DNA of 64,000 bases. It comes from Gemmatimonadaceae bacterium (GTDB lineage: Bacteria > Gemmatimonadota > Gemmatimonadetes > Gemmatimonadales > Gemmatimonadaceae). The stretch covers positions 186,001 through 250,000 of the forward strand of contig DASXKV010000033.1 in NCBI GenBank assembly GCA_036496605.1, given 5' to 3'. This document shows, piece by piece, positions 1 through 64,000 of the stretch (position 1 is the stretch's first letter; every line of letters begins with the position of its first letter). The position numbers were made by a program, and so were the translations under genes. Below the pieces are notes generated by a model. The model was not told where the DNA came from. It saw nothing but the letters and a program-made list of their open reading frames with translations, and did no database searches.

Positions 1-1506
1 ACGCGCATCGGCGCGATTCACTCCGTCGTCTTCGGCGGATTCTCGCCGGAGTCGCTGCGCGACCGGATCAATGACGCCAAAGCGAAAGTGTTGATCACCG
101 CCGATGGCGGCTACCGTCGCGGACAGATCGTCCCGCTCAAGCGAAATGCCGACAAAGCGGTCGAGGAGTGCCTATCGATCGAGCACGTTGTCGTCGTTCA
201 GCGTCGCCCGGGCGCTTTGGGCGACGAAGCGTTCGCGACGATGCGCGAGGGACGCGATCACTGGTGGCATCGCCTCATGGCCGACGCGGAGGCCAGGTGC
301 GAGCCGGCAAAAATGGACGCGGAGGACGTGTTATACATCCTCTATACTTCCGGCACGACGGGAAAGCCGAAGGGCATCGTCCACACCACCGGCGGCTACC
401 TCGTCGGCTGCGCGACCACGATGCGTATCGTCTTCGATCTCAAGGACGACGACGTCTTCTGGTGCACGGCCGATATCGGTTGGGTCACGGGACACTCCTA
501 CGTGGTGTACGGCCCGCTCGCGAACGGTGCGACCTGCGTGATGTACGAGGGCGCTCCGGACTGGCCGGAGAAGGATCGTTTCTGGGACATCTGCGAGCGC
601 CACGGCGTGACCATTCTCTACACCGCGCCGACTGCTATCCGTGCGTTCATGAAGTGGGGCGATCAGTGGCCGGCCAAGCACGATCTCACGCGACTGCGCC
701 TCCTCGGTTCGGTCGGTGAGCCGATCAATCCTGAGGCGTGGATGTGGTACCAGGAACACATCGGCGCCGGGCGGTGCCCGATTGTCGACACATGGTGGCA
801 GACGGAAACCGGAGCGATCGCGATCTCTCCGCTCCCGGGAATCACCGAAACCAAGCCGGGCAGCGCCACGACTCCCTTGCCCGGATTCTCCGCCGAGCTG
901 CTGGATTCGAACGCCAACGTGATTCCCGTTGGTGGAGGACTCCTTGCACTCACGCGACCCTGGCCATCGATGTTGCGCACGATTTGGGGAGACGACGAGC
1001 GTTACGTGCAGACGTACTTCTCCAAGTGGGCCGGTCGTCCGGATCTCTACTTCCCCGGCGACGGCGCCAAGCGCGACGACGATGGCTACTACTGGATCCT
1101 CGGCAGAGTTGACGATGTGCTAAACGTCGCCGGCCATCGCATCGGGACAATGGAAGTCGAGTCAGCGCTCGTCGAGCATCGCGCGGTCGCCGAAGCCGCC
1201 GTCGTGGGACGTTCGCACGAGCTCAAGGGCCAGGCGCTCGCCGCATTCGTGACACTCCGCGAGGGATTCAAGCAGAGCCACGAGCTGCGTGAAGAGCTGC
1301 GCAACTTCGTGGCCGAGAAGATCGGCGCGATCGCGCGGCCCGACGACATCCTCTTCAGCGCCGATCTGCCGAAGACGCGCTCGGGAAAAATTATGCGCCG
1401 GCTGCTACGCGATATCGCCGAAGGACGCACGTTAGGCGATACGACCACGTTGGCGGATCCGAACATCGTGGCGTCGCTGAAGGAACAGTACGAGGAACGC
1501 GAATAG
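1..1506 (+). CDS. acs: acetyl-CoA synthetase, 5' end missing
   Basis: This is the C-terminal 501 codons of AMP-forming acetate--CoA ligase, which makes acetyl-CoA from acetate, ATP and CoA in the cytosol. The frame is open from base 1 (first residues [14 protein letters not shown]), so about 150 N-terminal residues lie outside the window and the ATG at 88 is internal. Visible motifs are the P-loop [11 protein letters not shown] (about nt 343-375), [23 protein letters not shown], the hinge region [16 protein letters not shown] with [13 protein letters not shown], and the C-terminal [11 protein letters not shown]. The lysine of that last motif is the conserved acetylation-controlled catalytic lysine of the family. 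Identification is secure. Octamer CGTTAGGC lies at 1430. Confidence 0.97.
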
Positions 1507-1561
1507 GTAAACGCCGAGACAGTATGACCGGCTGGAGCAGGCGTTCACCTGTTGCCGCGGT

Positions 1562-3451
1562 TCAAAGCTTCTCTAACTCCGCCGACGCCTCCAGCACCGC
1601 GCTGATCTCGCGCGACAATGCGCGCGCCTCCTGCGTCGCCATCGAGACGTCCGAGAGCGCCGACTGCAGTCCCGATGAACGGAGCTTGATCAGGTCGAGA
1701 CGAAGATTGCCGAGCGTGAGCGCCGCGTTGTCGAGCTGACGGGCCAGAGTCACGCGTCGCTGCACCAGCTCGTCCAGCGTGAGACGTTGCCGCCGCAGCA
1801 GCGCGAGTTGCCGATCGCCCTCCGGCGATCTCCGCTCCCGCTCGGCGACAGCGATCCGAGACTCGATCTCTTCCGTGAGATTCGGATCGATACTCTGATC
1901 GAGACGGTGCACCGTCTGTGCGAGTTGCGACACGCGCTCGACGAGTGCTTTTATCGTCGGCTCCAGCTCCTTGAGTTGCGCGCGTTCCTCCTTTGGCAAC
2001 CTTGCGGCGATCTCGAGAATCGCGGCGCGATCCTCTACGGCGCGCCGAACGGCTGTGCCATATGGGCTGTCGAGGACCTCGCGTGGCGCGACCTTCTCCA
2101 ACCGGTGCTGCTGCGCCGTACGCGGCTGGGTCGGGAACGCGTGTCGGGCTCGCGGCATCAGCAGAACGCGACGCAACCGGAGGCCACTCTGGCGCAGCGA
2201 CTTGCCTCGTCTCCACAGCTTCACGCTCATGTAGATCGGCACGAGCGGTGCAAGAACGAGCGGCGGCACTTCACTGACGCCGGCGATGAACCCGGCGATG
2301 CCAAGTCCCGCCGCGCCGAGAGTGAGCAGCGCGTATCCCCGCATTGCCTTGATTCGGTCCATCAGATTGACGCGACCGTGCCAGAGTCGAAGGTCGGAAC
2401 GTTGCTCCGGAGTGAAGGACGTCAGATGATCCGGCTCGAGCTTGATTCCGTTAGGCAGCTTGGCGCTCGGCGGATTCGGCCGCGGCTCGGCGATGTCGGT
2501 GCCGCGCCGTGGTACGTTCGATTGGACCGGTTCCACGCGCCCTCCATCGGGACGTGGCGACGTGTAGCGCACGTGCTCGCGATGCTCAGCACGCCACGAC
2601 GGCCCACCGACTCGATCTGACAGCAGCGCGTCCCGCATCGCCGCGGCCGTCGGCCACCGGTCTTCCGGCGACTTCGCGAGCGCGCGCTCGATCGCCTCGC
2701 GAAGAGCGCGCGGGGCGTCGGGGCGGAGCTCCAGAACGGGAGGTGGCGGCGCGGACACATGCTTGAGTAACAGCGCCATCGAATTCGCGGCGCTGAACGG
2801 TAGGCGCCCCGTCAGCATTTGATAACCGAGAACGCCGAGCGAGTAGACGTCGCTCCGTCCATCGATCTCCCGGTCGCCCACCGCCTGCTCCGGTGACATG
2901 TAGCCGGGCGTTCCAACCGCGATTCCCGTTACCGTTAGGCGGGTGCTCGCCTCGATCGCGCGCGCGATGCCGAAGTCGGTGACCATCGCACGGCCGCTAG
3001 CCTCGTCGAGAAGGATGTTGTCGGGCTTGACGTCCCGATGAATGACGCCGCGCAGATGAGCATATGCCAATGCGTCGGCGATCTCGGCGACCAGTCGCCG
3101 CACCTCATCGAGCGGCTGGCGGGGCTCGCGTGTGAGCAACATCGCGAGGTTGCCGCCAGTCACGATCGCCATGACGATGTACGCCAACCCCTCCCGTTCG
3201 CCGACGTCGTAGATCGGCACGATGTGCGCGTGTGAGAGCTGGGCCGAGGTCTGCGCCTCCCGCGTGAAGCGCGTCCGAATGGCCGGGTCGTGCGCCAGCT
3301 CTGGCGGGAGGACTTTGATCGCAACTGGCCGATTGAGACGCCGGTCGAGCGCGCGATAGACGACCGACATCCCGCCGCGGCCGATCTCGCCGTCTATCTC
3401 ATATTGCAGCCCGACGGCGACACCGACCTGCTCGTGGAGAGGTTGGCTCAT
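1562..3451 (-). CDS. membrane Ser/Thr protein kinase, PknB-like
   Basis: A 629-residue eukaryotic-type protein kinase. From ATG 3451 the kinase domain spans about residues 17-275: glycine loop IGRGGMS (23-29), VAIK lysine K46, alpha-C Glu E65, HRDVKPDN with Asp140, DFG Asp159, and SPEQA-type activation segment. A hydrophobic hairpin (about 385-430) provides two membrane segments and the C-terminal third is charged and helical, probably coiled coil, on the same side as the kinase domain. There are no PASTA or other extracytoplasmic sensor domains. A GTG at 3466 in frame is an alternative start. It is divergent from the gene at 3524. The substrate is not predictable. Confidence 0.93.
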   Translation of the reverse strand: MSQPLHEQVGVAVGLQYEIDGEIGRGGMSVVYRALDRRLNRPVAIKVLPPELAHDPAIRTRFTREAQTSAQLSHAHIVPIYDVGEREGLAYIVMAIVTGGNLAMLLTREPRQPLDEVRRLVAEIADALAYAHLRGVIHRDVKPDNILLDEASGRAMVTDFGIARAIEASTRLTVTGIAVGTPGYMSPEQAVGDREIDGRSDVYSLGVLGYQMLTGRLPFSAANSMALLLKHVSAPPPPVLELRPDAPRALREAIERALAKSPEDRWPTAAAMRDALLSDRVGGPSWRAEHREHVRYTSPRPDGGRVEPVQSNVPRRGTDIAEPRPNPPSAKLPNGIKLEPDHLTSFTPEQRSDLRLWHGRVNLMDRIKAMRGYALLTLGAAGLGIAGFIAGVSEVPPLVLAPLVPIYMSVKLWRRGKSLRQSGLRLRRVLLMPRARHAFPTQPRTAQQHRLEKVAPREVLDSPYGTAVRRAVEDRAAILEIAARLPKEERAQLKELEPTIKALVERVSQLAQTVHRLDQSIDPNLTEEIESRIAVAERERRSPEGDRQLALLRRQRLTLDELVQRRVTLARQLDNAALTLGNLRLDLIKLRSSGLQSALSDVSMATQEARALSREISAVLEASAELEKL

Positions 3452-3523
3452 GCGGTATGATAGCACCGGCGGCTCGGTGGCATAGACACTGCCTTACCTC
3501 ATTGAGTAGCTTCCTCGTAACCT

Positions 3524-3901
3524 ATGGCCGGCTTTCTCAGGCGACTCTTTCCGGAAACGATCTTCGCCCGCAAGCTCGAGCCCGCCGCCGAACGGCGGCT
3601 TCGGCTCGCCCAAGCGCGCGCCGAAGAGTCTATCATCCGCGCACACGTAGACAACGCGCTGATGTTCGTAGATACGCTCGCCGAAGATCTCTCGTTCGAT
3701 AGGGCGATCGACACCTACATCCGCGAGATGTCGATACCCGAACCGCTCGCCAGCACGGTTGCGACGCGCACGCTCGTTGTGCTTGGCCAGGATCTGGTGC
3801 CGTATCGGCGTCGTGCCCAGGAGTCCGACGAGTCCGAGCGTCCCAAGCTCCGGCTTGGCGAAGCCTCGGAGGCCCGCGAGCGGACGATCAAGCGGGCGTA
3901 G
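3524..3901 (+). CDS. small hypothetical protein, 125 aa
   Basis: Starts MAGFLRRLFPETIF and is rich in Arg and Glu, with predicted helices and no signal peptide or membrane segment. The family is not recognised. It is divergent from the kinase gene with only 72 bases between them, so they may share a promoter region. Its 3' end overlaps the convergent VKOR gene by 14 bases. The opposite strand is also open over this interval; the plus-strand reading is preferred because its N-terminus looks like a normal amphipathic start and the antisense product is simply arginine- and glycine-rich. Moderately sure it is real. Confidence 0.55.
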   Translation: MAGFLRRLFPETIFARKLEPAAERRLRLAQARAEESIIRAHVDNALMFVDTLAEDLSFDRAIDTYIREMSIPEPLASTVATRTLVVLGQDLVPYRRRAQESDESERPKLRLGEASEARERTIKRA

Positions 3902-4310
3902 ATCGTTGGTCCCACACCGCGAGCGCGAACAGCACGATCGTCGTCGCCGCCGAGCCAAGACACCATCGGCATAACGCGTGGATGACGAACAGCTCCAAGT
4001 ACGTCAGCCAGATCGAGAACAGTAGCCCAAGGCCTGTCACATATACCAAGGTCTTCGTTAGGCGCGCCGACTTGGCGAATCGCTCCTGCACGCCCGCAAA
4101 GGACAGCACGAGGACGACGAGGTAGTAGCCGACGCCCCAGGCGGCGACCGGAAGGCCGAGAAAGTCACCCCACTTGCTCAGCTGGACGTACTCGCACGAT
4201 CCGCTGCCACAGGCAAGCGTGCCGATGTAGCCCAGTTTGTAGAGCGTGAGATACAGCGAGAGGAAGACGCCGATCAGGGCGATCAGCGCCATGGCCATGC
4301 GCCGGCTCAT
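3888..4310 (-). CDS. vitamin K epoxide reductase (VKOR) family protein
   Basis: A 140-residue integral membrane protein of the bacterial VKOR family, which reoxidises a DsbA-like partner and passes the electrons to quinone. It shows four hydrophobic segments, the loop cysteines C34 and C39 (CGSGSC), and the active-site C114-x-x-C117 (CRWC). The start is ATG 4310, five bases after the DsbA stop. A longer upstream reading would lie entirely inside the DsbA gene in another frame. Together with the upstream gene it forms an oxidative folding pair for the periplasm. Confidence 0.92.
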   Translation of the reverse strand: MSRRMAMALIALIGVFLSLYLTLYKLGYIGTLACGSGSCEYVQLSKWGDFLGLPVAAWGVGYYLVVLVLSFAGVQERFAKSARLTKTLVYVTGLGLLFSIWLTYLELFVIHALCRWCLGSAATTIVLFALAVWDQRSTPA

Positions 4311-4315
4311 CGAAC

Positions 4316-5095
4316 CTAACGCTTGGTTGGGGCTTTCTTCCCGCCTGGCTGCCTCGAACTGTCGGTCGGAACTGCCATTGGCGAGCCCGACTTCGCGAGC
4401 GCCGCGTCGACGAGCGACTTGAACTCGTCGTACGTGAGCGCGCCCTCCTGAATCTTGCCGCCGATGATGAAGCTGGGCGTCGCGTTGATGTGCTGCTGGA
4501 TCGCCAACTCTTCGTGCGCCTGAACCTTCGCCTGCGTCGTCTTGGTGTCGACGCACTGATCGAATTGCTGCTGGTTCAAGCCGATCTGCTTCGCGAGGCC
4601 CTTGAAGACGTCGTTAGGGCTGCTCGTCGTTTCCCCGTTCCATTGATCCTGCGCCTGGAAGAGCGCGTCGTGCATCTCCCAGAACTTCCCCTGCTCGTCG
4701 GCGCACGCAGCCGCCCGCGAAGCCGGCCAGGTGTTCCGGTGCATCGAGAGCGGAAAGTCGATGAAGCGGAATCGGACGATTCCCTTGTCGACGAGACGGG
4801 TGCGCACGTCGGGCTCCGTGAGGCTCGCGAAGCGAGCGCACTGTGGACACTCGAAGTCGCCGAACTCGATCACCTCGATCGGAGCCGCCGTGGACCCTAT
4901 GACGTAACCGTTCGACTGGACCTTCGGCAGCGTGCTGTCAAATGGACTCGCGTCACGAGCCTCGGGCCGCTTTGACATCCACGTCAGCGCGCCGATGCCG
5001 GCGACGGCCACTATAGCGAGCGCCAGATAGAAGACGCGCGTCGAGTTCTTTGTCTGTTGTGGCTGGCGCTTGCCCTTGCCAGGCGTCTGCTTCAC
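4316..5095 (-). CDS. DsbA-like thiol oxidoreductase, membrane anchored
   Basis: A thioredoxin-fold protein of the DsbA/DSBA-like group. After a short basic N-terminus comes one membrane anchor (about residues 20-40), then the thioredoxin domain with FECPQC, active-site C83 and C86, the cis-Pro region NATPSFIIGG, and a basic tail. A further Cys pair (C-A-D-E and QFDQC) is present. GTG 5095 is chosen because it overlaps the upstream stop as GTGA and is preceded by GAGGAAGAGG; another GTG is three bases earlier. It is presumably reoxidised by the VKOR encoded just downstream. The stop TAG lies inside an octamer variant CGTTAGGT. Confidence 0.9.
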   Translation of the reverse strand: MKQTPGKGKRQPQQTKNSTRVFYLALAIVAVAGIGALTWMSKRPEARDASPFDSTLPKVQSNGYVIGSTAAPIEVIEFGDFECPQCARFASLTEPDVRTRLVDKGIVRFRFIDFPLSMHRNTWPASRAAACADEQGKFWEMHDALFQAQDQWNGETTSSPNDVFKGLAKQIGLNQQQFDQCVDTKTTQAKVQAHEELAIQQHINATPSFIIGGKIQEGALTYDEFKSLVDAALAKSGSPMAVPTDSSRQPGGKKAPTKR

Positions 5096-5415
5096 CACTC
5101 CGGATCCTCTTCCTCGTCCGGCGTCCATTCGGTCCTGTCCCATTTCGCTTTTTCGGTGTCGTTGTCCTGGGCGTCGCGCACGATCCGCCGGCTTTCGGCG
5201 ATGTCCGGAGTATCGTATGTCGCTCTGACTTCGTAATGAAAGAGCTCGCTCTTCACGTCACCAATCAGACGCATCAGCTCTCCCGCCTCACCGAGCAGCC
5301 GACCCTGCGCATCCAGTTCCAGAATCCTCGAGGCGAGGGCACGCAAAAGCGCCTCGAGATTGCGCGCCCGGCCTTCGTCGTAGGTCTGTTCCGGCTGGTT
5401 CGACTCGTCCGCCAT
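5092..5415 (-). CDS. conserved-looking acidic small protein, 107 aa
   Basis: Starts MADESNQPEQTYDEGR and is predominantly helical and strongly acidic at its C-terminus (DEEEDPEW). It has no signal peptide, membrane segment or cysteine. The stop overlaps the DsbA-like start by four bases, so the two are translationally coupled and transcribed together with VKOR. The product is not recognised; linkage suggests a role near protein export or folding, but that is only context. Confidence 0.75.
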   Translation of the reverse strand: MADESNQPEQTYDEGRARNLEALLRALASRILELDAQGRLLGEAGELMRLIGDVKSELFHYEVRATYDTPDIAESRRIVRDAQDNDTEKAKWDRTEWTPDEEEDPEW

Positions 5416-5477
5416 GCAGCTGGCCGTCTCGTCAGTGAGGGAGGGAAGCTATGGTCTGACCAACTTCGGTCAAGCTT

Positions 5478-5545
5478 GTGATTGGTGATTAGTTGTGGGT
5501 TGCTCGTGACAACCAACGACTAACTACCGCCACCAACTACCAGCC
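5478..5545. repeat. intergenic inverted heptamer island, GGTTGGT type
   Basis: In the gap 5416-5692, a left arm made of degenerate TTGGTGATTAG-like words (about 5481-5502) faces a right arm of CCAACGACTAACTACC-like words (about 5510-5541) across a short loop. The arms are imperfectly complementary, so the transcript could fold. It belongs to the same class as islands near 47.7, 57.4 and 63.9 kb. It lies between divergently transcribed genes. Nothing else identifiable is seen in this gap. Confidence 0.55.
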
Positions 5546-5719
5546 GCAGCTTGCCTTGGCACGCTTCGAGAATAGCATTGCAGCGCGGCTGGCTGGACGC
5601 CCGTCTAATGGACGATTCACCGCCGCCAAAAAGAACGCATCTGCCGCGCCGACGCGTGCACGTAATACCCTCTTTCACCGAGGAGGCTCCCCATCGACGC
5701 CGATCTGCTGCGCATTCCT

Positions 5720-6547
5720 GTGGGACCCGGTTCCATGCATGTGGAGCGCTACGGACATGGCGGCGCCGCCGTTCTTCTCGTTCACGGATTCGGCACCTGC
5801 AGCTTTCTCTGGCGGAACGTTGCGCCTGAGTTTGCGCTCGCCAATCGTACTGCCTTCGCCGTCGATTTGTTTGGCTACGGCGAATCCGACCGACCATTCG
5901 ATGCCGACTTCGGCATTGCGGCGCAGTCGGAGTATCTCGATCGCGCGCTCACGGCCTTGCGCGTCGCGCGTGCGACCGTCGTCGGCGTCGACCTCGGCGC
6001 CGCCGTTGCGCTTCGGCTCGCCGCCACGAGACCGGAGCGCGTCGAACGCATGGTACTCGTGAACCCGATCGCGTACGACAATGTTCCGGCCGAGGATGTC
6101 AAGGAACTCCAGAAAAACACCGGTCGTTATGTGTTTCGCATTTCGCGCGGCATTCTCGGCGCCGCGCCGCTGATGCGTGATCTGCTCACGCAGAGCGTGG
6201 CCGATCCCGCGCATATGCCCGACAAGCTCGTCGCTCGGTATCTCGCGCCGTATGTCGGAAGCGAGGGACTCAGTCATCTGCAGATTCTCGCGCGCTCGAT
6301 CGATGCGGAGGATCTCGATGAGATCGAGCTCTCGCAGATCGATCAGCCAACGCTCATCGTGTGGGGAGAACAGGATCGCTTTCTTCCTCCGCACGGACGT
6401 GACATGCCGGCGCCCGAGCGACTCGCGGAGGAAATTCCCGGCTGCCGATTGGTACGGCTGCCAACGATCGGTCGATTAGTCCCCGAAGAGTCGCCCGAAA
6501 CGCTCGTCAATCTCGTGCTGGAGTTCGATGGTGCGAGCGTCGCATGA
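5720..6547 (+). CDS. alpha/beta hydrolase, Asp nucleophile, catalytic His replaced
   Basis: An alpha/beta-hydrolase-fold protein of about 275 residues. The oxyanion motif HGFG is in LLVHGFGTCSFLW. The nucleophile elbow reads VVGVDLGAA, giving Asp where most members have Ser; Asp is the haloalkane dehalogenase or epoxide hydrolase arrangement. EQDRFLPP supplies a possible acid. At the usual G-H site the sequence reads PTIGRLVPEESPE, with Arg instead of the catalytic His. GTG 5720 is the first NTG start in frame, with ATG 5735 also possible. However, AGGAGG at 5681-5686 is spaced six bases before an in-frame ATC at 5693, which may be a non-standard start. Substrate unknown. Confidence 0.85.
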   Translation: MGPGSMHVERYGHGGAAVLLVHGFGTCSFLWRNVAPEFALANRTAFAVDLFGYGESDRPFDADFGIAAQSEYLDRALTALRVARATVVGVDLGAAVALRLAATRPERVERMVLVNPIAYDNVPAEDVKELQKNTGRYVFRISRGILGAAPLMRDLLTQSVADPAHMPDKLVARYLAPYVGSEGLSHLQILARSIDAEDLDEIELSQIDQPTLIVWGEQDRFLPPHGRDMPAPERLAEEIPGCRLVRLPTIGRLVPEESPETLVNLVLEFDGASVA

Positions 6548-6716
6548 GACGGCCTGTCGTGATGGCAAAGCGTCGCCTGAACTTTCGTTCGGAATGACTC
6601 CTGCACGCTCTCGATTGTGAAGACTCAGCCAACGATTTCAGGTGCGAGCGCGTCTGTAGAAGGAGAGGCTGCGCCTCGTTAGATTTGTCACGGCATTTCA
6701 CCCTTTAGACGCGTAC

Positions 6717-6989
6717 ATGGCCAAACAGAAGAACCGAAGCAGGAGCCCAGCGGCGGCCCCGTCGCCTTTCGAGGAGGCACGGGACGAGCTGTTTCAACAC
6801 ATTATGCGGTGCGGCGTCGTCGAATCCGCTCCCGAGCATCAAGGCGACTGGTTCAGCGAAACGATGCAGTACATGACTGAGCGCTTCCCCGAGCTCAGCG
6901 CCGAACAGCTCGGCGAGCTGCGAAAACTTGGCGAACGCTTCGCACAACCGCCCAAAAAGCACGATGCCGCCGACGTCTCCGCGGCTTGA
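6717..6989 (+). CDS. small hypothetical protein, 90 aa
   Basis: Starts MAKQKNRSRSPAAAP and continues with a helical region containing FQHIMRCGVVESAP and LSAEQLGELRKLGERF. It is soluble, with a basic disordered N-terminus and a single Cys. It stands alone between intergenic spaces. The family is not recognised. The normal ATG start and ordinary amino-acid make-up support a real gene. Confidence 0.65.
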   Translation: MAKQKNRSRSPAAAPSPFEEARDELFQHIMRCGVVESAPEHQGDWFSETMQYMTERFPELSAEQLGELRKLGERFAQPPKKHDAADVSAA

Positions 6990-7058
6990 GTCGTAGATCG
7001 ACGCCTCCATCGCACGGATGGGGGCGTCACTCGTTAGAGCATAGTAAAACTGCTTCGA

Positions 7059-7574
7059 CTACCGTTGCCCTCGCCGATACGGCCGGAGCACGATGCCCAC
7101 GCGCGCACCTCCGCCGAGGCCGAGCTGCAATGCGGGCGTGACGCCGCTGACATGCGGCGCTTCGAGGTCGATGACGACGACGAGGTATTCACGCGTCGTT
7201 GATCCCTGCGCGAACATCGCGCTCATGCCGCCACCAATGGATAAACCCCACGTCGCGTCGTTGAACGGATCCAGCAGAAAGCGCGCGAGCGCATCGACAC
7301 GAGCGCTGTTGTGATTGACGCTATCGCTTCGCGTCACCCCGCCCGCTCCGTCGATCTCCAGCCTGACGTAGAAGCCGAGCGGGATGTTCGCGCCGACTCC
7401 GCCCTGTAGCGTGCCGGAATTCACCGAGCTGACATCGATAGCATCGACGCGCAGCTCGAACGGCGGAAATGAAGGACGCGAAGCCTGTTGCGCGCCAGCG
7501 CGCGAAGGCAGCGCGAGCGCGAGGAGCGAAATGAGAAGCCAGTGAAGCTCGACGCGCGAGCGCAGTCCGTGCAT
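7059..7574 (-). CDS. exported hypothetical protein, probable beta-barrel-like
   Basis: 171 residues with an N-terminal signal peptide (hydrophobic LLISLLALALP, cleavage near GAQ). The mature part alternates polar and hydrophobic residues with many glycines (LQGGVGANIPLGFYVRLEID, GLSIGGGMSAMF, LQLGLGGGARVGIVL), the pattern of transmembrane beta-strands. It resembles short outer-membrane barrel proteins of unknown function. It is convergent with the gene at 6717. Confidence 0.75.
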   Translation of the reverse strand: MHGLRSRVELHWLLISLLALALPSRAGAQQASRPSFPPFELRVDAIDVSSVNSGTLQGGVGANIPLGFYVRLEIDGAGGVTRSDSVNHNSARVDALARFLLDPFNDATWGLSIGGGMSAMFAQGSTTREYLVVVIDLEAPHVSGVTPALQLGLGGGARVGIVLRPYRRGQR

Positions 7575-7708
7575 GACGCAGGAAAGCTAGATGTCGCCCG
7601 GTGCGCTTTCCAGCGCGCAGCTTGCCACCATTCAGCGCGCGGCCTAGCTTGGCTTTGAACGCATCCTGTCGACCGCACGGCGCAACCCGACGGCCGGTGC
7701 CCTGACGC

Positions 7709-8050
7709 TTGTCTCGCGACTACCAGCACATCGTCGCCGATTTTGTCGGCGTGCCGTCGAATCAATTGGCCGATCGCGCAATGATCGGCGGCCTGGTCGT
7801 CGCCGCTGCGAGCGCGGCCGGAATGAACGCCGCTGGCCTGCCGGCGATGCGCGAAAGGAAGGCCGGCGGGCTCACCGCGGCGCTCTTGCACGACGATTGC
7901 CACATCACGGTGCATGCGGTCCCTGAGCGGGAGTTGCTGTTGGTGGACGTCCTTGCGCCCCGCACGATCGATGCATCGCGAGCGATCGACGTGTTCGCGC
8001 GCCGACTGACCGCGCGCACCGTCCATCGCGATGCGCGTGATCGCGCTTAG
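7709..8050 (+). CDS. S-adenosylmethionine decarboxylase-like protein, active site altered
   Basis: 113 residues with the layout of the bacterial SpeD fold (class 1B AdoMet decarboxylase proenzyme). The conserved pyruvoyl region, normally ESHISIHTWPE, reads DDCHITVHAVPE at 62-73. The pyruvoyl-forming Ser is Cys64, the Glu before the cleavage site is Asp63, the His equivalent to H68 of the Thermotoga enzyme is kept (H69), and the catalytic Cys of DVFTC is Pro84. Normal self-processing and decarboxylation are therefore doubtful. The start is TTG 7709, because a stop lies two codons upstream and no ATG or GTG is available. Polyamine genes aguB and aguA lie 24 kb away. Confidence 0.75.
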   Translation: MSRDYQHIVADFVGVPSNQLADRAMIGGLVVAAASAAGMNAAGLPAMRERKAGGLTAALLHDDCHITVHAVPERELLLVDVLAPRTIDASRAIDVFARRLTARTVHRDARDRA

Positions 8051-8077
8051 CGACAGCGACATGTTGAGCGTTTGCTC

Positions 8078-9607
8078 ATGAGCGTTTGGCTCCCGCCGGC
8101 GCACCTCGCGCTCTGTCTCGTCATTATCGTCTGGGACATCGTCCTGGCGGGCCGCATTGCGCGCGTGCCGCAGGCGCCGCGCGCATTTGCGGCGCTCACC
8201 GGTCTCGCCGGGCTGCTCGTTCTGCCGGCGCTCATCGTCGCGCTCGCGACCACGACGGCGGTCACGGGTCGAGCGATCTTCTACGTCGATTGGATCTGGC
8301 CGGCGTTGCTCGCGGTGTTCGCCGCGCAGGCCGTGTATGCGTTGGCGCGTCGCGTCGTGAACCCCGCGTGGGGTATTCCGATCGCGATCTACGACGTCAT
8401 CATCGCCGCCGCCGGCATCGTTCGCTACCTGGCGTCGCGCGGCGTCGAACCGTCGTATCCGTTCCTGCTGCTGCTCGCCTCGCACACCGCGGCCCTCTCG
8501 CTCGCGACGACATCGGCGGCGATCTCCAATCCGCTATACCTCAATGTGCCGATGATCGCTCCGGCGTTCCCGGCGCTGCGACCGGTGACGGCGAGCTTCC
8601 GCGCGCTACTCTCCGCCGTCGCGTTGGGTTGGTCGATTGGCATCGCTTTCCAGTTGCCGGTCGCGATCAAAGCCGTGCGCAGCTACCGCGCGCACGCGAC
8701 CGATCGTCTCACCGAGCGACCCGAAGGCGATTTCTCCATCGGTGTGAAGCTCTTTCCGGACATCGGCAGTCCGCCGCCCCCACCAGCGGTCGAGAGCGAC
8801 CTGGCGCTCGCGGATACGCTGACGGCCGACGTCGTCGCCGTCACGGTCGTTCCCGACGTCACGAATCAGGTCCTCGACTCACTGGCGCACGCGCTCGATC
8901 AGCTGCAACGCGACAGCACGCTGCTCATCGTCACCCTTGGCTACCGCGGCAAGCTGCTCCCGGAGTTGCGGCACGTACCGCTCGATCCGCGCACGAGGAT
9001 CGCCGCGATCCGCCGGATCGTTAGGCGGTTGCGGCCGGATATTCTGCTCCCCGCCGAGGACCCCTATGGCGTTGGCGAACGGCTCCTCGGCCGCCTGCAG
9101 CTTCCGGTGTGGGAGGATTACCTCACCACCGCCGCCGCGGCGGCGAAATCCGTCGATCGGCGTATTCGCATCGGACTCTCCGCGTCCGCGTTCGATTCGC
9201 GCGACAGCGCGCTGTACGCGTGGGCCGCAGGTCCCGCGTCCCCGATCGACATTCTCGGATTCTCGCTCTTTCCCGACCGGCGCGGTGCCGAAGCAATCGA
9301 TGCGTACACACGCACCGCCGATCGATGGATGGCGGTCGTCCCTCCATCGAAACCACACTGGATATTTGCTGCCGGCGGCTATCCGCTCGCGCACGGCGAA
9401 GCGAGTCAGACGCAAGCCATCTGGGACGCGCTCGCGTGGGCGACCGCGCACCCGGCGATCAAGGGCCTGGTGGTCTACGAGGCGGGCGACTACGGTCAGG
9501 CGCGCGGTCTTCGCTCGCCAAGCGGCCGCTTGCGCGAGGCGACGTTGTACGTGATGGGAGCCATGCGAGCCTTACGAGAGGCGACGGTGACGACGCCGAC
9601 GCCCTGA
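8078..9607 (+). CDS. polytopic membrane protein with C-terminal glycosidase-like domain
   Basis: About 509 residues. Residues 1-210 hold some six hydrophobic segments (for example LALCLVIIVWDIVLAG and LAGLLVLPALIVALA). From about 225 a soluble alpha/beta domain follows, with alternating beta and alpha elements, PDILLPAEDPYGVG, and near the end FAAGGYPLAHGEAS and KGLVVYEAGDYG. These resemble the acid/base and nucleophile strands of (beta/alpha)8 glycosidases, but I cannot name a family. The start is ATG 8078, with TTG 8072 possible. It lies 27 bases after the SpeD-like gene, so the two are probably cotranscribed. Confidence 0.8.
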   Translation: MSVWLPPAHLALCLVIIVWDIVLAGRIARVPQAPRAFAALTGLAGLLVLPALIVALATTTAVTGRAIFYVDWIWPALLAVFAAQAVYALARRVVNPAWGIPIAIYDVIIAAAGIVRYLASRGVEPSYPFLLLLASHTAALSLATTSAAISNPLYLNVPMIAPAFPALRPVTASFRALLSAVALGWSIGIAFQLPVAIKAVRSYRAHATDRLTERPEGDFSIGVKLFPDIGSPPPPPAVESDLALADTLTADVVAVTVVPDVTNQVLDSLAHALDQLQRDSTLLIVTLGYRGKLLPELRHVPLDPRTRIAAIRRIVRRLRPDILLPAEDPYGVGERLLGRLQLPVWEDYLTTAAAAAKSVDRRIRIGLSASAFDSRDSALYAWAAGPASPIDILGFSLFPDRRGAEAIDAYTRTADRWMAVVPPSKPHWIFAAGGYPLAHGEASQTQAIWDALAWATAHPAIKGLVVYEAGDYGQARGLRSPSGRLREATLYVMGAMRALREATVTTPTP

Positions 9608-9628
9608 GCACGACGTCCAGAAAGGGAT

Positions 9629-12271
9629 TCAAACGGCCCGAGCGATGCCCCGAATGATCCCTTCGACGCGCCGATCCGGATCGAAGTTCTCTTGCGCGAG
9701 CTGCTGCATTCGCCTCGCCGTCACCGCCCTGACGTTCTTTTCGTAACTTTCGAGATCACTCAACTCGCCGAACAGCCACGCATCGACGACGTCGCCGAGC
9801 ACCGAGCTCCCACTCTGCTGCTGGATCGCGTGCACGCCGATCGCGTACGTTTGCGCACGTACGAGCTCCTCGGGTGAAACCGGCTCGTCACGCAACCGCT
9901 GGAACTGCGCGAGCAGGCCGTCGCGCGCAGCGATTTCTTTCTCCGGCGATGTCGCGATGTATGCCCCGAACGTCCCTGCCGCGCGACGCGACGAGTTGAA
10001 TGCGGTGACGGTGTAGCATAACGACTGCTTGTCACGCAACTCGTCGAAGAAGCGGCCTCCCAACCCACTCGCGACGCTCGCGATCATCGCCGCGGCAAAT
10101 CGGTCGGGATCGCTGCGCGACGGCCCAGGGAACAGTACACCCATCGCGGTTTGCGCCTTGTCGCGCCGTTCCGCCGACGTCGTCACGCCGCTCGGCCATT
10201 CAGGAGTAACGAGACGTGGGGTGTGTCCCCGCCCCAATTCGGAGAATTCGCGCGCCGCGAGCTCTGCGAGCGCTTCGGGATCACCGTCGCCGACGATGAC
10301 GACGACTGGCGACGCGCTCGGCCCAAGCACGTGCTCGCGATGCCATACGAGCGTATGCGTCCGCTCGATGGCGCGCAGCGATTCTTCCGTCCCCGTTGCC
10401 GGCACGCCGTACGAGTGACCGTGAAACGCGGCCTGAGTCGCGAGACGCATTGGATAGCGGAACATGTCGTCGCGCGCGGCGATCACATCGGCGATCGCCA
10501 CGGTGCGCTCGGTGTCCAGTACGTCGTTGTCGAACGTCGGATGTTGCGCCACGTCGGCGAGCAGTGAGATCGCCGCGGCCGCGTACGATGTCGGCACCGA
10601 GATCGTCCAGCCAAAGCTGTCGGACCCCACCGAGCCACTGACACTGCCACCCAGTACTTCCGCTTCCTCGGCGATCTGGAGCGCGGTGCGGCTCACCGTT
10701 CCTTTCTGCGCCGTGCGTACCATCAGTGTCGTTAGGCCACCGCTGGCGTCCGTCTCCTCGCTCGCCCCGCCAAGAGAGAACACGCCCGCGTGCACGAGCG
10801 GCGCGGCTGCCTTGACTCGAACGAGGATGGGCAGGCCGGACCGTGATTCGTACACGTGCACGCCGGCCTCGACGCGTTGCAAACGAACCCCGGCGACGTG
10901 AGGCGCCGGCTCGCCTGGCTGATACGGCGTGCTCGCCGGCAGCCCCTCCGGATGGCCGGTGTCGACCAGCGTGAGCATCGCGCCAGCATTCTCGGCGACG
11001 ATGGCGCTCCCGTTAGGCCGGTACACGATCACGCCCGCTTGTTCGGGCGACAGATACCGCGCAGCGACGTCCGCGACCTGCTCGCTCGTCGTCGTCAACA
11101 GCCGCTCGACATACCAATCGCCGAGCCGCCAATCACCCAGCGCTTCCCACTCCGCGAGATAGTTCGCCTGACCCTCCATGTCCTCCAGTCGGCGAACCCA
11201 GCGCGACTCGTACAACCGCTTGGCACGGGTGAGCTCGTACTCCCCGACTGCTTCTTCGCGCGCGCGTCGCAGCTGGTCCCAGATTGCGCGCGCCGCTTCG
11301 ACCGTCGTCGCTGGCGGCGTTTCGGCATGTATGACGAAAACGCCGAGATCTGTCGGCGTGTAGTCGTACGCACTCACGGCCGACGCGAGCTTGCGCTCGC
11401 GGACGGCGCGATACAGCCGCGACGCGCGACCGGCGCCGAGAACCATCGCGAGGAGGTCGAGCGCTGGCGTGTCGATATGTAACGTGCCGGGAGTACGCCA
11501 GCCCATCGCGATCTGCGTCTGGCCGATGTCTCCCGTCATCTCGCGGTAGCGAAAGCCGCCGATGCCTTCCTCGTTAGGCCCCGGCGTACGCTGCGGCGAG
11601 CCGCCCGGAAGGACACCGTAGAGCCGCTCCACCTCTCGCATCGCGTCGTCCGGATCGATCGCCCCGACGATCGACAACACCGTGTTGGCCGGGTGATAGA
11701 AGTTTCGATAGAACCGGAGCAACGCATCGCGTGTCAACGCGCGTAACCCTGGCTCACGGCCGATGCGCCACCGTCGAATGCGATGCTTGTCGTGGAGCAA
11801 CTCGTATAACGTCTCCGTTGCCACGGCCGGCGGACTGTCAGCCTTTCGCTTCGCCTCCTGAATGATCACCTCGAGCTCGCGCGCCAACTCGTCCGTGTCG
11901 ATGAGTGAATTGGCATATGCGTCCGCCTGGACTTCGAGTCCCTGCCGGAATCCCGTCGCCGGAAGAACCGTGTAGTAGCTCGTGTGATCGTAAATCGTCG
12001 CCGCGTTCAGGTACCCGCCAACGGCCTTCGTCTGCTTGGCAACCTCGCCGACACCTCGCGTTGGCGTGCCCTTGAAGTACATGTGCTCGAGCACGTGGGC
12101 GATGCCGACGACGTCATCCGTCTCGTCGAAATAACCCGCGCTCACGAATGTCACGATCGCGACGACGGGCGCGGAAAAATCGGGCTTGATCAAAACCTTC
12201 AGGCCATTCGGCAGCACCGTTCGGTGCACGCTCGCAGGCTCGATGGCAAACAGCGTCGCAGCGGTGGTCAT
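9629..12271 (-). CDS. M16 family zinc protease, two-domain
   Basis: An 880-residue insulinase/pitrilysin-type metallopeptidase with two tandem M16 halves. The N-terminal half has the inverted zinc motif H59-x-x-E62-H63 (HVLEHMYFKGT), with the third ligand expected in ELEVIIQEAKR. The C-terminal half lacks zinc ligands, as is usual, and shows the R/Y-type substrate-binding region (GLGGRFFDELRDKQSLCYTV). No signal peptide is evident. It probably degrades peptides, in the cytoplasm unless exported another way. Four copies of octamer GCCTAACG or close variants lie in its coding strand. Confidence 0.93.
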   Translation of the reverse strand: MTTAATLFAIEPASVHRTVLPNGLKVLIKPDFSAPVVAIVTFVSAGYFDETDDVVGIAHVLEHMYFKGTPTRGVGEVAKQTKAVGGYLNAATIYDHTSYYTVLPATGFRQGLEVQADAYANSLIDTDELARELEVIIQEAKRKADSPPAVATETLYELLHDKHRIRRWRIGREPGLRALTRDALLRFYRNFYHPANTVLSIVGAIDPDDAMREVERLYGVLPGGSPQRTPGPNEEGIGGFRYREMTGDIGQTQIAMGWRTPGTLHIDTPALDLLAMVLGAGRASRLYRAVRERKLASAVSAYDYTPTDLGVFVIHAETPPATTVEAARAIWDQLRRAREEAVGEYELTRAKRLYESRWVRRLEDMEGQANYLAEWEALGDWRLGDWYVERLLTTTSEQVADVAARYLSPEQAGVIVYRPNGSAIVAENAGAMLTLVDTGHPEGLPASTPYQPGEPAPHVAGVRLQRVEAGVHVYESRSGLPILVRVKAAAPLVHAGVFSLGGASEETDASGGLTTLMVRTAQKGTVSRTALQIAEEAEVLGGSVSGSVGSDSFGWTISVPTSYAAAAISLLADVAQHPTFDNDVLDTERTVAIADVIAARDDMFRYPMRLATQAAFHGHSYGVPATGTEESLRAIERTHTLVWHREHVLGPSASPVVVIVGDGDPEALAELAAREFSELGRGHTPRLVTPEWPSGVTTSAERRDKAQTAMGVLFPGPSRSDPDRFAAAMIASVASGLGGRFFDELRDKQSLCYTVTAFNSSRRAAGTFGAYIATSPEKEIAARDGLLAQFQRLRDEPVSPEELVRAQTYAIGVHAIQQQSGSSVLGDVVDAWLFGELSDLESYEKNVRAVTARRMQQLAQENFDPDRRVEGIIRGIARAV

Positions 12272-12301
12272 GTGAACAAGCTAATCGCCCGAGCCATCAC
12301 A

Positions 12302-13063
12302 TCACTGCGTCGCCAGCGAACGCGTGCGGAGTATCCAGAGTCCGATGAGAAAGCATGTCGCTCCGTAGGCCGTCAGCCAGACTTGTGTCGTCCAGGGGAA
12401 GCTCGACGTCGTTCCCGCCACGTACGCATACAACTCCGAGGTTCGGTGCATCGGAGGAAGCAGATGGACCAGCCAGCCCCTGATGCCTGGATCCTCACCC
12501 CACATGCCCCAGCCGAGCGACGACACGATCCCGACAGTCACGAGCGACAACCAGTCGAAGCGCCAGATGGTCGACAGCATGAAGCCGATGCCGCCGAAAG
12601 CGACGTACATCGCCGCAATGACCGGAATGAAGCTGAGCGGTACTATCGGGCGCACGAGAAGCGCGAACGCGAACAGCAGGAGGAGGCTCACCGTCAGCAG
12701 CCCGCTCCCGTTCGCGATGAAAGCGTTCGTGTAGAAGCGCGGCGCGCTCACCGGCTTCGCGAAGTAGAACCGGAAGTAGCCGGTCTTCCGGTCGGTGGCG
12801 ACGATACCGTTCGTCGCGAAGAGCGTCCCGAGCAGAATGAACGAAGCCATCGAGTCGCTGAAGAAACCCTGCACCACCGTCATTGGCAGCGTCGATACCG
12901 TGTACACGCGGCTATTCGTGAGGGAGCCGTTGAGAATCGGCATCAACGTAAGGTACGCATACATGATGAGCACGGCGGTCGTGGCTGGCGCCTGATGCAG
13001 CATGTAGTCGTGATACTGCCACCAGAAGTACCGTCCGAGTCGAGCATCGCGTGGCTTTGTCAT
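12302..13063 (-). CDS. ABC transporter permease
   Basis: 253 residues with six hydrophobic segments in the ABC-2-type arrangement (LLTVSLLLLFAFALLV, IPVIAAMYVAFGGIGFM, TAYGATCFLIGLWIL). The start ATG overlaps the stop of the upstream ATPase gene by four bases, so the two subunits are made together. The substrate is not predictable; ABC-2 permeases usually export drugs, lipids or polysaccharides. Confidence 0.88.
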   Translation of the reverse strand: MTKPRDARLGRYFWWQYHDYMLHQAPATTAVLIMYAYLTLMPILNGSLTNSRVYTVSTLPMTVVQGFFSDSMASFILLGTLFATNGIVATDRKTGYFRFYFAKPVSAPRFYTNAFIANGSGLLTVSLLLLFAFALLVRPIVPLSFIPVIAAMYVAFGGIGFMLSTIWRFDWLSLVTVGIVSSLGWGMWGEDPGIRGWLVHLLPPMHRTSELYAYVAGTTSSFPWTTQVWLTAYGATCFLIGLWILRTRSLATQ

Positions 13064-14010
13064 GCGCCCTCGACCGCTTGCCGAAACTCGCGCTCGAGCG
13101 ACGAGTACACTGGCGCGACAGACGCGATGAGTACTCCACGTTGGAGCAGAGCATGCAACGACTGATTGAGCGACGCGAGCGTCATCGGTGGAAGCTCCAA
13201 CTCGTCCACGGCAACATCGCGCGCGTTCGGCAACAACTCCCGCGCCGTGGCCGTGCCCTGTGCGATGACGATGCGATACGGAATCGCTCCCGCATCAGCG
13301 CCGGTCGCACGCGTTTGCACCACGCGCTGCACACGCCCGTGATCGATGATCGCCACTCGATCCGCGATCCGCTGCAGCTCGTCGAGATTGTGCGACGCGA
13401 TGAAGATCGCGCGCTCGGCGCTTCGCAAATCGGCGACGATCTCGCGAAAGCGTTGCGTCCACACCGGATCCAGACCGTGCGTCGGCTCGTCGAGTATCAC
13501 CAGCTGCTCGTCGTGCAACAGCGCCTGCGCCAACCCGACTCGCTGAAGATTTCCCTTCGAGAGCTGGCGTATCTGCTTGCCCCAGTGTTCGGCCAGCCCA
13601 AGCCGATCCACCAGCTCCACGATGCGTCCCCGCACCTGCGCCGGCTCGATGCCGGCGAGCAGCGCATACCGCGAGAGAGCTTCCTCGAGCCGCCATCGTG
13701 GCGGAATCGTTACGATCTCGGACAGATAACCGACGCCATGTCGCTCGACGAACTCTCGCGGACGATGACCGCCGATCGCGATCACCCCGCTCGTGGGCTT
13801 CAAGTACCCGAGGAGGAGCGCGATGAGCGTACTCTTACCAGCTCCGTTGGGCCCGGCGAGTCCGAAGACCTCGCCGGCCTGAATCTCGAGGCTGACGTCG
13901 ACAACGGCCTCGACACGTCGGCGAAATCCGCGGTAGGTCTTGCCGACGCGCTCGAAACGGACGAACGGAGAACCGGCCAGTGGGCTTCGCTCGTTAAGGG
14001 TGCGGCGCAC
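13060..14010 (-). CDS. ABC transporter ATP-binding protein
   Basis: 316 residues. Walker A is GPNGAGKST, the Q-loop region follows, the signature is LSKGNLQRVGLAQAL (LSxGxxQR), Walker B is LVILDEPTHGLDP and the switch His is IASHNLDEL. A C-terminal extension of about 90 residues follows the ATPase core, as in many ABC-2 exporters. GTG 14010 overlaps the end of the upstream TPR gene by 17 bases. It pairs with the permease at 12302. Confidence 0.95.
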   Translation of the reverse strand: MRRTLNERSPLAGSPFVRFERVGKTYRGFRRRVEAVVDVSLEIQAGEVFGLAGPNGAGKSTLIALLLGYLKPTSGVIAIGGHRPREFVERHGVGYLSEIVTIPPRWRLEEALSRYALLAGIEPAQVRGRIVELVDRLGLAEHWGKQIRQLSKGNLQRVGLAQALLHDEQLVILDEPTHGLDPVWTQRFREIVADLRSAERAIFIASHNLDELQRIADRVAIIDHGRVQRVVQTRATGADAGAIPYRIVIAQGTATARELLPNARDVAVDELELPPMTLASLNQSLHALLQRGVLIASVAPVYSSLEREFRQAVEGA

Positions 14011-15037
14011 CCGTCGGTGGTATCGTCATGCCCGGTGCCGGCTGCCCCGTCATCGGAGGAACCTGGGCCGTCGCGCATCGGCTCCAGTCTCCCTGGCCGG
14101 CTCGATTGAGCCAGACCTGCGCCTCGGTGGACCGGCCGAGCCGCATCATTGTGCAGCCGAGATAACCCATCGCCATGTGATCGCTGGTGTCGGCTGTTAC
14201 CGCTCGCGTCAGAAAACGACGCGCGAGATCGTAGTTTCCAGCGCTCAGCAAATACAGACCGAGCTCACGCAGCGCCACCGCGTTCTGCGGACCTAACGAG
14301 ACTGCCGTCTGGGCTTCTTGTCCGGCAATAGTCATGTTGCCGACTTCCCGGGCCATCCGCGACAGATAGACGTGGGGAAGCGGATCGTTCGGGTTGTCGC
14401 GTGCCGCCTTCGTGAACTCACCAACAGCCTGCTCGCGTTGACCACGCCGATAGGCATCGATACCAGACTGCAGTGCGTCGTTTTTCTTTCCGAACCAGCC
14501 TTGTGAGTACGCGCCAAAACCCAAACCGACGAGCAGCAATACGACGACGCCGGCGAGCACCGCCTTGATCCATGGCTCGAGGCCGTCGCGCGGCGGCGGA
14601 ACGCGCTCGGGTGCGCCGAGCGGGGAGCTGCGCATTCCCTCGGTGTTGAGTGTGATCGGCGCCGGTGCCACCGCGCCCGCCTGATCCGCCATCAATCCCG
14701 ATTCAAACTTGAGAAACGCATCGCGGGCGGCGTCGAGATCGGCGGGCGTCGGCTCGTAATCGGTCGCGTGCGCGCGCTCGCTCGCGGCGTGAAATTCCGC
14801 CAGCGCGTTCGCTTGCTCGAATGAGAGCAGCTGACGCTGTCGTGCCTCGCGAAGGAGCGGCTGGCCACTCAACGTGGTGCCCCCTACGAGCGAACGGAGC
14901 GCGGTTTCCACCGCGCTCCAGCTCTCCATCAAGTCCGCCGCAAGCTCTTCGAAGTGGCGCGACTGGTCCAACCGAGCGATCGCCGGTCGAGCGCGATCGA
15001 GGGCGGCCAGCGCGCTTCGTCGCGCGACGTCGGTCAC
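13994..15037 (-). CDS. membrane-anchored TPR protein
   Basis: 347 residues. A soluble helical N-terminal half (1-140) is followed by one membrane segment (AVLAGVVVLLLVGLGFGAYS, about 168-187), then three or four TPR-like helical repeats (for example AVGEFTKAARDNPNDPLPHV and LRELGLYLLSAGNYDLARR), and a Pro/Thr-rich tail. The GTG start overlaps the previous TPR gene's stop as GTGA. It probably scaffolds the adjacent ABC exporter or an envelope complex, but that is inferred from operon position only. Confidence 0.85.
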   Translation of the reverse strand: MTDVARRSALAALDRARPAIARLDQSRHFEELAADLMESWSAVETALRSLVGGTTLSGQPLLREARQRQLLSFEQANALAEFHAASERAHATDYEPTPADLDAARDAFLKFESGLMADQAGAVAPAPITLNTEGMRSSPLGAPERVPPPRDGLEPWIKAVLAGVVVLLLVGLGFGAYSQGWFGKKNDALQSGIDAYRRGQREQAVGEFTKAARDNPNDPLPHVYLSRMAREVGNMTIAGQEAQTAVSLGPQNAVALRELGLYLLSAGNYDLARRFLTRAVTADTSDHMAMGYLGCTMMRLGRSTEAQVWLNRAGQGDWSRCATAQVPPMTGQPAPGMTIPPTGAPHP

Positions 15038-16179
15038 CGGACGATTCGGAGGAGACCTGCGTCCGCGCTGCCCTTGATGAAGCTCTCCGCGTCGTGCGTC
15101 GGAATCTGGACGCCCGTCTCCCGGAAGCCGCGTCGCGCCGCGCGACGCATGAAGTCATCCATCGTGTGCGTTGGATCGCCTAACGTGTCACGCATACGCA
15201 TCACGATCTCTTCCCACGATCCGGCGAACTTGCTGCCGTCTCGAGCAACGATCTGGTGCGCCGCATCGGCTTCCTCCTTCTGCTCCGCCAAGCCGCTGAG
15301 CAGCGTGCCGAAAAGCTCGAGCTGCCCGCGAGCGATCTGTGCCTCGCGTGAGCTCTCGTCGGCGCTATGCCGTGGATCGAGCTCCAGCAACAGCTCGTCG
15401 ACGTCGTCGAGATCGGCCGCCAACTCCGACAGACGCTCGTCCCACGGCTTCAACTCCGGATCCTGTTCCGAGACCTTGTAAAGCGTTCGCTTCAACTCGA
15501 TCAGCCGCCAGATCCCGAGTTCGTCCCAGTGATCATCCGGAGTGGTCTGCTCGAGATGATACAAGGCCGCCTCATACTCCCCGCGATCATACAGGATGTT
15601 CGCGAGATAGATGCGCGCTTCGGAATGCTCGTTGTCCAGCTGCAGCGAGCGACGCAGCGATGCGAGCGCACCGTCGTCGTCGCCCAGGCGATGCTGCGTG
15701 TAGCCGACGCACGACACAGCCTCTGCCGAATCGGGCGACTGCTGTACTGCCGTCTCGAAAAACTCCTTCGCTGACTCGAAAAAATCGGAACGCTCGCGGA
15801 CGGAACCCTCGCGGAATAGCGCTCGACCGATTTGCAGCATCAGGTCGATGTCGTCGCCATAGCCCAGCTCCATCGTCCGATAGAAGCAGCGCAGGGCCGC
15901 TTCGTCCTGGCCCAGCTTCAGCAGCGATTCGCCAAGCCCGGCCAATCCATCCTCGTGCTCGGGCTCGAGCACCAGCGCGTCTTCGAAGCTACGACGCGCC
16001 CAGGCGAACTCTTCACGCGCCAGCTGGGCATACCCCACCCCGATGTGCAGCTCCACGGCGTTCGGATAGAGCGCGAGTCCCTCTCGGAGCACACGCAGCG
16101 CTTCCTCGTACTGACCTTCATTGTAAAGCTGATGGGCGCGCTCGTCGTACTCTTCCGAACTCAGGAACGGGGTGGGCAT
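15034..16179 (-). CDS. TPR repeat protein
   Basis: 381 residues consisting largely of tetratricopeptide repeats from residue 10 to about 235 (EEYDERAHQLYNEGQYEEAL, FAWARRSFEDALVLEPEHED, GALASLRRSLQLDNEHSEA), with an acidic helical linker and a C-terminal domain (DFMRRAARRGFRETGVQIP). Neither a signal peptide nor a membrane segment is seen. ATG 16179 has GGAGG ten bases upstream; a TTG at 16188 is too close to that site. It is the first gene of a tightly overlapping operon with the second TPR protein and the ABC exporter. Confidence 0.87.
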   Translation of the reverse strand: MPTPFLSSEEYDERAHQLYNEGQYEEALRVLREGLALYPNAVELHIGVGYAQLAREEFAWARRSFEDALVLEPEHEDGLAGLGESLLKLGQDEAALRCFYRTMELGYGDDIDLMLQIGRALFREGSVRERSDFFESAKEFFETAVQQSPDSAEAVSCVGYTQHRLGDDDGALASLRRSLQLDNEHSEARIYLANILYDRGEYEAALYHLEQTTPDDHWDELGIWRLIELKRTLYKVSEQDPELKPWDERLSELAADLDDVDELLLELDPRHSADESSREAQIARGQLELFGTLLSGLAEQKEEADAAHQIVARDGSKFAGSWEEIVMRMRDTLGDPTHTMDDFMRRAARRGFRETGVQIPTHDAESFIKGSADAGLLRIVR

Positions 16180-16355
16180 CGTGAGCAAGCCTCCAGCTCT
16201 GAGGATGTTCCTTGCCTATAGTACCCGGCGTTTCCGTCAAGTTCAATGGTGTTGCTTGGGCGCGAATTCACCGCAACAAAACGCACGCACGATGCTGCAT
16301 TAGTGATCGCGCATCGCCCATCAACTGCACCGAATTCCGTCACTGTCACATCTTA

Positions 16356-17291
16356 TTACGCCGCAAGCGAACGCGCGATATCCGCTGCAAGCGCCGCGTT
16401 GTTCTCCAACAGCGCAAGGTTGACGTCGAGCGACCTTCCATTAGTCAAACGACTGACTGCCTCCAGGAGAAACGGCGTGAGCGTAGGTCCTTCGATGCCC
16501 TTGCGTTCTGCATCCAGCAACGCTTGCGCAATCGCGCGCTCGACGTCCGAGCCTGGCATAGCCTGCTCCGCCGGGGGAGCCTGCACGACCAACACACTTT
16601 CGCCGTTGCCAAGCGACCAGTGGCTGCGCGCTATGGCCGCAATCTCATCGGCCGTGTCGCAGCGCACATTCAGCTGAATCCCGGTCTGCGCGGAAAAAAA
16701 GCCCGGGAGCTCGCTCGTCCGATATCCAATCACCGGGATGCCGAGCGTCTCGAGTCGCTCCCACGTTGCCGCGAGATCCAGAATCGACTTCGCCCCGGCA
16801 CACACGACGACGAGACGCGACCGCGCAAGCTCGAGAAGATCGGCTGATTCATCTCGCACCTGCGCGTTGCGCTCGAGCTCTCCGCGAGTTCGTCGATGAA
16901 CTCCACCGATGCCACCGGTTGCGAAGACGTGAATGTTCGCGAGCCGAGCGAGCACAAGCGTTCCCGCTACCGTCGTGGCGCCGTCGGCGCGCAGCGCCAT
17001 CGCTGCACCAAGGTCGCGACTACTCACCTTTCGTACGCCGTCGCGACAGAGAAAGCGTTTCAGGTCTTCGCCCTCCAGACCGATCGTCGGACGACCGCGT
17101 GAGATCGCGGTGATCGCTGGGACGACGCCACGTTCCTCCACCGCTCCGAACATGCGCCGAGCTGCGTTGGCGTTTGCCGGTATGGGAAGACCTTGCGCGA
17201 AGACCGAGCTCTCCAGCGCTACAACAGGCTCCTGGTGATCGAGTGCGTGTCGAACCGGCGGCGAGAAATCGAGCGTAATGTCAGTGCGCAC
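16356..17291 (-). CDS. psuG: pseudouridine-5'-phosphate glycosidase
   Basis: 311 residues of the PsuG/IndA family, which splits pseudouridine 5'-phosphate into uracil and ribose 5-phosphate. Family blocks are clear: ALESSVFAQGLPIPAN, ISRGRPTIGLEG, KVSSRDLGAAMA, VFATGGIGGVHRRT, CAGAKSILDLAATWERLET and VIGYRTSELPGFF. The lysine of GAKSILD is the position of the family's Schiff-base lysine. The start is GTG 17291. The usual partner kinase PsuK is not next to it. About 175 bases upstream of the next operon hold no gene. Confidence 0.95.
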   Translation of the reverse strand: MRTDITLDFSPPVRHALDHQEPVVALESSVFAQGLPIPANANAARRMFGAVEERGVVPAITAISRGRPTIGLEGEDLKRFLCRDGVRKVSSRDLGAAMALRADGATTVAGTLVLARLANIHVFATGGIGGVHRRTRGELERNAQVRDESADLLELARSRLVVVCAGAKSILDLAATWERLETLGIPVIGYRTSELPGFFSAQTGIQLNVRCDTADEIAAIARSHWSLGNGESVLVVQAPPAEQAMPGSDVERAIAQALLDAERKGIEGPTLTPFLLEAVSRLTNGRSLDVNLALLENNAALAADIARSLAA

Positions 17292-17319
17292 GCCGATAAG
17301 CTAAGACGTCGCCAAAGCG

Positions 17320-17961
17320 TCAACTCGATCCTGCCAGGCTCGAGCGTTGGGATGCGCCGGCAGGCCTCGCGCTGAGAATCAATCGGTCCGGCGCGTCGCC
17401 GAAGTAGCGGACGGGCCAACAGGTTGTGAGCGTGAGCAGCCGCTGCTTCGACCCGAACAGCGCCGGCGTGGCGCGGCCGACGATTCGTCGCTCGACAATG
17501 ACCCAGGAATCGGTCGAGTGACCCGTTTCCGTGCGGATGGTGTCGCCAAGCTGTAGTTCGTCCAGCCGTCGGAAATGCCGGTCACGATGCGCCGAAATCA
17601 CCGAATTGCCGGTCATTCCCGGAAGCGCGCTTCCGGGTAGATGACCTGGGCCGGCATTGAGCTCGTCGTCGCCGACTCCCTCGATGACTATCTCGTCGAG
17701 GTGAATGCGCGGAATGTGCAGGCGGGCGACGGGCGCTCCGATCGCCACATGATCGATGCCCAACATCCGATCGCCGGCTCGCGCTCGCGCCTGCGATACA
17801 AGTGCCTGCGCCTGCTGCTCGTTCCATTGCCGGCGCATCGAGTCTGCGCGAAGGGCACCGGAGGTGTACTTCGCGCCAGCGTACACAAGCATTGCGACGC
17901 CGAGGACGCACAACGTCGCACCGAGCGTCCGTCTCGTCAGCTCGAAGCGGGACTCCATCAT
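17320..17961 (-). CDS. sortase, class D-like
   Basis: 213 residues with an N-terminal membrane anchor (LGATLCVLGVAMLVYAGA) and a sortase beta-barrel. The catalytic triad is visible: His125 in VISAHRDRHF, Cys181 in LTLTTCWPV and Arg193 in PDRLILSAR. Sortases cut a sorting motif near the C-terminus of exported proteins and join it to an amine nucleophile. The neighbouring gene (17969) encodes a protein with a matching C-terminal signal, so the two look like a dedicated pair. Sortases are less common in diderms. Confidence 0.93.
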   Translation of the reverse strand: MMESRFELTRRTLGATLCVLGVAMLVYAGAKYTSGALRADSMRRQWNEQQAQALVSQARARAGDRMLGIDHVAIGAPVARLHIPRIHLDEIVIEGVGDDELNAGPGHLPGSALPGMTGNSVISAHRDRHFRRLDELQLGDTIRTETGHSTDSWVIVERRIVGRATPALFGSKQRLLTLTTCWPVRYFGDAPDRLILSARPAGASQRSSLAGSS

Positions 17962-17968
17962 GTGACCG

Positions 17969-18418
17969 CTACGTGCCCCGCGGGCGCAACCGAAGCACCA
18001 GGACCCCGACGGCGACGAGCCCTACTCCGACGACGAGCAGCGTCGGCAGCGACGTCGCCGTATTCGGCGCAATCGCGCCGCTCGAGAACGTCGTCGTCGA
18101 GCGCGCTCGTGCTGGCGCAGGTCGCGGCGGCAACGTTGTCGTGTCGACGCTCGCAAGCGCCGTGTCAGCAATGGACACCGCTGGCGTGCTCGTGCCGGCC
18201 GCCGAGTCCACCCACGTCTTCATCTCCGTTAGGCTCATTCGGCTCGCGCTGTCGGCGCGCGCTTTCGCCACGGTCGCTGGCGACTTCGGCCTGGCCGTGT
18301 CGGCAGCGGCCCTGCGCGGCGGAGCGACGTACGTCGTGAACTGCGCCGGAAGCAGTGCCGGCACCAGCAGTGCCGCGCCGGAGAGCGCGATTGCAGTCGT
18401 TGCTGAGCGTAGCCTCAC
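17969..18418 (-). CDS. candidate sortase substrate with C-terminal anchor signal
   Basis: 149 residues. The N-terminus is a signal peptide (RSATTAIALSGAALLVPALL, cleavage after PAQ). The middle is rich in Ala, Thr, Pro and Ser. The C-terminus has the three-part sorting signal: APNTATSLP (117-125), a hydrophobic stretch (LLVVGVGLVAVGVLVL) and a basic tail (RLRPRGT). GTG 18418 is chosen because GGAGG is six bases upstream; in-frame ATGs at 18436, 18445 and 18454 lack such a site. It lies 7 bases before the sortase gene. Confidence 0.8.
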   Translation of the reverse strand: MRLRSATTAIALSGAALLVPALLPAQFTTYVAPPRRAAADTARPKSPATVAKARADSASRMSLTEMKTWVDSAAGTSTPAVSIADTALASVDTTTLPPRPAPARARSTTTFSSGAIAPNTATSLPTLLVVGVGLVAVGVLVLRLRPRGT

Positions 18419-18474
18419 GGGAATCCTCCGAATCATCGACTCCATTGGTGGCATAGGTCGTGCCCGGCTGTTGT

Positions 18475-19395
18475 TCAACGAGAATCGTCGGCGTGCTCCG
18501 GCTTGCGCGGCCACGTTCTCAGTATCGCCTCTCCGATCTTGCCGAGCGCGAGCTGTGCCTCGTTGTCCACGACCCATCGCGTATCCGCATTTTGTTTCGT
18601 GAGCGCGCACGCGACGACTCGGCTCTGCAGCCGAAAGAGTGCGCACTCGGTCCGCACCGAATCGGTTGCGCCCGTCTTATGAGGCACCGCCAATCCGGAC
18701 ACCGTTCGCTGCATGCTCTCCATATCCTCATTGTTCGCGAGAATATCGAGCATCGCCGAGTCTGCCTTTGGACTCACTGCCTTGCCGTTCGCCAGCATCT
18801 CGAACAAGCGCGCCATTTCGTTCGGTGTCGTGACGCCGAGTCCGTATTTCGCGGAGCTGTCCATGGCCACACTCGCTATCCGGAGGAACACTTTCGAGTG
18901 GACCTTCGTGTGTGGGAGTCCGAGAGCTTCCATTTTCTGCCACACGCGGCGAATGACGATCTTGTCGAGCAGGAGATTGGTCGCCGTGTTGTCGCTCAGA
19001 ATGCTCATCAACACCGCTGCGTCGTGCACGCTCAGCGTCATTCCCGGATGCATGAACTGCAACACGCCCGATCCTGGCACCTGATCGATTTTGAGCAGTG
19101 TGAGCTGATCGTCGAGCGAGATCTGCCCCTTCTCCGACAGGTCGTACAGAGTGACGAGGATCGGGACCTTGATCAGACTCGCCGTCGAGAAGGTCTCGTC
19201 GCCCCGAAGCGTTAGGCGTTCGCCGGTATCCAGGTTGTCGATCGAGTAGCCGAGCACGCCGTGAAAGTGCCGGCTGAGCGAATCGAGCGTTCGGTGCAGC
19301 GCGATCGTATCCGCGCGCTGCGCTTCGACGGGTGAGGGAGCGAATACCGCTGATGCAGCGATGGCGACGGCGGTTAGGCGCGCGAGGAAAGACAT
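18475..19395 (-). CDS. class A beta-lactamase-like serine hydrolase
   Basis: 306 residues with a signal peptide (LTAVAIAASAVFAPSPVEAQ). The class A signatures are S73-x-x-K76 (TASLIKV), S134-D135-N136 and K240-T-G. The omega-loop motif E-x-x-L-N is not found: the region after LGLPHTKVHSKVF reads LRIASVAMDSSAKYGLGVTTPNEM, so the deacylating Glu166 appears absent. It may be a slow penicillin-binding or carboxypeptidase-type enzyme rather than an efficient lactamase. ATG 19395 follows the upstream gene's stop by seven bases; a GTG at 19425 would lie inside that gene. Confidence 0.88.
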   Translation of the reverse strand: MSFLARLTAVAIAASAVFAPSPVEAQRADTIALHRTLDSLSRHFHGVLGYSIDNLDTGERLTLRGDETFSTASLIKVPILVTLYDLSEKGQISLDDQLTLLKIDQVPGSGVLQFMHPGMTLSVHDAAVLMSILSDNTATNLLLDKIVIRRVWQKMEALGLPHTKVHSKVFLRIASVAMDSSAKYGLGVTTPNEMARLFEMLANGKAVSPKADSAMLDILANNEDMESMQRTVSGLAVPHKTGATDSVRTECALFRLQSRVVACALTKQNADTRWVVDNEAQLALGKIGEAILRTWPRKPEHADDSR

Positions 19396-19402
19396 TGGTG
19401 GA

Positions 19403-20587
19403 TCAGGTTGAAGGTTGATGCTCACGCCAGTCGCCCGACTCGAGAATGTCGGCGATCATCGCCACCACGCGCTCGAGCTCCGCGTCGCTCGTGTAGAAGT
19501 GGGGCGCGACACGGATGCCGGCGTTCGGTCGATAATCGACCAACACATCGTTTGCGAGCAGAGTCTCCGACACTTCGTGTCCGTGCGGCACATCCAACGC
19601 CACCGTGCCGCCGCGCCGCTCCGGATCGCGCGGCGCGGTGACGCGAAAGCCATGCGCATCAGCGAGCTCGATCAGGCGCGCCGTCTGGCGCATGCTCTTC
19701 GCGCGAATCCGATCGATGCCAGCGCGACGGATGATGCGCGGCCCTTCGATCGCGGCAAAGAGCGCCGGAACCACCGGCGTACCGCCGAGCCACCGAAACG
19801 CGTCGTCGGCGTATTCCATCGTTTTCTCGAAAGCGAACGGCCGCGCGTGTGCCTGCCAGCCGGTGAGCGCCGGCGATAGGCGGTCCGAGACGTGTGGTGC
19901 GACGTAGAGAAAACAGCCGCCAGGGCCACCGCACAGCCATTTCAGCACGCCGCCGGTCAGGAAGTCGACTCCGAGTCGCCGCACGTCTACCGGCATGACC
20001 CCCACCGAATGGAAGGCATCCAGGGACACGAGCGCGCCGACCTCGTGCGCGCGCCGGCAGATCGCCTCCGCAGCCATGACGAACGCCGAGCGAAAGAGCA
20101 CGTGTGAGATCGCGACGAGCCGCGTGCGCTCGTCGATCGCCCCGAGGAGCCGCTCCGTATCGATGGAAATGCCATCCTCGCTGGGCACAACGTTGATTCT
20201 CGCACCGAGGCGCTTGGCGAGCGACTCGTACACGTAACGGACCGAAGGAAAGTCGAGCTCGGTCATCACGATCGTATTGCGAGGCGCTGAATACTCGAGC
20301 GACGACAGTACCGTCGCCTGGCCCATCGTGACGTTAGGCACCATCACGACTTCGCCGGGGCCCGCGCCGATCAGTGGCGCGATCTCGTCGCCGACGTCGA
20401 CCGGCTTCCGCCACCATCCGTGCTCCCCGGCCCACGCGCGCACGCCTAGCTCAGCCCACTCGTCCACGTATTCGGCGAGCCGGTCGGGAACAGCCCGCGG
20501 CATCGCGCCTAATGAGTTCGACACGAGATACGTGGTGCGCTCGAGGATTGGAAACTCCCCTCGAAACGAGAGCAGCGGATCGCCCAT
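19403..20587 (-). CDS. class V aminotransferase-fold PLP enzyme, kynureninase-like
   Basis: 394 residues of PLP fold type I. Blocks include TTYLVSNSLGAMPRAV near the N-terminus (kynureninase has a similar GNSLG), the cofactor Asp190 in LVSLDAFHS, and the Schiff-base Lys216 in GGVLKWLCGGPGG. The C-terminal small domain ends RVAPHFYTSDAELERV. The exact reaction is not certain: kynureninase, cysteine desulfurase-like and isopenicillin-N-epimerase-like enzymes share this layout. ATG 20587 shares bases with the permease stop (TGATG), so it is coupled to an amino-acid permease, which favours an amino-acid substrate. Confidence 0.85.
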   Translation of the reverse strand: MGDPLLSFRGEFPILERTTYLVSNSLGAMPRAVPDRLAEYVDEWAELGVRAWAGEHGWWRKPVDVGDEIAPLIGAGPGEVVMVPNVTMGQATVLSSLEYSAPRNTIVMTELDFPSVRYVYESLAKRLGARINVVPSEDGISIDTERLLGAIDERTRLVAISHVLFRSAFVMAAEAICRRAHEVGALVSLDAFHSVGVMPVDVRRLGVDFLTGGVLKWLCGGPGGCFLYVAPHVSDRLSPALTGWQAHARPFAFEKTMEYADDAFRWLGGTPVVPALFAAIEGPRIIRRAGIDRIRAKSMRQTARLIELADAHGFRVTAPRDPERRGGTVALDVPHGHEVSETLLANDVLVDYRPNAGIRVAPHFYTSDAELERVVAMIADILESGDWREHQPST

Positions 20588-21957
20588 CAATCCCCGACCG
20601 ACTCGGCGATCGCTGGGCCGCGGCGCGACCGCGCGACGCCGAACACGACAACCGCCGCGGCCACGACAACGAGCACCGCGAGCCATTCGCCCCGCTGGAG
20701 CGTCGCCAGTAGGGCCACGAGGATTGCCAGGGCCAGCCAAGGTACGAGTCCGGCCGCCGGGATGCTGAAGGGAACGCCACCTGCGCGCACGTCACGTCGA
20801 CGCAACGCCACCGTCGCCAAACAACAGGTCGCGTACACGAGCAGCACCGCTCCATTCGCCACGATCGCGAGCTTCTCGAAGCTTCCGGAGGCCGCGAGCA
20901 GCGCGACCAGCACCGCTTGAATCGCGATCGCTCGGTACGGCGTACGGAAGCGAGGATGTACGGCAGCAACGCTGCGGGGCAGGAATCCGTCGCGCGCGAA
21001 AGCGAAGAGCATTCGCGGCACGGCGAGGGTCATCCCGCTGACATAACCGAACATGCTCACGGTCGATCCAACGAGGATCAGCGTGCGTCCCCATGGACCG
21101 AAAACGGCGCCCCCCGCGTCCGCGACTGGCGTCGTCGACGTCGCGAGGCTCGCGCCGAGAACACCCTGGGCCACGATCTGCACGGCCACGTATAGCACGG
21201 CGATCGATGCGATCGCGAGAAGCACTGCGCGCGGCACCGTGCGCGCGGGATCCTTCACCTCTCCGCTCGGGACCAGCGCCGTCTCGACGCCCAGGAAAGC
21301 AAAGATGAGCAGGACGGAGCTTCGACCGATCGCGCCAACCGAGGGCGCTTCACGCCAGATCAGGTGTGTGCGCTGCAGGGCGAATGCACCAACGACAACT
21401 AGAACGGCCAGCGGCAGCAGTTTGGCAATCGTCATCGCGGAGTTGAACCGGCTTGCGCCGCGAACGCCCCGAATGTTCAACGCCGTCAGCCCGCCGAGGA
21501 TGATCAACATCACAATCACGCGAGCGACTGTCGAAGTGATTGGTGGTGCGAACGCCGCGAGGAGCGCTACGAGCGAATCGGCGAAGAAGCTCGTAACAGC
21601 AGCGAGTGCCGCCGTGACTCCAGCCCACAGCAACGCGCCACTCAGGAATCCGACGAATGGCCCGAACGCCACCTCGACGTACGCATACGGTCCACCGGTC
21701 AGGGCAACACGACTTCCCGCCTCGGCGAAACAGAGCACGATGAGGCCCATGGCGATCGCGCAAACGACGTATGCGATCGGTGCGGCGGCGCCAAGCGATG
21801 CCGCGACCCCTGATGGCAGACGAAAAATGCCGCCGCCAACCGTTACGTTGACGATGGCCGCGGTCAGTCCCCAAACGCCGACGGCGCGAATCAGTGCGCC
21901 ATCTGGCGCAAGCTCGCGCTCGTCTCGTGTCTCATGGTCGCGCATCGCCCTCAACAC
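20587..21957 (-). CDS. APC family amino-acid permease
   Basis: About 456 residues with 12 hydrophobic segments and the amino acid-polyamine-organocation N-terminal signature VGGGIFRLPSGVA and ALTGGPYAYVEVAFGP. It imports or exchanges amino acids or amines across the inner membrane. Start could be GTG 21957 or ATG 21945 (MRDHETRDE); neither has a clean Shine-Dalgarno. It is the first gene before the PLP enzyme, with which its stop overlaps, suggesting uptake and breakdown of one amino acid. Confidence 0.9.
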   Translation of the reverse strand: MLRAMRDHETRDERELAPDGALIRAVGVWGLTAAIVNVTVGGGIFRLPSGVAASLGAAAPIAYVVCAIAMGLIVLCFAEAGSRVALTGGPYAYVEVAFGPFVGFLSGALLWAGVTAALAAVTSFFADSLVALLAAFAPPITSTVARVIVMLIILGGLTALNIRGVRGASRFNSAMTIAKLLPLAVLVVVGAFALQRTHLIWREAPSVGAIGRSSVLLIFAFLGVETALVPSGEVKDPARTVPRAVLLAIASIAVLYVAVQIVAQGVLGASLATSTTPVADAGGAVFGPWGRTLILVGSTVSMFGYVSGMTLAVPRMLFAFARDGFLPRSVAAVHPRFRTPYRAIAIQAVLVALLAASGSFEKLAIVANGAVLLVYATCCLATVALRRRDVRAGGVPFSIPAAGLVPWLALAILVALLATLQRGEWLAVLVVVAAAVVVFGVARSRRGPAIAESVGD

Positions 21958-22104
21958 TAGATCGCGCTACGAGCGTGCGCCACCGGCTCGATAATCGCGA
22001 ATCGCCGTTGACGCCAGCGGCGGGATAGGCGTCATCTTTCTGGGCAGATTCGCGGAATGGCGCGGATCTTTCGCCGTTTCACGAGACCTCGAAAGGAGAA
22101 AGCG

Positions 22105-22473
22105 ATGAACGTACGATCTCGTGCTGCCCTGCTATCACTATCCGTATTCGCCCTCGTCCTGCGTGCTCCCGCGAGCCAAGCGCAGTCGCTCACCGATACT
22201 TCATTCTTCAACCGGCCTGTCTCTTCCGCGCCGGTCGCGCAGAACGTCGGTCCCACGCGCGCAGCGCTGAGCGTCGCGGTCCAGCAGAGTATTCCGCCCT
22301 TGACCTCACCGTCGGCCGCGAGTGGTGCTGGTCTGACCCAATCGCAAGCACTCATGATTGTTGGCGGCGCGGCCATTCTCGTCGGCGCGATCGTCGGCGA
22401 CACAGCTGGTGACGTCTTCATGGTCGGTGGTGCCGTCGTTGGGCTGTACGGCTTGTATAGGTATCTGCAATGA
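22105..22473 (+). CDS. small exported membrane protein
   Basis: 122 residues. A signal peptide (AALLSLSVFALVLRAPASQAQ) is followed by a polar Ser/Thr/Pro region and, near the C-terminus, two short glycine-rich hydrophobic stretches (ALMIVGGAAILVGAIVG and VFMVGGAVVGLYGLY). ATG 22105 is preceded by AAGGAG at ideal distance, which decides the start over an ATG-like start 48 bases upstream. The family is not recognised. Confidence 0.8.
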   Translation: MNVRSRAALLSLSVFALVLRAPASQAQSLTDTSFFNRPVSSAPVAQNVGPTRAALSVAVQQSIPPLTSPSAASGAGLTQSQALMIVGGAAILVGAIVGDTAGDVFMVGGAVVGLYGLYRYLQ

Positions 22474-22513
22474 CTGTCCGCCCAAAAGGAAAGATGGAGC
22501 CCAAGAACGCACG

Positions 22514-23638
22514 ATGGTAAAACAGACCGGCGGCAATAGCGGCAAGCGCGTGGCGCTCGTGTTGGGTGGCGGCGGAATGAAGGGTTTTGCGCACATCGGT
22601 GTGCTCCGCGCTCTCCAGGAAAAAGGAATCAAACCGACCGTATACGCGGGCACGAGCATCGGCGCGCTCATCGCCGCTGCTGCCGTCGGACGCATGCCCG
22701 TCGAGGAGATGGCGCGCCGCGCGGAGAGCCTCCGCCGCCGCGATCTCTTCCGCATCAATCATTTTGGAATGCTCCTCGAGCGAATGCGGTCTCCATCGAT
22801 CTATCTCGAGGAGCCCCTCCGTGATCTCTGTCGCAGCATCGTCCCCGCGCTGAAGTTCAGCGATCTCGGTGCGCAATTGCTCGTCAATACCGTCGACATC
22901 ACGCGCGGCACACAGCTCGTGTGGGGCTTGCCCGGGTTGCGTGACGTATGGGTGCAGGATGCGGTGTATTCGTCGTGTGCGCTGCCTGGTTTCTTTCCGC
23001 CGGGCGAAGTGGGTGGCCGCCTCTGCGTCGATGGCGGCGTGATCGACAATCTGCCGGTCGGTGCGGCCTCGGTCGACGCGGACGCCGTGATCGCGGTCGA
23101 CGTCGGGAGCTCCGATCTCTCACCGACGAATGACATCGTGACACAAGGGTTCGCGTCGATCTACATGCGTGCCGCGACGACGATGATGCACGCGCTGCAG
23201 CAGTATCCGCTGGTTCGCTGGGACAGGCCGCCCATGCTTCTCATTCGTCCGAAGCTCGGCCAGGATTGGCTCTCGTTCGGCAACGCGGCGGCGAGCATGG
23301 ACGAAGGGTATCGTAAGGCATCGCTGGCCCTGCAGGACTTCGACGCGGTCCTCGAACAGCCGGGCGGCGTTTATCCCCGCCGACGCGTCGCGATCGAGGT
23401 CGACAAGGATAAGTGCATCGGGTGCGGCCTCTGCGTGGCTCTCGCGCCCGCGGTCATGGGAATGGACGGGAGCGGCAAGGCGTTCGCGCGATCGCGCACC
23501 GCGGATTGGTCGACGGCCGACGGCGATTTCGTTCATCACTGCCCGACATGCGCGATCGAAGTGCGAAAGATCGAGCGCCTAACGCCGTCGTCGTCGAACC
23601 CGGCGCAGCGTGGTCCGACAGAGGCCGACGCGGCATAA
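22514..23638 (+). CDS. patatin-like phospholipase fused to a ferredoxin domain
   Basis: 374 residues. Residues 10-280 form a patatin domain: oxyanion loop GGGGMKGF (18-25), nucleophile Ser48 in GTSIG, and dyad Asp in VDGGVIDNLP. Residues about 295-352 form a single-cluster ferredoxin-like domain: C301-x-x-C304-x-x-C307 (CIGCGLC) and C343 in HCPTCAI, followed by a disordered tail. The first domain predicts acyl-ester hydrolysis of lipids; the second predicts an iron-sulphur cluster. This fusion is unusual. ATG 22514 is chosen because the family N-terminus begins just after it. No signal peptide, so cytoplasmic. Confidence 0.9.
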   Translation: MVKQTGGNSGKRVALVLGGGGMKGFAHIGVLRALQEKGIKPTVYAGTSIGALIAAAAVGRMPVEEMARRAESLRRRDLFRINHFGMLLERMRSPSIYLEEPLRDLCRSIVPALKFSDLGAQLLVNTVDITRGTQLVWGLPGLRDVWVQDAVYSSCALPGFFPPGEVGGRLCVDGGVIDNLPVGAASVDADAVIAVDVGSSDLSPTNDIVTQGFASIYMRAATTMMHALQQYPLVRWDRPPMLLIRPKLGQDWLSFGNAAASMDEGYRKASLALQDFDAVLEQPGGVYPRRRVAIEVDKDKCIGCGLCVALAPAVMGMDGSGKAFARSRTADWSTADGDFVHHCPTCAIEVRKIERLTPSSSNPAQRGPTEADAA

Positions 23639-23646
23639 ACTCGACC

Positions 23647-23674
23647 GTCATCCCGAGCGCAGCGAGGGATCTGC
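23647..23674 (+). repeat. dispersed GTCATCCCGAGCG-type intergenic repeat
   Basis: The segment begins GTCATCCCGAGCGCAGCGAG and ends GGATCTGC. Very similar words recur in intergenic DNA of many unrelated bacteria; I rely on general recognition here, not on a search. Only one copy is seen in this window. It follows the patatin gene in the 207-base gap 23639-23845, whose only other feature is a set of TGTCCG repeats. Confidence 0.45.
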
Positions 23675-23740
23675 TTTATCGGCCCCTCGAAGACCAACGC
23701 TTTGCGACTTTTTTCAAAGCTCGTGGACGCTCTTCTGTTT

Positions 23741-23778
23741 TGTCCGGCGGTGTCCGTGCTGTTGTCCGGCCCTGTCCG
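23741..23778. repeat. four TGTCCG direct repeats
   Basis: TGTCCG occurs at 23741, 23751, 23763 and 23773, spaced 10, 12 and 10 bases apart, so the copies lie on roughly the same DNA face. They are in the gap between two convergent genes, followed by TTTTCCCCC. Could be a protein-binding site or part of a dispersed repeat; the sequence does not decide. Confidence 0.4.
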
Positions 23779-23845
23779 TTTTCCCCCTGTAGATCCTTGT
23801 TAGGCACTTGATTTCAAGAGCGAGAAAAAAGCCGATCCTCGTCGC

Positions 23846-24889
23846 TCACGAGGACAACGCTGCGACGACGAGCCGCTCGTAGGCCGTCACCGCCGCTCGC
23901 AGTTCCTCGATTCGCACATGCTCATCGTCGCGATGTGCGACGTGAATCGATCCCGGCCCGAACAGATGCGGCCGTCCCCACTCGCCGAGCTCGGGAATGT
24001 CCGTCGCGAACGCGGCAACCGACGTCGCGAAACCGGGAACGACACCGAGCCTGACCGGTGGCACCGTCGGTCCGCGCTCGATTTCGGCGCGACCCGCGGC
24101 CCATCGCTCGATCGACTGCCACACCTCGTCAGGCGACGTGACGAGGCGAATCATCAACCGGGCCTCCGCCTCGGGCGCCATCACGTTGTCGGCAATGCCG
24201 CCAGCGAGATGACCGATGTTGACTGTCGTCTCGCCGAGTAACTCGTCGCGCGGAAATTCGACAGTATCGAGCGCTGCGAGCAGGTGGACCAGCTCGCGGG
24301 TCGCCGACCGGCCCAGATGCGGATACGCGGAGTGCGCGGCCTGCCCGGCAACGCGAATGAACACGCGCATCGCGCCTTTGGTCCCCACCGCGAGCGTGCT
24401 CTCGGTGGGCTCTCCGTTGATGAGTACTCGCGAATCGACCGGGGCCGCCCCACGACGGGCCCGAGCAAATTCGTTCGCGGCATGTGCGCCGTCGTGCGTC
24501 GTCTCCTCGCCGACGACGAAGAGGAGCCCCACAGGCACGCCGCGCTCGCGGAGTCGTTCCGCGGCGCAGACCATCGCGGCCGCGATGCCCTTCGCGTCGC
24601 ACGACCCGCGACCATGTAACGTTTCGCCAACGAGGCGCGGCGGAATGAACGGCGGGACGGTGTCGAGGTGCGTGGAGAGCGTAACACGCGGAAAGTCATC
24701 TCCCGGGGCGGGTGCGGCGAATACATCGTCGCGCCCGGCTGACACCGGTATGCGCCGCACCGACCATTCACGCCCGGCCAAGAAGCCGTGCATCCAATCG
24801 ATCACCGCACTCTCACGACCGCTGGTAGAGTCGATCTCCATGATGCGTGCGGCAAGATCGACCGGATCGATGACGTCGAGATCTGACAC
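23846..24889 (-). CDS. M20 family metallopeptidase (ArgE/DapE-like)
   Basis: About 347 residues with di-zinc ligands of the M20 family in order: STHLDTVPP (His), GRGSCDAKG (bridging Asp), GEETTHDGA (catalytic and metal Glu pair), INGEPT, and the C-terminal AHRDDEH His. The dimerisation lid domain lies between ([17 protein letters not shown]). Members deacylate N-acyl amino acids, such as acetylornithine, succinyl-diaminopimelate or acetyl-lysine; the exact substrate is not clear. GTG 24889 gives a normal N-terminus; TTG 24928 is the longest reading. It is divergent from aconitase. Confidence 0.88.
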
Positions 24890-25078
24890 GGGTCTCGGGG
24901 AGCGAGATGGGAGAACGATCGCGCGCAAGCTAGCGATGTGGATCGGTGGCCAACAGCGCGCACCGCACTGCGTCCCGTCGCGCTAGATTGCGTTTCAGCC
25001 TGTCGTCGACCGTGCGCCGGCGACAGTGGCTCCGTCCGAAACCTCGAAGCGGTCCTCGCGGCCGTAGCGAGAGAGCAA

Positions 25079-27853
25079 ATGCCTTCCAATTCCTTTGGCA
25101 GTCGCGCAACGCTCGACGTCGATGGTCAACGATTCACCATTTTTCGTCTGGACGTCCTACGCCAACTCCGCGGAAACACCGCTGACCGGCTCCCTTTCAG
25201 CCTCAAAATCCTTCTCGAGAACCTGCTACGAAACGAGGACGACGCGTTCGTAAAGCGAACCGATGTCGAAGCATTGGCGACGTGGAATGTTCAAGGCAGG
25301 GTCCAGAAAGAGATCGCGTTTCGTACGAGCCGCGTCCTGTTGCAAGACTTCACTGGCGTGCCCGCCGTCGTCGACCTCGCCGCGATGCGCGATGCGATCG
25401 TCAAGCTCGGCGGCGACGCACAACGCATCAATCCGCTCCAGCCGGTCGACCTCGTCATCGATCACTCGGTGCAAGTCGACGAATACGGTACGGACGCCGC
25501 GTATCTCATCAATACCGGCCTCGAGGTCGATCGCAATAAGGAGCGATACGTCTTCCTTCGATGGGGCCAGGAAGCATTCCGCAACTTCCGCGTCGTGCCT
25601 CCGGGCACCGGCATCTGTCATCAGGTGAATCTCGAGTATCTCGCGAAGACGGTGTTCACGTCGAAGGAAGACGGCGAGACGATCGCATATCCCGATTCGC
25701 TGGTCGGCACGGATTCGCACACGACCATGGTGAACGGTCTCGGCGTGCTCGGTTGGGGTGTTGGCGGCATCGAAGCCGAAGCCGCCATGCTCGGCCAGCC
25801 TGTGTCGATGCTCATTCCCGAAGTGGTCGGCTTCAAGTTGCACGGCCGACTGCCCGCGGGCGCGACGGCAACCGACCTCGTGCTCACGGCAACCCAGATG
25901 CTTCGGCAGAAGAAGGTCGTCGGCAAGTTTGTCGAGTTTTATGGAACGGGCCTGACGGGCCTGCCGCTCGCGGATCGCGCGACCATCGCCAACATGGCGC
26001 CCGAGTATGGCGCGACCATGGGCTTCTTCCCTGTCGATGAGGAAACGCTCAAGTACCTGCGCCTGACTGGTCGACCGGAGGCACACGTTCGGCTCGTCGA
26101 GGCCTATACGAAGGAGCAGGGCCTCTTCCGCACCGACGCGACGCCGGACCCCGTGTTCAGTGACACGCTGGAGCTCGATCTCGGTACGGTGGAACCGAGT
26201 CTCGCTGGCCCCAAGCGTCCGCAGGACCGAGTACCGCTGCGGGCCGCGAAGCAGATGTACCGCGACGCGTTGGAGACAGACCTCGCCAAGATTGGCTCGC
26301 CGGCCGGCGGCAGCGATGCGAGGCGCGCGTCACAGGAGGGCGGATCAGCTGCGGTGGCGGGCACCGCGGTCCTCGACGAGCCAGCCGCGGAACAGGCCGG
26401 CGTCAAGGTAGAGTATAAGGGAGAGACCTTCACGCTGCGCCACGGTGCTGTCGTCATCGCCGCGATCACCAGCTGCACGAACACGTCGAACCCCGCCGTC
26501 ATGCTTGCCGCGGGCATGCTCGCGCGCAATGCGGTGAAGCGTGGCCTAACGGTGAAGCCGTGGGTCAAGACGTCGACGGCGCCAGGCTCACGTGTCGTAT
26601 CCGAGTACTACAAGGCATCTGGCCTCCAGCAATACCTCGACAAGCTCGGCTTCCAGATCGTCGGCTATGGCTGCACGACGTGTATCGGTAACTCCGGCCC
26701 ATTGCCGGACCCGATCGCGAAAGCGATCGAAGATAACAAGCTCGTCACCTGCGCCGTGCTGTCGGGCAATCGCAACTTCGAGGGCCGCGTGAATCCGTTG
26801 ACGCGCTTCAACTATCTCGCGTCACCACCGCTCGTCGTTGCCTACGCGCTGGCCGGGCGCATGGACATCGATCTCACGAAGGAGCCGTTAGGCGTTGGTC
26901 GCGATGGACCCGTGTTCCTCCGCGACATCTGGCCAGCGCCTCCCGAGGTACAGGACGAGATCAATCGCAGCGTCAAGAGCGATTTTTTCAAAACGCAGTA
27001 CGCCGACGTATTTCGCGGTGATGAGCTCTGGCAAAAGCTCGAGGTGCCGCACGGTGAGACGTTCGCGTGGGACGGCAATTCCACCTATGTGAAGAATCCG
27101 CCGTACTTCAGCGGCATGGGCATGGAAGCGCCGGGCGTTCGCTCGATCACCGGAGCACGCGCGCTCGCATTGTTAGGCGACTCGATCACCACCGATCACA
27201 TCTCGCCCGCGGGCAACATTCCCGGCGCGAGTCCCGCAGGGAAGTGGCTCGTCGCACATGGCGTGCAGCGAAAGGATTTCAATTCCTATGGCGCCCGCCG
27301 CGGGAATCACGAGGTGATGATGCGTGGCACCTTCGCCAACATCCGCCTGCGGAACGAGATGGTGCCTGGTACGGAGGGTGGCTACACGGCGCTGACACCC
27401 GGCGGCGAGCCGACGTTCATCTACGACGCGGCGATGGAGTATCAGAAACATGGAACGCCGCTCGTCGTGGTGGCCGGCAAGGAATACGGCACCGGCTCGT
27501 CACGTGATTGGGCGGCGAAAGGCACGATCCTCCTCGGGGTCCGCGCCGTGATCGCCGAATCGTTCGAGCGAATCCACCGGTCCAACCTCGTTGGTATGGG
27601 TGTGCTTCCACTGGAGTTCACGAACGGCGAAACTCGCCAATCGCTGAACCTCTCCGGCTTCGAGACGTACGACATCGTCGGCCTCGACGCGTCGCTGCGG
27701 CCTCGCGCCGCGCTCGTCGTTCGCGCGAAGGATTCGAATGGTACGAAGGAATTCAAGGTTCTCGCGAGAATCGATACGCCGGAAGAAATGCAGTATTACC
27801 GCCACGGCGGCATTCTCCCATATGTCTTGCGCCAGCTCGTTGGGCGCCGATGA
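25079..27853 (+). CDS. acnA: aconitate hydratase A
   Basis: 924 residues of the AcnA/IRP type, interconverting citrate and isocitrate in the TCA cycle. Iron-sulphur cysteines are C466 ([10 protein letters not shown]), C532 and C535 ([11 protein letters not shown]). Other blocks are [46 protein letters not shown] and [11 protein letters not shown] lineage insert rich in Ala, Gly and Ser (about 395-435) precedes the second domain. ATG 25079 follows GAGAG; open reading further upstream has no family similarity. Its stop overlaps the next gene's start. Confidence 0.97.
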
Positions 27854-28851
27854 TGCATTTTGTGCCGCACAATTCCCGTCGCACTTCGCAACCCGCCGCG
27901 CGGCGCCCCATGACGTACCGTGCGGGCGGGTACGCACTCCGGTTCGCGGCTGCCGCGCTCTGCCTAACGGCCACGCTCTCCGGGTGCTTCCTGCGCAAAT
28001 ACGTGTATCGCCCAACGCTCGTCGCGAACGCGATTGGCGACTCCACGACCACCTTCTCCGACACGCGCGTCCACGTCTACCGTGGCGATGAGTACGAGAT
28101 CTATGGGCCAACGGCGCTCTCGGTGAGTGTGGCCGAGCAACAGATGAATCGCGCCTATCGAGAGTTCAGCAAGCACTTCGGTGTCGAGGGACCGCCGATG
28201 GTGCTCGTCGTTGCCGATAGTGCGTTCGCGATCTCTCCCGGCGATGCCGGACTGTTCGCCAAACGACGAATTCACACGTTCGTCTACGTCCGTCCGCATA
28301 GCCTGCGAGACATCGAGGGCGTCGCGCCTGACACGCCAGAAGACGAGATCTGGCCCGTGTCCTCGCGCGTCGCGCGTGAGTTGCTCACCGCCTATATCTC
28401 GGCGCGGCGACATCTTCCGCCCGCCATCGAGACCACCACGCACGCGGGCGACTATCACACGGATCCGCTACCCATCTGGTTCGTGGACGCCGTTGTCGCG
28501 CTGCTCAGCGACCCGGGCGCTCCCGATCGCATCATGGACTACCTGAAGGATCACCTCGGCGACGCGCCGCCGGTGGCCACGCTCCTCGACATGCGACCGC
28601 CTAACGCGGGTGTCGTCGATACCATCGCTGCGTCGCGCGAGCAACGCACGATCATCGGCGCCGAGGGCGTGGGCCTGACACTCTTTCTGGTCGAGCGTGA
28701 GGGACCGCGCGTCGTTGGCCGGCTCGCCGATGCGTTCCTCGCCGGCCGGACGACGCGAGACGTCATCAACGATGCGCGGCACGTGCCGCAGAACGACAAG
28801 GAATTCGAGCGCGTCTGGCGCAACTGGGTGCGCGACGAATACGGCCGATGA
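27850..28851 (+). CDS. lipoprotein of unknown function
   Basis: 333 residues. The ATG overlaps the aconitase stop (ATGA). A hydrophobic segment with lipobox LSGC (in [15 protein letters not shown]) predicts a lipid-anchored envelope protein; the segment before it is long, so an internal ATG 20 codons on may be the true start. The middle part ([30 protein letters not shown]) recalls the peptidase-MA-like fold, but the H-E-x-x-H zinc site is missing. Function not assigned. Confidence 0.8.
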
Positions 28852-28916
28852 GAGGGCAGAGAGTGGACGGCAGAGGGTAGACCCTCTACTCTCTACCCTC
28901 TACCCTCCGCCCTCTC
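28850..28916. repeat. intergenic inverted heptamer island, CCCTCTA type
   Basis: Outer arms GAGAGGGC (28850-28857) and GCCCTCTC (28909-28916) enclose purine-rich words (AGAGGGTAG) facing pyrimidine-rich words (CTCTACCCTCTACCCTC). It lies at the 3' ends of two convergent genes, where it could act as a two-way terminator. Similar islands occur at 40083 and 50030. Confidence 0.6.
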
Positions 28917-29406
28917 AGCCCGCGGCGCGCTTCAGCGACGTCCGCGCTTTCTCTCGCTCGCCCCAACTCGGGGCGAGCTCCTTTGCCGCCGGCACGCAAC
29001 GAGACTGCGGGCTCGCCGCGTTTGGAACTCCCATCGGAAGCCAGCCCATGATGCAACGCGTGATTGCCGCGATTTCGTCAGGCGCGAGCAGAGCGGCATT
29101 GCCGCTGGACCCTCCGCCTAACGCGCCGAGCGTCGTGCCGGGTCGAGGCGTCATCGATCCGCCGAGCATCGACAGGAGCGATTCACGGGCAACCTTCCGG
29201 AACTGGTCGCTGCGGACCTGTCCCGTGTTCTGCTTGACGTCCCCGCGATAGAAGGCGTGAACCGCGCCCTCGATATTTTTCACGAGTTGGTCGAGAATCT
29301 CGTCCAGTTGCTGCGCGACCTGCGAGGGGATCATTTCGACTCGCTCTCCGGTGTAGCGGCACGAAGGCGTGACCGCTAACCAGTTGACGGGGCAAGCCGC
29401 ACACAC
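28915..29406 (-). CDS. hypothetical protein, Cys-containing N-terminus
   Basis: 163 residues. The N-terminus MCAACPVNWLAVTPSCRYTG has three cysteines, then a helical region (IPSQVAQQLDEILDQLVKNI), a segment FRKVARESLLSML and a Gly-rich stretch. GTG 29406 has AGGG just upstream; ATG at MIPSQ would drop the cysteines. It may bind a metal through the N-terminal cysteines, but no family is recognised. The C-terminus overlaps the island at 28850. Confidence 0.6.
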   Translation of the reverse strand: MCAACPVNWLAVTPSCRYTGERVEMIPSQVAQQLDEILDQLVKNIEGAVHAFYRGDVKQNTGQVRSDQFRKVARESLLSMLGGSMTPRPGTTLGALGGGSSGNAALLAPDEIAAITRCIMGWLPMGVPNAASPQSRCVPAAKELAPSWGEREKARTSLKRAAG

Positions 29407-29420
29407 GTCACCCTACAGAC

Positions 29421-29450
29421 AAGAGCCCCGCCGCGGACTGCGGCGAGGCT
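29421..29450 (-). terminator. rho-independent-like terminator
   Basis: On the minus strand GAGCCTCGCCGC pairs with GCGGCGGGGCTC around a short loop, followed by TTGTCTG. It lies 48 bases after the stop of the glycine-zipper lipoprotein gene and would end its transcript. Just beside it, TAGCGCT occurs twice around TTTATACC. Confidence 0.6.
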
Positions 29451-29497
29451 CAACCCGTCTAGCGCTTTATACCTAGCGCTCGGGACGCGCGAATTCG

Positions 29498-30019
29498 CTA
29501 AGGATTCTTGACGTCCACGGTGTGGCCGATGATGCCCCCGAGGATGCCCCCAGCCGCCGCCCCGATGATAGCGCCCTTGAGCTTGTCGCGGCTCGTGCCG
29601 GCACCGAGGACGGCACCTGCGGCCGCGCCAATCACGGCGTCACGCTTGGTGTTGCGAACCGGCTCCGCCGGCTGCCGCGAGTACGTGCCCGAGGATCCCG
29701 ACGAGCGCGACACGCCGGTCGATGACCGCCGAGTCGCCGCCGGATATGGCGACCGGGCAACCGTCTGAACCTGCTGCGGATAGCCATATGGCGCATTCGC
29801 CGTCGGATACCCATTGGGATTCGCGGCGTACGGATTCATCCCCTGCTCCGTTGGCGACATGAACTGCTGCGGCTGATACGCCTGGACCTGGGACGCCAGA
29901 TTGAGGTCGTTTTTCAGCGCATCGTCTGCCGCGCTCCCCTTGCTGCCCCCGCACGCGACAAGGCTGATAGCCATCGCCGATGCCGACAGGAGCAGCCACA
30001 TCCTCGCGTGGTTGAACAT
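29498..30019 (-). CDS. glycine-zipper lipoprotein, 17 kDa antigen-like
   Basis: 173 residues. Lipoprotein signal with lipobox VAC (SLVACGG), a Gln/Pro/Tyr-rich low-complexity middle (NPYAANPNGYPTANAPYGYP), a Ser-rich stretch, and a C-terminal glycine-zipper double helix (AVIGAAAGAVLGAGTSRDKL and AIIGAAAGGILGGIIG). The glycine zipper resembles the rickettsial 17 kDa surface antigen family, so an outer-membrane location is likely. GGGGGGAG lies just upstream of ATG 30019. Monocistronic. Confidence 0.88.
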   Translation of the reverse strand: MFNHARMWLLLSASAMAISLVACGGSKGSAADDALKNDLNLASQVQAYQPQQFMSPTEQGMNPYAANPNGYPTANAPYGYPQQVQTVARSPYPAATRRSSTGVSRSSGSSGTYSRQPAEPVRNTKRDAVIGAAAGAVLGAGTSRDKLKGAIIGAAAGGILGGIIGHTVDVKNP

Positions 30020-30216
30020 TTCTCCCCCCCTTGGTTCGCCGTCCGAGATTCAGAGGGCAGGGCTTATTCCGGGAGTTAAGCAGCCGACGGATGGGTTAAT
30101 CATTGGTGGTGTCCCGCTGGAGGACGCCCTCGTGTCCTCGATGCGGGATATGGCAGACTACATTGTCAGGCGGCGCGGCTCGCGCGATTTTCACCCCTTC
30201 TCGACCGGAGCGTTCA

Positions 30217-30822
30217 ATGAACCAACGGGCAGTATCCCATGTGAGCGCCGTTGTTCTCGGCCTTACGCTGACCCTAACGGCAACCTCGCGGGCCGCTGCA
30301 CAACAGCCGGCTGCACCGGCGACACCAACGCCGGAAGTCGGTACGATGGCGCCCGACTTTGCCATCACCGGCGCCACCCGCTTCGGTCTGCTGCGTGACT
30401 CCATTCGGCTCGCGGACTTTCGCGGACAGACCGTCGTGCTCGCGTTCTTCTTTAAGGCGCGGACCAAAGGCTGAACGATCCAGATGGAGGCGTACCGTGA
30501 TCAGTACGCCACGCTCTTCAACAACGGCAAGAAAGTCGTCGTTCTGGGTGTGAGTGTCGATCCCGACACTACGCTCGCGAACTGGGCTCGCGAATCGAGC
30601 TTCCCCGTGCTGTTTGGCAGTGATCCGGGTCAGAAAGTTGGAAAGCTATATGGCTCGACCCGCGGCGACCTCGATACGCGGAATCTCTTCGTCATCGGAC
30701 CTGACGGGCGCATCGTTTTCAAGCAAGTTCCCGTGAATGTTCTCTCGCAGCAGGAGTACGCGGATCTTGCCAAGGCAGTGGCTCGCTCGGTCGGCACGAC
30801 GGTGACTGGAGCCACGAAGTAA
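30217..30822 (+). CDS. exported peroxiredoxin, probable selenoprotein (TGA = Sec86)
   Basis: 201 codons if TGA 30472-30474 is read as selenocysteine. ATG 30217 (GGAG upstream) begins a signal peptide ending TSRAAAQ. A peroxiredoxin fold of the BCP/AhpC-TSA group follows: VGTMAPDFAI, VVLAFFFKARTKG, then TGA, then TIQMEAYRDQY. Family members read K-A-x-T-x-G-C-T-x-Q here, so the stop replaces the peroxidatic Cys exactly. The same frame stays open to 30822 with good homology (VVVLGVSVDPDTTLANWA, LFVIGPDGRIVFK). No Cys is present in the mature chain, so no resolving Cys: a 1-Sec enzyme reducing peroxides in the periplasm. A SECIS-like hairpin follows. The alternative is a nonsense mutation. Confidence 0.85.
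30489..30510 (+). promoter_or_regulatory. bacterial SECIS-like hairpin
   Basis: A perfect 7-bp stem, GGCGTAC (30489-30495) with GTACGCC (30504-30510), encloses the loop CGTGATCA. It begins 14 bases after the in-frame TGA, and the loop begins 21 bases after it. Known bacterial SECIS elements have a short stem-loop 16-37 bases after the UGA with a G among the first two loop bases; here G is the second. It would recruit SelB with Sec-tRNA to the ribosome. Confidence 0.8.
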
Positions 30823-30850
30823 GCCAGTTCATTAGCGGTTACGCGACGAA

Positions 30851-30879
30851 CCGCCGGTGCGTCTGCCACCGGCGGTTTT
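30851..30879 (+). terminator. intrinsic terminator after the peroxiredoxin gene
   Basis: A 9-bp perfect stem CCGCCGGTG (30851-30859) / CACCGGCGG (30867-30875) with a 7-base loop is followed by TTTT. It ends the peroxiredoxin transcript 28 bases after its stop. Confidence 0.85.
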
Positions 30880-30903
30880 GCATTGCCGCACACTCTCTGT
30901 CAC

Positions 30904-32271
30904 GTGGCTATTCCTCGTAACCTGCTGATCCAACTCTACGACGCGGCCGTCGCGGGCGCGGCGACCGGCCCCGTGACGACGCGCGGCGTCGAGGCGCTCG
31001 GCATCGCACGCGAACGGCCGGTGTGGATCTTCTCGTTTGGCAAGGCGGCGCACGCGATGGCGGCCGCAGCCGTCGCATCGCTCCAGCGCGCACTCAACCA
31101 GATCGTCGGCGGCTTGATCGTGGCGCCTAACGAAGCGCCCGCTCCGTATGGCACGCTCGTTGTCATGCCTGGCGATCATCCTGCGCCTGGAGCTCGATCC
31201 TTTGCCGCCGCCCAGCGAATCGGCGAGGTCGCGTCGCGCATGAAAAGCGAGGACGTCGCACTCGTTCTCGTGAGTGGTGGCGCGTCGAGCCTCATCGCCG
31301 GACCCCTTCGCGGCATGACCGAAGGCGAGGTCACCGACCTCTTCGAGGTGCTGCTGGCTTCTGGCCTGGACATCGGCGCGGTCAACGCCGTCCGACGTCG
31401 CTTCACGCGATGGGGCGGCGGCCGCCTCGCGCTCGCTATCTCCCCCGCGGCCGCGCACTGCCTCGCCGTATCCGACGTCCCCGGTGACGATCTCGCGACC
31501 ATCGGCTCGGGGCCGAGCGTGCCCGATCCCTCGACGGCCGATGACGTCATCGAGATTCTCGAGGACGCCAAGCTACTCGACCGCATTCCGAAGTCGTTCC
31601 GCCGTTATGTGAACGACGTCTCGCGCGGCGCGGAGCCGGAGACACCGAAGGCCGGTCACCCGGCCTTCGCGCATGGAACCGCACGTGTCATCGCGAACAA
31701 TCGTGGCGCTCTGGATGCAGCCGCCGAGCGGGCGCGGTCGTTAGGCGCTGCCGCTGTCTACGTCGTCGACGCGCCGCTGGTCGGCGAAGCCGCGCCCGCC
31801 GGCGAGGCGATTGCGCGGTGGCTCCTCGAGCTTCGCGCCAAGGGCGCGCCGCCGGCAGGAACGCACGCTCCGCGAGTCGCAATCTGGGGTGGAGAGACGA
31901 CCGTCACCTTACGCGCAGCATCTGCACGTCGTGGCGCGACCCCCACTTCTGTCCCGCCGGGCGGACGCTGTCAGGAGCTCGCACTCGCGGTCGCCCGCAC
32001 TTTACATGAGGCCGGCGAGCGTGCGCGTGGAATCGCGCTGCTTGCTGCCGGCACCGACGGACGCGATGGGACGACGGATGCCGCCGGGGCATTCGTCGAC
32101 GCGACGACGTGGACCGCGATTCAGAATGCCGGTCTCGATGCGACGACGGCGCTTGCGCAGCACGCGTCGAATGGTGTGCTCGCTGCGATCAACGCACTCT
32201 ATTCTCCCGGTGCGACCGGCACGAACGTCATGGACGTGGTGATCGGCATAATCGACAGCCCCGATCAGTAG
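30904..32271 (+). CDS. glycerate 2-kinase (MOFRL family)
   Basis: About 455 residues of the GckA/TtuD-type glycerate kinase, which phosphorylates glycerate at C2 to feed lower glycolysis. The N-terminal domain shows FSFGKAAHAMA, LVSGGASSLI and SDVPGDDLATIGSGPSVPD; the C-terminal MOFRL domain shows GGETTVTL, GGRCQELAL and AAGTDGRDGTTDAAGAF. GTG 30904 is chosen since a TTG seven codons earlier lies close to the preceding terminator. First gene of a plus-strand run with aguB, aguA and a hydrolase. Confidence 0.93.
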   Translation: MAIPRNLLIQLYDAAVAGAATGPVTTRGVEALGIARERPVWIFSFGKAAHAMAAAAVASLQRALNQIVGGLIVAPNEAPAPYGTLVVMPGDHPAPGARSFAAAQRIGEVASRMKSEDVALVLVSGGASSLIAGPLRGMTEGEVTDLFEVLLASGLDIGAVNAVRRRFTRWGGGRLALAISPAAAHCLAVSDVPGDDLATIGSGPSVPDPSTADDVIEILEDAKLLDRIPKSFRRYVNDVSRGAEPETPKAGHPAFAHGTARVIANNRGALDAAAERARSLGAAAVYVVDAPLVGEAAPAGEAIARWLLELRAKGAPPAGTHAPRVAIWGGETTVTLRAASARRGATPTSVPPGGRCQELALAVARTLHEAGERARGIALLAAGTDGRDGTTDAAGAFVDATTWTAIQNAGLDATTALAQHASNGVLAAINALYSPGATGTNVMDVVIGIIDSPDQ

Positions 32272-32318
32272 TTAGCCCCTACCCCTTGATTCCCGGCTCG
32301 GACAGCTTTCACAACGTT

Positions 32319-33257
32319 ATGAGAATCGAGCCATTTACCGTCGGCATCATCCAGGATGCCGCTACGGACGATCGTCAGGCAACGATCGACGCCACGATCC
32401 CACGCATTCGTGAGGCAGCTGCGCGCGGCGCGCAGGTCGTTTGTCTCAAGGAGTTGTTCAACGCGCCGTACTTCTGCAAATCGCAGCGCTGCGAGCGCTT
32501 CGACATCGCCGAGCCGATTCCGGGTCCGACGACGGAGGTGATGCAGAAGGTTGCTCGCGAGCTGGCGATCGTTCTCGTCGTGCCACTCTTCGAGCGACAG
32601 GCGCGCGGCGTCTATCGCAACTCGGCCGCGATCATCGACGCCGACGGATCGCTCCTTGGTGTGTATCGCAAGATGCACATCCCGGACGATCCGCTCTTCA
32701 ACGAGAAATACTATTTCACGCCCGGTGACGCGGCCGACGACGACCACATCGACCGCATCGCCGACGTCGCAAAGCAGGCGAGTGGCTTTCGCGTCTGGCG
32801 CACTCGTTATGCGGATATCGGCGTGCTGATCTGCTGGGATCAGTGGTATCCCGAGGCGGCTCGCATAACGAGTCTCCTCGGTGCCGAAGTGCTGCTGTAC
32901 CCCACGGCGATTGGCTGGCATCCGGCGGAGAAGGCAGAGTTCGGGCAGGCGGAAGTCGAGGCCTGGCGAACCATCCAGCGCTCGCACGCGATCGCCAACG
33001 GCGTTTTCGTCGCGTCGCCGAATCGCGTGGGCTTCGAGGCGGAGCCCGGGACGAATGGCCTCGAATTCTTCGGCCATTCCTTCATCTGCGACCCGTTCGG
33101 CCGGGTCCTTGCCCAAGCGGATATCGAACCGGCCGTCCTCGTCGCCAAGTGCGATCCGCGCCTCATCGAGGACACGCGGCGCAACTGGCCTTTCCTCCGC
33201 GACCGGCGGATCGATGCGTACGCACCGATCCTGAGCCGATACCTCGGCTCGGCATAG
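32319..33257 (+). CDS. aguB: N-carbamoylputrescine amidohydrolase
   Basis: 312 residues of the nitrilase superfamily. The catalytic triad is Glu45 (LKELFNAPYF), Lys118 (YRKMHIPDDP) and Cys172 (LICWDQWYPE). The blocks KYYFTPGD, LYPTAIGWHP and PNRVGFE are typical of AguB, which converts N-carbamoylputrescine to putrescine, CO2 and ammonia. The neighbouring aguA makes its substrate, confirming the role. ATG 32319 begins the conserved domain. Confidence 0.95.
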   Translation: MRIEPFTVGIIQDAATDDRQATIDATIPRIREAAARGAQVVCLKELFNAPYFCKSQRCERFDIAEPIPGPTTEVMQKVARELAIVLVVPLFERQARGVYRNSAAIIDADGSLLGVYRKMHIPDDPLFNEKYYFTPGDAADDDHIDRIADVAKQASGFRVWRTRYADIGVLICWDQWYPEAARITSLLGAEVLLYPTAIGWHPAEKAEFGQAEVEAWRTIQRSHAIANGVFVASPNRVGFEAEPGTNGLEFFGHSFICDPFGRVLAQADIEPAVLVAKCDPRLIEDTRRNWPFLRDRRIDAYAPILSRYLGSA

Positions 33258-33281
33258 AGCGTTGCGCGCGGAGCGTGGGGC

Positions 33282-34463
33282 GTGACGACTGAAGACTCAA
33301 CCGGCGGGGGAGTGATCGGGCCAACAAGCGACGTAGAAGCGCGCACCACGAGCGCCCGTCGCATCGAGCCCGAGCCACGCGCTGCGTCCAGAGCGACACG
33401 CTCGGCCCGCAACGGTCTACGCTCCGCGCTACGAATGCCCGCCGAGTGGGAACCGCACGAGGCGACCTGGATCGCGTGGCCACATCACGAGCCGGACTGG
33501 CCGGGTAAACTTGCGCCCATTCCGTGGGTGTATGCCGAGATCGTTCGCGTTCTCCACACCTTCGAGCGCGTCGAGATCCTCTGCCACGACGAGGACGGAC
33601 GCGCGACGGCGGAATCGCACCTCCGCGCGCACGGCGTAGAGGGAAACTATCGCTTGCACGTCGTGCCTAACGACCGAGTGTGGCTCCGCGACTCGGCGCC
33701 GACGGCTGTGCTCGATGACCGCGGTACGGTCACACTCGTGAACTGGCTCTTCAATGCCTGGGCCAAGTACGACAACTTCGCTCGCGACGCTCGCGTTGGT
33801 GAGGCGGTTGCGGCGATCAGCGGCCTGCCGCGCATCGAACCCGTGCGTGAGGACACGGGCGCCCGCATCGTGCTCGAGGGCGGCGCGATCGATGCAGACG
33901 GTGAGGGCACTTTGCTCGTGACCGAGGAGTGCCTGCTCTCGACGGTACAGCAGCGCAATCCCGGACTCACGCGCGAAGGGTACGAGGCCGCCTTCAGCGA
34001 GTATCTGGGCATTCGGCAAACGATCTGGCTTGGCGAGGGGTGCGTGGGTGACGACACGCACGGGCACGTCGATGACGTGGCGCGCTTTGTCGCGCCCGGC
34101 ATCATCGTGCTCGCGTACGAGGAAGATCCGAGCGACGAGGAGAATCATCGTCGCTCGGTGGACAACATGGAGCGACTGGAGCTCGCGGGCGCCACCGACG
34201 GGGTTTTCAAAGTCGTGAAACTCCCGTTCCCGCGCGCGGTGACGATGCGGGACGAGCGATTACCGGCGAGTTACGCGAACTTCTATATCGCGAATGGCGC
34301 CGTGCTCGTCCCCACGTTCAACGATCCGAGTGATCGGGTTGCGCTCAACGCCCTCGCCACGCTTTTTCCCAACCGCCAGGTCGTTGGCATTCACGCTGTG
34401 GATCTCGTTTGGGGATTCGGCACGCTGCACTGCCTCACGCAGCAGCAGCCGCGCGGCCGCTGA
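33282..34463 (+). CDS. aguA: agmatine deiminase
   Basis: 393 residues of the peptidyl-arginine deiminase-like family, hydrolysing agmatine to N-carbamoylputrescine and ammonia. Signatures are MPAEWEPHEATWIAWPH, VPNDRVWLRDSAPT, LEGGAIDADGEGTLL, DDTHGHVDDVARF and the nucleophile Cys384 in GTLHCLTQQ. GTG 33282 gives an N-terminal extension of about 50 low-complexity residues; ATG 33435, exactly at the family start, is equally possible. It follows aguB by 24 bases. Confidence 0.95.
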   Translation: MTTEDSTGGGVIGPTSDVEARTTSARRIEPEPRAASRATRSARNGLRSALRMPAEWEPHEATWIAWPHHEPDWPGKLAPIPWVYAEIVRVLHTFERVEILCHDEDGRATAESHLRAHGVEGNYRLHVVPNDRVWLRDSAPTAVLDDRGTVTLVNWLFNAWAKYDNFARDARVGEAVAAISGLPRIEPVREDTGARIVLEGGAIDADGEGTLLVTEECLLSTVQQRNPGLTREGYEAAFSEYLGIRQTIWLGEGCVGDDTHGHVDDVARFVAPGIIVLAYEEDPSDEENHRRSVDNMERLELAGATDGVFKVVKLPFPRAVTMRDERLPASYANFYIANGAVLVPTFNDPSDRVALNALATLFPNRQVVGIHAVDLVWGFGTLHCLTQQQPRGR

Positions 34464-34495
34464 CCGTTTCTTTCCCCCAAATTCGGAGCAGCGCG

Positions 34496-35236
34496 ATGCC
34501 AGGCACGATGATGGAATTCAAGGCCAATGGACGCACCGCGAGCGGCTATCTCGCTCGGCCAACTTCGGCGCGGGGCCACGGCGTACTGGTCATGCAGGAG
34601 TACTGGGGACTGGTCGACCACATCAAAGACGTCACTGACCGCTTCGCCGCCGAGGGCTTCTTCGCGCTTGCGCCCGATCTGTACCACGGTGAGAAGACGA
34701 AGAGCCCCGACGATGCGGGAAAGCTGATGATGGCACTGAACATCGCCGAGACGGCGAAGGACCTTCGCGGCGCCGCCGACGCGCTCATCGCGACCGAGGG
34801 CGTTTCGCCAAAGCAGCTCGGCGTGGTCGGCTTCTGCATGGGCGGGCAGCTCGCGTTGTACGCTGCCTGCGAATATCCCGAGCGCATCGCCGCCGCGGTC
34901 GACTTCTACGGCGTCCATCCAAAGGTCACGTTGAGGCTCGAGCGGCTCGATGCCCCCGTGCTCGCGCATTTCGCGCTGCACGACAGCCACACGCCGGAGG
35001 ACAAAGCGCGCGAGCTCGTTAGGCAGATCGAGCAGGCGGGAAAGCACGTCGAGTCGTATTACTACGAGGCCCAGCACGCGTTCTTCAACGACACGCGGCC
35101 GACGGTCTACAGCCGCACCGACGCGACTCAAGCGTGGAAGCGCACGATCGAGTTCCTGAATCGAAGCCTCGGTTTCGACAAGGAACTGCCCGCAGGAGCG
35201 AAGGCCGGGAGCACAACGGAGCGCCGCAGCGGCTGA
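34496..35236 (+). CDS. dienelactone hydrolase family protein
   Basis: 246 residues of the alpha/beta hydrolase DLH group. Nucleophile Cys114 lies in GFCMGGQ, His in EAQHAFFND, and the Asp side in HDSHTPED. N-terminal block VLVMQEYWGLVDHIKDVTDRF matches carboxymethylenebutenolidase-like proteins, but general family members act on varied lactones or esters, so no specific pathway is claimed. ATG 34496 is close behind aguA. No signal peptide: cytoplasmic. Confidence 0.92.
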   Translation: MPGTMMEFKANGRTASGYLARPTSARGHGVLVMQEYWGLVDHIKDVTDRFAAEGFFALAPDLYHGEKTKSPDDAGKLMMALNIAETAKDLRGAADALIATEGVSPKQLGVVGFCMGGQLALYAACEYPERIAAAVDFYGVHPKVTLRLERLDAPVLAHFALHDSHTPEDKARELVRQIEQAGKHVESYYYEAQHAFFNDTRPTVYSRTDATQAWKRTIEFLNRSLGFDKELPAGAKAGSTTERRSG

Positions 35237-35370
35237 CGAACAATGCCCTTTCGGTAGTCGCGTCTTTCGGCAGTCGCCCTTCCAGCAGTAACGCAGTCAA
35301 GCAGTTGCGCCGCTCGCATGAATTCGTCTTTCAACGCGGCGACGCAGCTGCTTCTCCCTCCTGCCGATTG

Positions 35371-36459
35371 ATGCATAAGCGACTGCTCATCGCCGGCTCG
35401 GTCGCCGCGTTCGTCCTCGCCTGTCGAATCACCACCAACGCGCCGATCGTTCTCGGCGCGGCAGGTCCGTGGACCGAGGAATACGGCGCGATGAATCGAC
35501 GCGGCATCGAGCTCGCCGTCGACGAGCTCAACGCCCGCTCCGCCGCGCCACATGTACAGGTCATCTTCCGCGACGACGGTGGCGACGGCATGCGTGGCGC
35601 CGCGATCGCGCAGGAGTTCGTCAATCGCCGCGACATCGTCGCGGTAATCGGTCACGTGAATTCGGGCGCGATGGTTGCCGCCGCTCGCGTCTACGACGGG
35701 CAACTGGCTGCCGTCGCGACAACGGCCTCGACACCCGCACTCACCGGCATCTCGCCCTGGACCTTTCGCGTCATCTCGAGTGATTCGATGAATGGTCTCG
35801 AGATCGCGCGATTCGTGCTGCGACGAGGTCGTCGTCGTGCCGCGATTCTCTACGAGAACAATGCGTACGGCCGCGGACTCACCGACGCGTTCGTGCGCGG
35901 CTTCAAGGGTGAGATCGTCAGCGCGGACCCGATCGCCGAAGGCAGTGCACAGGACTTCGAGCCCTTCGTTACATACTTCAAGCGACAAGTACCCGATGTC
36001 GTGTTCGTTGCCGGCACCGGAGCAAGCGGACTCGCTTTCCTTCGCGAAGCGCGTCGTCAGGCACTTCGCGCGGACCTGGTCGGGGGCGACGGATGGAGCG
36101 TGCTCGCGTCGGACACGACGCTCGCCGACGGCGTCTACGTTGGAGCGCCATTCACCGCCGAAGACAATCGAGTAGAGGCGCGCCGCTTTGTCGAGAGGTT
36201 TCGCCGGCGCTACGGAATCACGCCAGACGGCAACGCCGCTCTCGCTTACGACGCGACGATGCTTCTCACCGACGTCGCAGCACGAGCGGGATCGAATCGA
36301 AGTCGTGTCCGTGATTATCTTGCCGAGCTCGGTGCTCGCGGCGGATTTCGCGGCGTTACTGGAACGATCGCGTTCTCCGCAGACGGCGACCCGGTAGGAA
36401 AAACGATCGTGATGACTCGGATTCGGAACGGTTCGCTGACGGTCGAGGAAGGACAGTGA
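35371..36459 (+). CDS. periplasmic ligand-binding lipoprotein, LivJ-like
   Basis: 362 residues. Lipobox Cys18 (AAFVLAC) is followed by a type I periplasmic binding protein fold: [61 protein letters not shown] and [13 protein letters not shown]. These are branched-chain amino-acid/amide binding protein features. No transport genes are next to it; its stop overlaps the start of a chemoreceptor gene as GTGA. It may act as the receptor's ligand-binding partner. Confidence 0.92.
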
Positions 36460-38207
36460 ACTTTGCACCGTTTTCTCGCGCCGTTCGTTTCACCGTCATC
36501 GAACGCGCCGCGGCAAGCACGCAAACGATCCGCGGTCGTCTCTGGATCGGCTCATTCGTGGTCGTCGCATTACTGGTCGTTGCCGGCGCCGTCGGCTGGC
36601 GGACGTTGAGCACGATGTCGCGGGAGATCACGGCGACACTCCGCGATGTGCAAACGGACTCGCGCCTCGCCTCGCAGATCTCGAGCGACGCCGCGAAAAC
36701 TCTCCAAGCCGGCACTCGGTATATCGACACGCGGGATCCGGATGCAGAGATGACGTTCCGCCAGCACGGTTGGAATGCGCACGACATTCAGCGCGCCATC
36801 AACGCGCGCCCCGATCGTACGGCCGACGAGGTCGCGATCGTCGCACTCATCGACGCGAAGTTGTCGGCGATGGAGATCCGTTATGCACGCGCTCATCGTC
36901 TCGTCGACATCGGACGCATCGAGGAAGCGCGGCGCGTCGCCAACGGCGCGCAGAACGACATCGACGAGCTCCTCGCCGACATCGACAAGTTGGGCCTCGT
37001 CAAGGCGCAGCGCGTCACGAATGCCGCGGTGCGGCTTTCCGATGATACTCGACAGCGGGCCGCAACCCTCCTCGGGCTCATCGTCGGCGCCGTGATCATC
37101 GCCGTTGGCGTCGTCGTCGTCACGGTGTCGTCGATCGGCCAACCGCTCGCGATGCTCGTCCACCAGGCGCAGCGCCTGAGCGAAGGAGACTTGACGATTC
37201 GCAGCCGCGGCGACCTGCCCGGTGAATTCGAGATCCTCGCGCACGCGATGAATCAGACTGGCGATTCACTCGCTCGCATCGTCACGGTCGCCGCGCAGAC
37301 GGCGCAGAACGTTGCCACGTCCGCGCACGATCTCGCCTCCGTCTCCGAGCAGATTTCGCTGTCGGCGGGACAGATGGCGAGTGCGATGACCGACGTTTCC
37401 CATGGCGCCGAGACGCAAGTGCAGCAGCTCCGCGCGATCGACGAATCCCTCTCGGAGATTCGTGATTCCGCCGACGGCGTCCGATTCCGTTCGAGCGAGG
37501 TGAACGACCTCGCACGGGAAATCGAGAGCTCGGCTTCCGAGAAGCGGCAAGAGGTGCAGCGGTCGGTCGGCATGCTCCGCGACGTCAAGCAGAGTGTCGA
37601 GCACGCGGCCGCGGAGGTCGTGGCGCTGAACTCCACCGCCGCCGAGATCCATCGCTTCGTGTCGATGGTGGCGAAGATTGCCGATCAGACGAATCTGCTC
37701 GCCCTCAACGCCGCGATCGAAGCGGCGCGCGCCGGGCCGCACGGACGTGGTTTCGCTGTCGTCGCTGACGAAGTCCGCAAGCTCGCCGCGCAGGCGCAGC
37801 GCGCCACCGACGACATCCTCGAGGTTACGCAAATTGTCACCGAGCGCGTGAGCGCTGGCGCACGAGCGATGCAGGTCGGCGCCGCGCGTGTCGTCGAGAT
37901 CGAGCATCTCTCCACCACGATCGAGGAAGCGCTGCGAAGCATAACGAGCGCCGCCGAGCGAACGCGCGTCGCTGCCGAGGGCGTCTCGGAGGCGGCCGAC
38001 ACCAACCTGCGTGCCGTGCACGAAGCCGCGCGCAGCATCGAGAGCGTCGCCCGCACGGCCGAGAGCCACGCCACCGCCGCCGAGCAGGTCAACGCGTCGA
38101 CCCAGGAGCAGAGCGCCGCCTGCGAGCAAATGAGCTCAGCGAGCAACGTCCTGCTCGAGGGGTCGACGCAGTTGAAGAAGGTGGTGGGAGTGCTGAAGGT
38201 GGCCTAA
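36456..38207 (+). CDS. methyl-accepting chemotaxis protein
   Basis: 583 residues. Membrane segment 1 ([20 protein letters not shown]) is followed by a helical four-helix-bundle-like periplasmic domain (about 50-195), membrane segment 2 ([20 protein letters not shown]), HAMP (about 225-275) and a long cytoplasmic coiled coil with the conserved hairpin tip ([20 protein letters not shown] and [12 protein letters not shown]). No CheR-binding pentapeptide at the C-terminus. GTG 36456 overlaps the binding-protein stop, so the two are coupled. The stop TAA lies in octamer GCCTAACG. Confidence 0.95.
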
Positions 38208-38213
38208 CGAGAG

Positions 38214-38254
38214 GGGCTATGGAAGAGGGGCTCGGGGCCCCTCTTCCATAGCCC
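38214..38254. terminator. strong two-way terminator
   Basis: An 18-bp perfect stem (38214-38231 with 38237-38254; arms begin GGGCTATGGAAGAGG and GCCCCTCTTCCATAGC) with a 5-base loop sits 6 bases after the chemoreceptor stop and 9 bases before the end of the convergent M28 gene. It can end both transcripts. Confidence 0.75.
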
Positions 38255-38263
38255 TGGCCCCTT

Positions 38264-39961
38264 CTATTGCTGGCACCGTCCATTCGGGTCCGGCTTCGGC
38301 TTATCCACCAGCGGCCGATGATCGAGATCCCCAACCGTCACCGCAATGTCGTGCACGAGCTGTCCCACACGCGCCATGTGCGGATAGTCGATGTACTGCG
38401 GCTCGTCCGTCACCTGGTGATAGTCGCCGTGAAGGCCGGTCGTGAAGAAGACCACCGGGATGCCTAACCGTGCGTAGTTATAATGGTCGCTGCGGCAGTA
38501 GATGTTCTCCGTATCGCCGTTCGCATCGTACTGATAATCGAACGCGAAAGGCATCTTTTCCGTCTTGTTCACCTGCTCGACGATGTCTCCGAGCTCCGTC
38601 GAGAGCCGGCGCGATCCGACGAGCTGCAGATACTGCTCGCTGCCACCGGGAATGTCGCGCGCCGAGCCGCGTCCAACCATGTCCATGTTCAGCTGCGCGA
38701 CGATCGAGTCCTTCGGCACCGGAAGGTGATCGGTGACCCAGCGCGAGCCGAGCAGACCCTTCTCTTCTCCAGTATGCCACACGAAGAGCAATGACCGCTT
38801 CGGCTTCTGCGGTGCCTTCGCGAAGGCCTCGGCGATCTCGAGTAACGTCACCGACCCCGAACCGTCGTCGTCGGCGCCATTCCGGATCGAGTCGAGCCTA
38901 ACGGGATCGACTTTGCGCAAGCTGTCGAAGTTGACGTGGATCGCGTTTAACTCTCCCTGCTGCTCGACCGACGGCTGTTGTCCGCGCCGCACAAGACCGT
39001 TGATCGCGAACTGCGCCTGTCTGAAAACGTGCAGTGAATCGTGATCCACGGGACCGGTCGGTGACACGCCGATGTGATCGTTGTGCGCGCCGAGCGCGAC
39101 ATACTCGTTCTTGAGCTTCCCGTCGGATCCGGGAATGATCGCGACGACATTGCGAGCCGGAGCCGGCTCTTCATCGAATACGAGGTGAAGGGTCGCGCTC
39201 TTGCCCGCCTGACCCTTCGACGCCGACGTTGGGTCCACACCGAGTAACGTTTGCCCTGCGGCCGGAGTGAGCGTGAGCGTCACAAAACCCGGAGGGCTGT
39301 TGGAGGGTGGCGTCTTGAGTGTCACCTGTCCATCTCGCGGATGCTCGGCGAGATGGATGGTCTGCGGCGTGATCTCTTCGATGGTTCCAACGACGACAGC
39401 TCCGCCGCCACGTCCGCCCCGTCCGCCGAATCCACCGCGGCCGGCGCCGCGCTCAGCCGGGAATTGCAGGAGCAGCTTTCCACGAACCTCTTCCGGCGAC
39501 AGTGGAGCACTGCCATCGCCGGGCCGCCCGCCGAAAACGACATCTACGGCGCCGAACGATGGCAGAGCGCCGTTGGGCACACTGGCAATAAAGTCGGTTC
39601 CGCCGTGCAACGTCGTGCCGCCGACGGTGATCGTCGACTTCTCGTTGAACGCCCGACGAATCATCGGCACGTTCTGGAAGAAGGTGCCGTTGTCGCCTGC
39701 TGGCTTGAGACCGAGCCGCGCGAGCTCGTTCGCGATGTACGCAGTCGACATCAAATGTCCGCGCGTACCCGTCTCGCGACCCATCATCGAGTCGTCGGCA
39801 AAGATGTAGAGACGGGTCATGAGATCCTTTGCTGAGATCTCCGCCGAGGTGGGCTGGGGAGTGTGTTTCAGCGGCAGTGTTGCTTCTTGCGCCGCGAGCA
39901 TCGAGGGCACGGCCGCGACGACTGCCACGGCGCGAATAAACGATGAAATCTGACGTATCAT
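38264..39961 (-). CDS. M28 family metallopeptidase, exported
   Basis: About 565 residues. A signal peptide (FIRAVAVVAAVPSMLAAQ) is followed by a PA-type insert domain and an M28 aminopeptidase domain with zinc ligands GAHNDHIG, NGADDDGSGS, HTGEEKGLLG, NMDMVG and DYHQVTDEPQYID. An odd Gly/Arg-rich stretch (GAGRGGFGGRGGRGGG) sits in the insert domain. It is probably a periplasmic or secreted aminopeptidase. ATG 39961 is chosen; GTG 39970 is three codons further out. Confidence 0.93.
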   Translation of the reverse strand: MIRQISSFIRAVAVVAAVPSMLAAQEATLPLKHTPQPTSAEISAKDLMTRLYIFADDSMMGRETGTRGHLMSTAYIANELARLGLKPAGDNGTFFQNVPMIRRAFNEKSTITVGGTTLHGGTDFIASVPNGALPSFGAVDVVFGGRPGDGSAPLSPEEVRGKLLLQFPAERGAGRGGFGGRGGRGGGAVVVGTIEEITPQTIHLAEHPRDGQVTLKTPPSNSPPGFVTLTLTPAAGQTLLGVDPTSASKGQAGKSATLHLVFDEEPAPARNVVAIIPGSDGKLKNEYVALGAHNDHIGVSPTGPVDHDSLHVFRQAQFAINGLVRRGQQPSVEQQGELNAIHVNFDSLRKVDPVRLDSIRNGADDDGSGSVTLLEIAEAFAKAPQKPKRSLLFVWHTGEEKGLLGSRWVTDHLPVPKDSIVAQLNMDMVGRGSARDIPGGSEQYLQLVGSRRLSTELGDIVEQVNKTEKMPFAFDYQYDANGDTENIYCRSDHYNYARLGIPVVFFTTGLHGDYHQVTDEPQYIDYPHMARVGQLVHDIAVTVGDLDHRPLVDKPKPDPNGRCQQ

Positions 39962-40082
39962 TGGGGGCACGACTGATGGGGGAACGGTCTAGCTTGCTGA
40001 GGGAATGGCCATCCGATCCTGCGTCGATGACAACAGGACCACGCTAGGTCAACGTTCGTCCCTTCCAAAGCGCTGACGACAT

Positions 40083-40162
40083 GAGGGGCTGGGGTCGAGG
40101 GCATAGAGGGTAGGCTTTACGCCTTGAAGCTCTAGCCCCTAGTCTCTAGCCCCTAGCCCCTC
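40083..40162. repeat. intergenic inverted island, CCCCTAG type
   Basis: Arms GAGGGGCT (40083-40090) and AGCCCCTC (40155-40162) enclose further words AGGGTAGG facing CTCTAGCCCCTAGTCTCTAG. It lies in the 230-base gap between two divergently transcribed genes (M28 peptidase and the Cys/Met enzyme), just upstream of the latter. A related short stretch (CCCTAGCCCCTGG) lies at about 46830, and an AGGGACTAGGGTCTAGG stretch near 55155. Confidence 0.55.
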
Positions 40163-40191
40163 TTTCACCTGAGCCTCTAAGCTGCCTCACC

Positions 40192-41313
40192 ATGCGCATC
40201 GAAACGCTCGCCGTTCACGCTGGACATTCGCCCGATCCCGCGACCGCGGCCGTGACGCCGCCGATTCACCTGTCGACGACCTTCGAGCGTGAAGCCGACG
40301 GACAGTATCGCGGTGGACTGGTGTACTCGCGTTACGCAAACCCGAATCGTACAGCGCTCGAGGAATGTCTGGCGCGTCTCGAAGGCGGCGCGGGCGCGGC
40401 GTGCTTCGCGTCGGGCTCGGCGGCAACAGCCGCGATTCTACAATCGCTCGAGTCCGGCGCCCACGTCATCGCGCCCGATGACGCGTATTTCGGCACGACG
40501 AAGCTGATGCGCGACATCTTCGGGCCGTGGAAGCTCGAGATGAGCCTCGTCGACATGACCGACCCGCGCTGCGTGCAGGACGCGCTTCGTTCGACGACGC
40601 GGCTCATCTGGGTCGAGACGCCATCTAACCCTCTGCTGCGCGTCGTCGACATCGCTCGCATCGCCGAGATCGCACATTCTCAATCGGCGCTCTGTGTCGT
40701 CGACAACACGTGGGCCTCACCGGTCCTGCAACAGCCGCTCGCGCTGGGTGCCGACGTCGCGATGCATGCGACGACCAAGTACCTCGGCGGACACAGCGAC
40801 GTACTCGGGGGAGCGCTCGTGTGGCGTGCAGACGGCGCGCCCGCGCAACGGTTGCGCGCAATCCAGACGACGGTCGGCGCGGTGCCCTCGCCGTTCGAGT
40901 GCTGGCTCACCATGCGCGGCATTCGCACGCTCCCCTGGCGCATGCGAGCGCATTCGTCGAATGCCGAGAAGCTCGCGCACTACCTAACGAGTCACGACCG
41001 CATCGAGACCGTGCACTATCCGGGGTTGCGGACGCATCCGGCGTACGACGTCGCGTCGCGGCAAATGCGTGGCGGCTTTGGCGGCATGCTGTCGCTCCAG
41101 GTGCGTGGTGGACGCGATGAGACAATGTCCGTTACCGGCCGCCTCAGGATCATCACTCGCGCGACGAGCCTTGGTGGAACGGAGAGCCTCATCGAGCATC
41201 GCGCCTCGGTGGAAGGCCCCGGAACGCGCGCGCCGGAGAATCTGCTCCGGCTCTCCGTTGGTCTCGAGAATGCGGACGATTTGATCGAGGATTTCGATCA
41301 GGCGCTTCGATGA
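40192..41313 (+). CDS. Cys/Met metabolism PLP enzyme, cystathionine gamma-synthase-like
   Basis: 373 residues. The start [20 protein letters not shown] is typical of the family. Blocks: [70 protein letters not shown] and the PLP-lysine motif [15 protein letters not shown]. The C-terminal [14 protein letters not shown] is also typical. It could be cystathionine gamma-synthase, gamma-lyase or a sulphhydrylase-type enzyme; these are not separable by eye. Its stop overlaps queC as ATGA. Confidence 0.93.
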
Positions 41314-42020
41314 GTGATGTCGCGGCTCGCGCATCGGGTGCGCCCGCCGTCGTACTACTGAGCGGAGGCCTCGATTCGACGACGCTCCTCGCGTTCGCGG
41401 TTGGGGAAGGATTCGTCGTACATGCGATGACGTTTCGCTATGGCCAGCGCCACGTCGTCGAGATCGACGCGGCGCGCCGCGTCGCGCGCGAATTCGGCGT
41501 GCGCCATCACATCTTCGTCGACATCGATTTGCGCACCTTTGGCGGTTCTGCCCTCACGAGCGACACTGCGGTGCCAAAAGACCGCCCGCTCGACGACGTA
41601 CGCCATGGAATTCCCATCACGTACGTCCCGGCGCGGAATACGATCTTTTTGTCGTATGCGCTGGCGTGGTCGGAGGTTCTCGGCGCGTCTGACATATTCA
41701 TTGGCGTGAACGCGGTGGACTATTCGGGCTATCCCGATTGTCGTCCGGAGTACGTTGCCGCGTATGAGCACATGGCGAATCTCGCAACGCGCGGCGCGGT
41801 CGAGGGAACGACGCCCGTTCGCATTCGCGCGCCCCTTATCGATCGCACGAAGCGGGAGATCATCGAGCTCGGCATGCGTCTCGGCGTAGACTATGGCATG
41901 ACGACCAGCTGTTACGATCCATCGCCGACTGGCGAAGCATGCGGGCGCTGCGACGCATGTCAGCTGCGCCTCGCGGCATTTGCGGCCGTCGGCGCGAAGG
42001 ACCCCGCGCGATATGCCTAA
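41310..42020 (+). CDS. queC: 7-cyano-7-deazaguanine synthase
   Basis: 236 residues. The pyrophosphatase loop [10 protein letters not shown] (18-27) activates 7-carboxy-7-deazaguanine with ATP; the C-terminal zinc site reads [18 protein letters not shown]. It makes preQ0 in queuosine biosynthesis. The blocks FRYGQRH and [16 protein letters not shown] are family-typical. Overlaps the PLP enzyme upstream and queE downstream. Confidence 0.97.
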
Positions 42021-42651
42021 CTACACCGTCAAGGAAATATTCTTCACGCTGCAGGGCGAGGGATTTCACACGGGTCGCGCCGCCGTGTTCTGTCGCTTCT
42101 CCGGTTGCAATCTGTGGACGGGTCGCGAGCAGGATCGCGCAACGGCGACGTGCTCCTTTTGCGATACTGACTTCGTCGGTGTGTCGATCGATGGCGGACG
42201 ATTTGCCAGCGCAGACGACTTGGCCGATGCGATCGAGCGATGTTGGCCCGCGGAGTGCAACCGGGATCACCGCTTTGTCGTCTGCACAGGAGGAGAGCCT
42301 CTGCTGCAGCTCGATGAACCATTAGTTTGTGCGCTGCACGATCGCGGCTTTCGGGTAGCGATCGAGACGAACGGCACGAGGCTTCCACCAGCGGGTGTCG
42401 ACTGGATCTGTGTCAGTCCGAAAGCCAGTGCGGAATTGATACTATGCAACGGAAATGAGCTGAAGCTTGTCTATCCACAAGTAGGCGCTGAACCGGAAAG
42501 ATTCGCGACACTGGAATTCCAGCACTTTTTTCTACAGCCTATGGACGGCCCGGCACTGGCCGATAATACAAGTGCAGCCGTTCGGTACTGTCAGCAACAC
42601 CCGCGTTGGCGGCTCAGCCTTCAAACGCACAAGTTGCTTGGCATTCGTTGA
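42013..42651 (+). CDS. queE: 7-carboxy-7-deazaguanine synthase (radical SAM)
   Basis: 212 residues. Radical SAM cluster motif C-x14-C-x2-C is seen in [16 protein letters not shown], as usual in QueE rather than the standard CxxxCxxC. The N-terminus [20 protein letters not shown] and [11 protein letters not shown] are typical. It converts carboxy-tetrahydropterin to 7-carboxy-7-deazaguanine, the substrate of QueC. ATG 42013 overlaps the queC stop by eight bases. queD and queF are not in the window. Confidence 0.97.
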
Positions 42652-42765
42652 GGAGTGAGGAGAGTCACAGCCCGATCTGCGATACGAACGCAGGTTGGGC
42701 CGCACGTTCCGCTGTCGCTGATCGCTCGTCTTCAGCGCGGTGCCATCAATCGTCTGAGGTGACGC

Positions 42766-43353
42766 ATGAAGCTACTCACAGTGCGCCGCGACTCGATTCT
42801 ACGCCCCTGGCGAAGGATCGTCTTGGTCGTCGCCGTGATGTGCGCCGCTTCCGCTGTTCCGGCGTCCTCGCAGGCACCGATTCCGGTGCTCCAGGGCATG
42901 TCCGCGTCGGCGATGTCCCTCCGCGATTCTGTCGTCGCGCTCGCGCGCGCGCAGGTCGGCACGCGATACCGTCACGGCGGAGACACGCCGCAACGCGGCT
43001 TCGACTGCAGTGGTCTGATTCAATACGTGATGGCGCGATTCTCGATGATCCTGCCTCGCACCGCGAAAGCGCAGGCCACGGCAGGCATGCCCGTCGAGCG
43101 CGACACGTCGCTTCTGCGCCCTGGTGATCTTCTCACGTTTGCGAGCACCGACAAGGCGAGCATCACCCACATCGGGATCTACGTCGGCGGCGGACGCTTC
43201 GTCCACGCGAGCAGCGTCGCCGGTCACGTAATTGAGAGTCCGCTAAACAGGGCTCCTGCGCCACGAATCAAGATCTGGCGCGGTGTGGAGCGTATTCCGC
43301 TGCTCGCCGAGTCCCCGGCGTCGGCGGGAGGCCTCGCGGCGCCGGAACGCTGA
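42766..43353 (+). CDS. NlpC/P60 family peptidoglycan endopeptidase
   Basis: 195 residues with a signal peptide (VLVVAVMCAASAVPASSQA). Catalytic Cys81 is in RGFDCSGLIQYV, the His in ASITHIGIYVGGGRFVHAS. These cysteine peptidases cut stem peptides of cell-wall peptidoglycan in the periplasm. GAGGTGA lies just upstream of ATG 42766. The 3' end overlaps the convergent CapA-like gene by 86 bases. Confidence 0.92.
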   Translation: MKLLTVRRDSILRPWRRIVLVVAVMCAASAVPASSQAPIPVLQGMSASAMSLRDSVVALARAQVGTRYRHGGDTPQRGFDCSGLIQYVMARFSMILPRTAKAQATAGMPVERDTSLLRPGDLLTFASTDKASITHIGIYVGGGRFVHASSVAGHVIESPLNRAPAPRIKIWRGVERIPLLAESPASAGGLAAPER

Positions 43354-44542
43354 CCGGTCGCGGCGGCGTACTCACCGAGTCGGCCACTGGCCGGCGGCGC
43401 AGTACGCCATCGACCCCAACAAGCACACCTGTCGTCGGAAAGTCGAGCGCGCTGAGCGAGTCGACGAGCACCGTCGCTCGCGCCAGCGTGTCGACGCGGA
43501 GCACACCGGGCGCGAGCTGCATCGTCGGCCGCAGCCACGCGGCTCGCACGTGACGCGCGGAATCGATGTCGGCGCACGCAACCGCGCCGCGGTTCATCGG
43601 CTCGACGAGCCGGAATGGCCCGTACGTCAGCAGGTTGCCTAACGAATACAGGACCAGTCGATCGTCCCGCCACTCCGCCGCCCGCAGCACGTGCGGCCCG
43701 TGCCCGATCACCATCGTCGCGCCACTCTCGAGCGCGGCATTCGCGAACGCGACCGGATTGCCCCGATCGATCGTGCCCAGAAACAACTCCGTCGAATCAC
43801 GCGTGCGCTGCGCCGTTTGCCCTTCGGCGCCCAGATGCATCGTGACGATCACGGTGCCCCAGCGATCGACGGCGCGTCGGACGTACCGTCGCACCGCGTC
43901 CACGTCTCGGGCATCGGGACCGTCGGAGGAAGTGTAGAAACCGAGCACCGCGATCGTGTCGCCGCGTCGCGTAATCACCGGCGTCGCGAGCGTGTCGGCG
44001 CCGGTCACGACGACACCGGCGCGCGCGAGATGCGCGAGCGATACGAGAAAGCCGTCATCGCCCGCGTCGCGGGAATGATTGTTCGCCACGTTCCCCACGA
44101 TGACCGCAGAATCGGCGAGACTCCGCAGCGCGAGCGCCGTAGCGATCGGCTGGCGAAAGGCGAAGCAGTTCTGAGCGCGCTTCGGACATTTGCGCGGTGC
44201 GGTACCGGCGCCGATTGCTCCTTCGACGTTGATCAACACGACGTCGGCATCCGCAAACAACGGCTTGACCGGCGCCACGAGCGCCTCGGGATCGCTACTC
44301 AGGCCGAAGTCCGCGCGGAGTTTGAGCGCAGCGGTTTTCGCCCAGGTCGTGTCGAGGTTGGTACCTAACGTGACATCGCCGCCCGCGCAGAAGCGCAGTG
44401 GCGTGCGCGTCGTATCGGTGCGGTGTGGAATCGAATCCGCGCGTGCGACCGAATCCTTTGCCTGGGCCGCAGCGGAAGACACCGCGACACCGACGCCGAC
44501 GCTGCCGACAACGATCGACGCGAGAAAAGCACGGATCGTCAG
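43268..44542 (-). CDS. CapA-family metallophosphatase-like protein, exported
   Basis: About 424 residues. The N-terminus IRAFLASIVVGSVGVGVAVSS is a signal peptide. The core shows the PGA_cap fold: FCAGGDVTLG, INVEGAIG, VGNVANNHSRDAGDDGF, VTMHLGAEGQ, VIGHGPHVLRAAEW and YSLGNLLTYG, with the expected metal-site Asp, Asn and His. CapA proteins belong to poly-gamma-glutamate synthesis loci, but many are of unknown role. The start is unclear: no ATG, GTG or TTG lies just before the signal peptide. CTG 44542 is proposed (GGTAGG upstream); longer readings run deep into the upstream gene. The C-terminus is Pro-rich. Confidence 0.82.
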   Translation of the reverse strand: MTIRAFLASIVVGSVGVGVAVSSAAAQAKDSVARADSIPHRTDTTRTPLRFCAGGDVTLGTNLDTTWAKTAALKLRADFGLSSDPEALVAPVKPLFADADVVLINVEGAIGAGTAPRKCPKRAQNCFAFRQPIATALALRSLADSAVIVGNVANNHSRDAGDDGFLVSLAHLARAGVVVTGADTLATPVITRRGDTIAVLGFYTSSDGPDARDVDAVRRYVRRAVDRWGTVIVTMHLGAEGQTAQRTRDSTELFLGTIDRGNPVAFANAALESGATMVIGHGPHVLRAAEWRDDRLVLYSLGNLLTYGPFRLVEPMNRGAVACADIDSARHVRAAWLRPTMQLAPGVLRVDTLARATVLVDSLSALDFPTTGVLVGVDGVLRRRPVADSVSTPPRPVSVPAPRGLPPTPGTRRAAEYAPHRARS

Positions 44543-44583
44543 GTGCCTACCACGCGGTCGCCACTCATCGCCGTCGAGCGCGC

Positions 44584-45135
44584 TCAGCGTCGCGGATACA
44601 CCGGGACGAGTGTCCTGGGCGGGGCCGCCCTTGCCGGCGCCGCGCGCGCTGCACGGGGCGTTGGGATCGGGTACGACCTCACCGATGTCCGTGATGGATC
44701 GAAACACCCGTAACATCTCGGCGAATAGCCGGCCTCTGGATACACGGGCGTCGTGTAGACGACAGGCGGATAGACAGGTACGACGTACGCGGGCGCCGTG
44801 TAATAGATCGTCGTGTACGACACAGTCGGATAACCGTAGCTCAAGCATCCGTAGCCATACGCGTAGACGCAGCCGCTGGCAACTTCCTGGAGTCCGTTTC
44901 CGAGGTCGATGAGGATCCGGCCATCGGGGAGAATGATCCGCTCGTCATTCGCGAAAACCGTCGGCCCGTAGTCGACAACGCGCACGGGAGGAGGCGGGGG
45001 AGGCGCGATGGTCGCGATGCGCGGTCGCCCTTGCGGTGCCACAATCACACGGCCGCGCGTCGATTGCGCCTGTAACCAGGCGGCACCCAGCCCAACGAGC
45101 ACGACCGACCCTAAAACAGTCCGGAGGAATGCCAT
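44584..45135 (-). CDS. exported Tyr/Pro-rich hypothetical protein
   Basis: 183 residues. Signal peptide LRTVLGSVVLVGLGAAWLQAQ, then a Pro-rich linker, a short segment IILPDGRILIDLGNGLQEVAS, and a Tyr/Pro-rich low-complexity C-terminal half (PAYVVPVYPPVVYTTPVYP) with three cysteines. AGGAGG lies upstream of ATG 45135 and decides the start. Function unknown. Confidence 0.78.
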   Translation of the reverse strand: MAFLRTVLGSVVLVGLGAAWLQAQSTRGRVIVAPQGRPRIATIAPPPPPPVRVVDYGPTVFANDERIILPDGRILIDLGNGLQEVASGCVYAYGYGCLSYGYPTVSYTTIYYTAPAYVVPVYPPVVYTTPVYPEAGYSPRCYGCFDPSRTSVRSYPIPTPRAARAAPARAAPPRTLVPVYPRR

Positions 45136-45538
45136 CGGCGGAACCCTCCTGAATGCGCGCTTGGCGCACTCGCCATTAGACCCATCAGAACGCGCGACCG
45201 CGCGTCCTGAAACCCAGGCAATCAATTGTCCGAATAGCAATTCGCCGTCAAACGGACGACGGCGTCTACCAACAACCTATTGTCGGATTCGGTTGTCAAA
45301 CAGAGGTCTTGTGCGGAAACGCGTCGCGACGCTGCGGCTGATGCGGGAAGGCCACTGTTCGATTGTGGGACAGGAAATCCCACAGACGGCCAGGGAGGAG
45401 CGCGGAGAAGCCTGATTGATTCATCAAAGGCGATGCTGCGCACGCAGTTAGGCATATATTGAAGTAGGCATGCTCCTTCCCTTACGGCGTGCTGGCTTTA
45501 TGCCCACACTACTCGCATCTCAGCTCTAGAGGACTCCG
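45136..45538. other. 403-base intergenic region between divergent genes
   Basis: No gene seen. It must hold the promoters of the Tyr/Pro-rich gene (minus) and the efflux adaptor (plus). An inverted repeat TGTGGGA (45364-45370) / TCCCACA (45378-45384) with a 7-base spacer could be an operator or hairpin. GCGCGACCGCGCG occurs near 45190. Confidence 0.5.
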
Positions 45539-46795
45539 TTGGATATCAAGCGCGAGCCACCGAAAAAGACCAAGAAGTACATCGCCGGCGGCGTTGCCAT
45601 CCTCGGCGTGCTTGCCATCTCGGCCTTTATCAGTCGCCTCAGGCCCGCGGCCCCTCCCGTGGAGCGCGCGACCCTCTGGATCGACACGGTGAAGCGCGGC
45701 GAGATGGTTCGTTCCGTGAATGCCCCCGGGACGCTGCTCCCCGAGCACATCCGAATCATCGTCGCCATCACCAGCGGACGCGTCGAGACGCTTCCCGTTC
45801 GGCCGGGCGTTTCGGTAACGCCCGACGAGACGATCCTGACGCTGAGCAATCCCGACCTCGATTTGCAGACGCTCCAGTATCAGCAGCAGCTCACGCAGGC
45901 GTACACCGCGCTCGCTCAGCTCAAGACCAGTCTTACGCAAGGTCTCATGACGGAGGAGGGCGCCGTCGCCCAGCTCGTCACATTGTACCAGGACGCGGTT
46001 CGTCAGGTGGCGGTCGAGGATTCACTCGACAAGAAGGGTCTTGCCGGCAAGAACGAGGTCGCCTCTGCGCGCGACAAGGTGAACGAGCTCAAGCGCCGGC
46101 TAGATCTCGAGCGGCAACGCTACAGCGATATGGAGACCTCGCAGAAGCAGCAACTCGATCTCCAAACGCAGCAGATCGACGGCCTCAAGCAGATTCTTCA
46201 GGAGCAACGCAATCGCGTCGCGTCAATGCGAGTGACGGCCGGCGAATCCGGTCAGCTGCTCACGCTCGGCAACCCAGAGCTAGAGCTCGGCCAGTGGGTC
46301 AACTCGGGAATCGAGCTGGCTCGCGTCGCTCAGCCTGGTCGGCTCAAAGCCGTTCTGCGCGTTCCCGAGACGCAAGCAAAGGATGTCGCCATTGGCCAGC
46401 ACGCCATTATCGACCTGCACAACAACGGCACCATCGAGGGTCACGTCATCCGTAGCGATCCGTCTTCGCAGGCGGGAACCGTCACGGTCGAGGTCGGCCT
46501 CGACGGCCCGCTGCCGCAGGGCGCTCGTTCGGACCTGAGCGTCGACGGCACCATCGAGATAGATCGCTTGAAGAACACTCTGTATGTCGGTCGACCCGCG
46601 TATGGCCAGGCCGAAAGCACAGTCGGCTTATTCAAGGTCGAGAAGGGCTCCGGCTACGCCGACCGCGTGAACGTGAAGCTTGGTCGCGCTTCGGTGAACA
46701 CGATCGAAGTCGTCAACGGCCTCGCCGTGGGCGATAGCGTCATCATCTCGGATATGTCGACGTGGGACAACACGTCGCGCGTTAGGCTCAAGTAG
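45539..46795 (+). CDS. periplasmic adaptor (membrane fusion) protein of an efflux system
   Basis: 418 residues of the HlyD/RND-adaptor type. A cytoplasmic basic N-terminus, one membrane anchor (YIAGGVAILGVLAISAFIS), a first beta-barrel/lipoyl half (SGRVETLPVRPGVSVTPDE), a long alpha-helical hairpin (about 110-240, Gln-rich), then the second lipoyl half and beta domains (GQWVNSGIELARVAQP). It would bridge an inner-membrane transporter to an outer-membrane channel. TTG 45539 has AGAGGA at good distance. First gene of the ABC cluster. Confidence 0.92.
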   Translation: MDIKREPPKKTKKYIAGGVAILGVLAISAFISRLRPAAPPVERATLWIDTVKRGEMVRSVNAPGTLLPEHIRIIVAITSGRVETLPVRPGVSVTPDETILTLSNPDLDLQTLQYQQQLTQAYTALAQLKTSLTQGLMTEEGAVAQLVTLYQDAVRQVAVEDSLDKKGLAGKNEVASARDKVNELKRRLDLERQRYSDMETSQKQQLDLQTQQIDGLKQILQEQRNRVASMRVTAGESGQLLTLGNPELELGQWVNSGIELARVAQPGRLKAVLRVPETQAKDVAIGQHAIIDLHNNGTIEGHVIRSDPSSQAGTVTVEVGLDGPLPQGARSDLSVDGTIEIDRLKNTLYVGRPAYGQAESTVGLFKVEKGSGYADRVNVKLGRASVNTIEVVNGLAVGDSVIISDMSTWDNTSRVRLK

Positions 46796-46844
46796 TTCGA
46801 AGTCCCGTACGCCCCTCACTCCCGGACCCTAGCCCCTGGCTCAC

Positions 46845-47609
<765 letters not shown>

Positions 47610-47623
47610 TCGATGGTTGCCCG

Positions 47624-47661
47624 CGGGGCGGGTGTTTAGCAATCGCTAAACGCCCGCCCCG
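47624..47661 (+). terminator. strong intrinsic terminator between the two ATPase genes
   Basis: A 17-bp stem (left arm 47624-47640 begins CGGGGCGGGTG; right arm 47645-47661 ends CGCCCGCCCCG; one G-T pair) with a 4-base loop is followed by TTTGTTGT, 14 bases after the first ATPase gene. The second ATPase gene is thus likely to have its own promoter. Confidence 0.85.
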
Positions 47662-47695
47662 TTTGTTGTCCGCTGCTTTCCCCGATACTAGGTTT

Positions 47696-47784
47696 CTGGT
47701 GGTTGGCCGTTGGTAGTTGGTGAATAACGACGGCCGGCGCAATGCGCCGGCCAACCATCAACAACCAACAACGAACAACCAACC
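47696..47784. repeat. inverted heptamer island with a nested hairpin
   Basis: GGTTGGT-type words (47696-47722) face CAACC-type words (47752-47784). In the centre is a perfect 9-bp hairpin GGCCGGCGC (47732-47740), loop AAT, GCGCCGGCC (47744-47752). It fills the gap between the two ATPase genes. Confidence 0.65.
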
Positions 47785-47822
47785 GCCAAATAAGGATTGC
47801 CTTCCGTTTACAGGAGCCCGCT

Positions 47823-48575
47823 ATGGGTTTGTTCTCCTCGTCGACGCAATCGCGCCTCGCGGCCGCCGAGCCGGCGCCGATCACCGGACCGCTCATCGCC
47901 ATGCGCGGCCTCGAGAAGGTCTTCGAGACGCCCGCCGGCCGCATGTTTGTCCTGCGCCGTATCACGCTCGACGTGCAGCCCGGTGAATTCATCTCGGTGA
48001 TGGGTCCCTCGGGCGCCGGCAAGTCGACGCTCCTGTCCATCCTTGGTATGCTCGACAGCGCGTGGACCGGCGAGTTCTACTTCGTCGGCCACCCCGTGCA
48101 CGCGATGCCGCACAAGCAGCGCGTCGCGCTGAATAAGGAGCACATCGGCTTCGTCTTCCAGCAATATCATCTCATCGACGACCTCACCGTCGCCGAGAAT
48201 CTCGACATCCCGCTCTCGTACAGGAACGTCAAGAAATCAGAGCGCGAGGCGATTGTCGCCGACACACTCGACCGGTTCGGAATGGTCGGGAAAAAAGATC
48301 TGTATCCGCGTCAGCTGTCCGGCGGCCAGCAGCAGCTCGTTGGCGTCGCGCGCGCCGTCATCGCCAAGCCGAAGCTCATTCTGGCCGACGAGCCGACGGG
48401 GAATCTGCATTCGAGTCAAGGACGGGAGATCATGGAGCTTTTCAAGCTCCTCAACTCCCATGGCACCACGATCATCCAGGTGACGCACTCGGAAGAGAAT
48501 GCGCGCGTCGGGAATCGCATCGTCGAGCTGAAAGACGGCTGGATCACTGGAACTGAAGGCGCCGTCGCGCGCTGA
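47823..48575 (+). CDS. second ABC ATPase with non-canonical motifs
   Basis: 250 residues, MacB/LolD type. Walker [11 protein letters not shown]-loop FVFQQYHLI, signature [15 protein letters not shown] (Leu in place of the usual Arg after QQ), Walker [14 protein letters not shown] (His for the D-loop Asp) and H-loop QVTHS. The changes may lower activity or suit an asymmetric dimer with the first ATPase. No permease gene accompanies either ATPase. Confidence 0.93.
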
Positions 48576-48655
48576 TCCGTCTTTCAACTCGTAACGAGAG
48601 GGCGGACGGCGAGCACTGGCACGCAGACCCCTCGATCGCTCCAGCTTTCCGCCCC

Positions 48656-50029
48656 ATGTCTCCGACAGAAATTCGATCCCGCCCTCACGTCCTCGTCGCC
48701 GACGATCAGACCGACGTCCTCGAGGCGTTGCGACTTCTGCTGAAAACCCACGGCTACGACATCGACACGGTGAGCTCTCCCGCGGCGGTGTTGTCTGCCC
48801 TCGAGAAGCGCGACTACGACGCGTTGCTGCTCGACATGAACTACACCCGCGACACGACGTCGGGTAAAGAAGGCCTGGACGTGCTGCACCAGCTGGTCGG
48901 CCTCGAGCCGGATCTGCCGATCATCGTGATGACAGCGTGGGGCAGCGTCGAGGGCGCCGTGGAAGCGATGCGGCATGGCGCGCGCGATTATATCGAGAAG
49001 CCGTGGGACAATGCGCGTCTCATGACGCTACTCGGCACCCAAGTGGAGTTGGGAAGGGCATTGCGCCGCGCGCGCCGCCTGGAGAACGAGAACCGGTTGC
49101 TGCGCCGCGACAACCTTCCTCGCCTCATCGCCGACTCGCCGAAGATGAAGCCAATCCTCCAGCTCATGGAGCGCGTCGGTCCATCCGATGCGAATGTGCT
49201 CATCACTGGCGAGCACGGCACGGGCAAGGAGCTCGTGGCGCAGTGGCTGCATGCGGCCTCGGCGCGAGCTCAGAAGACATTCATTCCGGTCAACCTGGGC
49301 GGCCTCTCCGAAGGCTTGTTCGAGAGCGAGCTTTTCGGGCACGTGAAAGGATCCTTCACCGACGCAAAAACGGATCGCGTCGGGCGATTCGAGCTCGCAG
49401 ATGGCGGTACGATCTTTCTCGACGAGATCGGGAACGTGCCGCTTGCAATGCAAGCAAAGCTTCTCCGCGTTCTGCAGACTGGGGACGTCGAACGCGTCGG
49501 CTCGTCCAAGGCGCGTCACGTCGACGTTCGCGTCCTCTCGGCGACGAACGCGCGACTCAACGAAGAAGTTGCCGCCGGACGTTTTCGCGAGGATTTGCTC
49601 TTCCGGATCAACACCATCGAGCTGCACCTGCCGGCTTTGCGCGAGCGCCGTGAAGACATTCCGCCGCTTGCGATGCATTTCCTTCGCCGGCACGCGGCGC
49701 GCTATCGAAAGCAGCTCTCTGGCTTCGATCCGGGCGCGATGCAGATGATCCTCGAGCACGCGTGGCCCGGCAACATCCGGGAGCTCGACCATGCGGTCGA
49801 GCGCGCAGTATTGCTCGCGCAAACCGACCAGGTGCGCACGCATGATCTGGCGCTTCGTGGCGCGAGCGCGGCCGCACCGCGCCTCGAGGATCTCACGCTC
49901 GAGGAAGTAGAGCGTTTGCTAATCCAGAAAGCGCTCAGTCGCTACGACGGCAACGTCAGTCGGGCGGCGCAGGCACTGGGCTTGTCGCGCAGCGCGCTCT
50001 ATCGGCGAATCGCAGCGTACGAGCTCTAA
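48656..50029 (+). CDS. sigma-54-type response regulator, NtrC family
   Basis: 457 residues: receiver domain (acid pair DD16-17, phosphoacceptor Asp60 in LLLDMNY, Thr in VMTAWGS, KPW), AAA+ domain (Walker A GEHGTGKE 185-192, Walker B GGTIFLDEIG, arginine fingers FREDLLFRI) and a Fis-type helix-turn-helix at the end (NVSRAAQALGLSRSALYRR). The sigma-54 contact loop, normally GAFTGA, reads GSFTDA (232-237). It pairs with the histidine kinase at 50190 and probably controls the adjacent efflux genes. Confidence 0.95.
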   Translation: MSPTEIRSRPHVLVADDQTDVLEALRLLLKTHGYDIDTVSSPAAVLSALEKRDYDALLLDMNYTRDTTSGKEGLDVLHQLVGLEPDLPIIVMTAWGSVEGAVEAMRHGARDYIEKPWDNARLMTLLGTQVELGRALRRARRLENENRLLRRDNLPRLIADSPKMKPILQLMERVGPSDANVLITGEHGTGKELVAQWLHAASARAQKTFIPVNLGGLSEGLFESELFGHVKGSFTDAKTDRVGRFELADGGTIFLDEIGNVPLAMQAKLLRVLQTGDVERVGSSKARHVDVRVLSATNARLNEEVAAGRFREDLLFRINTIELHLPALRERREDIPPLAMHFLRRHAARYRKQLSGFDPGAMQMILEHAWPGNIRELDHAVERAVLLAQTDQVRTHDLALRGASAAAPRLEDLTLEEVERLLIQKALSRYDGNVSRAAQALGLSRSALYRRIAAYEL

Positions 50030-50188
50030 GGCAGAGGGTTGAGGGTTGAGAGTTGCGTGCTGTGGGCAGAGGGCAGAGAGTTGAGGGTAGAGAGCGAAAC
50101 CCTCTGCCCTCAACTCTCTACTCTCGACCCTCTGCCTACAGCCCTCTACCTACGACCCACAACCCACAACCCTCTACCCTCTACCCTT
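50030..50188. repeat. large inverted heptamer island, CCCTCTA type
   Basis: The whole 160-base gap between regulator and kinase genes consists of AGAGGGTTGAGGG-like words followed by CCCTCTGCCCTCAACTC-like words. A perfect 12-bp pairing is GAGAGTTGAGGG (50076-50087) with CCCTCAACTCTC (50107-50118). The last 30 bases are CCACAAC and CCCTCTA tandem heptamers. The transcript could form a long imperfect hairpin and weaken read-through into the kinase gene. Confidence 0.65.
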
Positions 50189-50189
50189 A

Positions 50190-51545
50190 ATGGTCGGACG
50201 GCGTGAGAAACCGTTAGCACCTCACGAGCGGCGCGTGCTTCAGTTGGCACTTCTCGCCGGGCTGCCAGGCATCGTCGTGTCCATCATCCTGCTCTGGCGA
50301 GACAACTATAGCGCCAAAGTGCAGTGGACACTCGGGCTGGTCGTCCTCGGCTCATGGCTCATCACCGCGTTCGTGCTGCGCGAGCGCGTCGTGCGACCCC
50401 TGCAAACGCTCTCCAACATGCTCGCCGCGTTGCGGGAGGGCGATTACTCTATTCGTGCTCGGGGCGCGGAGCGCGACGACGCCCTCGGCCTTGCGTACCT
50501 GGAAGCGAATCTGCTCGGCGAAACGCTGCGCACGCAGCGCCTCGGCGCGATGGAGGCAACCGCACTTCTCCGCACCGTCATGGCGGACATCGACGTCGCG
50601 GTCTTCGCGTTCGACGACGACGAGCGTCTCCGACTCGTGAACAACGCCGGCGAGCGTCTGCTCGGGCACGTCGCCGAGCGTTTGATCGGCAGGATCGCAG
50701 ACCAATTGGGGCTTGCCGACTGTCTCGTCGGCGAATCGCCGCGCACGATGGACGTCACCTTTCCCGGCGGTGCCGGACGCTGGGAGGTGCGACGCGGGTC
50801 GTTTCGCCAAAATGGACGTCCGCACACGCTGCTCGTCCTTGCGGACGTCACCAAGGCGTTACGCGAGGAAGAACTGCAGGCGTGGCGTCGTCTCGTGCGT
50901 GTCTTGAGTCACGAGATCAACAACTCCTTGGCGCCGATCAAGTCCATCGCCGGCAGTCTGCAGACGCTGCTCGATCGACCGACGCGAAACGGCGAAGTCG
51001 ATGACGACATTCGCCGCGGGCTGTCCGTCATCGGTGGGCGCTCGGAGGCGTTGATCCGCTTCATGTCCGCATATGCGCGGCTGGCTCGTCTTCCTGCTCC
51101 GCAGCGTGTACCGCTCGACATCGGCACCTGGGTGACGCGAGTTGCGGCGCTCGAGACGAGGCTTTCTGTGCGAATCGAGGGTGGGCCGCCGACAGTGATT
51201 CGCGCCGACGGCGATCAGCTCGATCAGCTTCTTATCAACCTTTTGCGCAATGCGGTTGACGCGTCGCTCGAAACGGGAGGCGATGTCTGTATCCGATGGA
51301 CACGCCAAAACGGCACAATTTCGATCATGATTGAGGACGAGGGCCCCGGGCTGCCGAGCAGCGCGAACCTCTTCGTTCCGTTCTTCACGACGAAGCCGCA
51401 AGGATCAGGCATTGGACTCGTTTTGTCGCGACAAATTGCCGAAGCACATGGAGGCGCACTCCTGCTCGAGAATCGAAAGAGCGCGCCCGGGTGCATCGCG
51501 ACCTTCCGGTTGTCGCTCGATGAGCCCTCGAGGAGCGTCGGCTGA
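50190..51545 (+). CDS. sensor histidine kinase, NtrY/NtrB-like
   Basis: 451 residues. Two membrane segments (about 17-35 and 45-63) with almost no periplasmic loop, HAMP-like linker, PAS-like domain (about 130-225; TVMADIDVAVFAFDDDERL), phospho-His241 in VRVLSHEINNSLAPIKS, N box NLLRNAVDAS, G1 EDEGPGLP, F/G2 FFTTKPQGSGIGLVLSRQIAEAHGG. It is the likely partner of the regulator upstream and probably senses a membrane or cytoplasmic signal. Confidence 0.95.
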   Translation: MVGRREKPLAPHERRVLQLALLAGLPGIVVSIILLWRDNYSAKVQWTLGLVVLGSWLITAFVLRERVVRPLQTLSNMLAALREGDYSIRARGAERDDALGLAYLEANLLGETLRTQRLGAMEATALLRTVMADIDVAVFAFDDDERLRLVNNAGERLLGHVAERLIGRIADQLGLADCLVGESPRTMDVTFPGGAGRWEVRRGSFRQNGRPHTLLVLADVTKALREEELQAWRRLVRVLSHEINNSLAPIKSIAGSLQTLLDRPTRNGEVDDDIRRGLSVIGGRSEALIRFMSAYARLARLPAPQRVPLDIGTWVTRVAALETRLSVRIEGGPPTVIRADGDQLDQLLINLLRNAVDASLETGGDVCIRWTRQNGTISIMIEDEGPGLPSSANLFVPFFTTKPQGSGIGLVLSRQIAEAHGGALLLENRKSAPGCIATFRLSLDEPSRSVG

Positions 51546-51578
51546 AGACCGGCCCGGCCAAGGTGCGGAGTTCCTCAA

Positions 51579-51594
51579 TTGGACCTAAGTCCAA
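51579..51594 (+). terminator. short inverted repeat after the kinase gene
   Basis: TTGGAC (51579-51584), spacer CTAA, GTCCAA (51589-51594), 33 bases after the kinase stop. It has no T-run, so it could be a weak terminator or an operator for the downstream leader. Confidence 0.35.
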
Positions 51595-51601
51595 CGGGCA
51601 G

Positions 51602-51874
51602 CGGCACGTAGGATGCCCGTTCCCAACGTGCCGCGACGATGGTCGTCGCTCGGAGCCTGACCGGTATCAGACGGTCTACTCGCTTCGACTTGGGGGCGAT
51701 CGCAGTACGCAGTAGGTCGCAGGGAGCTCCACGCGATGCCGCTGGACGCCGGAAGGTTGGTTCGCCTTCTCCCAGGTTACAGGAGCGACGTGCGCCTGCT
51801 GATTTCCTGTGCTCCGCCCGCCAGGTCGCCTGCGGGGGCTTGACGCGAAGGCGGCACAGTGGGAGGGGGAGACA
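51602..51874 (+). promoter_or_regulatory. structured leader, copy A
   Basis: The 273 bases before the first barrel gene closely match 52940-53213 before the second. Hairpins kept in both copies despite base changes: GCGGCAC/GTGCCGC with a variable loop; GACGA-TGG-TCGTC; GACCG/CGGTC with a variable loop; and GCCCGC/GCGGGG near the gene. The longest shared block runs through CGGTCTACTCGCTTCGACTT. It ends in GTGGGAGGGGGAG, the ribosome site. It looks like a conserved 5' untranslated RNA; no known riboswitch class is recognised. Confidence 0.55.
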
Positions 51875-52861
51875 ATGCGAATTGGGTTTTCGAGTAGCTG
51901 TGCGATCGGCCTCGCGATCGCCCTGACCTTGGGAGGCGTGTCGACTGTGAAAGCGCAGCAGACGGACTCGACTCGCCAAACCACCAAGAAGACGAAGACG
52001 AAGAAGAAGACCACGTCGTCGCAGCGCATTCCGATCACGAAGGAATCGCCGGGAGAAGTGTCACCGACCCCGACGGTGAATCAGGATTCGATCGCGGCGG
52101 CGGAGCGTGCGCGGCAGGATTCGATAGCCGCGGCGGCCGAGCGTGCACGACAAGAGGAGATCGCTCGCGCCGAGCAGATGCGACGTGATTCGATCGCAGC
52201 GGCAGAGCGTCGGAAGCAGGATTCCATCGCCGCAGTAGAGAGAGCGCGTCAGGACTCGATCGCGCGCGCGGATTCGATTGCCGCTGCGGAGCGAGCTCGG
52301 ATTTCGTGGATGCGAAAGCACGGAGGCTGGTACTTCGGCATCGCTGCCGGCGCGAGCATTCCGACCGGTAGCATGACGAATAGCGGCTTCAATAGCGGAG
52401 GCTACAGCACGGGTTGGGACATCATGGTTCCAATCGGATATGACTTCGACAAGTCGATACTTGGTTTCCGGCTCGATGGAACGTTCGATCAGCTGAACGG
52501 CAAGGACTTCAACACGAACTTCAGCGCGCCAAATATGGACGTGTGGTCGGCCAATCTCGATCTGCGGTTACGAGTGCCGCTCGGCCGAACGTTCAGCCGG
52601 TTCTATATGTTAGGCGGCGCAACGTACAGTGGAATGAATGGTTGGTTTACCGACTTCTCGGACCCGAACAATCCGACGAACAAGCAGAGCACGCAGGGTG
52701 ATTGGGGCTGGAACGCCGGTGCGGGTTTCAACTTCAACTGGGGATACATGATCGGCTTGTTCCTCGAGTCTCGCTACGTGTGGGTGAATCAGAACAGTGT
52801 TAGCGGATTCCCGTACACGCACGCGGCCTGGGTGCCGATTGTGCTAGGCGTCACGTTCTAA
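51875..52861 (+). CDS. outer-membrane beta-barrel protein with periplasmic helical repeat, paralogue 1
   Basis: 328 residues. Signal peptide CAIGLAIALTLGGVSTVKAQ; a Lys/Thr-rich linker; a helical stretch of repeated Q-D-S-I-A-A-A-E-R-A-R units (about 65-145), likely coiled coil; and a C-terminal barrel domain of about 180 residues with alternating strands (WYFGIAAGASIPTG, MVPIGYDF, LDLRLRVPLG, FYMLGGATYSGM) ending in aromatic Phe, as in OmpA-like eight-stranded barrels. The repeat may span the periplasm or bind peptidoglycan. GGGAGG lies upstream. Tandem paralogue at 53214. Confidence 0.88.
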   Translation: MRIGFSSSCAIGLAIALTLGGVSTVKAQQTDSTRQTTKKTKTKKKTTSSQRIPITKESPGEVSPTPTVNQDSIAAAERARQDSIAAAAERARQEEIARAEQMRRDSIAAAERRKQDSIAAVERARQDSIARADSIAAAERARISWMRKHGGWYFGIAAGASIPTGSMTNSGFNSGGYSTGWDIMVPIGYDFDKSILGFRLDGTFDQLNGKDFNTNFSAPNMDVWSANLDLRLRVPLGRTFSRFYMLGGATYSGMNGWFTDFSDPNNPTNKQSTQGDWGWNAGAGFNFNWGYMIGLFLESRYVWVNQNSVSGFPYTHAAWVPIVLGVTF

Positions 52862-52888
52862 GCGAGCGCGACATCACATTTCTGAGAC

Positions 52889-52920
52889 AGCCCCACCCCG
52901 TGCTCACACGGGGCGGGGCT
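52889..52920 (+). terminator. GC-rich hairpin after barrel gene 1
   Basis: AGCCCC-A-CCCCGTG (52889-52902) pairs with CACGGGG-C-GGGGCT (52907-52920), 13 pairs with one mismatch and a 4-base loop. There is no T-run. It ends the first barrel transcript or marks the end of the duplicated unit. Confidence 0.6.
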
Positions 52921-52939
52921 GCCAGTGCTTCATATGCGC

Positions 52940-53213
52940 GGCGGCACGCAGGATGCCACAGTCCGGCGGTGCCGCGACGATGGTCGTCGCTCGGAGCGCG
53001 ACCGGCAATCGGCGGTCTACTCGCTTCGACTTGGGGCGGCCGCAGTATGCAGTAGGTCGCAAGGAGCTTCACCGCGACGATGCGGTGTGCCAGGAGGTGA
53101 GCCCCACCTCCTCTGAGTCGGATGAGGGTACCACCGATCGGTTCCGATGCTCTGCCCGCAAGGTCGCCCGCGGGGGCTTGAACTCGGAGGGCGGCATAGT
53201 GGGAGGAGAAAAA
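52940..53213 (+). promoter_or_regulatory. structured leader, copy B
   Basis: Second copy of the leader, before barrel gene 2. Same order of hairpins as copy A. The middle (about 53070-53145) differs from A and has its own hairpin, GGAGGTG with CACCTCC. The match ends at the ribosome site GTGGGAGGAG. Nothing else is seen in the gap 52862-53213 apart from the preceding hairpin. Confidence 0.55.
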
Positions 53214-54215
53214 ATGCGAATTGGGTTTTCGAGTAGCTGTGCGATCGGCCTCGCGATCGCCCTGACCTTGGGAGGCGTGTCGACTGTGAAGGCGCAGCAG
53301 ACGGACTCGACTCGCCGAACCACCCGAACGTCGCGCCGACATACCACCTCAGCGCAACGCATTCCGATCAGTAAAGAGCGGAATACATCGCCGGGTGAAG
53401 TGGCGCAGCCCGCACCACCGCCGGTGAATCAGGATTCGATCGCGGCCGCTGAGCGAGCGCGACAGGATTCGATCGCCGCAGCCGAGCGAGCACGGCAGGA
53501 TTCGGTTGCTCGCGTTGAGCAGATGCGTCGTGATTCAATCGCCGCTGTGGAGAAGCAGCGTCAGGATTCGATCGCGGCCGTCGAGAAAGCGCGTCAGGAT
53601 TCGATCGCTCGCGCAGATTCGATCGCGCGTGCGGAAGCAGAACGAATCCGGTTGCGTCGTGGGGCAGGCGGCTTCTACCTCGGCGTCGCTGCCGGTGCGA
53701 GCGTTCCGAACGGCGACATAACGAGCGCGAGCACGAACACCGGTGGGTATTCGACCGGCTGGAACGTCACGGTTCCGATCGGTTATGACTTTACCGGAAC
53801 ACCGTTTGGTCTTCGCGTCGATGGATCAATGGATCGACTCGGCGGTAAGAATTACAACAGTGCGTTCAACGCGCCGGACCTAACGGCGTATTCCATCAAC
53901 ATGGATGGCCGGCTGCGTATTCCGCTCGGACGCACGTTTAGTCGCTTCTATGTGCTTGGCGGCGCGACGACGTCGAAGCTGACCGGCTACAACCAGGATT
54001 TCACAAATCCGAACGCGCCAACGAACCAGAAGACGTTCAGCAACGCGAGCTGGAAGTGGGGTTGGAACGCAGGCGCTGGCTTCAACTTCAACTTTGGCCA
54101 CATGACCGGGCTGTTCCTCGAGTCGCGTTACTTGAGCGTCAGCCCAGACGCACAGAACGGTTTCCCGTATAGCTCAGCTCACTGGATTCCGGTCGTGCTG
54201 GGCATTCAGTTCTAA
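53214..54215 (+). CDS. outer-membrane beta-barrel protein, paralogue 2
   Basis: 333 residues with the same plan as its neighbour: signal peptide identical for over 25 residues, a repeat region of Q-D-S-I-A-A units (about 65-145), and a C-terminal barrel (FYLGVAAGASVPNG, VTVPIGYDF, MDGRLRIPLG, FYVLGGATTSKL) ending VVLGIQF with terminal Phe. The barrel halves have diverged much more than the first 100 bases of the gene. GGAGGAG lies upstream of ATG 53214. Confidence 0.88.
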   Translation: MRIGFSSSCAIGLAIALTLGGVSTVKAQQTDSTRRTTRTSRRHTTSAQRIPISKERNTSPGEVAQPAPPPVNQDSIAAAERARQDSIAAAERARQDSVARVEQMRRDSIAAVEKQRQDSIAAVEKARQDSIARADSIARAEAERIRLRRGAGGFYLGVAAGASVPNGDITSASTNTGGYSTGWNVTVPIGYDFTGTPFGLRVDGSMDRLGGKNYNSAFNAPDLTAYSINMDGRLRIPLGRTFSRFYVLGGATTSKLTGYNQDFTNPNAPTNQKTFSNASWKWGWNAGAGFNFNFGHMTGLFLESRYLSVSPDAQNGFPYSSAHWIPVVLGIQF

Positions 54216-54237
54216 GGCTAAGGGGCAGGGTGTATGC

Positions 54238-54273
54238 ATCGTGTCGCCCCGCGACGAAGCGGGGCGACACGAT
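54238..54273 (+). terminator. strong intrinsic terminator
   Basis: A perfect 15-bp stem (54238-54252 with 54259-54273; arms ATCGTGTCGCCCCGC and GCGGGGCGACACGAT), 6-base loop GACGAA, then TATCTTT, 22 bases after barrel gene 2. Confidence 0.88.
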
Positions 54274-54287
54274 TATCTTTCACGGTC

Positions 54288-55154
54288 ATGGCGACCACGA
54301 AACCGCAGCATGAATCAATGAAACGGCTGGCGTTGCTCGTCCTTGCTTTTCTGCCGTCCTGTGCGTCGGCCCAGCACTCTGGTCCGCTTCGCGGCGACGA
54401 CGAAGCGCCGCGACGAACCGTAACCTTGGCCGCGCAGGATACGTCGCCGTCACGAGATTCGGAGCCGAGCGCGGCACCGGCGTCGGAGCGGCGATTCCGG
54501 AACCGCGCGGATAGTCTTTCGTGGGTCTCGGCGAGGAACATTGCCGATAAATCGTCGGGCTTCCGCCTTGTGGTCTCGCTGGAAGACAAGCGACTCTGGG
54601 CGATCGTCGGCGAGGACACCGTGCTCGACGCTCCGGTTGCGACGGCCAAGGGGACGACGCTGAAATATGGCAAGCGCGAGTGGACCTTCCGCACTCCTCG
54701 CGGCGTGCGCAGCGTCCTGAGCAAGGAAGCGGATCCGATCTGGATTCCACCTGACTGGCTCTACGCCGAAGTTGCGACCGAGTACAATCTCAAACTTCGA
54801 AAGATCGAGCGAGGCCAGCCGATCAAACTATCGGATGGTCGCTCGCTGGTCGTTCGCGACACACTCGTCGGCCTGATCGGCAAGGACGCGCACTTCTACG
54901 AGCTGCCAGTCGACGAGCACATCGTGTTCGACAGTACGCTTTTCGTTCCACCGACGGGAACCAAGAACCGTCGCGTCGAGGGCGAGCTCGGGAAGTACCG
55001 CCTCAATCTCGGCGAAGGGTATTTGCTGCACGGCACGCCTGACAAGGAATCGATCGGCTTCGCCGCAACGCATGGCTGCGTTCGCCTTCGCGACGAGGAC
55101 ATCGAGTGGCTGTACACGTACGTGCCGGTCGGGACGAAGGTGTACATCTTCTGA
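54288..55154 (+). CDS. L,D-transpeptidase (YkuD family), exported
   Basis: 288 residues. Signal peptide (LALLVLAFLPSCASAQ; ATG 54318 would give a more usual start), a disordered linker and the YkuD catalytic domain: LVVSLEDKRLWAIVGEDTV, then YLLHGTPDKESIGFAATHGC with nucleophile Cys264 in HGCVRL. These enzymes form 3-3 cross-links in peptidoglycan or attach proteins to it, in the periplasm. Confidence 0.92.
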   Translation: MATTKPQHESMKRLALLVLAFLPSCASAQHSGPLRGDDEAPRRTVTLAAQDTSPSRDSEPSAAPASERRFRNRADSLSWVSARNIADKSSGFRLVVSLEDKRLWAIVGEDTVLDAPVATAKGTTLKYGKREWTFRTPRGVRSVLSKEADPIWIPPDWLYAEVATEYNLKLRKIERGQPIKLSDGRSLVVRDTLVGLIGKDAHFYELPVDEHIVFDSTLFVPPTGTKNRRVEGELGKYRLNLGEGYLLHGTPDKESIGFAATHGCVRLRDEDIEWLYTYVPVGTKVYIF

Positions 55155-55283
55155 GGGACTAGGGTCTAGGAGCAGGGACTAGGGCGGCCGGTCAGCGGCC
55201 GCCTTTGTTTTGCCGCACATTCCCGCCTTGCGTCCGATGCGCCGGCGTTGTCAACTCAAGTGCCTCGCAACAGGAGTCAGACA

Positions 55284-57359
55284 ATGCGCATCAGAGCCTT
55301 CTCGCCTCTGGTGTTCTCGGCACTGATCGTTCCTGCTTTCGTAAGTGCTCAAGCAGCAACGAAAGCCGCACAACAACAGGGAGGCGAGCGCGCGGCGCGC
55401 TCCCCCGCTCTTCTCCAGCTCGACCAGTATCTCGACTGGGAGGACGTACAAGATCCACAGCTCTCACCGGACGGAAAGCAGGTCGTCTACGGGCGCCGGT
55501 GGGTGGACAAGATCAACGACCAGTGGAAAACGTCCCTCTGGATGATGAATGCAGACGGGACGAGAAATCGCTTCCTCGTCGATGGATCCGATGCCAAGTG
55601 GTCGCCCGATGGAACGCGCATCGCGTACATCGCGCACGGCGAGCCTAACGGCTCACAGGTGTTCGTGCGATGGATGGACACCGAGGGTGCGGTCACGCAG
55701 CTGACTCATTTGACGGAGAATCCGTCGGGGCTCGAGTGGTCGCCGGATGGAAAGTGGCTCGCGTTCACCATGCTCGTTCCCGCGCGTGAAGACTGGCGCA
55801 TCGCGATGCCGACTCCGCCCAAGGGTGCAAAGTGGGTCGAGGCGCCGCGCATTGTGCAGAAGCTCAACTATCGTCGCGATCGCCAAGGCTACGTCGAAGA
55901 TGGCAGCACGCACATCTTCGTCCTGTCCGCGGATGGCGGCGGCACACCGCGTCAGGTCACGTCGGGCAACTTCAACGATGGACCCTTCCGCTGGATGCCT
56001 GACGGCAAGCGAATCGTGTTCAGCGGGCTGCGGACGCGAGACGCGGAGTACGCATGGCGGGAGAGCGAAGTCTACTCCGTCGATGTCGCCAATGGCGACG
56101 TGGCGCCGCTGACCCATCGCAAGGGGCCCGATAACCAGCCGACGCCGTCGCCCGATGGAAAGCTGATCGCGTACACGGGATTCGATTCGACGAGCGACAC
56201 CTGGGTCGACTCGAAGCTCTACGTGATGAACGCCGACGGCAGCAATTCACGTGTGATTTCCGGGACGTTCGATCGCTCACCGCAGGGACTCATCTGGGCC
56301 AGGGACGGCAGCGGCCTGTATTTCAACGCGGAGAACGAGGGATCGCGCAACCTGTACTTCGCATCGCTCAAGGGCGATGTCCGGCCGGTCACGAAAGGCG
56401 AACAGGTGCTGACGGTCAGCGACATCGACGCGCGCGGATTCGTGGTTGGTGTCGCGTCGACGGCGTCGAAGCCTAACGACGTCATCGCCTTCGACGTCAA
56501 ACAGCCGGCGTCGACGAGGCAGCTCACGGGCGTGAACGAGGACGTGCTCTTCGGCAAGAAGATCGGCGCGCAGGACGAGATCTGGGTCTCGACGCGCGAT
56601 GGACTCAAGGTGCAGGGATGGGTGGTCAAGCCGCCAGACTTCGATCCGTCGAAGAAGTATCCGTTGATTCTCGAGATTCACGGCGGCCCGCACTCGATGT
56701 ACAACGTCGCCTTCAATTTTGCGCGACAGCAGCAAGCGGCCGACGGCTACGTCGTGCTCTACACCAATCCGCGCGGCTCGACTGGTTACGGCAGCGCATT
56801 CGGCAACGCGATCAAGAACGCGTATCCGGGGAAGGACTTCGACGACTTGATGGCCGCCGTGGACACGGTCATCGGCCGTGGCTATGTCGATGCGAGCAAC
56901 ATGTTCGTCTATGGCTGCTCAGGTGGCGGCGTTCTGACCGCCTGGACGGTGGGCCACACGAATCGTTTCGCGGCAGCGGCGTCGATGTGTCCGGTAATCG
57001 ACTGGGTCAGCTTTGTCGGCATCACCGACGGCGCCTCATGGTATTACAACTTCGCGAAACTTCCATGGGAGGATCCGTCGGAGCATCTTCGGAGAAGCCC
57101 GCTCATGTACGTCGGCAACGTGACGACGCCGACACTGCTCATGACCGGCGTGAACGATCTGCGCACGCCGATTTCGCAGACCGAGGAGTTCTACCGGGCG
57201 CTCAAACTGCGCAAGGTGCCGACGGCGATGATTCGCTTCAACGAAGAGTGGCACGGCACGAGCTCACGCCCGTCGAACTATCTCCGGACGCAACTGTACC
57301 TCGAGAGCTGGTTCGAGCGCTACTCGCGCAAGAATGGGGCGCGTGTGGCAGATCAGTAG
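55284..57359 (+). CDS. S9 family prolyl oligopeptidase-like peptidase, exported
   Basis: 691 residues. Signal peptide (FSPLVFSALIVPAFVSAQ), then a TolB/PD40-type beta-propeller (LSPDGKQVVYGRR, WSPDGTRIAYIAHG, WSPDGKWLAFTM) and a C-terminal alpha/beta hydrolase with Ser546 (YGCSGGGV), Asp in TGVNDLRTP and His in EEWHGTSSRP. It cleaves short peptides in the periplasm. AGGAG lies upstream of ATG 55284. Confidence 0.95.
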   Translation: MRIRAFSPLVFSALIVPAFVSAQAATKAAQQQGGERAARSPALLQLDQYLDWEDVQDPQLSPDGKQVVYGRRWVDKINDQWKTSLWMMNADGTRNRFLVDGSDAKWSPDGTRIAYIAHGEPNGSQVFVRWMDTEGAVTQLTHLTENPSGLEWSPDGKWLAFTMLVPAREDWRIAMPTPPKGAKWVEAPRIVQKLNYRRDRQGYVEDGSTHIFVLSADGGGTPRQVTSGNFNDGPFRWMPDGKRIVFSGLRTRDAEYAWRESEVYSVDVANGDVAPLTHRKGPDNQPTPSPDGKLIAYTGFDSTSDTWVDSKLYVMNADGSNSRVISGTFDRSPQGLIWARDGSGLYFNAENEGSRNLYFASLKGDVRPVTKGEQVLTVSDIDARGFVVGVASTASKPNDVIAFDVKQPASTRQLTGVNEDVLFGKKIGAQDEIWVSTRDGLKVQGWVVKPPDFDPSKKYPLILEIHGGPHSMYNVAFNFARQQQAADGYVVLYTNPRGSTGYGSAFGNAIKNAYPGKDFDDLMAAVDTVIGRGYVDASNMFVYGCSGGGVLTAWTVGHTNRFAAAASMCPVIDWVSFVGITDGASWYYNFAKLPWEDPSEHLRRSPLMYVGNVTTPTLLMTGVNDLRTPISQTEEFYRALKLRKVPTAMIRFNEEWHGTSSRPSNYLRTQLYLESWFERYSRKNGARVADQ

Positions 57360-57366
57360 GGAGGGC

Positions 57367-57439
57367 TTGGTGGTTGGTAGTTGGTGGTTGGTAGTTGCTG
57401 AAACGTACCAACCACCGACCACCAACCACCAACCACCAA
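57367..57439. repeat. inverted heptamer island, GGTTGGT type
   Basis: Left arm of TTGGTGGTTGGTAG-like heptamers (57367-57400) and right arm of ACCAACCACC-like heptamers (57407-57439) around GAAACGTA (57400-57407). It lies between two convergent genes and ends three bases before the CHRD stop, so it may terminate both. The same loop octamer, reversed, occurs at 63985. Confidence 0.7.
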
Positions 57440-57441
57440 AA

Positions 57442-57969
57442 TTACTGCTTGACGATCTGTCCGCGAATTTCGCCGGCGCCGTACTGCGACGTGTGGACAT
57501 TCACGTATGCTTGCCCAGCGTTGATCGCTTTGAGCAGGGAGTCGCCCGAGATTGTCAGCGAGGGCGGGGTGGCTGCCTGCGTGGCGAGGTTGATGCTTCC
57601 CGACGCGGTACCGGATGTCCCGCCAAGAGTGATCGTGCTTCCGGCGAAGGTTGCGAAGTTGAGGACGACGCTGGCAGTCGTCGTCGTCGGCGCCTGGGCA
57701 TGAATGTGGCTCAGGGTCGAGTTCGTCGTTAGGCCGGAGAACGTCATGGTCCAGGTGAGCACGTTCGTCGTCGGATTCAGCACGCCGGTCCATGTTCCCG
57801 TCCCTGTCGAGACGACGCCGGCCGAGCTGCCATTCGCGAGGACTTCATTCGACGCGGCGAGGTTGGCGACGTAAGTGATGTTCGCGGGGCCCGTCGACTT
57901 GTCACTACCACACGCAACCGTCATTCCGACACAAAGTGCCGTCGCTAGTGTCCACGCGCGCTTCTGCAT
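57442..57969 (-). CDS. CHRD domain lipoprotein
   Basis: 175 residues. Lipobox TVAC (CVGMTVACGSD), then a CHRD domain (chordin-like): LAASNEVLANGSSAGVV, GTWTGVLNPTTNVLTW, SHIHAQAPTTTTASVV, ending with AYVNVHTSQYGAGEIRGQI. The domain is common in exported bacterial proteins; its role is unknown. GGGAGAG lies upstream of ATG 57969. Confidence 0.92.
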   Translation of the reverse strand: MQKRAWTLATALCVGMTVACGSDKSTGPANITYVANLAASNEVLANGSSAGVVSTGTGTWTGVLNPTTNVLTWTMTFSGLTTNSTLSHIHAQAPTTTTASVVLNFATFAGSTITLGGTSGTASGSINLATQAATPPSLTISGDSLLKAINAGQAYVNVHTSQYGAGEIRGQIVKQ

Positions 57970-58112
57970 TGGGGCTCTCCCGTCTCTAGTGGGCATGGAG
58001 GAACAGTTAATGTCGAGCGGCAACAGCCCGTGTCGCTGCTCAGGTACCGCACGTATCCGGACTTCCGTCGAGCGGTTCCTGCGCTCATCATTGCTGGTCG
58101 AGGATCGAGACG

Positions 58113-59852
58113 ATGAGAACGTCCTTCGCGCACGGCATCCGGACCGCTCTTGCGTTGGCGAGTGTGCTACTGCACGCGGTGCGAGTCGCAGAAGGCCAGA
58201 CCGTCGGTGGTCGAGTCGTAGCCAAGACCGACGGCGCTCCCGTGCCGGGCGCCATCGTCGCGCTGCTGGATTCCGCCGGTCACGGCGTGATCACGAGACT
58301 GGCCGAGGACGCCGGCACGTTTTCGTTCGTCGTGCCAGCGCCGGGACGCTACGCGGTGCGTGTCGAACGCGTGGGGTTCCGCTCGACGACGTCGCCATGG
58401 TTCCTCGTCAGGCAAGGTGAGACCATCACCATCCCGATGGCGATCGCCAGTGAGAGCTTGACGTTGCGAGCAATCGTCGTGAATGCGGATCGGCGTTGCC
58501 TCGTGCGGCCTCGAGAAGGCGCGGCCACCGCCGAGCTCTGGAACGAGGCACGAAAAGCGCTCAGCGCAACGCAACTCACGCAGATCGCGCAAGCCGCGGC
58601 CAAAGCGCGTCGGGACCCGCATCGGTTCGTCGTGCGTTGGCGCAGCACCACGCGCGATCTCGATCCGACTTCGCTCGCCGTGCTGCATAACGAGCAATTC
58701 GAGAACGAAGGCGAGACGGTCAAGCCGTTCGCGAGCGCCGATCCGGAACAGCTCGCACGCGACGGGTACATGACGGGCGATATCGACACCGGGAGCACCT
58801 ACTTCGCGCCGGACGCGGACATTCTGCTCTCCGACCAGTTTCTGGACTCGCACTGCTTTCGTCTTCAGTGGCCAGACAGCGGGCGACGAGACGACCTCAT
58901 CGGCCTCGCGTTCGAGCCAGCGAACCTAACGACTCAACGCCGGCCCGGGCGGGTGGACGTCCGCGGCGTCCTCTGGCTCGATCGAGCGAGCGCCGAGCTC
59001 CGGTACATGCAGTATCAATATGTGAATCTTGCGGTCGAGGAGATGAGTCGTTACGCAGGCGGCCTTCTCGAATTTCGTCCTCTGCCCGACGGACGGTGGA
59101 TCGTGTGGCGGTGGTACATTCGCATGCCCGCTCTCGTGCGTCGGCGCGGCATGCTGAACTCTCAGCTCACCGACTGGCACACGGAGGTCGCGAAGATCCG
59201 CGAGGACGGCGCGGAGGTGCTCTCGGTGATGCCCGCTGGCACTCGCCGCCCGGCGCGGGCGACGCTCCGCGGCACGGTTATCGATAGTCTCAGTGGTGCG
59301 GCGATGGCCGGTGTACGCGTCTTCCTCTCCGGAACGAGCTTCGCCGCCGTGACGCAGATGGACGGCAGCTACGTGATCGATTCGGTTCCGGCCGGCCGCT
59401 ACACGGCAAGCATTGTCGCGTCACGGCTGGACACGCTGCTCCTCGAGCCGCCGGTGCGGGCGCTGACGGTAAGCGCCGGCGAGAACAAGCGAGTCGACCT
59501 CGCGCTGCCAAGCCTGCGGACACTGTCCTCCCGCGTCTGCAGGCAACCGATGCCGGATAGCCTTTCGATGATCCTGGGAGTCGTTCGCGATAGCACGACG
59601 GCGGCGTCGGACGTGCAGGTGCGAGCGGAATGGACGGAGTACTCCAAGGCTTCAACGGACCGGCTGCGCGCCCAACAGACCTGGAACGAGACGACCACCA
59701 CCAAGGGCGGACGTTACTCGTTATGCGGATTGCCGGCGGGCAGGACGATCACCGTGCGCGCGGTCCGCGGCCGTGCTTCCGTGGCAAGCCCGCAGCGCCC
59801 GGTCGCGCCGGGCGAAGTTCGGCGCGTGGATCTGATGTTGCGCAACCCCTGA
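58113..59852 (+). CDS. exported protein with carboxypeptidase-regulatory-like domains
   Basis: 579 residues. Signal peptide, then a first carboxypeptidase-regulatory-like (Ig-type) domain (VGGRVVAKTDGAPVPGAIVALLD), a unique middle region (about 130-370), a second such domain (LRGTVIDSLSGAAMAGVRVFLSG) and a third, partial one at the C-terminus (GGRYSLCGLPAGRTITVRAV). Such domains bind or stabilise outer-membrane or secreted complexes, for example in TonB-linked systems. No TonB barrel is present here. Confidence 0.85.
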   Translation: MRTSFAHGIRTALALASVLLHAVRVAEGQTVGGRVVAKTDGAPVPGAIVALLDSAGHGVITRLAEDAGTFSFVVPAPGRYAVRVERVGFRSTTSPWFLVRQGETITIPMAIASESLTLRAIVVNADRRCLVRPREGAATAELWNEARKALSATQLTQIAQAAAKARRDPHRFVVRWRSTTRDLDPTSLAVLHNEQFENEGETVKPFASADPEQLARDGYMTGDIDTGSTYFAPDADILLSDQFLDSHCFRLQWPDSGRRDDLIGLAFEPANLTTQRRPGRVDVRGVLWLDRASAELRYMQYQYVNLAVEEMSRYAGGLLEFRPLPDGRWIVWRWYIRMPALVRRRGMLNSQLTDWHTEVAKIREDGAEVLSVMPAGTRRPARATLRGTVIDSLSGAAMAGVRVFLSGTSFAAVTQMDGSYVIDSVPAGRYTASIVASRLDTLLLEPPVRALTVSAGENKRVDLALPSLRTLSSRVCRQPMPDSLSMILGVVRDSTTAASDVQVRAEWTEYSKASTDRLRAQQTWNETTTTKGGRYSLCGLPAGRTITVRAVRGRASVASPQRPVAPGEVRRVDLMLRNP

Positions 59853-59870
59853 CCACCAGCCGGCCTAACG

Positions 59871-60149
59871 ATGCCCATCCCGAAGCGGTATTACGAGGAG
59901 TTGCAGTCGAAGCGGCAGGCGGAGCATCGCATCGCCAAACGCGACACGAGGCGCGACCTGCTGCGCAGTGGGATCATGTGCGTGGTCTGGTGCTTCTCGG
60001 GCCTCCTCGCCTTCGGGTTCGCTCTGCATACGACCGACCCGCTGATGGGTCAGGTCTTCAAGTGGACCGCGTACGTCGTCACGTACGGCGGAATTACCGT
60101 GACGCTCGCACGCGCGTACCTGCGCGGCGAACGACGCGGCGACTGGTAG
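59871..60149 (+). CDS. small membrane protein, 92 aa
   Basis: A basic helical N-terminus (MPIPKRYYEELQSKRQAEHR), two membrane segments (SGIMCVVWCFSGLLAFGFAL and FKWTAYVVTYGGITVTLARA) and a short basic tail. It lies 18 bases after the preceding gene and probably shares its transcript. The family is not recognised. Confidence 0.72.
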   Translation: MPIPKRYYEELQSKRQAEHRIAKRDTRRDLLRSGIMCVVWCFSGLLAFGFALHTTDPLMGQVFKWTAYVVTYGGITVTLARAYLRGERRGDW

Positions 60150-60156
60150 CGGGCGG

Positions 60157-61098
60157 TCACCGATTCGGCGTGGGACTCTGATTCCCCCCATCAACGACGA
60201 ATCGCCACTCGCCGCCCGGTTGCTTCTTCCAGATCGTTAGGTATTTCCCGAACCGCTGTACGACCGAGCCGTTCGCGCCGCGTCCCGTGAATACGTACTC
60301 GCCGACCGTCCAACCGAGGTCGCCCGACTCGACCGCGTCCGCGTAGACGGGACGCCAGTTGAGCGTTCCGCCCGCCCGCTGTTGTTCGTCGTACAGCGCC
60401 CGCACGGCGTCCGTGCCGATGACGATCTCGGAGCCCGAGAAGACGACGCCTTGCGGCGCAACGAACGACGCGAACGCGATGCCTGTCCCTTGCAAGTCGG
60501 CGGCGAGAGCGAACGCACTGTCGGCCTCGCGCACCTGACTAACCGCGTCGGCGCGTCGGCCGCGCGGCAGCGCGAGCAGCGGCGGAAACTCGGCTGGAGG
60601 AACCTGCACCGACGGGCCTGGTGTCGGTCCGCCGACGTCGGCGTAGGCGACAATGCGCCAAACCTGATCCGGTCCGCGGTGCCACACGGCGAGGTAACGA
60701 TCCAAACGAACCGATGGTGCCCCTTCCGCGTTAGGCACCGCCGTCGTCGCAACGCCGAAGGTGTAGCCACCCTGCCCGTCGCGCGAACTGCCACCACCCA
60801 GTGGCCGCCACTGATACGTCGTCCGCTCCGGGGCTGCCTCGCTCAAGATCTGGATGGCCGCGGCACGTCCATAGAGGATCGGCGCTCCGCCGCGCAGGTA
60901 AACGACGTTGCTGTCGAGCCACGCTGACGCCGCAGTCGCGAGTCCGTCGTGCGTCGCCGCTTCACCGCGGGCCGCGTCGGCAGCAAGCAGCGAGTCTCGC
61001 GTTGCCGACCGCAATGGCGCCTGCGGCTCCTCCGCATGATGGAGCAGACAGGCGGTGAGCAACGGCAGCAGCAGGACGATGATTCGTCTCGTACGCAT
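60157..61098 (-). CDS. lipoprotein with two SnoaL/DUF4440-like domains
   Basis: 313 residues. Lipobox LTAC (LLLPLLTACLLH), then two NTF2-like cone domains: LLAADAARGEAATHDG..LAVWHRGPDQVWRIVAYADVG and VREADSAFALAADLQGTGIA..YLTIWKKQPGGEWRFVVDGG. This fold binds small ligands or serves as a hydrolase or isomerase scaffold; no reaction can be named. ATG 61098 starts at the lipoprotein signal; a longer reading begins upstream inside the amidase gene. Confidence 0.85.
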   Translation of the reverse strand: MRTRRIIVLLLPLLTACLLHHAEEPQAPLRSATRDSLLAADAARGEAATHDGLATAASAWLDSNVVYLRGGAPILYGRAAAIQILSEAAPERTTYQWRPLGGGSSRDGQGGYTFGVATTAVPNAEGAPSVRLDRYLAVWHRGPDQVWRIVAYADVGGPTPGPSVQVPPAEFPPLLALPRGRRADAVSQVREADSAFALAADLQGTGIAFASFVAPQGVVFSGSEIVIGTDAVRALYDEQQRAGGTLNWRPVYADAVESGDLGWTVGEYVFTGRGANGSVVQRFGKYLTIWKKQPGGEWRFVVDGGNQSPTPNR

Positions 61099-61114
61099 GA
61101 GCAGGACGAAAGTA

Positions 61115-62671
61115 CTATCGAAGTGGTGGCGTGCTTGCTGGAGGCCGGCGGTGATGCGTCGCCTGCTCGTACGCATACGCGAGACGAATGAGTACCGGCT
61201 CGCTCCAGGCTCGCCCGAACAGCGTCATCCCTGCGGGAAGCGTACCGCGCGTGTAACCCATCGGGACGGTGATCGCTGGCCAACCGGTACTCGGCGAAAA
61301 AACCTGGCTGTTGTCGCCGGGTGGCGTGTTGAGATCCCCGATGAGCCGCGGCGGATTACTCCAGGTCGGATAGACCAGTGCGTCGAGCTTGAGCGCATCC
61401 ATCGCGCGCATCACGAGAGTCCGCAGTCCCTCGCGAAATTCGTCACGATCTCTGCAACCGGGGTTCTTCTCGGGTGCGATGTCCACCGCCTGTGCGAGCT
61501 CGAGGCGCTTCTGAATCGAAGGATGGAACCGGTTCGATTTAATGATCTCGGCCAGCGACTTTAGCGGAGTGCGGTTCCCAGTGCTGGCGATCCAATGCTC
61601 GAGATCAAACTTGAATGGATTGCACTGGCCGCGATGCGCGGCGAAGAGTGAGTCGAGAGCGGGGAGTGGTACGGAGTCGACGACCGTCGCACCGGCGAGC
61701 CGCAAATCGGCGATCGCGCGCGCAAAGACATCGCGGACTTCGACGTCGAGCGTTGGCCGCTCGTACGCCTGGCGCAGCACACCGATCCGCGCGCCGCGAA
61801 GGCCATCGCGCACGAGCGATGCCGAATAGTTAGGCACGGGTCTCCCGCGGGAGGCCGCGGTGATCGAATCCGCGGGGTCATAGCCGGCGACGACCTGAAA
61901 AACCGCGACCGCATCGGACACCGTCCGTGCCATTGGACCTGCAATGTCCGCGGAGAGGTTCAGCGGCACGACGCCGGCGCGACTCGTTAGGCCCATCGTC
62001 GACCGGATGCCGACGAGCGCTTGATGGGCGGATGGCCCGCGAATCGAGTTCCCAGTGTCCGTGCCCAATCCGACTTCCCCGAGATTGGCGGCGACGGCGG
62101 CCGCGGTCCCGCCGCTCGAGCCAGCCGTCACGCGATCGAGCGCATACGGATTCTTCGTGTAGCCAGGAAGAATCGAGTTCACGGTCTCGTACGGGCTGAA
62201 GGCGAACTCCGCCATGTTCGATTTGGCGAGCACGATCGCGCCCGCCTCGCGCAGGCGCCGCACTTCGAAGGCGTCTTTATTCGATACGAACCCTTGCAGC
62301 GAGAGTGAGCCCGCGGTCGTCGGCAAGTCGACGGTCTCGAAGTTGTCTTTGACGATGACCGGAATGCAGTGCAACGGACCCGTTAGACCTTCGCGACGAA
62401 AGCGGGCATCGAGCGAATCGGCGACCTGAAGCGCCGCGGGATTGACGACCACGATCGCGTTGATCGCCGGGCCATTCTTATCATACGCATCGATTCGCCG
62501 AAGGTATTGTTCTACCAACGACTTACAGGTGAGGGTGCCGGCACGGAAGGCGGCGTGGACGTCGGCGATCGTCGTTTCTTCGACGCGAAACGGGCTCGCC
62601 GGCGCCGTCGCTTGTGCGATGAGCGGACGCGAAATCGCCAGCAGCAAGATCAACCGGACGATCGTAGGCAT
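61115..62671 (-). CDS. amidase signature family enzyme, exported
   Basis: 518 residues with a signal peptide (IVRLILLLAISRPLIAQA). The Ser-cisSer-Lys triad is visible: Lys108 (PVIVKDNFE), Ser in TAGSSGGTAAAVAANLG (185/186) and nucleophile Ser209 in GTDTGNSIRGPSA, where Asn replaces the usual second Gly. It hydrolyses an amide of unknown type in the periplasm. Followed by the SnoaL-like gene and preceded, 11 bases away, by the beta-lactamase-like gene: one operon. Confidence 0.92.
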   Translation of the reverse strand: MPTIVRLILLLAISRPLIAQATAPASPFRVEETTIADVHAAFRAGTLTCKSLVEQYLRRIDAYDKNGPAINAIVVVNPAALQVADSLDARFRREGLTGPLHCIPVIVKDNFETVDLPTTAGSLSLQGFVSNKDAFEVRRLREAGAIVLAKSNMAEFAFSPYETVNSILPGYTKNPYALDRVTAGSSGGTAAAVAANLGEVGLGTDTGNSIRGPSAHQALVGIRSTMGLTSRAGVVPLNLSADIAGPMARTVSDAVAVFQVVAGYDPADSITAASRGRPVPNYSASLVRDGLRGARIGVLRQAYERPTLDVEVRDVFARAIADLRLAGATVVDSVPLPALDSLFAAHRGQCNPFKFDLEHWIASTGNRTPLKSLAEIIKSNRFHPSIQKRLELAQAVDIAPEKNPGCRDRDEFREGLRTLVMRAMDALKLDALVYPTWSNPPRLIGDLNTPPGDNSQVFSPSTGWPAITVPMGYTRGTLPAGMTLFGRAWSEPVLIRLAYAYEQATHHRRPPASTPPLR

Positions 62672-62682
62672 TGCGAGGTTGG

Positions 62683-63885
62683 TTAACGCAGAAGTGCGAG
62701 CGCCGCTTCGTACATCCGCGTGTACGCCGCGCGAGCCGGCGCGGCGTCATTCGTGGTATTGAACGCGGCGATCACGACGGCGTTGTTGGACGGATTGAAG
62801 AAGAGGAAGGAGCGAAAGCCCGCCTGACTACCCGTGTGCCCGATGATGGTCGACGAACCGCGATGGATGACGAAGAACGAGAGCGCCATCGAATCAGGCG
62901 CGGTCGGCGTCTCGCTCATCGGATGCAGCGGGTGCCACATGCCTGTCAACGTCGTATGCGGTATCACGACGTCGTATCGCTGCCGCGTCGAGTCGTCGTG
63001 CGCCGTGCCCGTGAGAAACGCCGCATAGATCGCGAGATCGGAGAGCGGCGCATTCCAACCACCATTCGGAATCGTGATGCCTGGGTCGAAATCGCGACCA
63101 TTCGCCAGCTCGACGACCGTCCCGCTCGAATCTCGGCTGATGGTGTAGTTGTTCGATCGATCGGAGGCGAGGTAATACGGCGTCGCGCCGAAATAGCTGT
63201 GTGTGAGACCGAGCGGCGCAAAGATGTTCTTCTGTACGTAGCCCTCCCACGGATCGCCGCTCAACTGCTCGATGACGCGCGCGAGGTAGATGAACCCGGG
63301 ATTCGAGTACGAGTAGCGAGTGCCAGGCCGGAAGTGGAGCTCCTGATACGGCATCATCGCGACAAGTTGATTCCAGGTCGTCGGCTCGAATGGCTCCCAC
63401 GGCTTGCCGGTCGTGTATGGCCAGGTCGGATTCTGGAAACCCGCGGAGTGCGAGAGCAACATGCGCAGCGTGATACTGTCGATCATGCCGTATGGATCAT
63501 GCACCTGGCGGAGCTCCGGGACATAACGAGTGATGGTCGCGTCGAGCGAGAGGCCTCGGCGCTCGTGCAACTGCATGATCGAAATGGCCGTCAGCGTCTT
63601 CGTGATCGAGCCCCAGTGAAAGATCGTGCGACCATCGACACGCTGGCGCGCGGCGCGATCTGCCCAGCCGTAATCGTGGCGGTCCAGCACGCGACCGTCA
63701 CGCATGACCAGAACGCTCGCGCCGACGACACGATCGCTGTCGGCATAGGCATCGAACAGACGAAGGAAACCGCTCCAGTCGTCCGGAGCCGTGGAGGCTG
63801 GTGCACGCGACGTGGCGGCGGGCTGCGCGGCGACAATCGCCGGCAGTGCCGCGATGCTCAGGAGATGGAAGATTCTGGATTGCAT
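62683..63885 (-). CDS. class C beta-lactamase-family serine hydrolase, exported
   Basis: 400 residues. Signal peptide (LLSIAALPAIVAAQ), then the class C/DD-peptidase fold: Ser93-x-x-Lys96 in WGSITKTLT, Tyr193-x-Asn195 in RYSYSNPGFIYLA, and HTG in IIGHTGSQAGF. Such proteins are esterases, peptidases or D-aminopeptidases more often than true lactamases. First gene of a three-gene minus-strand run. Confidence 0.92.
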   Translation of the reverse strand: MQSRIFHLLSIAALPAIVAAQPAATSRAPASTAPDDWSGFLRLFDAYADSDRVVGASVLVMRDGRVLDRHDYGWADRAARQRVDGRTIFHWGSITKTLTAISIMQLHERRGLSLDATITRYVPELRQVHDPYGMIDSITLRMLLSHSAGFQNPTWPYTTGKPWEPFEPTTWNQLVAMMPYQELHFRPGTRYSYSNPGFIYLARVIEQLSGDPWEGYVQKNIFAPLGLTHSYFGATPYYLASDRSNNYTISRDSSGTVVELANGRDFDPGITIPNGGWNAPLSDLAIYAAFLTGTAHDDSTRQRYDVVIPHTTLTGMWHPLHPMSETPTAPDSMALSFFVIHRGSSTIIGHTGSQAGFRSFLFFNPSNNAVVIAAFNTTNDAAPARAAYTRMYEAALALLR

Positions 63886-63924
63886 GCGGGGATTGTCGGA
63901 CTTCGGGGCCGTCCCGGCAAGAGG

Positions 63925-64000
63925 GTGGTGGCTGGTGGTTGGTGGTTGGTGGTTGGTGGTTGGTGGTTGGTGGTTGGTGGTTGGTACGTTTCACCAACTA
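63925..64000. repeat. GGTTGGT heptamer array and start of inverted arm
   Basis: Seven perfect copies of GGTTGGT in tandem (63937-63985), with degenerate copies before them, then TACGTTTC (63985-63992) and ACCAACTA at the window edge, the start of a complementary arm. It lies upstream of the 62683 gene. The element continues outside the window. Confidence 0.85.

Follow-up and report, generated by a model that had tools for sequence, protein, structure and literature searches.

An exported peroxiredoxin gene in Gemmatimonadota with a predicted selenocysteine codon at the peroxidatic position

Does an in-frame TGA in a bacterial peroxiredoxin gene end the protein or encode its catalytic residue? 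The question is raised by positions 30217-30822 (forward strand) of the window, the 64,000-nucleotide stretch of Gemmatimonadaceae DNA analysed here. The original prediction had described two halves of one exported peroxiredoxin in a single frame, split by TGA 30472-30474 at the site of the catalytic Cys, and had proposed a probable selenoprotein. Translated with TGA as a residue, the gene runs from ATG to TAA and encodes 201 residues, with its single TGA as codon 86. One AhpC-TSA domain match (Pfam; residues 41-167, 81.7 bits against a cutoff of 26) runs across the TGA in this conceptual protein, and the split peroxiredoxin had thus been correctly recognized; a Redoxin match was also obtained (53 bits). 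In the solved peroxiredoxins 2ywn and 2cx3 the residue aligned with the TGA is the peroxidatic Cys, and 49 homologues have a Cys codon there, which bears out the proposed catalytic position. An AlphaFold2 model of the protein, built from a 4-row alignment, had a pLDDT of 37.5, too low for a comparison of folds. By every available computational test, 30217-30822 reads as a genuine selenoprotein gene in which TGA is no nonsense mutation, and its product is very probably an exported single-domain peroxiredoxin with selenocysteine (Sec) as the peroxidatic residue.

Published lists of selenoprotein families include Sec-containing peroxiredoxin (Prx, TxxU motif; PMC1794560; PMC13188914), in keeping with the premise of the original prediction that Sec replaces the peroxidatic Cys in some bacterial Prx proteins. 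A Sec peroxiredoxin reported from Eubacterium acidaminophilum is cited in PMC13188914. The window gene is known in kind, being a member of an exported, phylum-wide branch of this Sec-Prx (TxxU) family. No earlier description was found of the exported, Pro-less, Cys-free form or of its lineage-wide spread, and no report of the window peroxiredoxin was found among open-access titles and abstracts on selenoproteins of Gemmatimonadetes or Gemmatimonadota.

Codon 86 across the phylum

The gene was searched for in 149 related genomes and then in 298 genomes across the phylum Gemmatimonadota. Most genomes of the order proved to have a form with one in-frame TGA, which also occurs in other families of the class. 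Among the 157 Gemmatimonadota homologues extracted, the codon aligned to residue 86 was TGA in 108, TGC in 47 and TGT in two, with no other codon represented. The in-frame UGA is thus found where homologues have Cys, as is typical of bacterial selenoproteins, and the alternation of TGA with TGC or TGT for which the original prediction had proposed to look is present. The 108 TGA forms span identities of about 80% to about 50%, and in all of them the downstream half is intact, without the decay that had been named beforehand as a sign of a nonsense mutation. The same TGA arrangement is present in about a hundred related species. On a tree of the 157 proteins with residue 86 masked, nine changes between Sec and Cys are required, at least seven of them on well-supported branches. 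In the matches from G017 and G037, the flagged TGA falls elsewhere and codon 86 is TGC.

Decoding machinery and a candidate SECIS element

The genome from which the window derives encodes tRNA-Sec (78.4 bits, with ARAGORN making the same call), SelA (542 bits), SelB (361 bits, full length over model positions 1-580) and SelD (383 bits). The complete bacterial set for Sec decoding, whose absence would have argued against a selenoprotein, is therefore present in the same genome. The selD gene lies on contig C9 (1601-2641, reverse strand), directly upstream of tRNA-Sec. It has its own in-frame TGA, in RCAG-U-AAKLGPGDL, and SelD of this genome is predicted from its sequence to be a selenoprotein too; gene callers would give this selD a start that leaves out part of its 5' end.

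The machinery also accompanies the TGA form across genomes. All 97 TGA-peroxiredoxin genomes, including that of the window, have tRNA-Sec and/or SelA (both in 82, tRNA-Sec alone in seven and SelA alone in eight, counting tRNA-Sec over 60 bits and including SelA fragments), while 28 of the 35 Cys-only genomes have neither. This association is strong when kinship is not corrected for (Fisher p = 2e-22). In a kinship-aware analysis, four to five of six independent contrasts agree and none disagree, with a median p of 0.125, the contrasts being too few for significance.

Immediately 3' of the UGA, where a bacterial selenoprotein gene should have its SECIS stem-loop, positions 30489-30510 (forward strand) can fold into a hairpin with the arms GGCGUAC and GUACGCC and the loop CGUGAUCA. 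It comprises 7 bp and starts 14 nt from the UGA. The inner six pairs are formed in 107 of 108 Sec genes against six of 49 Cys genes. The outer pair covaries: 90% are paired, mostly as G-C, C-G or T-A. Within the hairpin, synonymous positions of the Sec genes are frozen (GCG in 107/107, TAC in 108/108, CGT in 101/107 and GAT in 106/108), whereas the Cys homologues favour CGC and GAC at hairpin codons. Mean synonymous codon entropy is 0.28 bits over the seven hairpin codons compared with 1.20 bits over 42 other conserved positions (p = 0.0003), and Sec genes have lower folding energies than Cys genes when each is set against synonymous shuffles (p = 8e-6). With two mismatches allowed, the window genome contains a single copy of the motif, and an Rfam scan of 30000-31000 matched no family. 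The hairpin is a candidate bacterial SECIS element that has the look expected of one.

These observations bear on two readings in which no Sec would be inserted. Under table 11 the TGA truncates the frame, as would a nonsense mutation or a sequencing or assembly error in a Cys-peroxiredoxin gene. However, a TGA at the same codon in 108 of 157 homologues, with Cys codons in the rest, excludes chance, nonsense mutation or sequencing error as its source. The recurrence, from about 80% to about 50% identity, is in independent assemblies; further, the downstream half is conserved, the hairpin is frozen and the Sec machinery is present. This reading was rejected on the recurrence, and its probability is negligible. 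A near-cognate or ordinary tRNA, rather than Sec-tRNA, might instead read the UGA as another residue, given that residue 86 is deduced from DNA and not from sequenced protein. Against such readthrough, Cys codons are the sole replacements (49/49), Sec-decoding genes accompany the TGA form in 97 of 97 genomes and the hairpin, by the counts given above, is regarded as limited to TGA forms. On these three grounds readthrough by other tRNAs was also rejected, although it retains marginally more credit than a mutation or an error. Selenocysteine at codon 86 is the reading followed below, and the original proposal of a probable selenoprotein gains support from the machinery, the codon alternation and the preserved downstream half.

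Active site, export and proposed chemistry

The canonical active-site motif of peroxiredoxins is PxxxT/SxxC. The window protein has Thr83 and U86 of this motif, with Phe79 (codon 30451-30453, forward strand) in place of Pro. As the strict motif is incomplete, membership among the peroxiredoxins is based instead on the AhpC-TSA domain, which scores over its curated cutoff, and on the Cys relatives. The Pro is kept in all 49 Cys relatives but in only 22 of the 108 Sec homologues, being absent from the other 86; Thr at -3 is kept in 104 of the 108, the remainder having Ser. Pro loss is associated with Sec (Fisher p = 9e-24, uncorrected for kinship) and involves at least eight changes on the tree; when kinship is considered, three to four of six independent contrasts agree and none disagree. 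As a hypothesis, it seems that Sec relaxed the need for the active-site Pro.

Residues 1-28 (30217-30300, forward strand) form a predicted signal peptide, a hydrophobic N-terminus with a cleavage site after AAA and before QQ. A hydrophobic N-terminal stretch is found in all 104 scorable Sec homologues, and a cleavage-like site of a small residue followed by Q, by a strict pattern, in 79 of them. The export claimed by the original prediction is thus consistent with the N-termini of the whole group. Its claim of a Cys-free chain likewise agrees with the conceptual protein, which contains no Cys and hence no resolving Cys, the 1-Sec counterpart of a 1-Cys peroxiredoxin. Further Cys is absent from 73 of 82 Sec homologues counted.

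Several known systems resemble the window protein in part. With the Sec-Prx family (PF00578, TxxU), including PrxU of Eubacterium acidaminophilum (NF040737), it shares the AhpC/TSA domain, Sec at the peroxidatic position, Thr at -3 and a UGA followed by a stem-loop. Unlike that family, it has a signal-peptide-like N-terminus, no Cys and Phe for the motif Pro, and its score against the PrxU equivalog (45.2 bits) is well below the curated cutoff of 270. The best NCBIfam match was the BCP/PrxQ-type thioredoxin-dependent thiol peroxidase (NF006960; 49.9 bits, below the curated cutoff of 140), and the best solved relatives, 2ywn and 2cx3, are also of this type; the window protein differs in having Sec for Cys, predicted export and no resolving Cys. 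The Cys paralogues and orthologues of this exported family in Gemmatimonadota have a signal-peptide-like N-terminus and the same domain and are about 37-52% identical. They differ in the TGC or TGT codon, in keeping Pro (49/49) and in mostly lacking the hairpin (present in 6/49).

Because the chain has a signal-peptide-like N-terminus and no Cys, the window peroxiredoxin is likely a 1-Sec, externally reduced peroxidase, both the activity and the reductant being deduced from sequence. SelB carrying Sec-tRNA-Sec would bind the hairpin at 30489-30510 and decode the UGA at 30472 as Sec, and the signal peptide would export the precursor. Outside the cytoplasm, the selenolate may reduce peroxide and become a selenenic acid, as peroxiredoxin chemistry suggests. 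Without a second Cys a 1-Sec cycle is expected, in which a thiol or protein donor from outside would reduce the selenenic acid. Where a lineage lacks Sec decoding, TGC or TGT takes the place of the TGA and the hairpin is missing.

Two other possibilities concern what the selenoprotein does. Its main job may be other than peroxide removal: it might, for instance, sense redox state, oxidize thiols by forming a selenenylsulfide or reduce some other oxidised substrate. Loss of the Pro of PxxxTxxU in 86 of 108 Sec forms fits a changed chemistry, and no known donor is encoded nearby. In the conserved neighbourhood, a glycine-zipper lipoprotein-like gene (29498-30019, reverse strand) upstream and a glycerate-kinase-like gene (30883-32271, forward strand) downstream flank the peroxiredoxin in many relatives; this synteny is with two non-redox genes, and no redox partner was found among the conserved neighbours. 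Nevertheless, Thr (or Ser) at -3 and the remaining AhpC/TSA domain are kept, and the Cys relatives retain the full motif, so that a different main function appears unlikely. The UGA may also double as a selenium switch, giving an 85-residue fragment at low selenium and the full enzyme at high selenium. PMC4513850 reports incomplete, selenium-dependent recoding of 30-40% in vivo for a bacterial UGA/SECIS, which fits such a switch. This idea adds to the peroxidase reading and does not oppose it; we consider it possible, if rather doubtful. When the window was scanned by composition for more TGA-interrupted frames, two weak places emerged, neither with supporting evidence.

The selenocysteine trait in Gemmatimonadota

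A 2006 survey found FdhA in 89% of the organisms that use Sec, and no selenoproteome that lacked both FdhA and SelD; its authors attributed maintenance of the Sec trait to one or the other (PMC1794560). The window genome has no FdhA match that exceeds the cutoff. Strong FdhA matches (>600 bits) with one in-frame TGA were found in 33 of 149 genomes, and those of these 33 relatives are probably Sec-FdhA, as assigned from the TGA count and not from the TGA position. About six Sec-Prx genomes (G006, G047, G078, G099, G124 and G141) have no TGA in the FdhA or SelD match. As a lead, these may be genomes whose sole selenoprotein is the peroxiredoxin, judged among Prx, SelD and FdhA, and several Gemmatimonadota genomes are accordingly candidate exceptions to the FdhA-or-SelD rule (PMC1794560). 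For the exported Cys-free branch, we tentatively suggest that Sec allowed the loss of Pro and that Prx, rather than FdhA or SelD, goes most consistently with the Sec trait in Gemmatimonadota, a proposal to which we give slightly less than an even chance.

The gene is evidence of a selenoprotein that is widespread in a phylum of soil bacteria. No mention of Gemmatimonadota was found in the selenoproteome surveys searched; since the selenoproteome papers searched do not mention this peroxiredoxin, gene callers probably truncate or miss the gene there. Among the homologues, nature has switched repeatedly between Sec and Cys (at least seven times with good support), the SECIS-type consensus is clean and changes in the active site follow Sec; the series may be used to ask what an exported peroxidase gains from Sec. 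Multiple copies also occur within single genomes. In four genomes of one genus (G021, G046, G066 and G083; loci L076, L077, L083 and L088) a Cys copy adjoins the Sec copy, giving tandem pairs of exported peroxiredoxins, and another genome (G121) has two Sec-peroxiredoxin copies (L069 and L070) on different contigs.

Follow-up and report, generated by a model that had tools for sequence, protein, structure and literature searches.

A conserved SECIS-like hairpin after the in-frame TGA of a predicted selenocysteine peroxiredoxin gene in Gemmatimonadota

In E. coli, SelB carrying Sec-tRNA(UCA) binds an mRNA hairpin beside a ribosome-bound UGA. The limits on such bacterial SECIS elements are restated in PMC13188914, and the hairpin described here, which lies in a 64,000-nucleotide stretch of DNA from a Gemmatimonadaceae bacterium (the window), falls within all of them. 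An upper stem of 4–16 bp and an apical loop of 3–9 nt are allowed, and the hairpin has 7 bp and 8 nt; one of the first two loop positions is expected to be G, with G or U a frequent next base, as in its loop CGTGATCA; the distance from UGA to loop is 16–37 nt, here 21 nt; and the free energy is at most −7.5 kcal/mol, here −13.7 kcal/mol (centroid −11.8). The hairpin thus resembles the bSECIS model of PMC13188914 in its 7-bp stem, 8-nt loop, G then U, 21-nt spacing and energy, but it differs in being almost invariant in sequence over 155 copies and in having no Rfam match, of which there was none at the gathering score in the 64,000-nt window.

Among selenoproteins, the TxxU peroxiredoxins already form a recognised family (PMC13188914, PMC9312934 and PMC1088965), so the protein encoded in the window is not a new kind. 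It shares with this type (Prx/PrxU; NCBIfam NF040737) the AhpC/TSA domain and a peroxidatic Sec in TxxU (TKGU in the window), but it scores below the NF040737 cut-off (44.7 against 270 bits), lacks the motif Pro, has a predicted export signal and, once mature, would contain no further Cys. The motif PxxxTxxU is called highly conserved in PMC13188914; of the full motif PxxxT/SxxC (or U) the window protein has the T and the U, with Phe in place of Pro. Neither bacterial SECIS elements nor TxxU peroxiredoxins are new; what is unusual here is the predicted export signal, the absence of other mature Cys and the loss of the motif Pro in 112 of 155 Sec copies. By sequence, the nearest solved relatives include the Rv2238c-type peroxiredoxin (AhpE, a 1-Cys enzyme) and archaeal Bcp peroxiredoxins, and the window protein differs from these in having Sec for Cys and no motif Pro. 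Judged by titles and the beginnings of abstracts, no description of a Gemmatimonadota Sec peroxiredoxin was found in the open-licence literature, PMC8318568 and PMC8938466 included, and neither 'gemmatimon' nor 'gemmatimonad' occurs in the main text, as far as it was accessible, of PMC13188914, PMC9312934, PMC5029168, PMC1794560 or PMC5330540.

The gene and its hairpin

With the TGA at 30472–30474 read as Sec, the peroxiredoxin gene (30217–30822, + strand) forms a single frame of 201 codons from an ATG at 30217, preceded by GGAG at 30207–30210, to a TAA at 30820–30822, in which Sec is residue 86 of 201 and occupies the peroxidatic Cys position. Standard ORF calling cuts it at the TGA into 30103–30474 and 30484–30822. 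The product matched AhpC-TSA (PF00578, E 7.3e-23), the best Foldseek matches of its predicted structure were peroxiredoxins, placing it in the AhpC/TSA domain family and fold, and in alignment with solved peroxiredoxins the TGA fell on their peroxidatic Cys. The AlphaFold model had a mean pLDDT of 78 and a pTM of 0.72 and was poor near the active site (block means of 55–58 around residues 81–100), so nothing is concluded from it on active-site geometry. An export signal is predicted at 30217–30306 (approximate end) from a hydrophobic N-terminus that reaches to near AAAQQ, and Sec86 is the sole Cys or Sec residue of the mature protein. The flanking ORFs are presumably aconitase-like, glycerate-kinase-like and agmatine-pathway-like, and no obvious redox partner was seen among the neighbouring ORFs when the ORF list was judged by eye.

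The initial annotation had described a perfect 7-bp stem, GGCGTAC/GTACGCC, lying within coding sequence, separated from the TGA by 14 nt and closed by a loop with G at its second position. Direct reading bore out each of these points. A 14-nt linker (30475–30488, codon +3 being CAG) leads to the 5' arm GGCGTAC (30489–30495), the loop CGTGATCA (30496–30503) and the 3' arm GTACGCC (30504–30510), all on the + strand and in frame with the peroxiredoxin gene; both arms are supported by sequence, fold and homologue comparison, and the loop by sequence and homologue comparison. A 49-nt segment containing the hairpin folded with z = −1.16, and 23 of 200 shuffled sequences were at least equally stable, which is not significant. 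Of 1494 TGA triplets counted over the two strands of the window, 18 were followed by a Watson–Crick stem of at least 7 bp within the bacterial SECIS limits. By itself, the window sequence sets the hairpin beyond chance only weakly.

The TGA column and the selenocysteine machinery

A family-level search gave a match in 162 of 179 genomes and a phylum-level search in 309 of 395; among the matches listed, loci were fetched and the codon at the Sec column was read in 207 copies. It was TGA in 155, TGC in 48 and TGT in 4, and never TAA or TAG, so that TGA and Cys codons (155 and 52) share one column. The arrangement of TGA and hairpin is kept over many Gemmatimonadota species. Within a single genus-level group (g6), copies of the two types are paired in tandem, one with TGA beside one with Cys (L070, L072, L078, L082, L084, L085, L087, L092 and L093).

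The genome from which the window comes has the complete machinery for Sec insertion. SelB (360.9 bits, model positions 1–580 of 581), SelA (542.2 bits), SelD (376.7 bits, with one TGA) and tRNA-Sec (78.4 bits, anticodon tca, that is UCA) all scored over their cut-offs. Across the family, tRNA-Sec was matched in 104 of 179 genomes. In the 157 genomes with a read codon it was found in 93 of 102 Sec-type but only 8 of 55 Cys-type genomes (Fisher p 1.6e-22). It was not matched in nine genomes with a Sec peroxiredoxin, four of which (G006, G094, G119 and G123) are rated 93–98% complete.

This association bears directly on the possibility of selenium-free decoding, in which the UGA would undergo readthrough or reassignment, for example to Trp or Cys. 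Such a reading is very improbable, as the TGA tracks tRNA-Sec across genomes and aligns with Cys, and among the nine AhpC-TSA matches in the window's own genome it is present in one, the window gene.

A search of the same genome did not recover formate dehydrogenase alpha, a selenoprotein common in bacteria: no match scored over the cut-off and none had an internal stop. The SelD of this genome is itself a TGA gene (L266:1501-2475, − strand, contig C9; U29 of P0002) adjoining tRNA-Sec. As in the peroxiredoxin, a conserved hairpin comes after the TGA, GGGTC CGGGT GACCT, whose CGGG loop start is common to 10 of the 140 distinct peroxiredoxin loops, but both stem and loop are shorter than those of the peroxiredoxin. 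Among 30 SelD loci read, 26 had TGA and 4 Cys, and the Cys-type loci (L372, L381, L382 and L386) have an altered hairpin region. In the same four genomes (G116, G118, G104 and G103) the peroxiredoxin still has TGA and tRNA-Sec is present, so that Sec may now be used there chiefly for this protein.

Stem, loop and codon choice in TGA and Cys copies

The inner six stem pairs form in 154 of 155 TGA copies as against 2 of 52 Cys copies, and the full seven in 138 of 155 as against 1 of 52. The loop G is present in all 155 TGA copies. The hairpin had been proposed to match the bacterial SECIS consensus, on condition that TGA homologues keep the stem and the loop G; these counts and the limits given above sustain the match, but the loop G by itself proved not to be diagnostic, because it is part of an Arg CGN codon that is also found in Cys copies. 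What distinguishes the two groups is the third loop base, directly after this G, which is T or G in 155/155 TGA copies and 7/52 Cys copies. The 140 distinct Sec sequences carry the loops CGTGATCA (126), CGGGATCA (10), CGTGACCA (3) and CGTGATAA (1). Copies with the CGGGATCA loop, in which the third base is G and not T, have the peptide QHEAYRD (L104, L105, L107, L114, L121, L122, L124, L125, L126, L129 and L348), and they may show what SelB tolerates.

The codons that build the hairpin are frozen in the TGA copies. TAC at +7 occurs in 155/155 TGA copies (25/52 Cys copies), GAT at +9 in 152/155 (14/52) and TAC at +11 in 153/155 (30/52), and CGC at +8, used by 45/52 Cys copies, is found in none of the 155 TGA copies. 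In the linker, codon +3 is CAA in 135/155 Sec copies and 7/52 Cys copies. Flanking codons are mostly variable in both groups. The encoded residues are held as well: A at +6 in 153/155 TGA copies, Q at +10 in 154/155 (22/52 Cys copies) and A at +12 in 154/155 (42/52).

It had also been suggested that homologues be compared for compensatory third-position changes, and these were found. With the T of the TGA counted as 0, the outer pair is 17:38. In the 140 distinct TGA sequences it is G-C in 75, T-A in 27, C-G in 24 and A-T in 1, and is unformed in 13 (A.A 9, which includes a clade, T.C 2, G.G 1 and A.G 1). It is thus formed in 127 of 140, as against a mean of 59.8 on random re-pairing, and none of 10,000 shuffles reached 127. 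The switches fall mostly at third codon positions, as in AAT...GCA, AAC...GCG and GAG...GCC. Double changes further in are rarer: GGCATAC/GTATGCC (L024) has A-T in place of G-C inside the stem, and GACGTAC/GTACGTC (L084) has A-T with the amino acids altered on both sides.

On a FastTree tree built from columns outside the hairpin region, the outer pair underwent 19 changes, of which 11 were double-sided from pair to pair, 6 went to unpaired and 2 returned to paired. The count of double-sided changes does not by itself set 17:38 apart from control column pairs (controls up to 13/45), but the share of pairable tips does, at 139/155 as against 31–98/155 in the controls. The tree supports five independent contrasts between Sec and Cys copies, in which stem and loop differ in the expected direction or tie (p 0.06 at best); for the inner stem an average of 4.8 of the 5 agree with the expected direction and none oppose it.

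The hairpin could be a mere by-product of the codons for AYRDQYA, with no function as RNA. This peptide is near-palindromic in GC-rich codons, because of which the same stem arose 8,611 times when the window peptide was recoded synonymously at random 200,000 times, and Cys copies do keep several single pairs, for example 21:34 in 46 of 51 distinct sequences. Such an origin would nevertheless not lead one to expect all seven pairs in only one of the 52 Cys copies, the compensatory third-position switches or the freezing of CGT/CGG, GAT and TAC in TGA copies, nor that A+6 and Q+10 should occur jointly in 152/155 Sec copies and only 4/52 Cys copies, and we give it almost no credence. With a peptide so nearly palindromic, a Cys ancestor could readily have given rise to the hairpin. 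Sequence comparison shows that selection at synonymous sites maintains the stem and loop of TGA copies, both of which are absent in Cys copies, and the homologues argue overwhelmingly that the hairpin is beyond chance. A pseudogene or sequencing error, in which the TGA is a true stop truncating a Cys peroxiredoxin, is just as hard to credit: a recent nonsense mutation would also appear as one TGA in an otherwise open frame, but the column holds TGA or Cys codons and never another stop over 207 copies, the half of the protein downstream is kept, synonymous constraint after the TGA is strong, and TGA copies so numerous and widespread refute it.

The hairpin is, then, almost certainly a working bacterial SECIS, with the UGA read as Sec at the catalytic site of a probably exported peroxiredoxin. 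By analogy with E. coli, SelB carrying Sec-tRNA(UCA) would dock on the hairpin next to the ribosome-bound UGA, which would then be decoded as Sec rather than as stop.

The predicted protein and the wider distribution of the hairpin

The product would have a peroxiredoxin fold with Sec86 as its sole Cys or Sec and, from its hydropathy, would probably be exported; a hydrophobic N-terminus is seen in 144 of the 154 Sec copies for which a start could be located. Peroxides would most likely be reduced outside the cytoplasm by a 1-Sec enzyme using an external reductant. Catalysis of the 1-Sec type is suggested because no second Cys lies beyond position −50 relative to Sec in either Sec (0/154) or Cys (0/51) copies.

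The motif Pro, seven residues before Sec (30451–30453), is Phe in the window gene. In Sec copies this position is F in 62, P in 43, Y in 41, I in 4, V in 3 and S in 2, and in Cys copies it is always P (52/52). In tree-paired comparison an average of 1.8 of 5 contrasts differ; Pro loss tracks Sec in few independent contrasts, so a causal link is only a suggestion. If it holds, Sec may have eased a constraint that is classic for the active site.

Tentatively, these features may be joined in a single reading: an exported signature selenoprotein of Gemmatimonadota with a single Sec and no other mature Cys, in which Sec made the active-site Pro dispensable, the hairpin fixed A+6, Q+10 and A+12, and which, where SelD has Cys, may be what chiefly keeps the Sec machinery in place. 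Because a single gene family in a single phylum offers 155 TGA and 52 Cys copies, the locus is an unusually clean natural experiment on the bacterial SECIS, one that shows which bases matter. The locus also points to a predicted extracytoplasmic selenoenzyme that ordinary ORF calling cuts in two.

The bare hairpin pattern GCGTACCGKGAYCAGTACGC, which does not include the TGA, was searched for in 84,980 public species genomes. At least 119 loci were found, and among the matches listed a TGA lies exactly 18 nt upstream in 117 of 119, the exceptions being in Streptomyces (L188) and Bryobacterales (L249); about 2 chance matches are expected by arithmetic on uniform base composition. No match to the pattern was found in viral contigs. 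Most of the 117, among the matches listed, are named as Gemmatimonadetes, Gemmatimonadota or Longimicrobiales MAGs. Other names are Acidobacteria (L159), ANGP1 (L208) and Gammaproteobacteria (L196 and L223); these bins may carry wrong labels.

Sec peroxiredoxins are already known in Anaeromyxobacter (PMC1794560). An Anaeromyxobacter locus (L232:520-999, + strand) encodes a different peroxiredoxin, with 38% identity over 131 columns, and has the same 22-base hairpin after its TGA, an identity that may be read as transfer, convergence or deep conservation.
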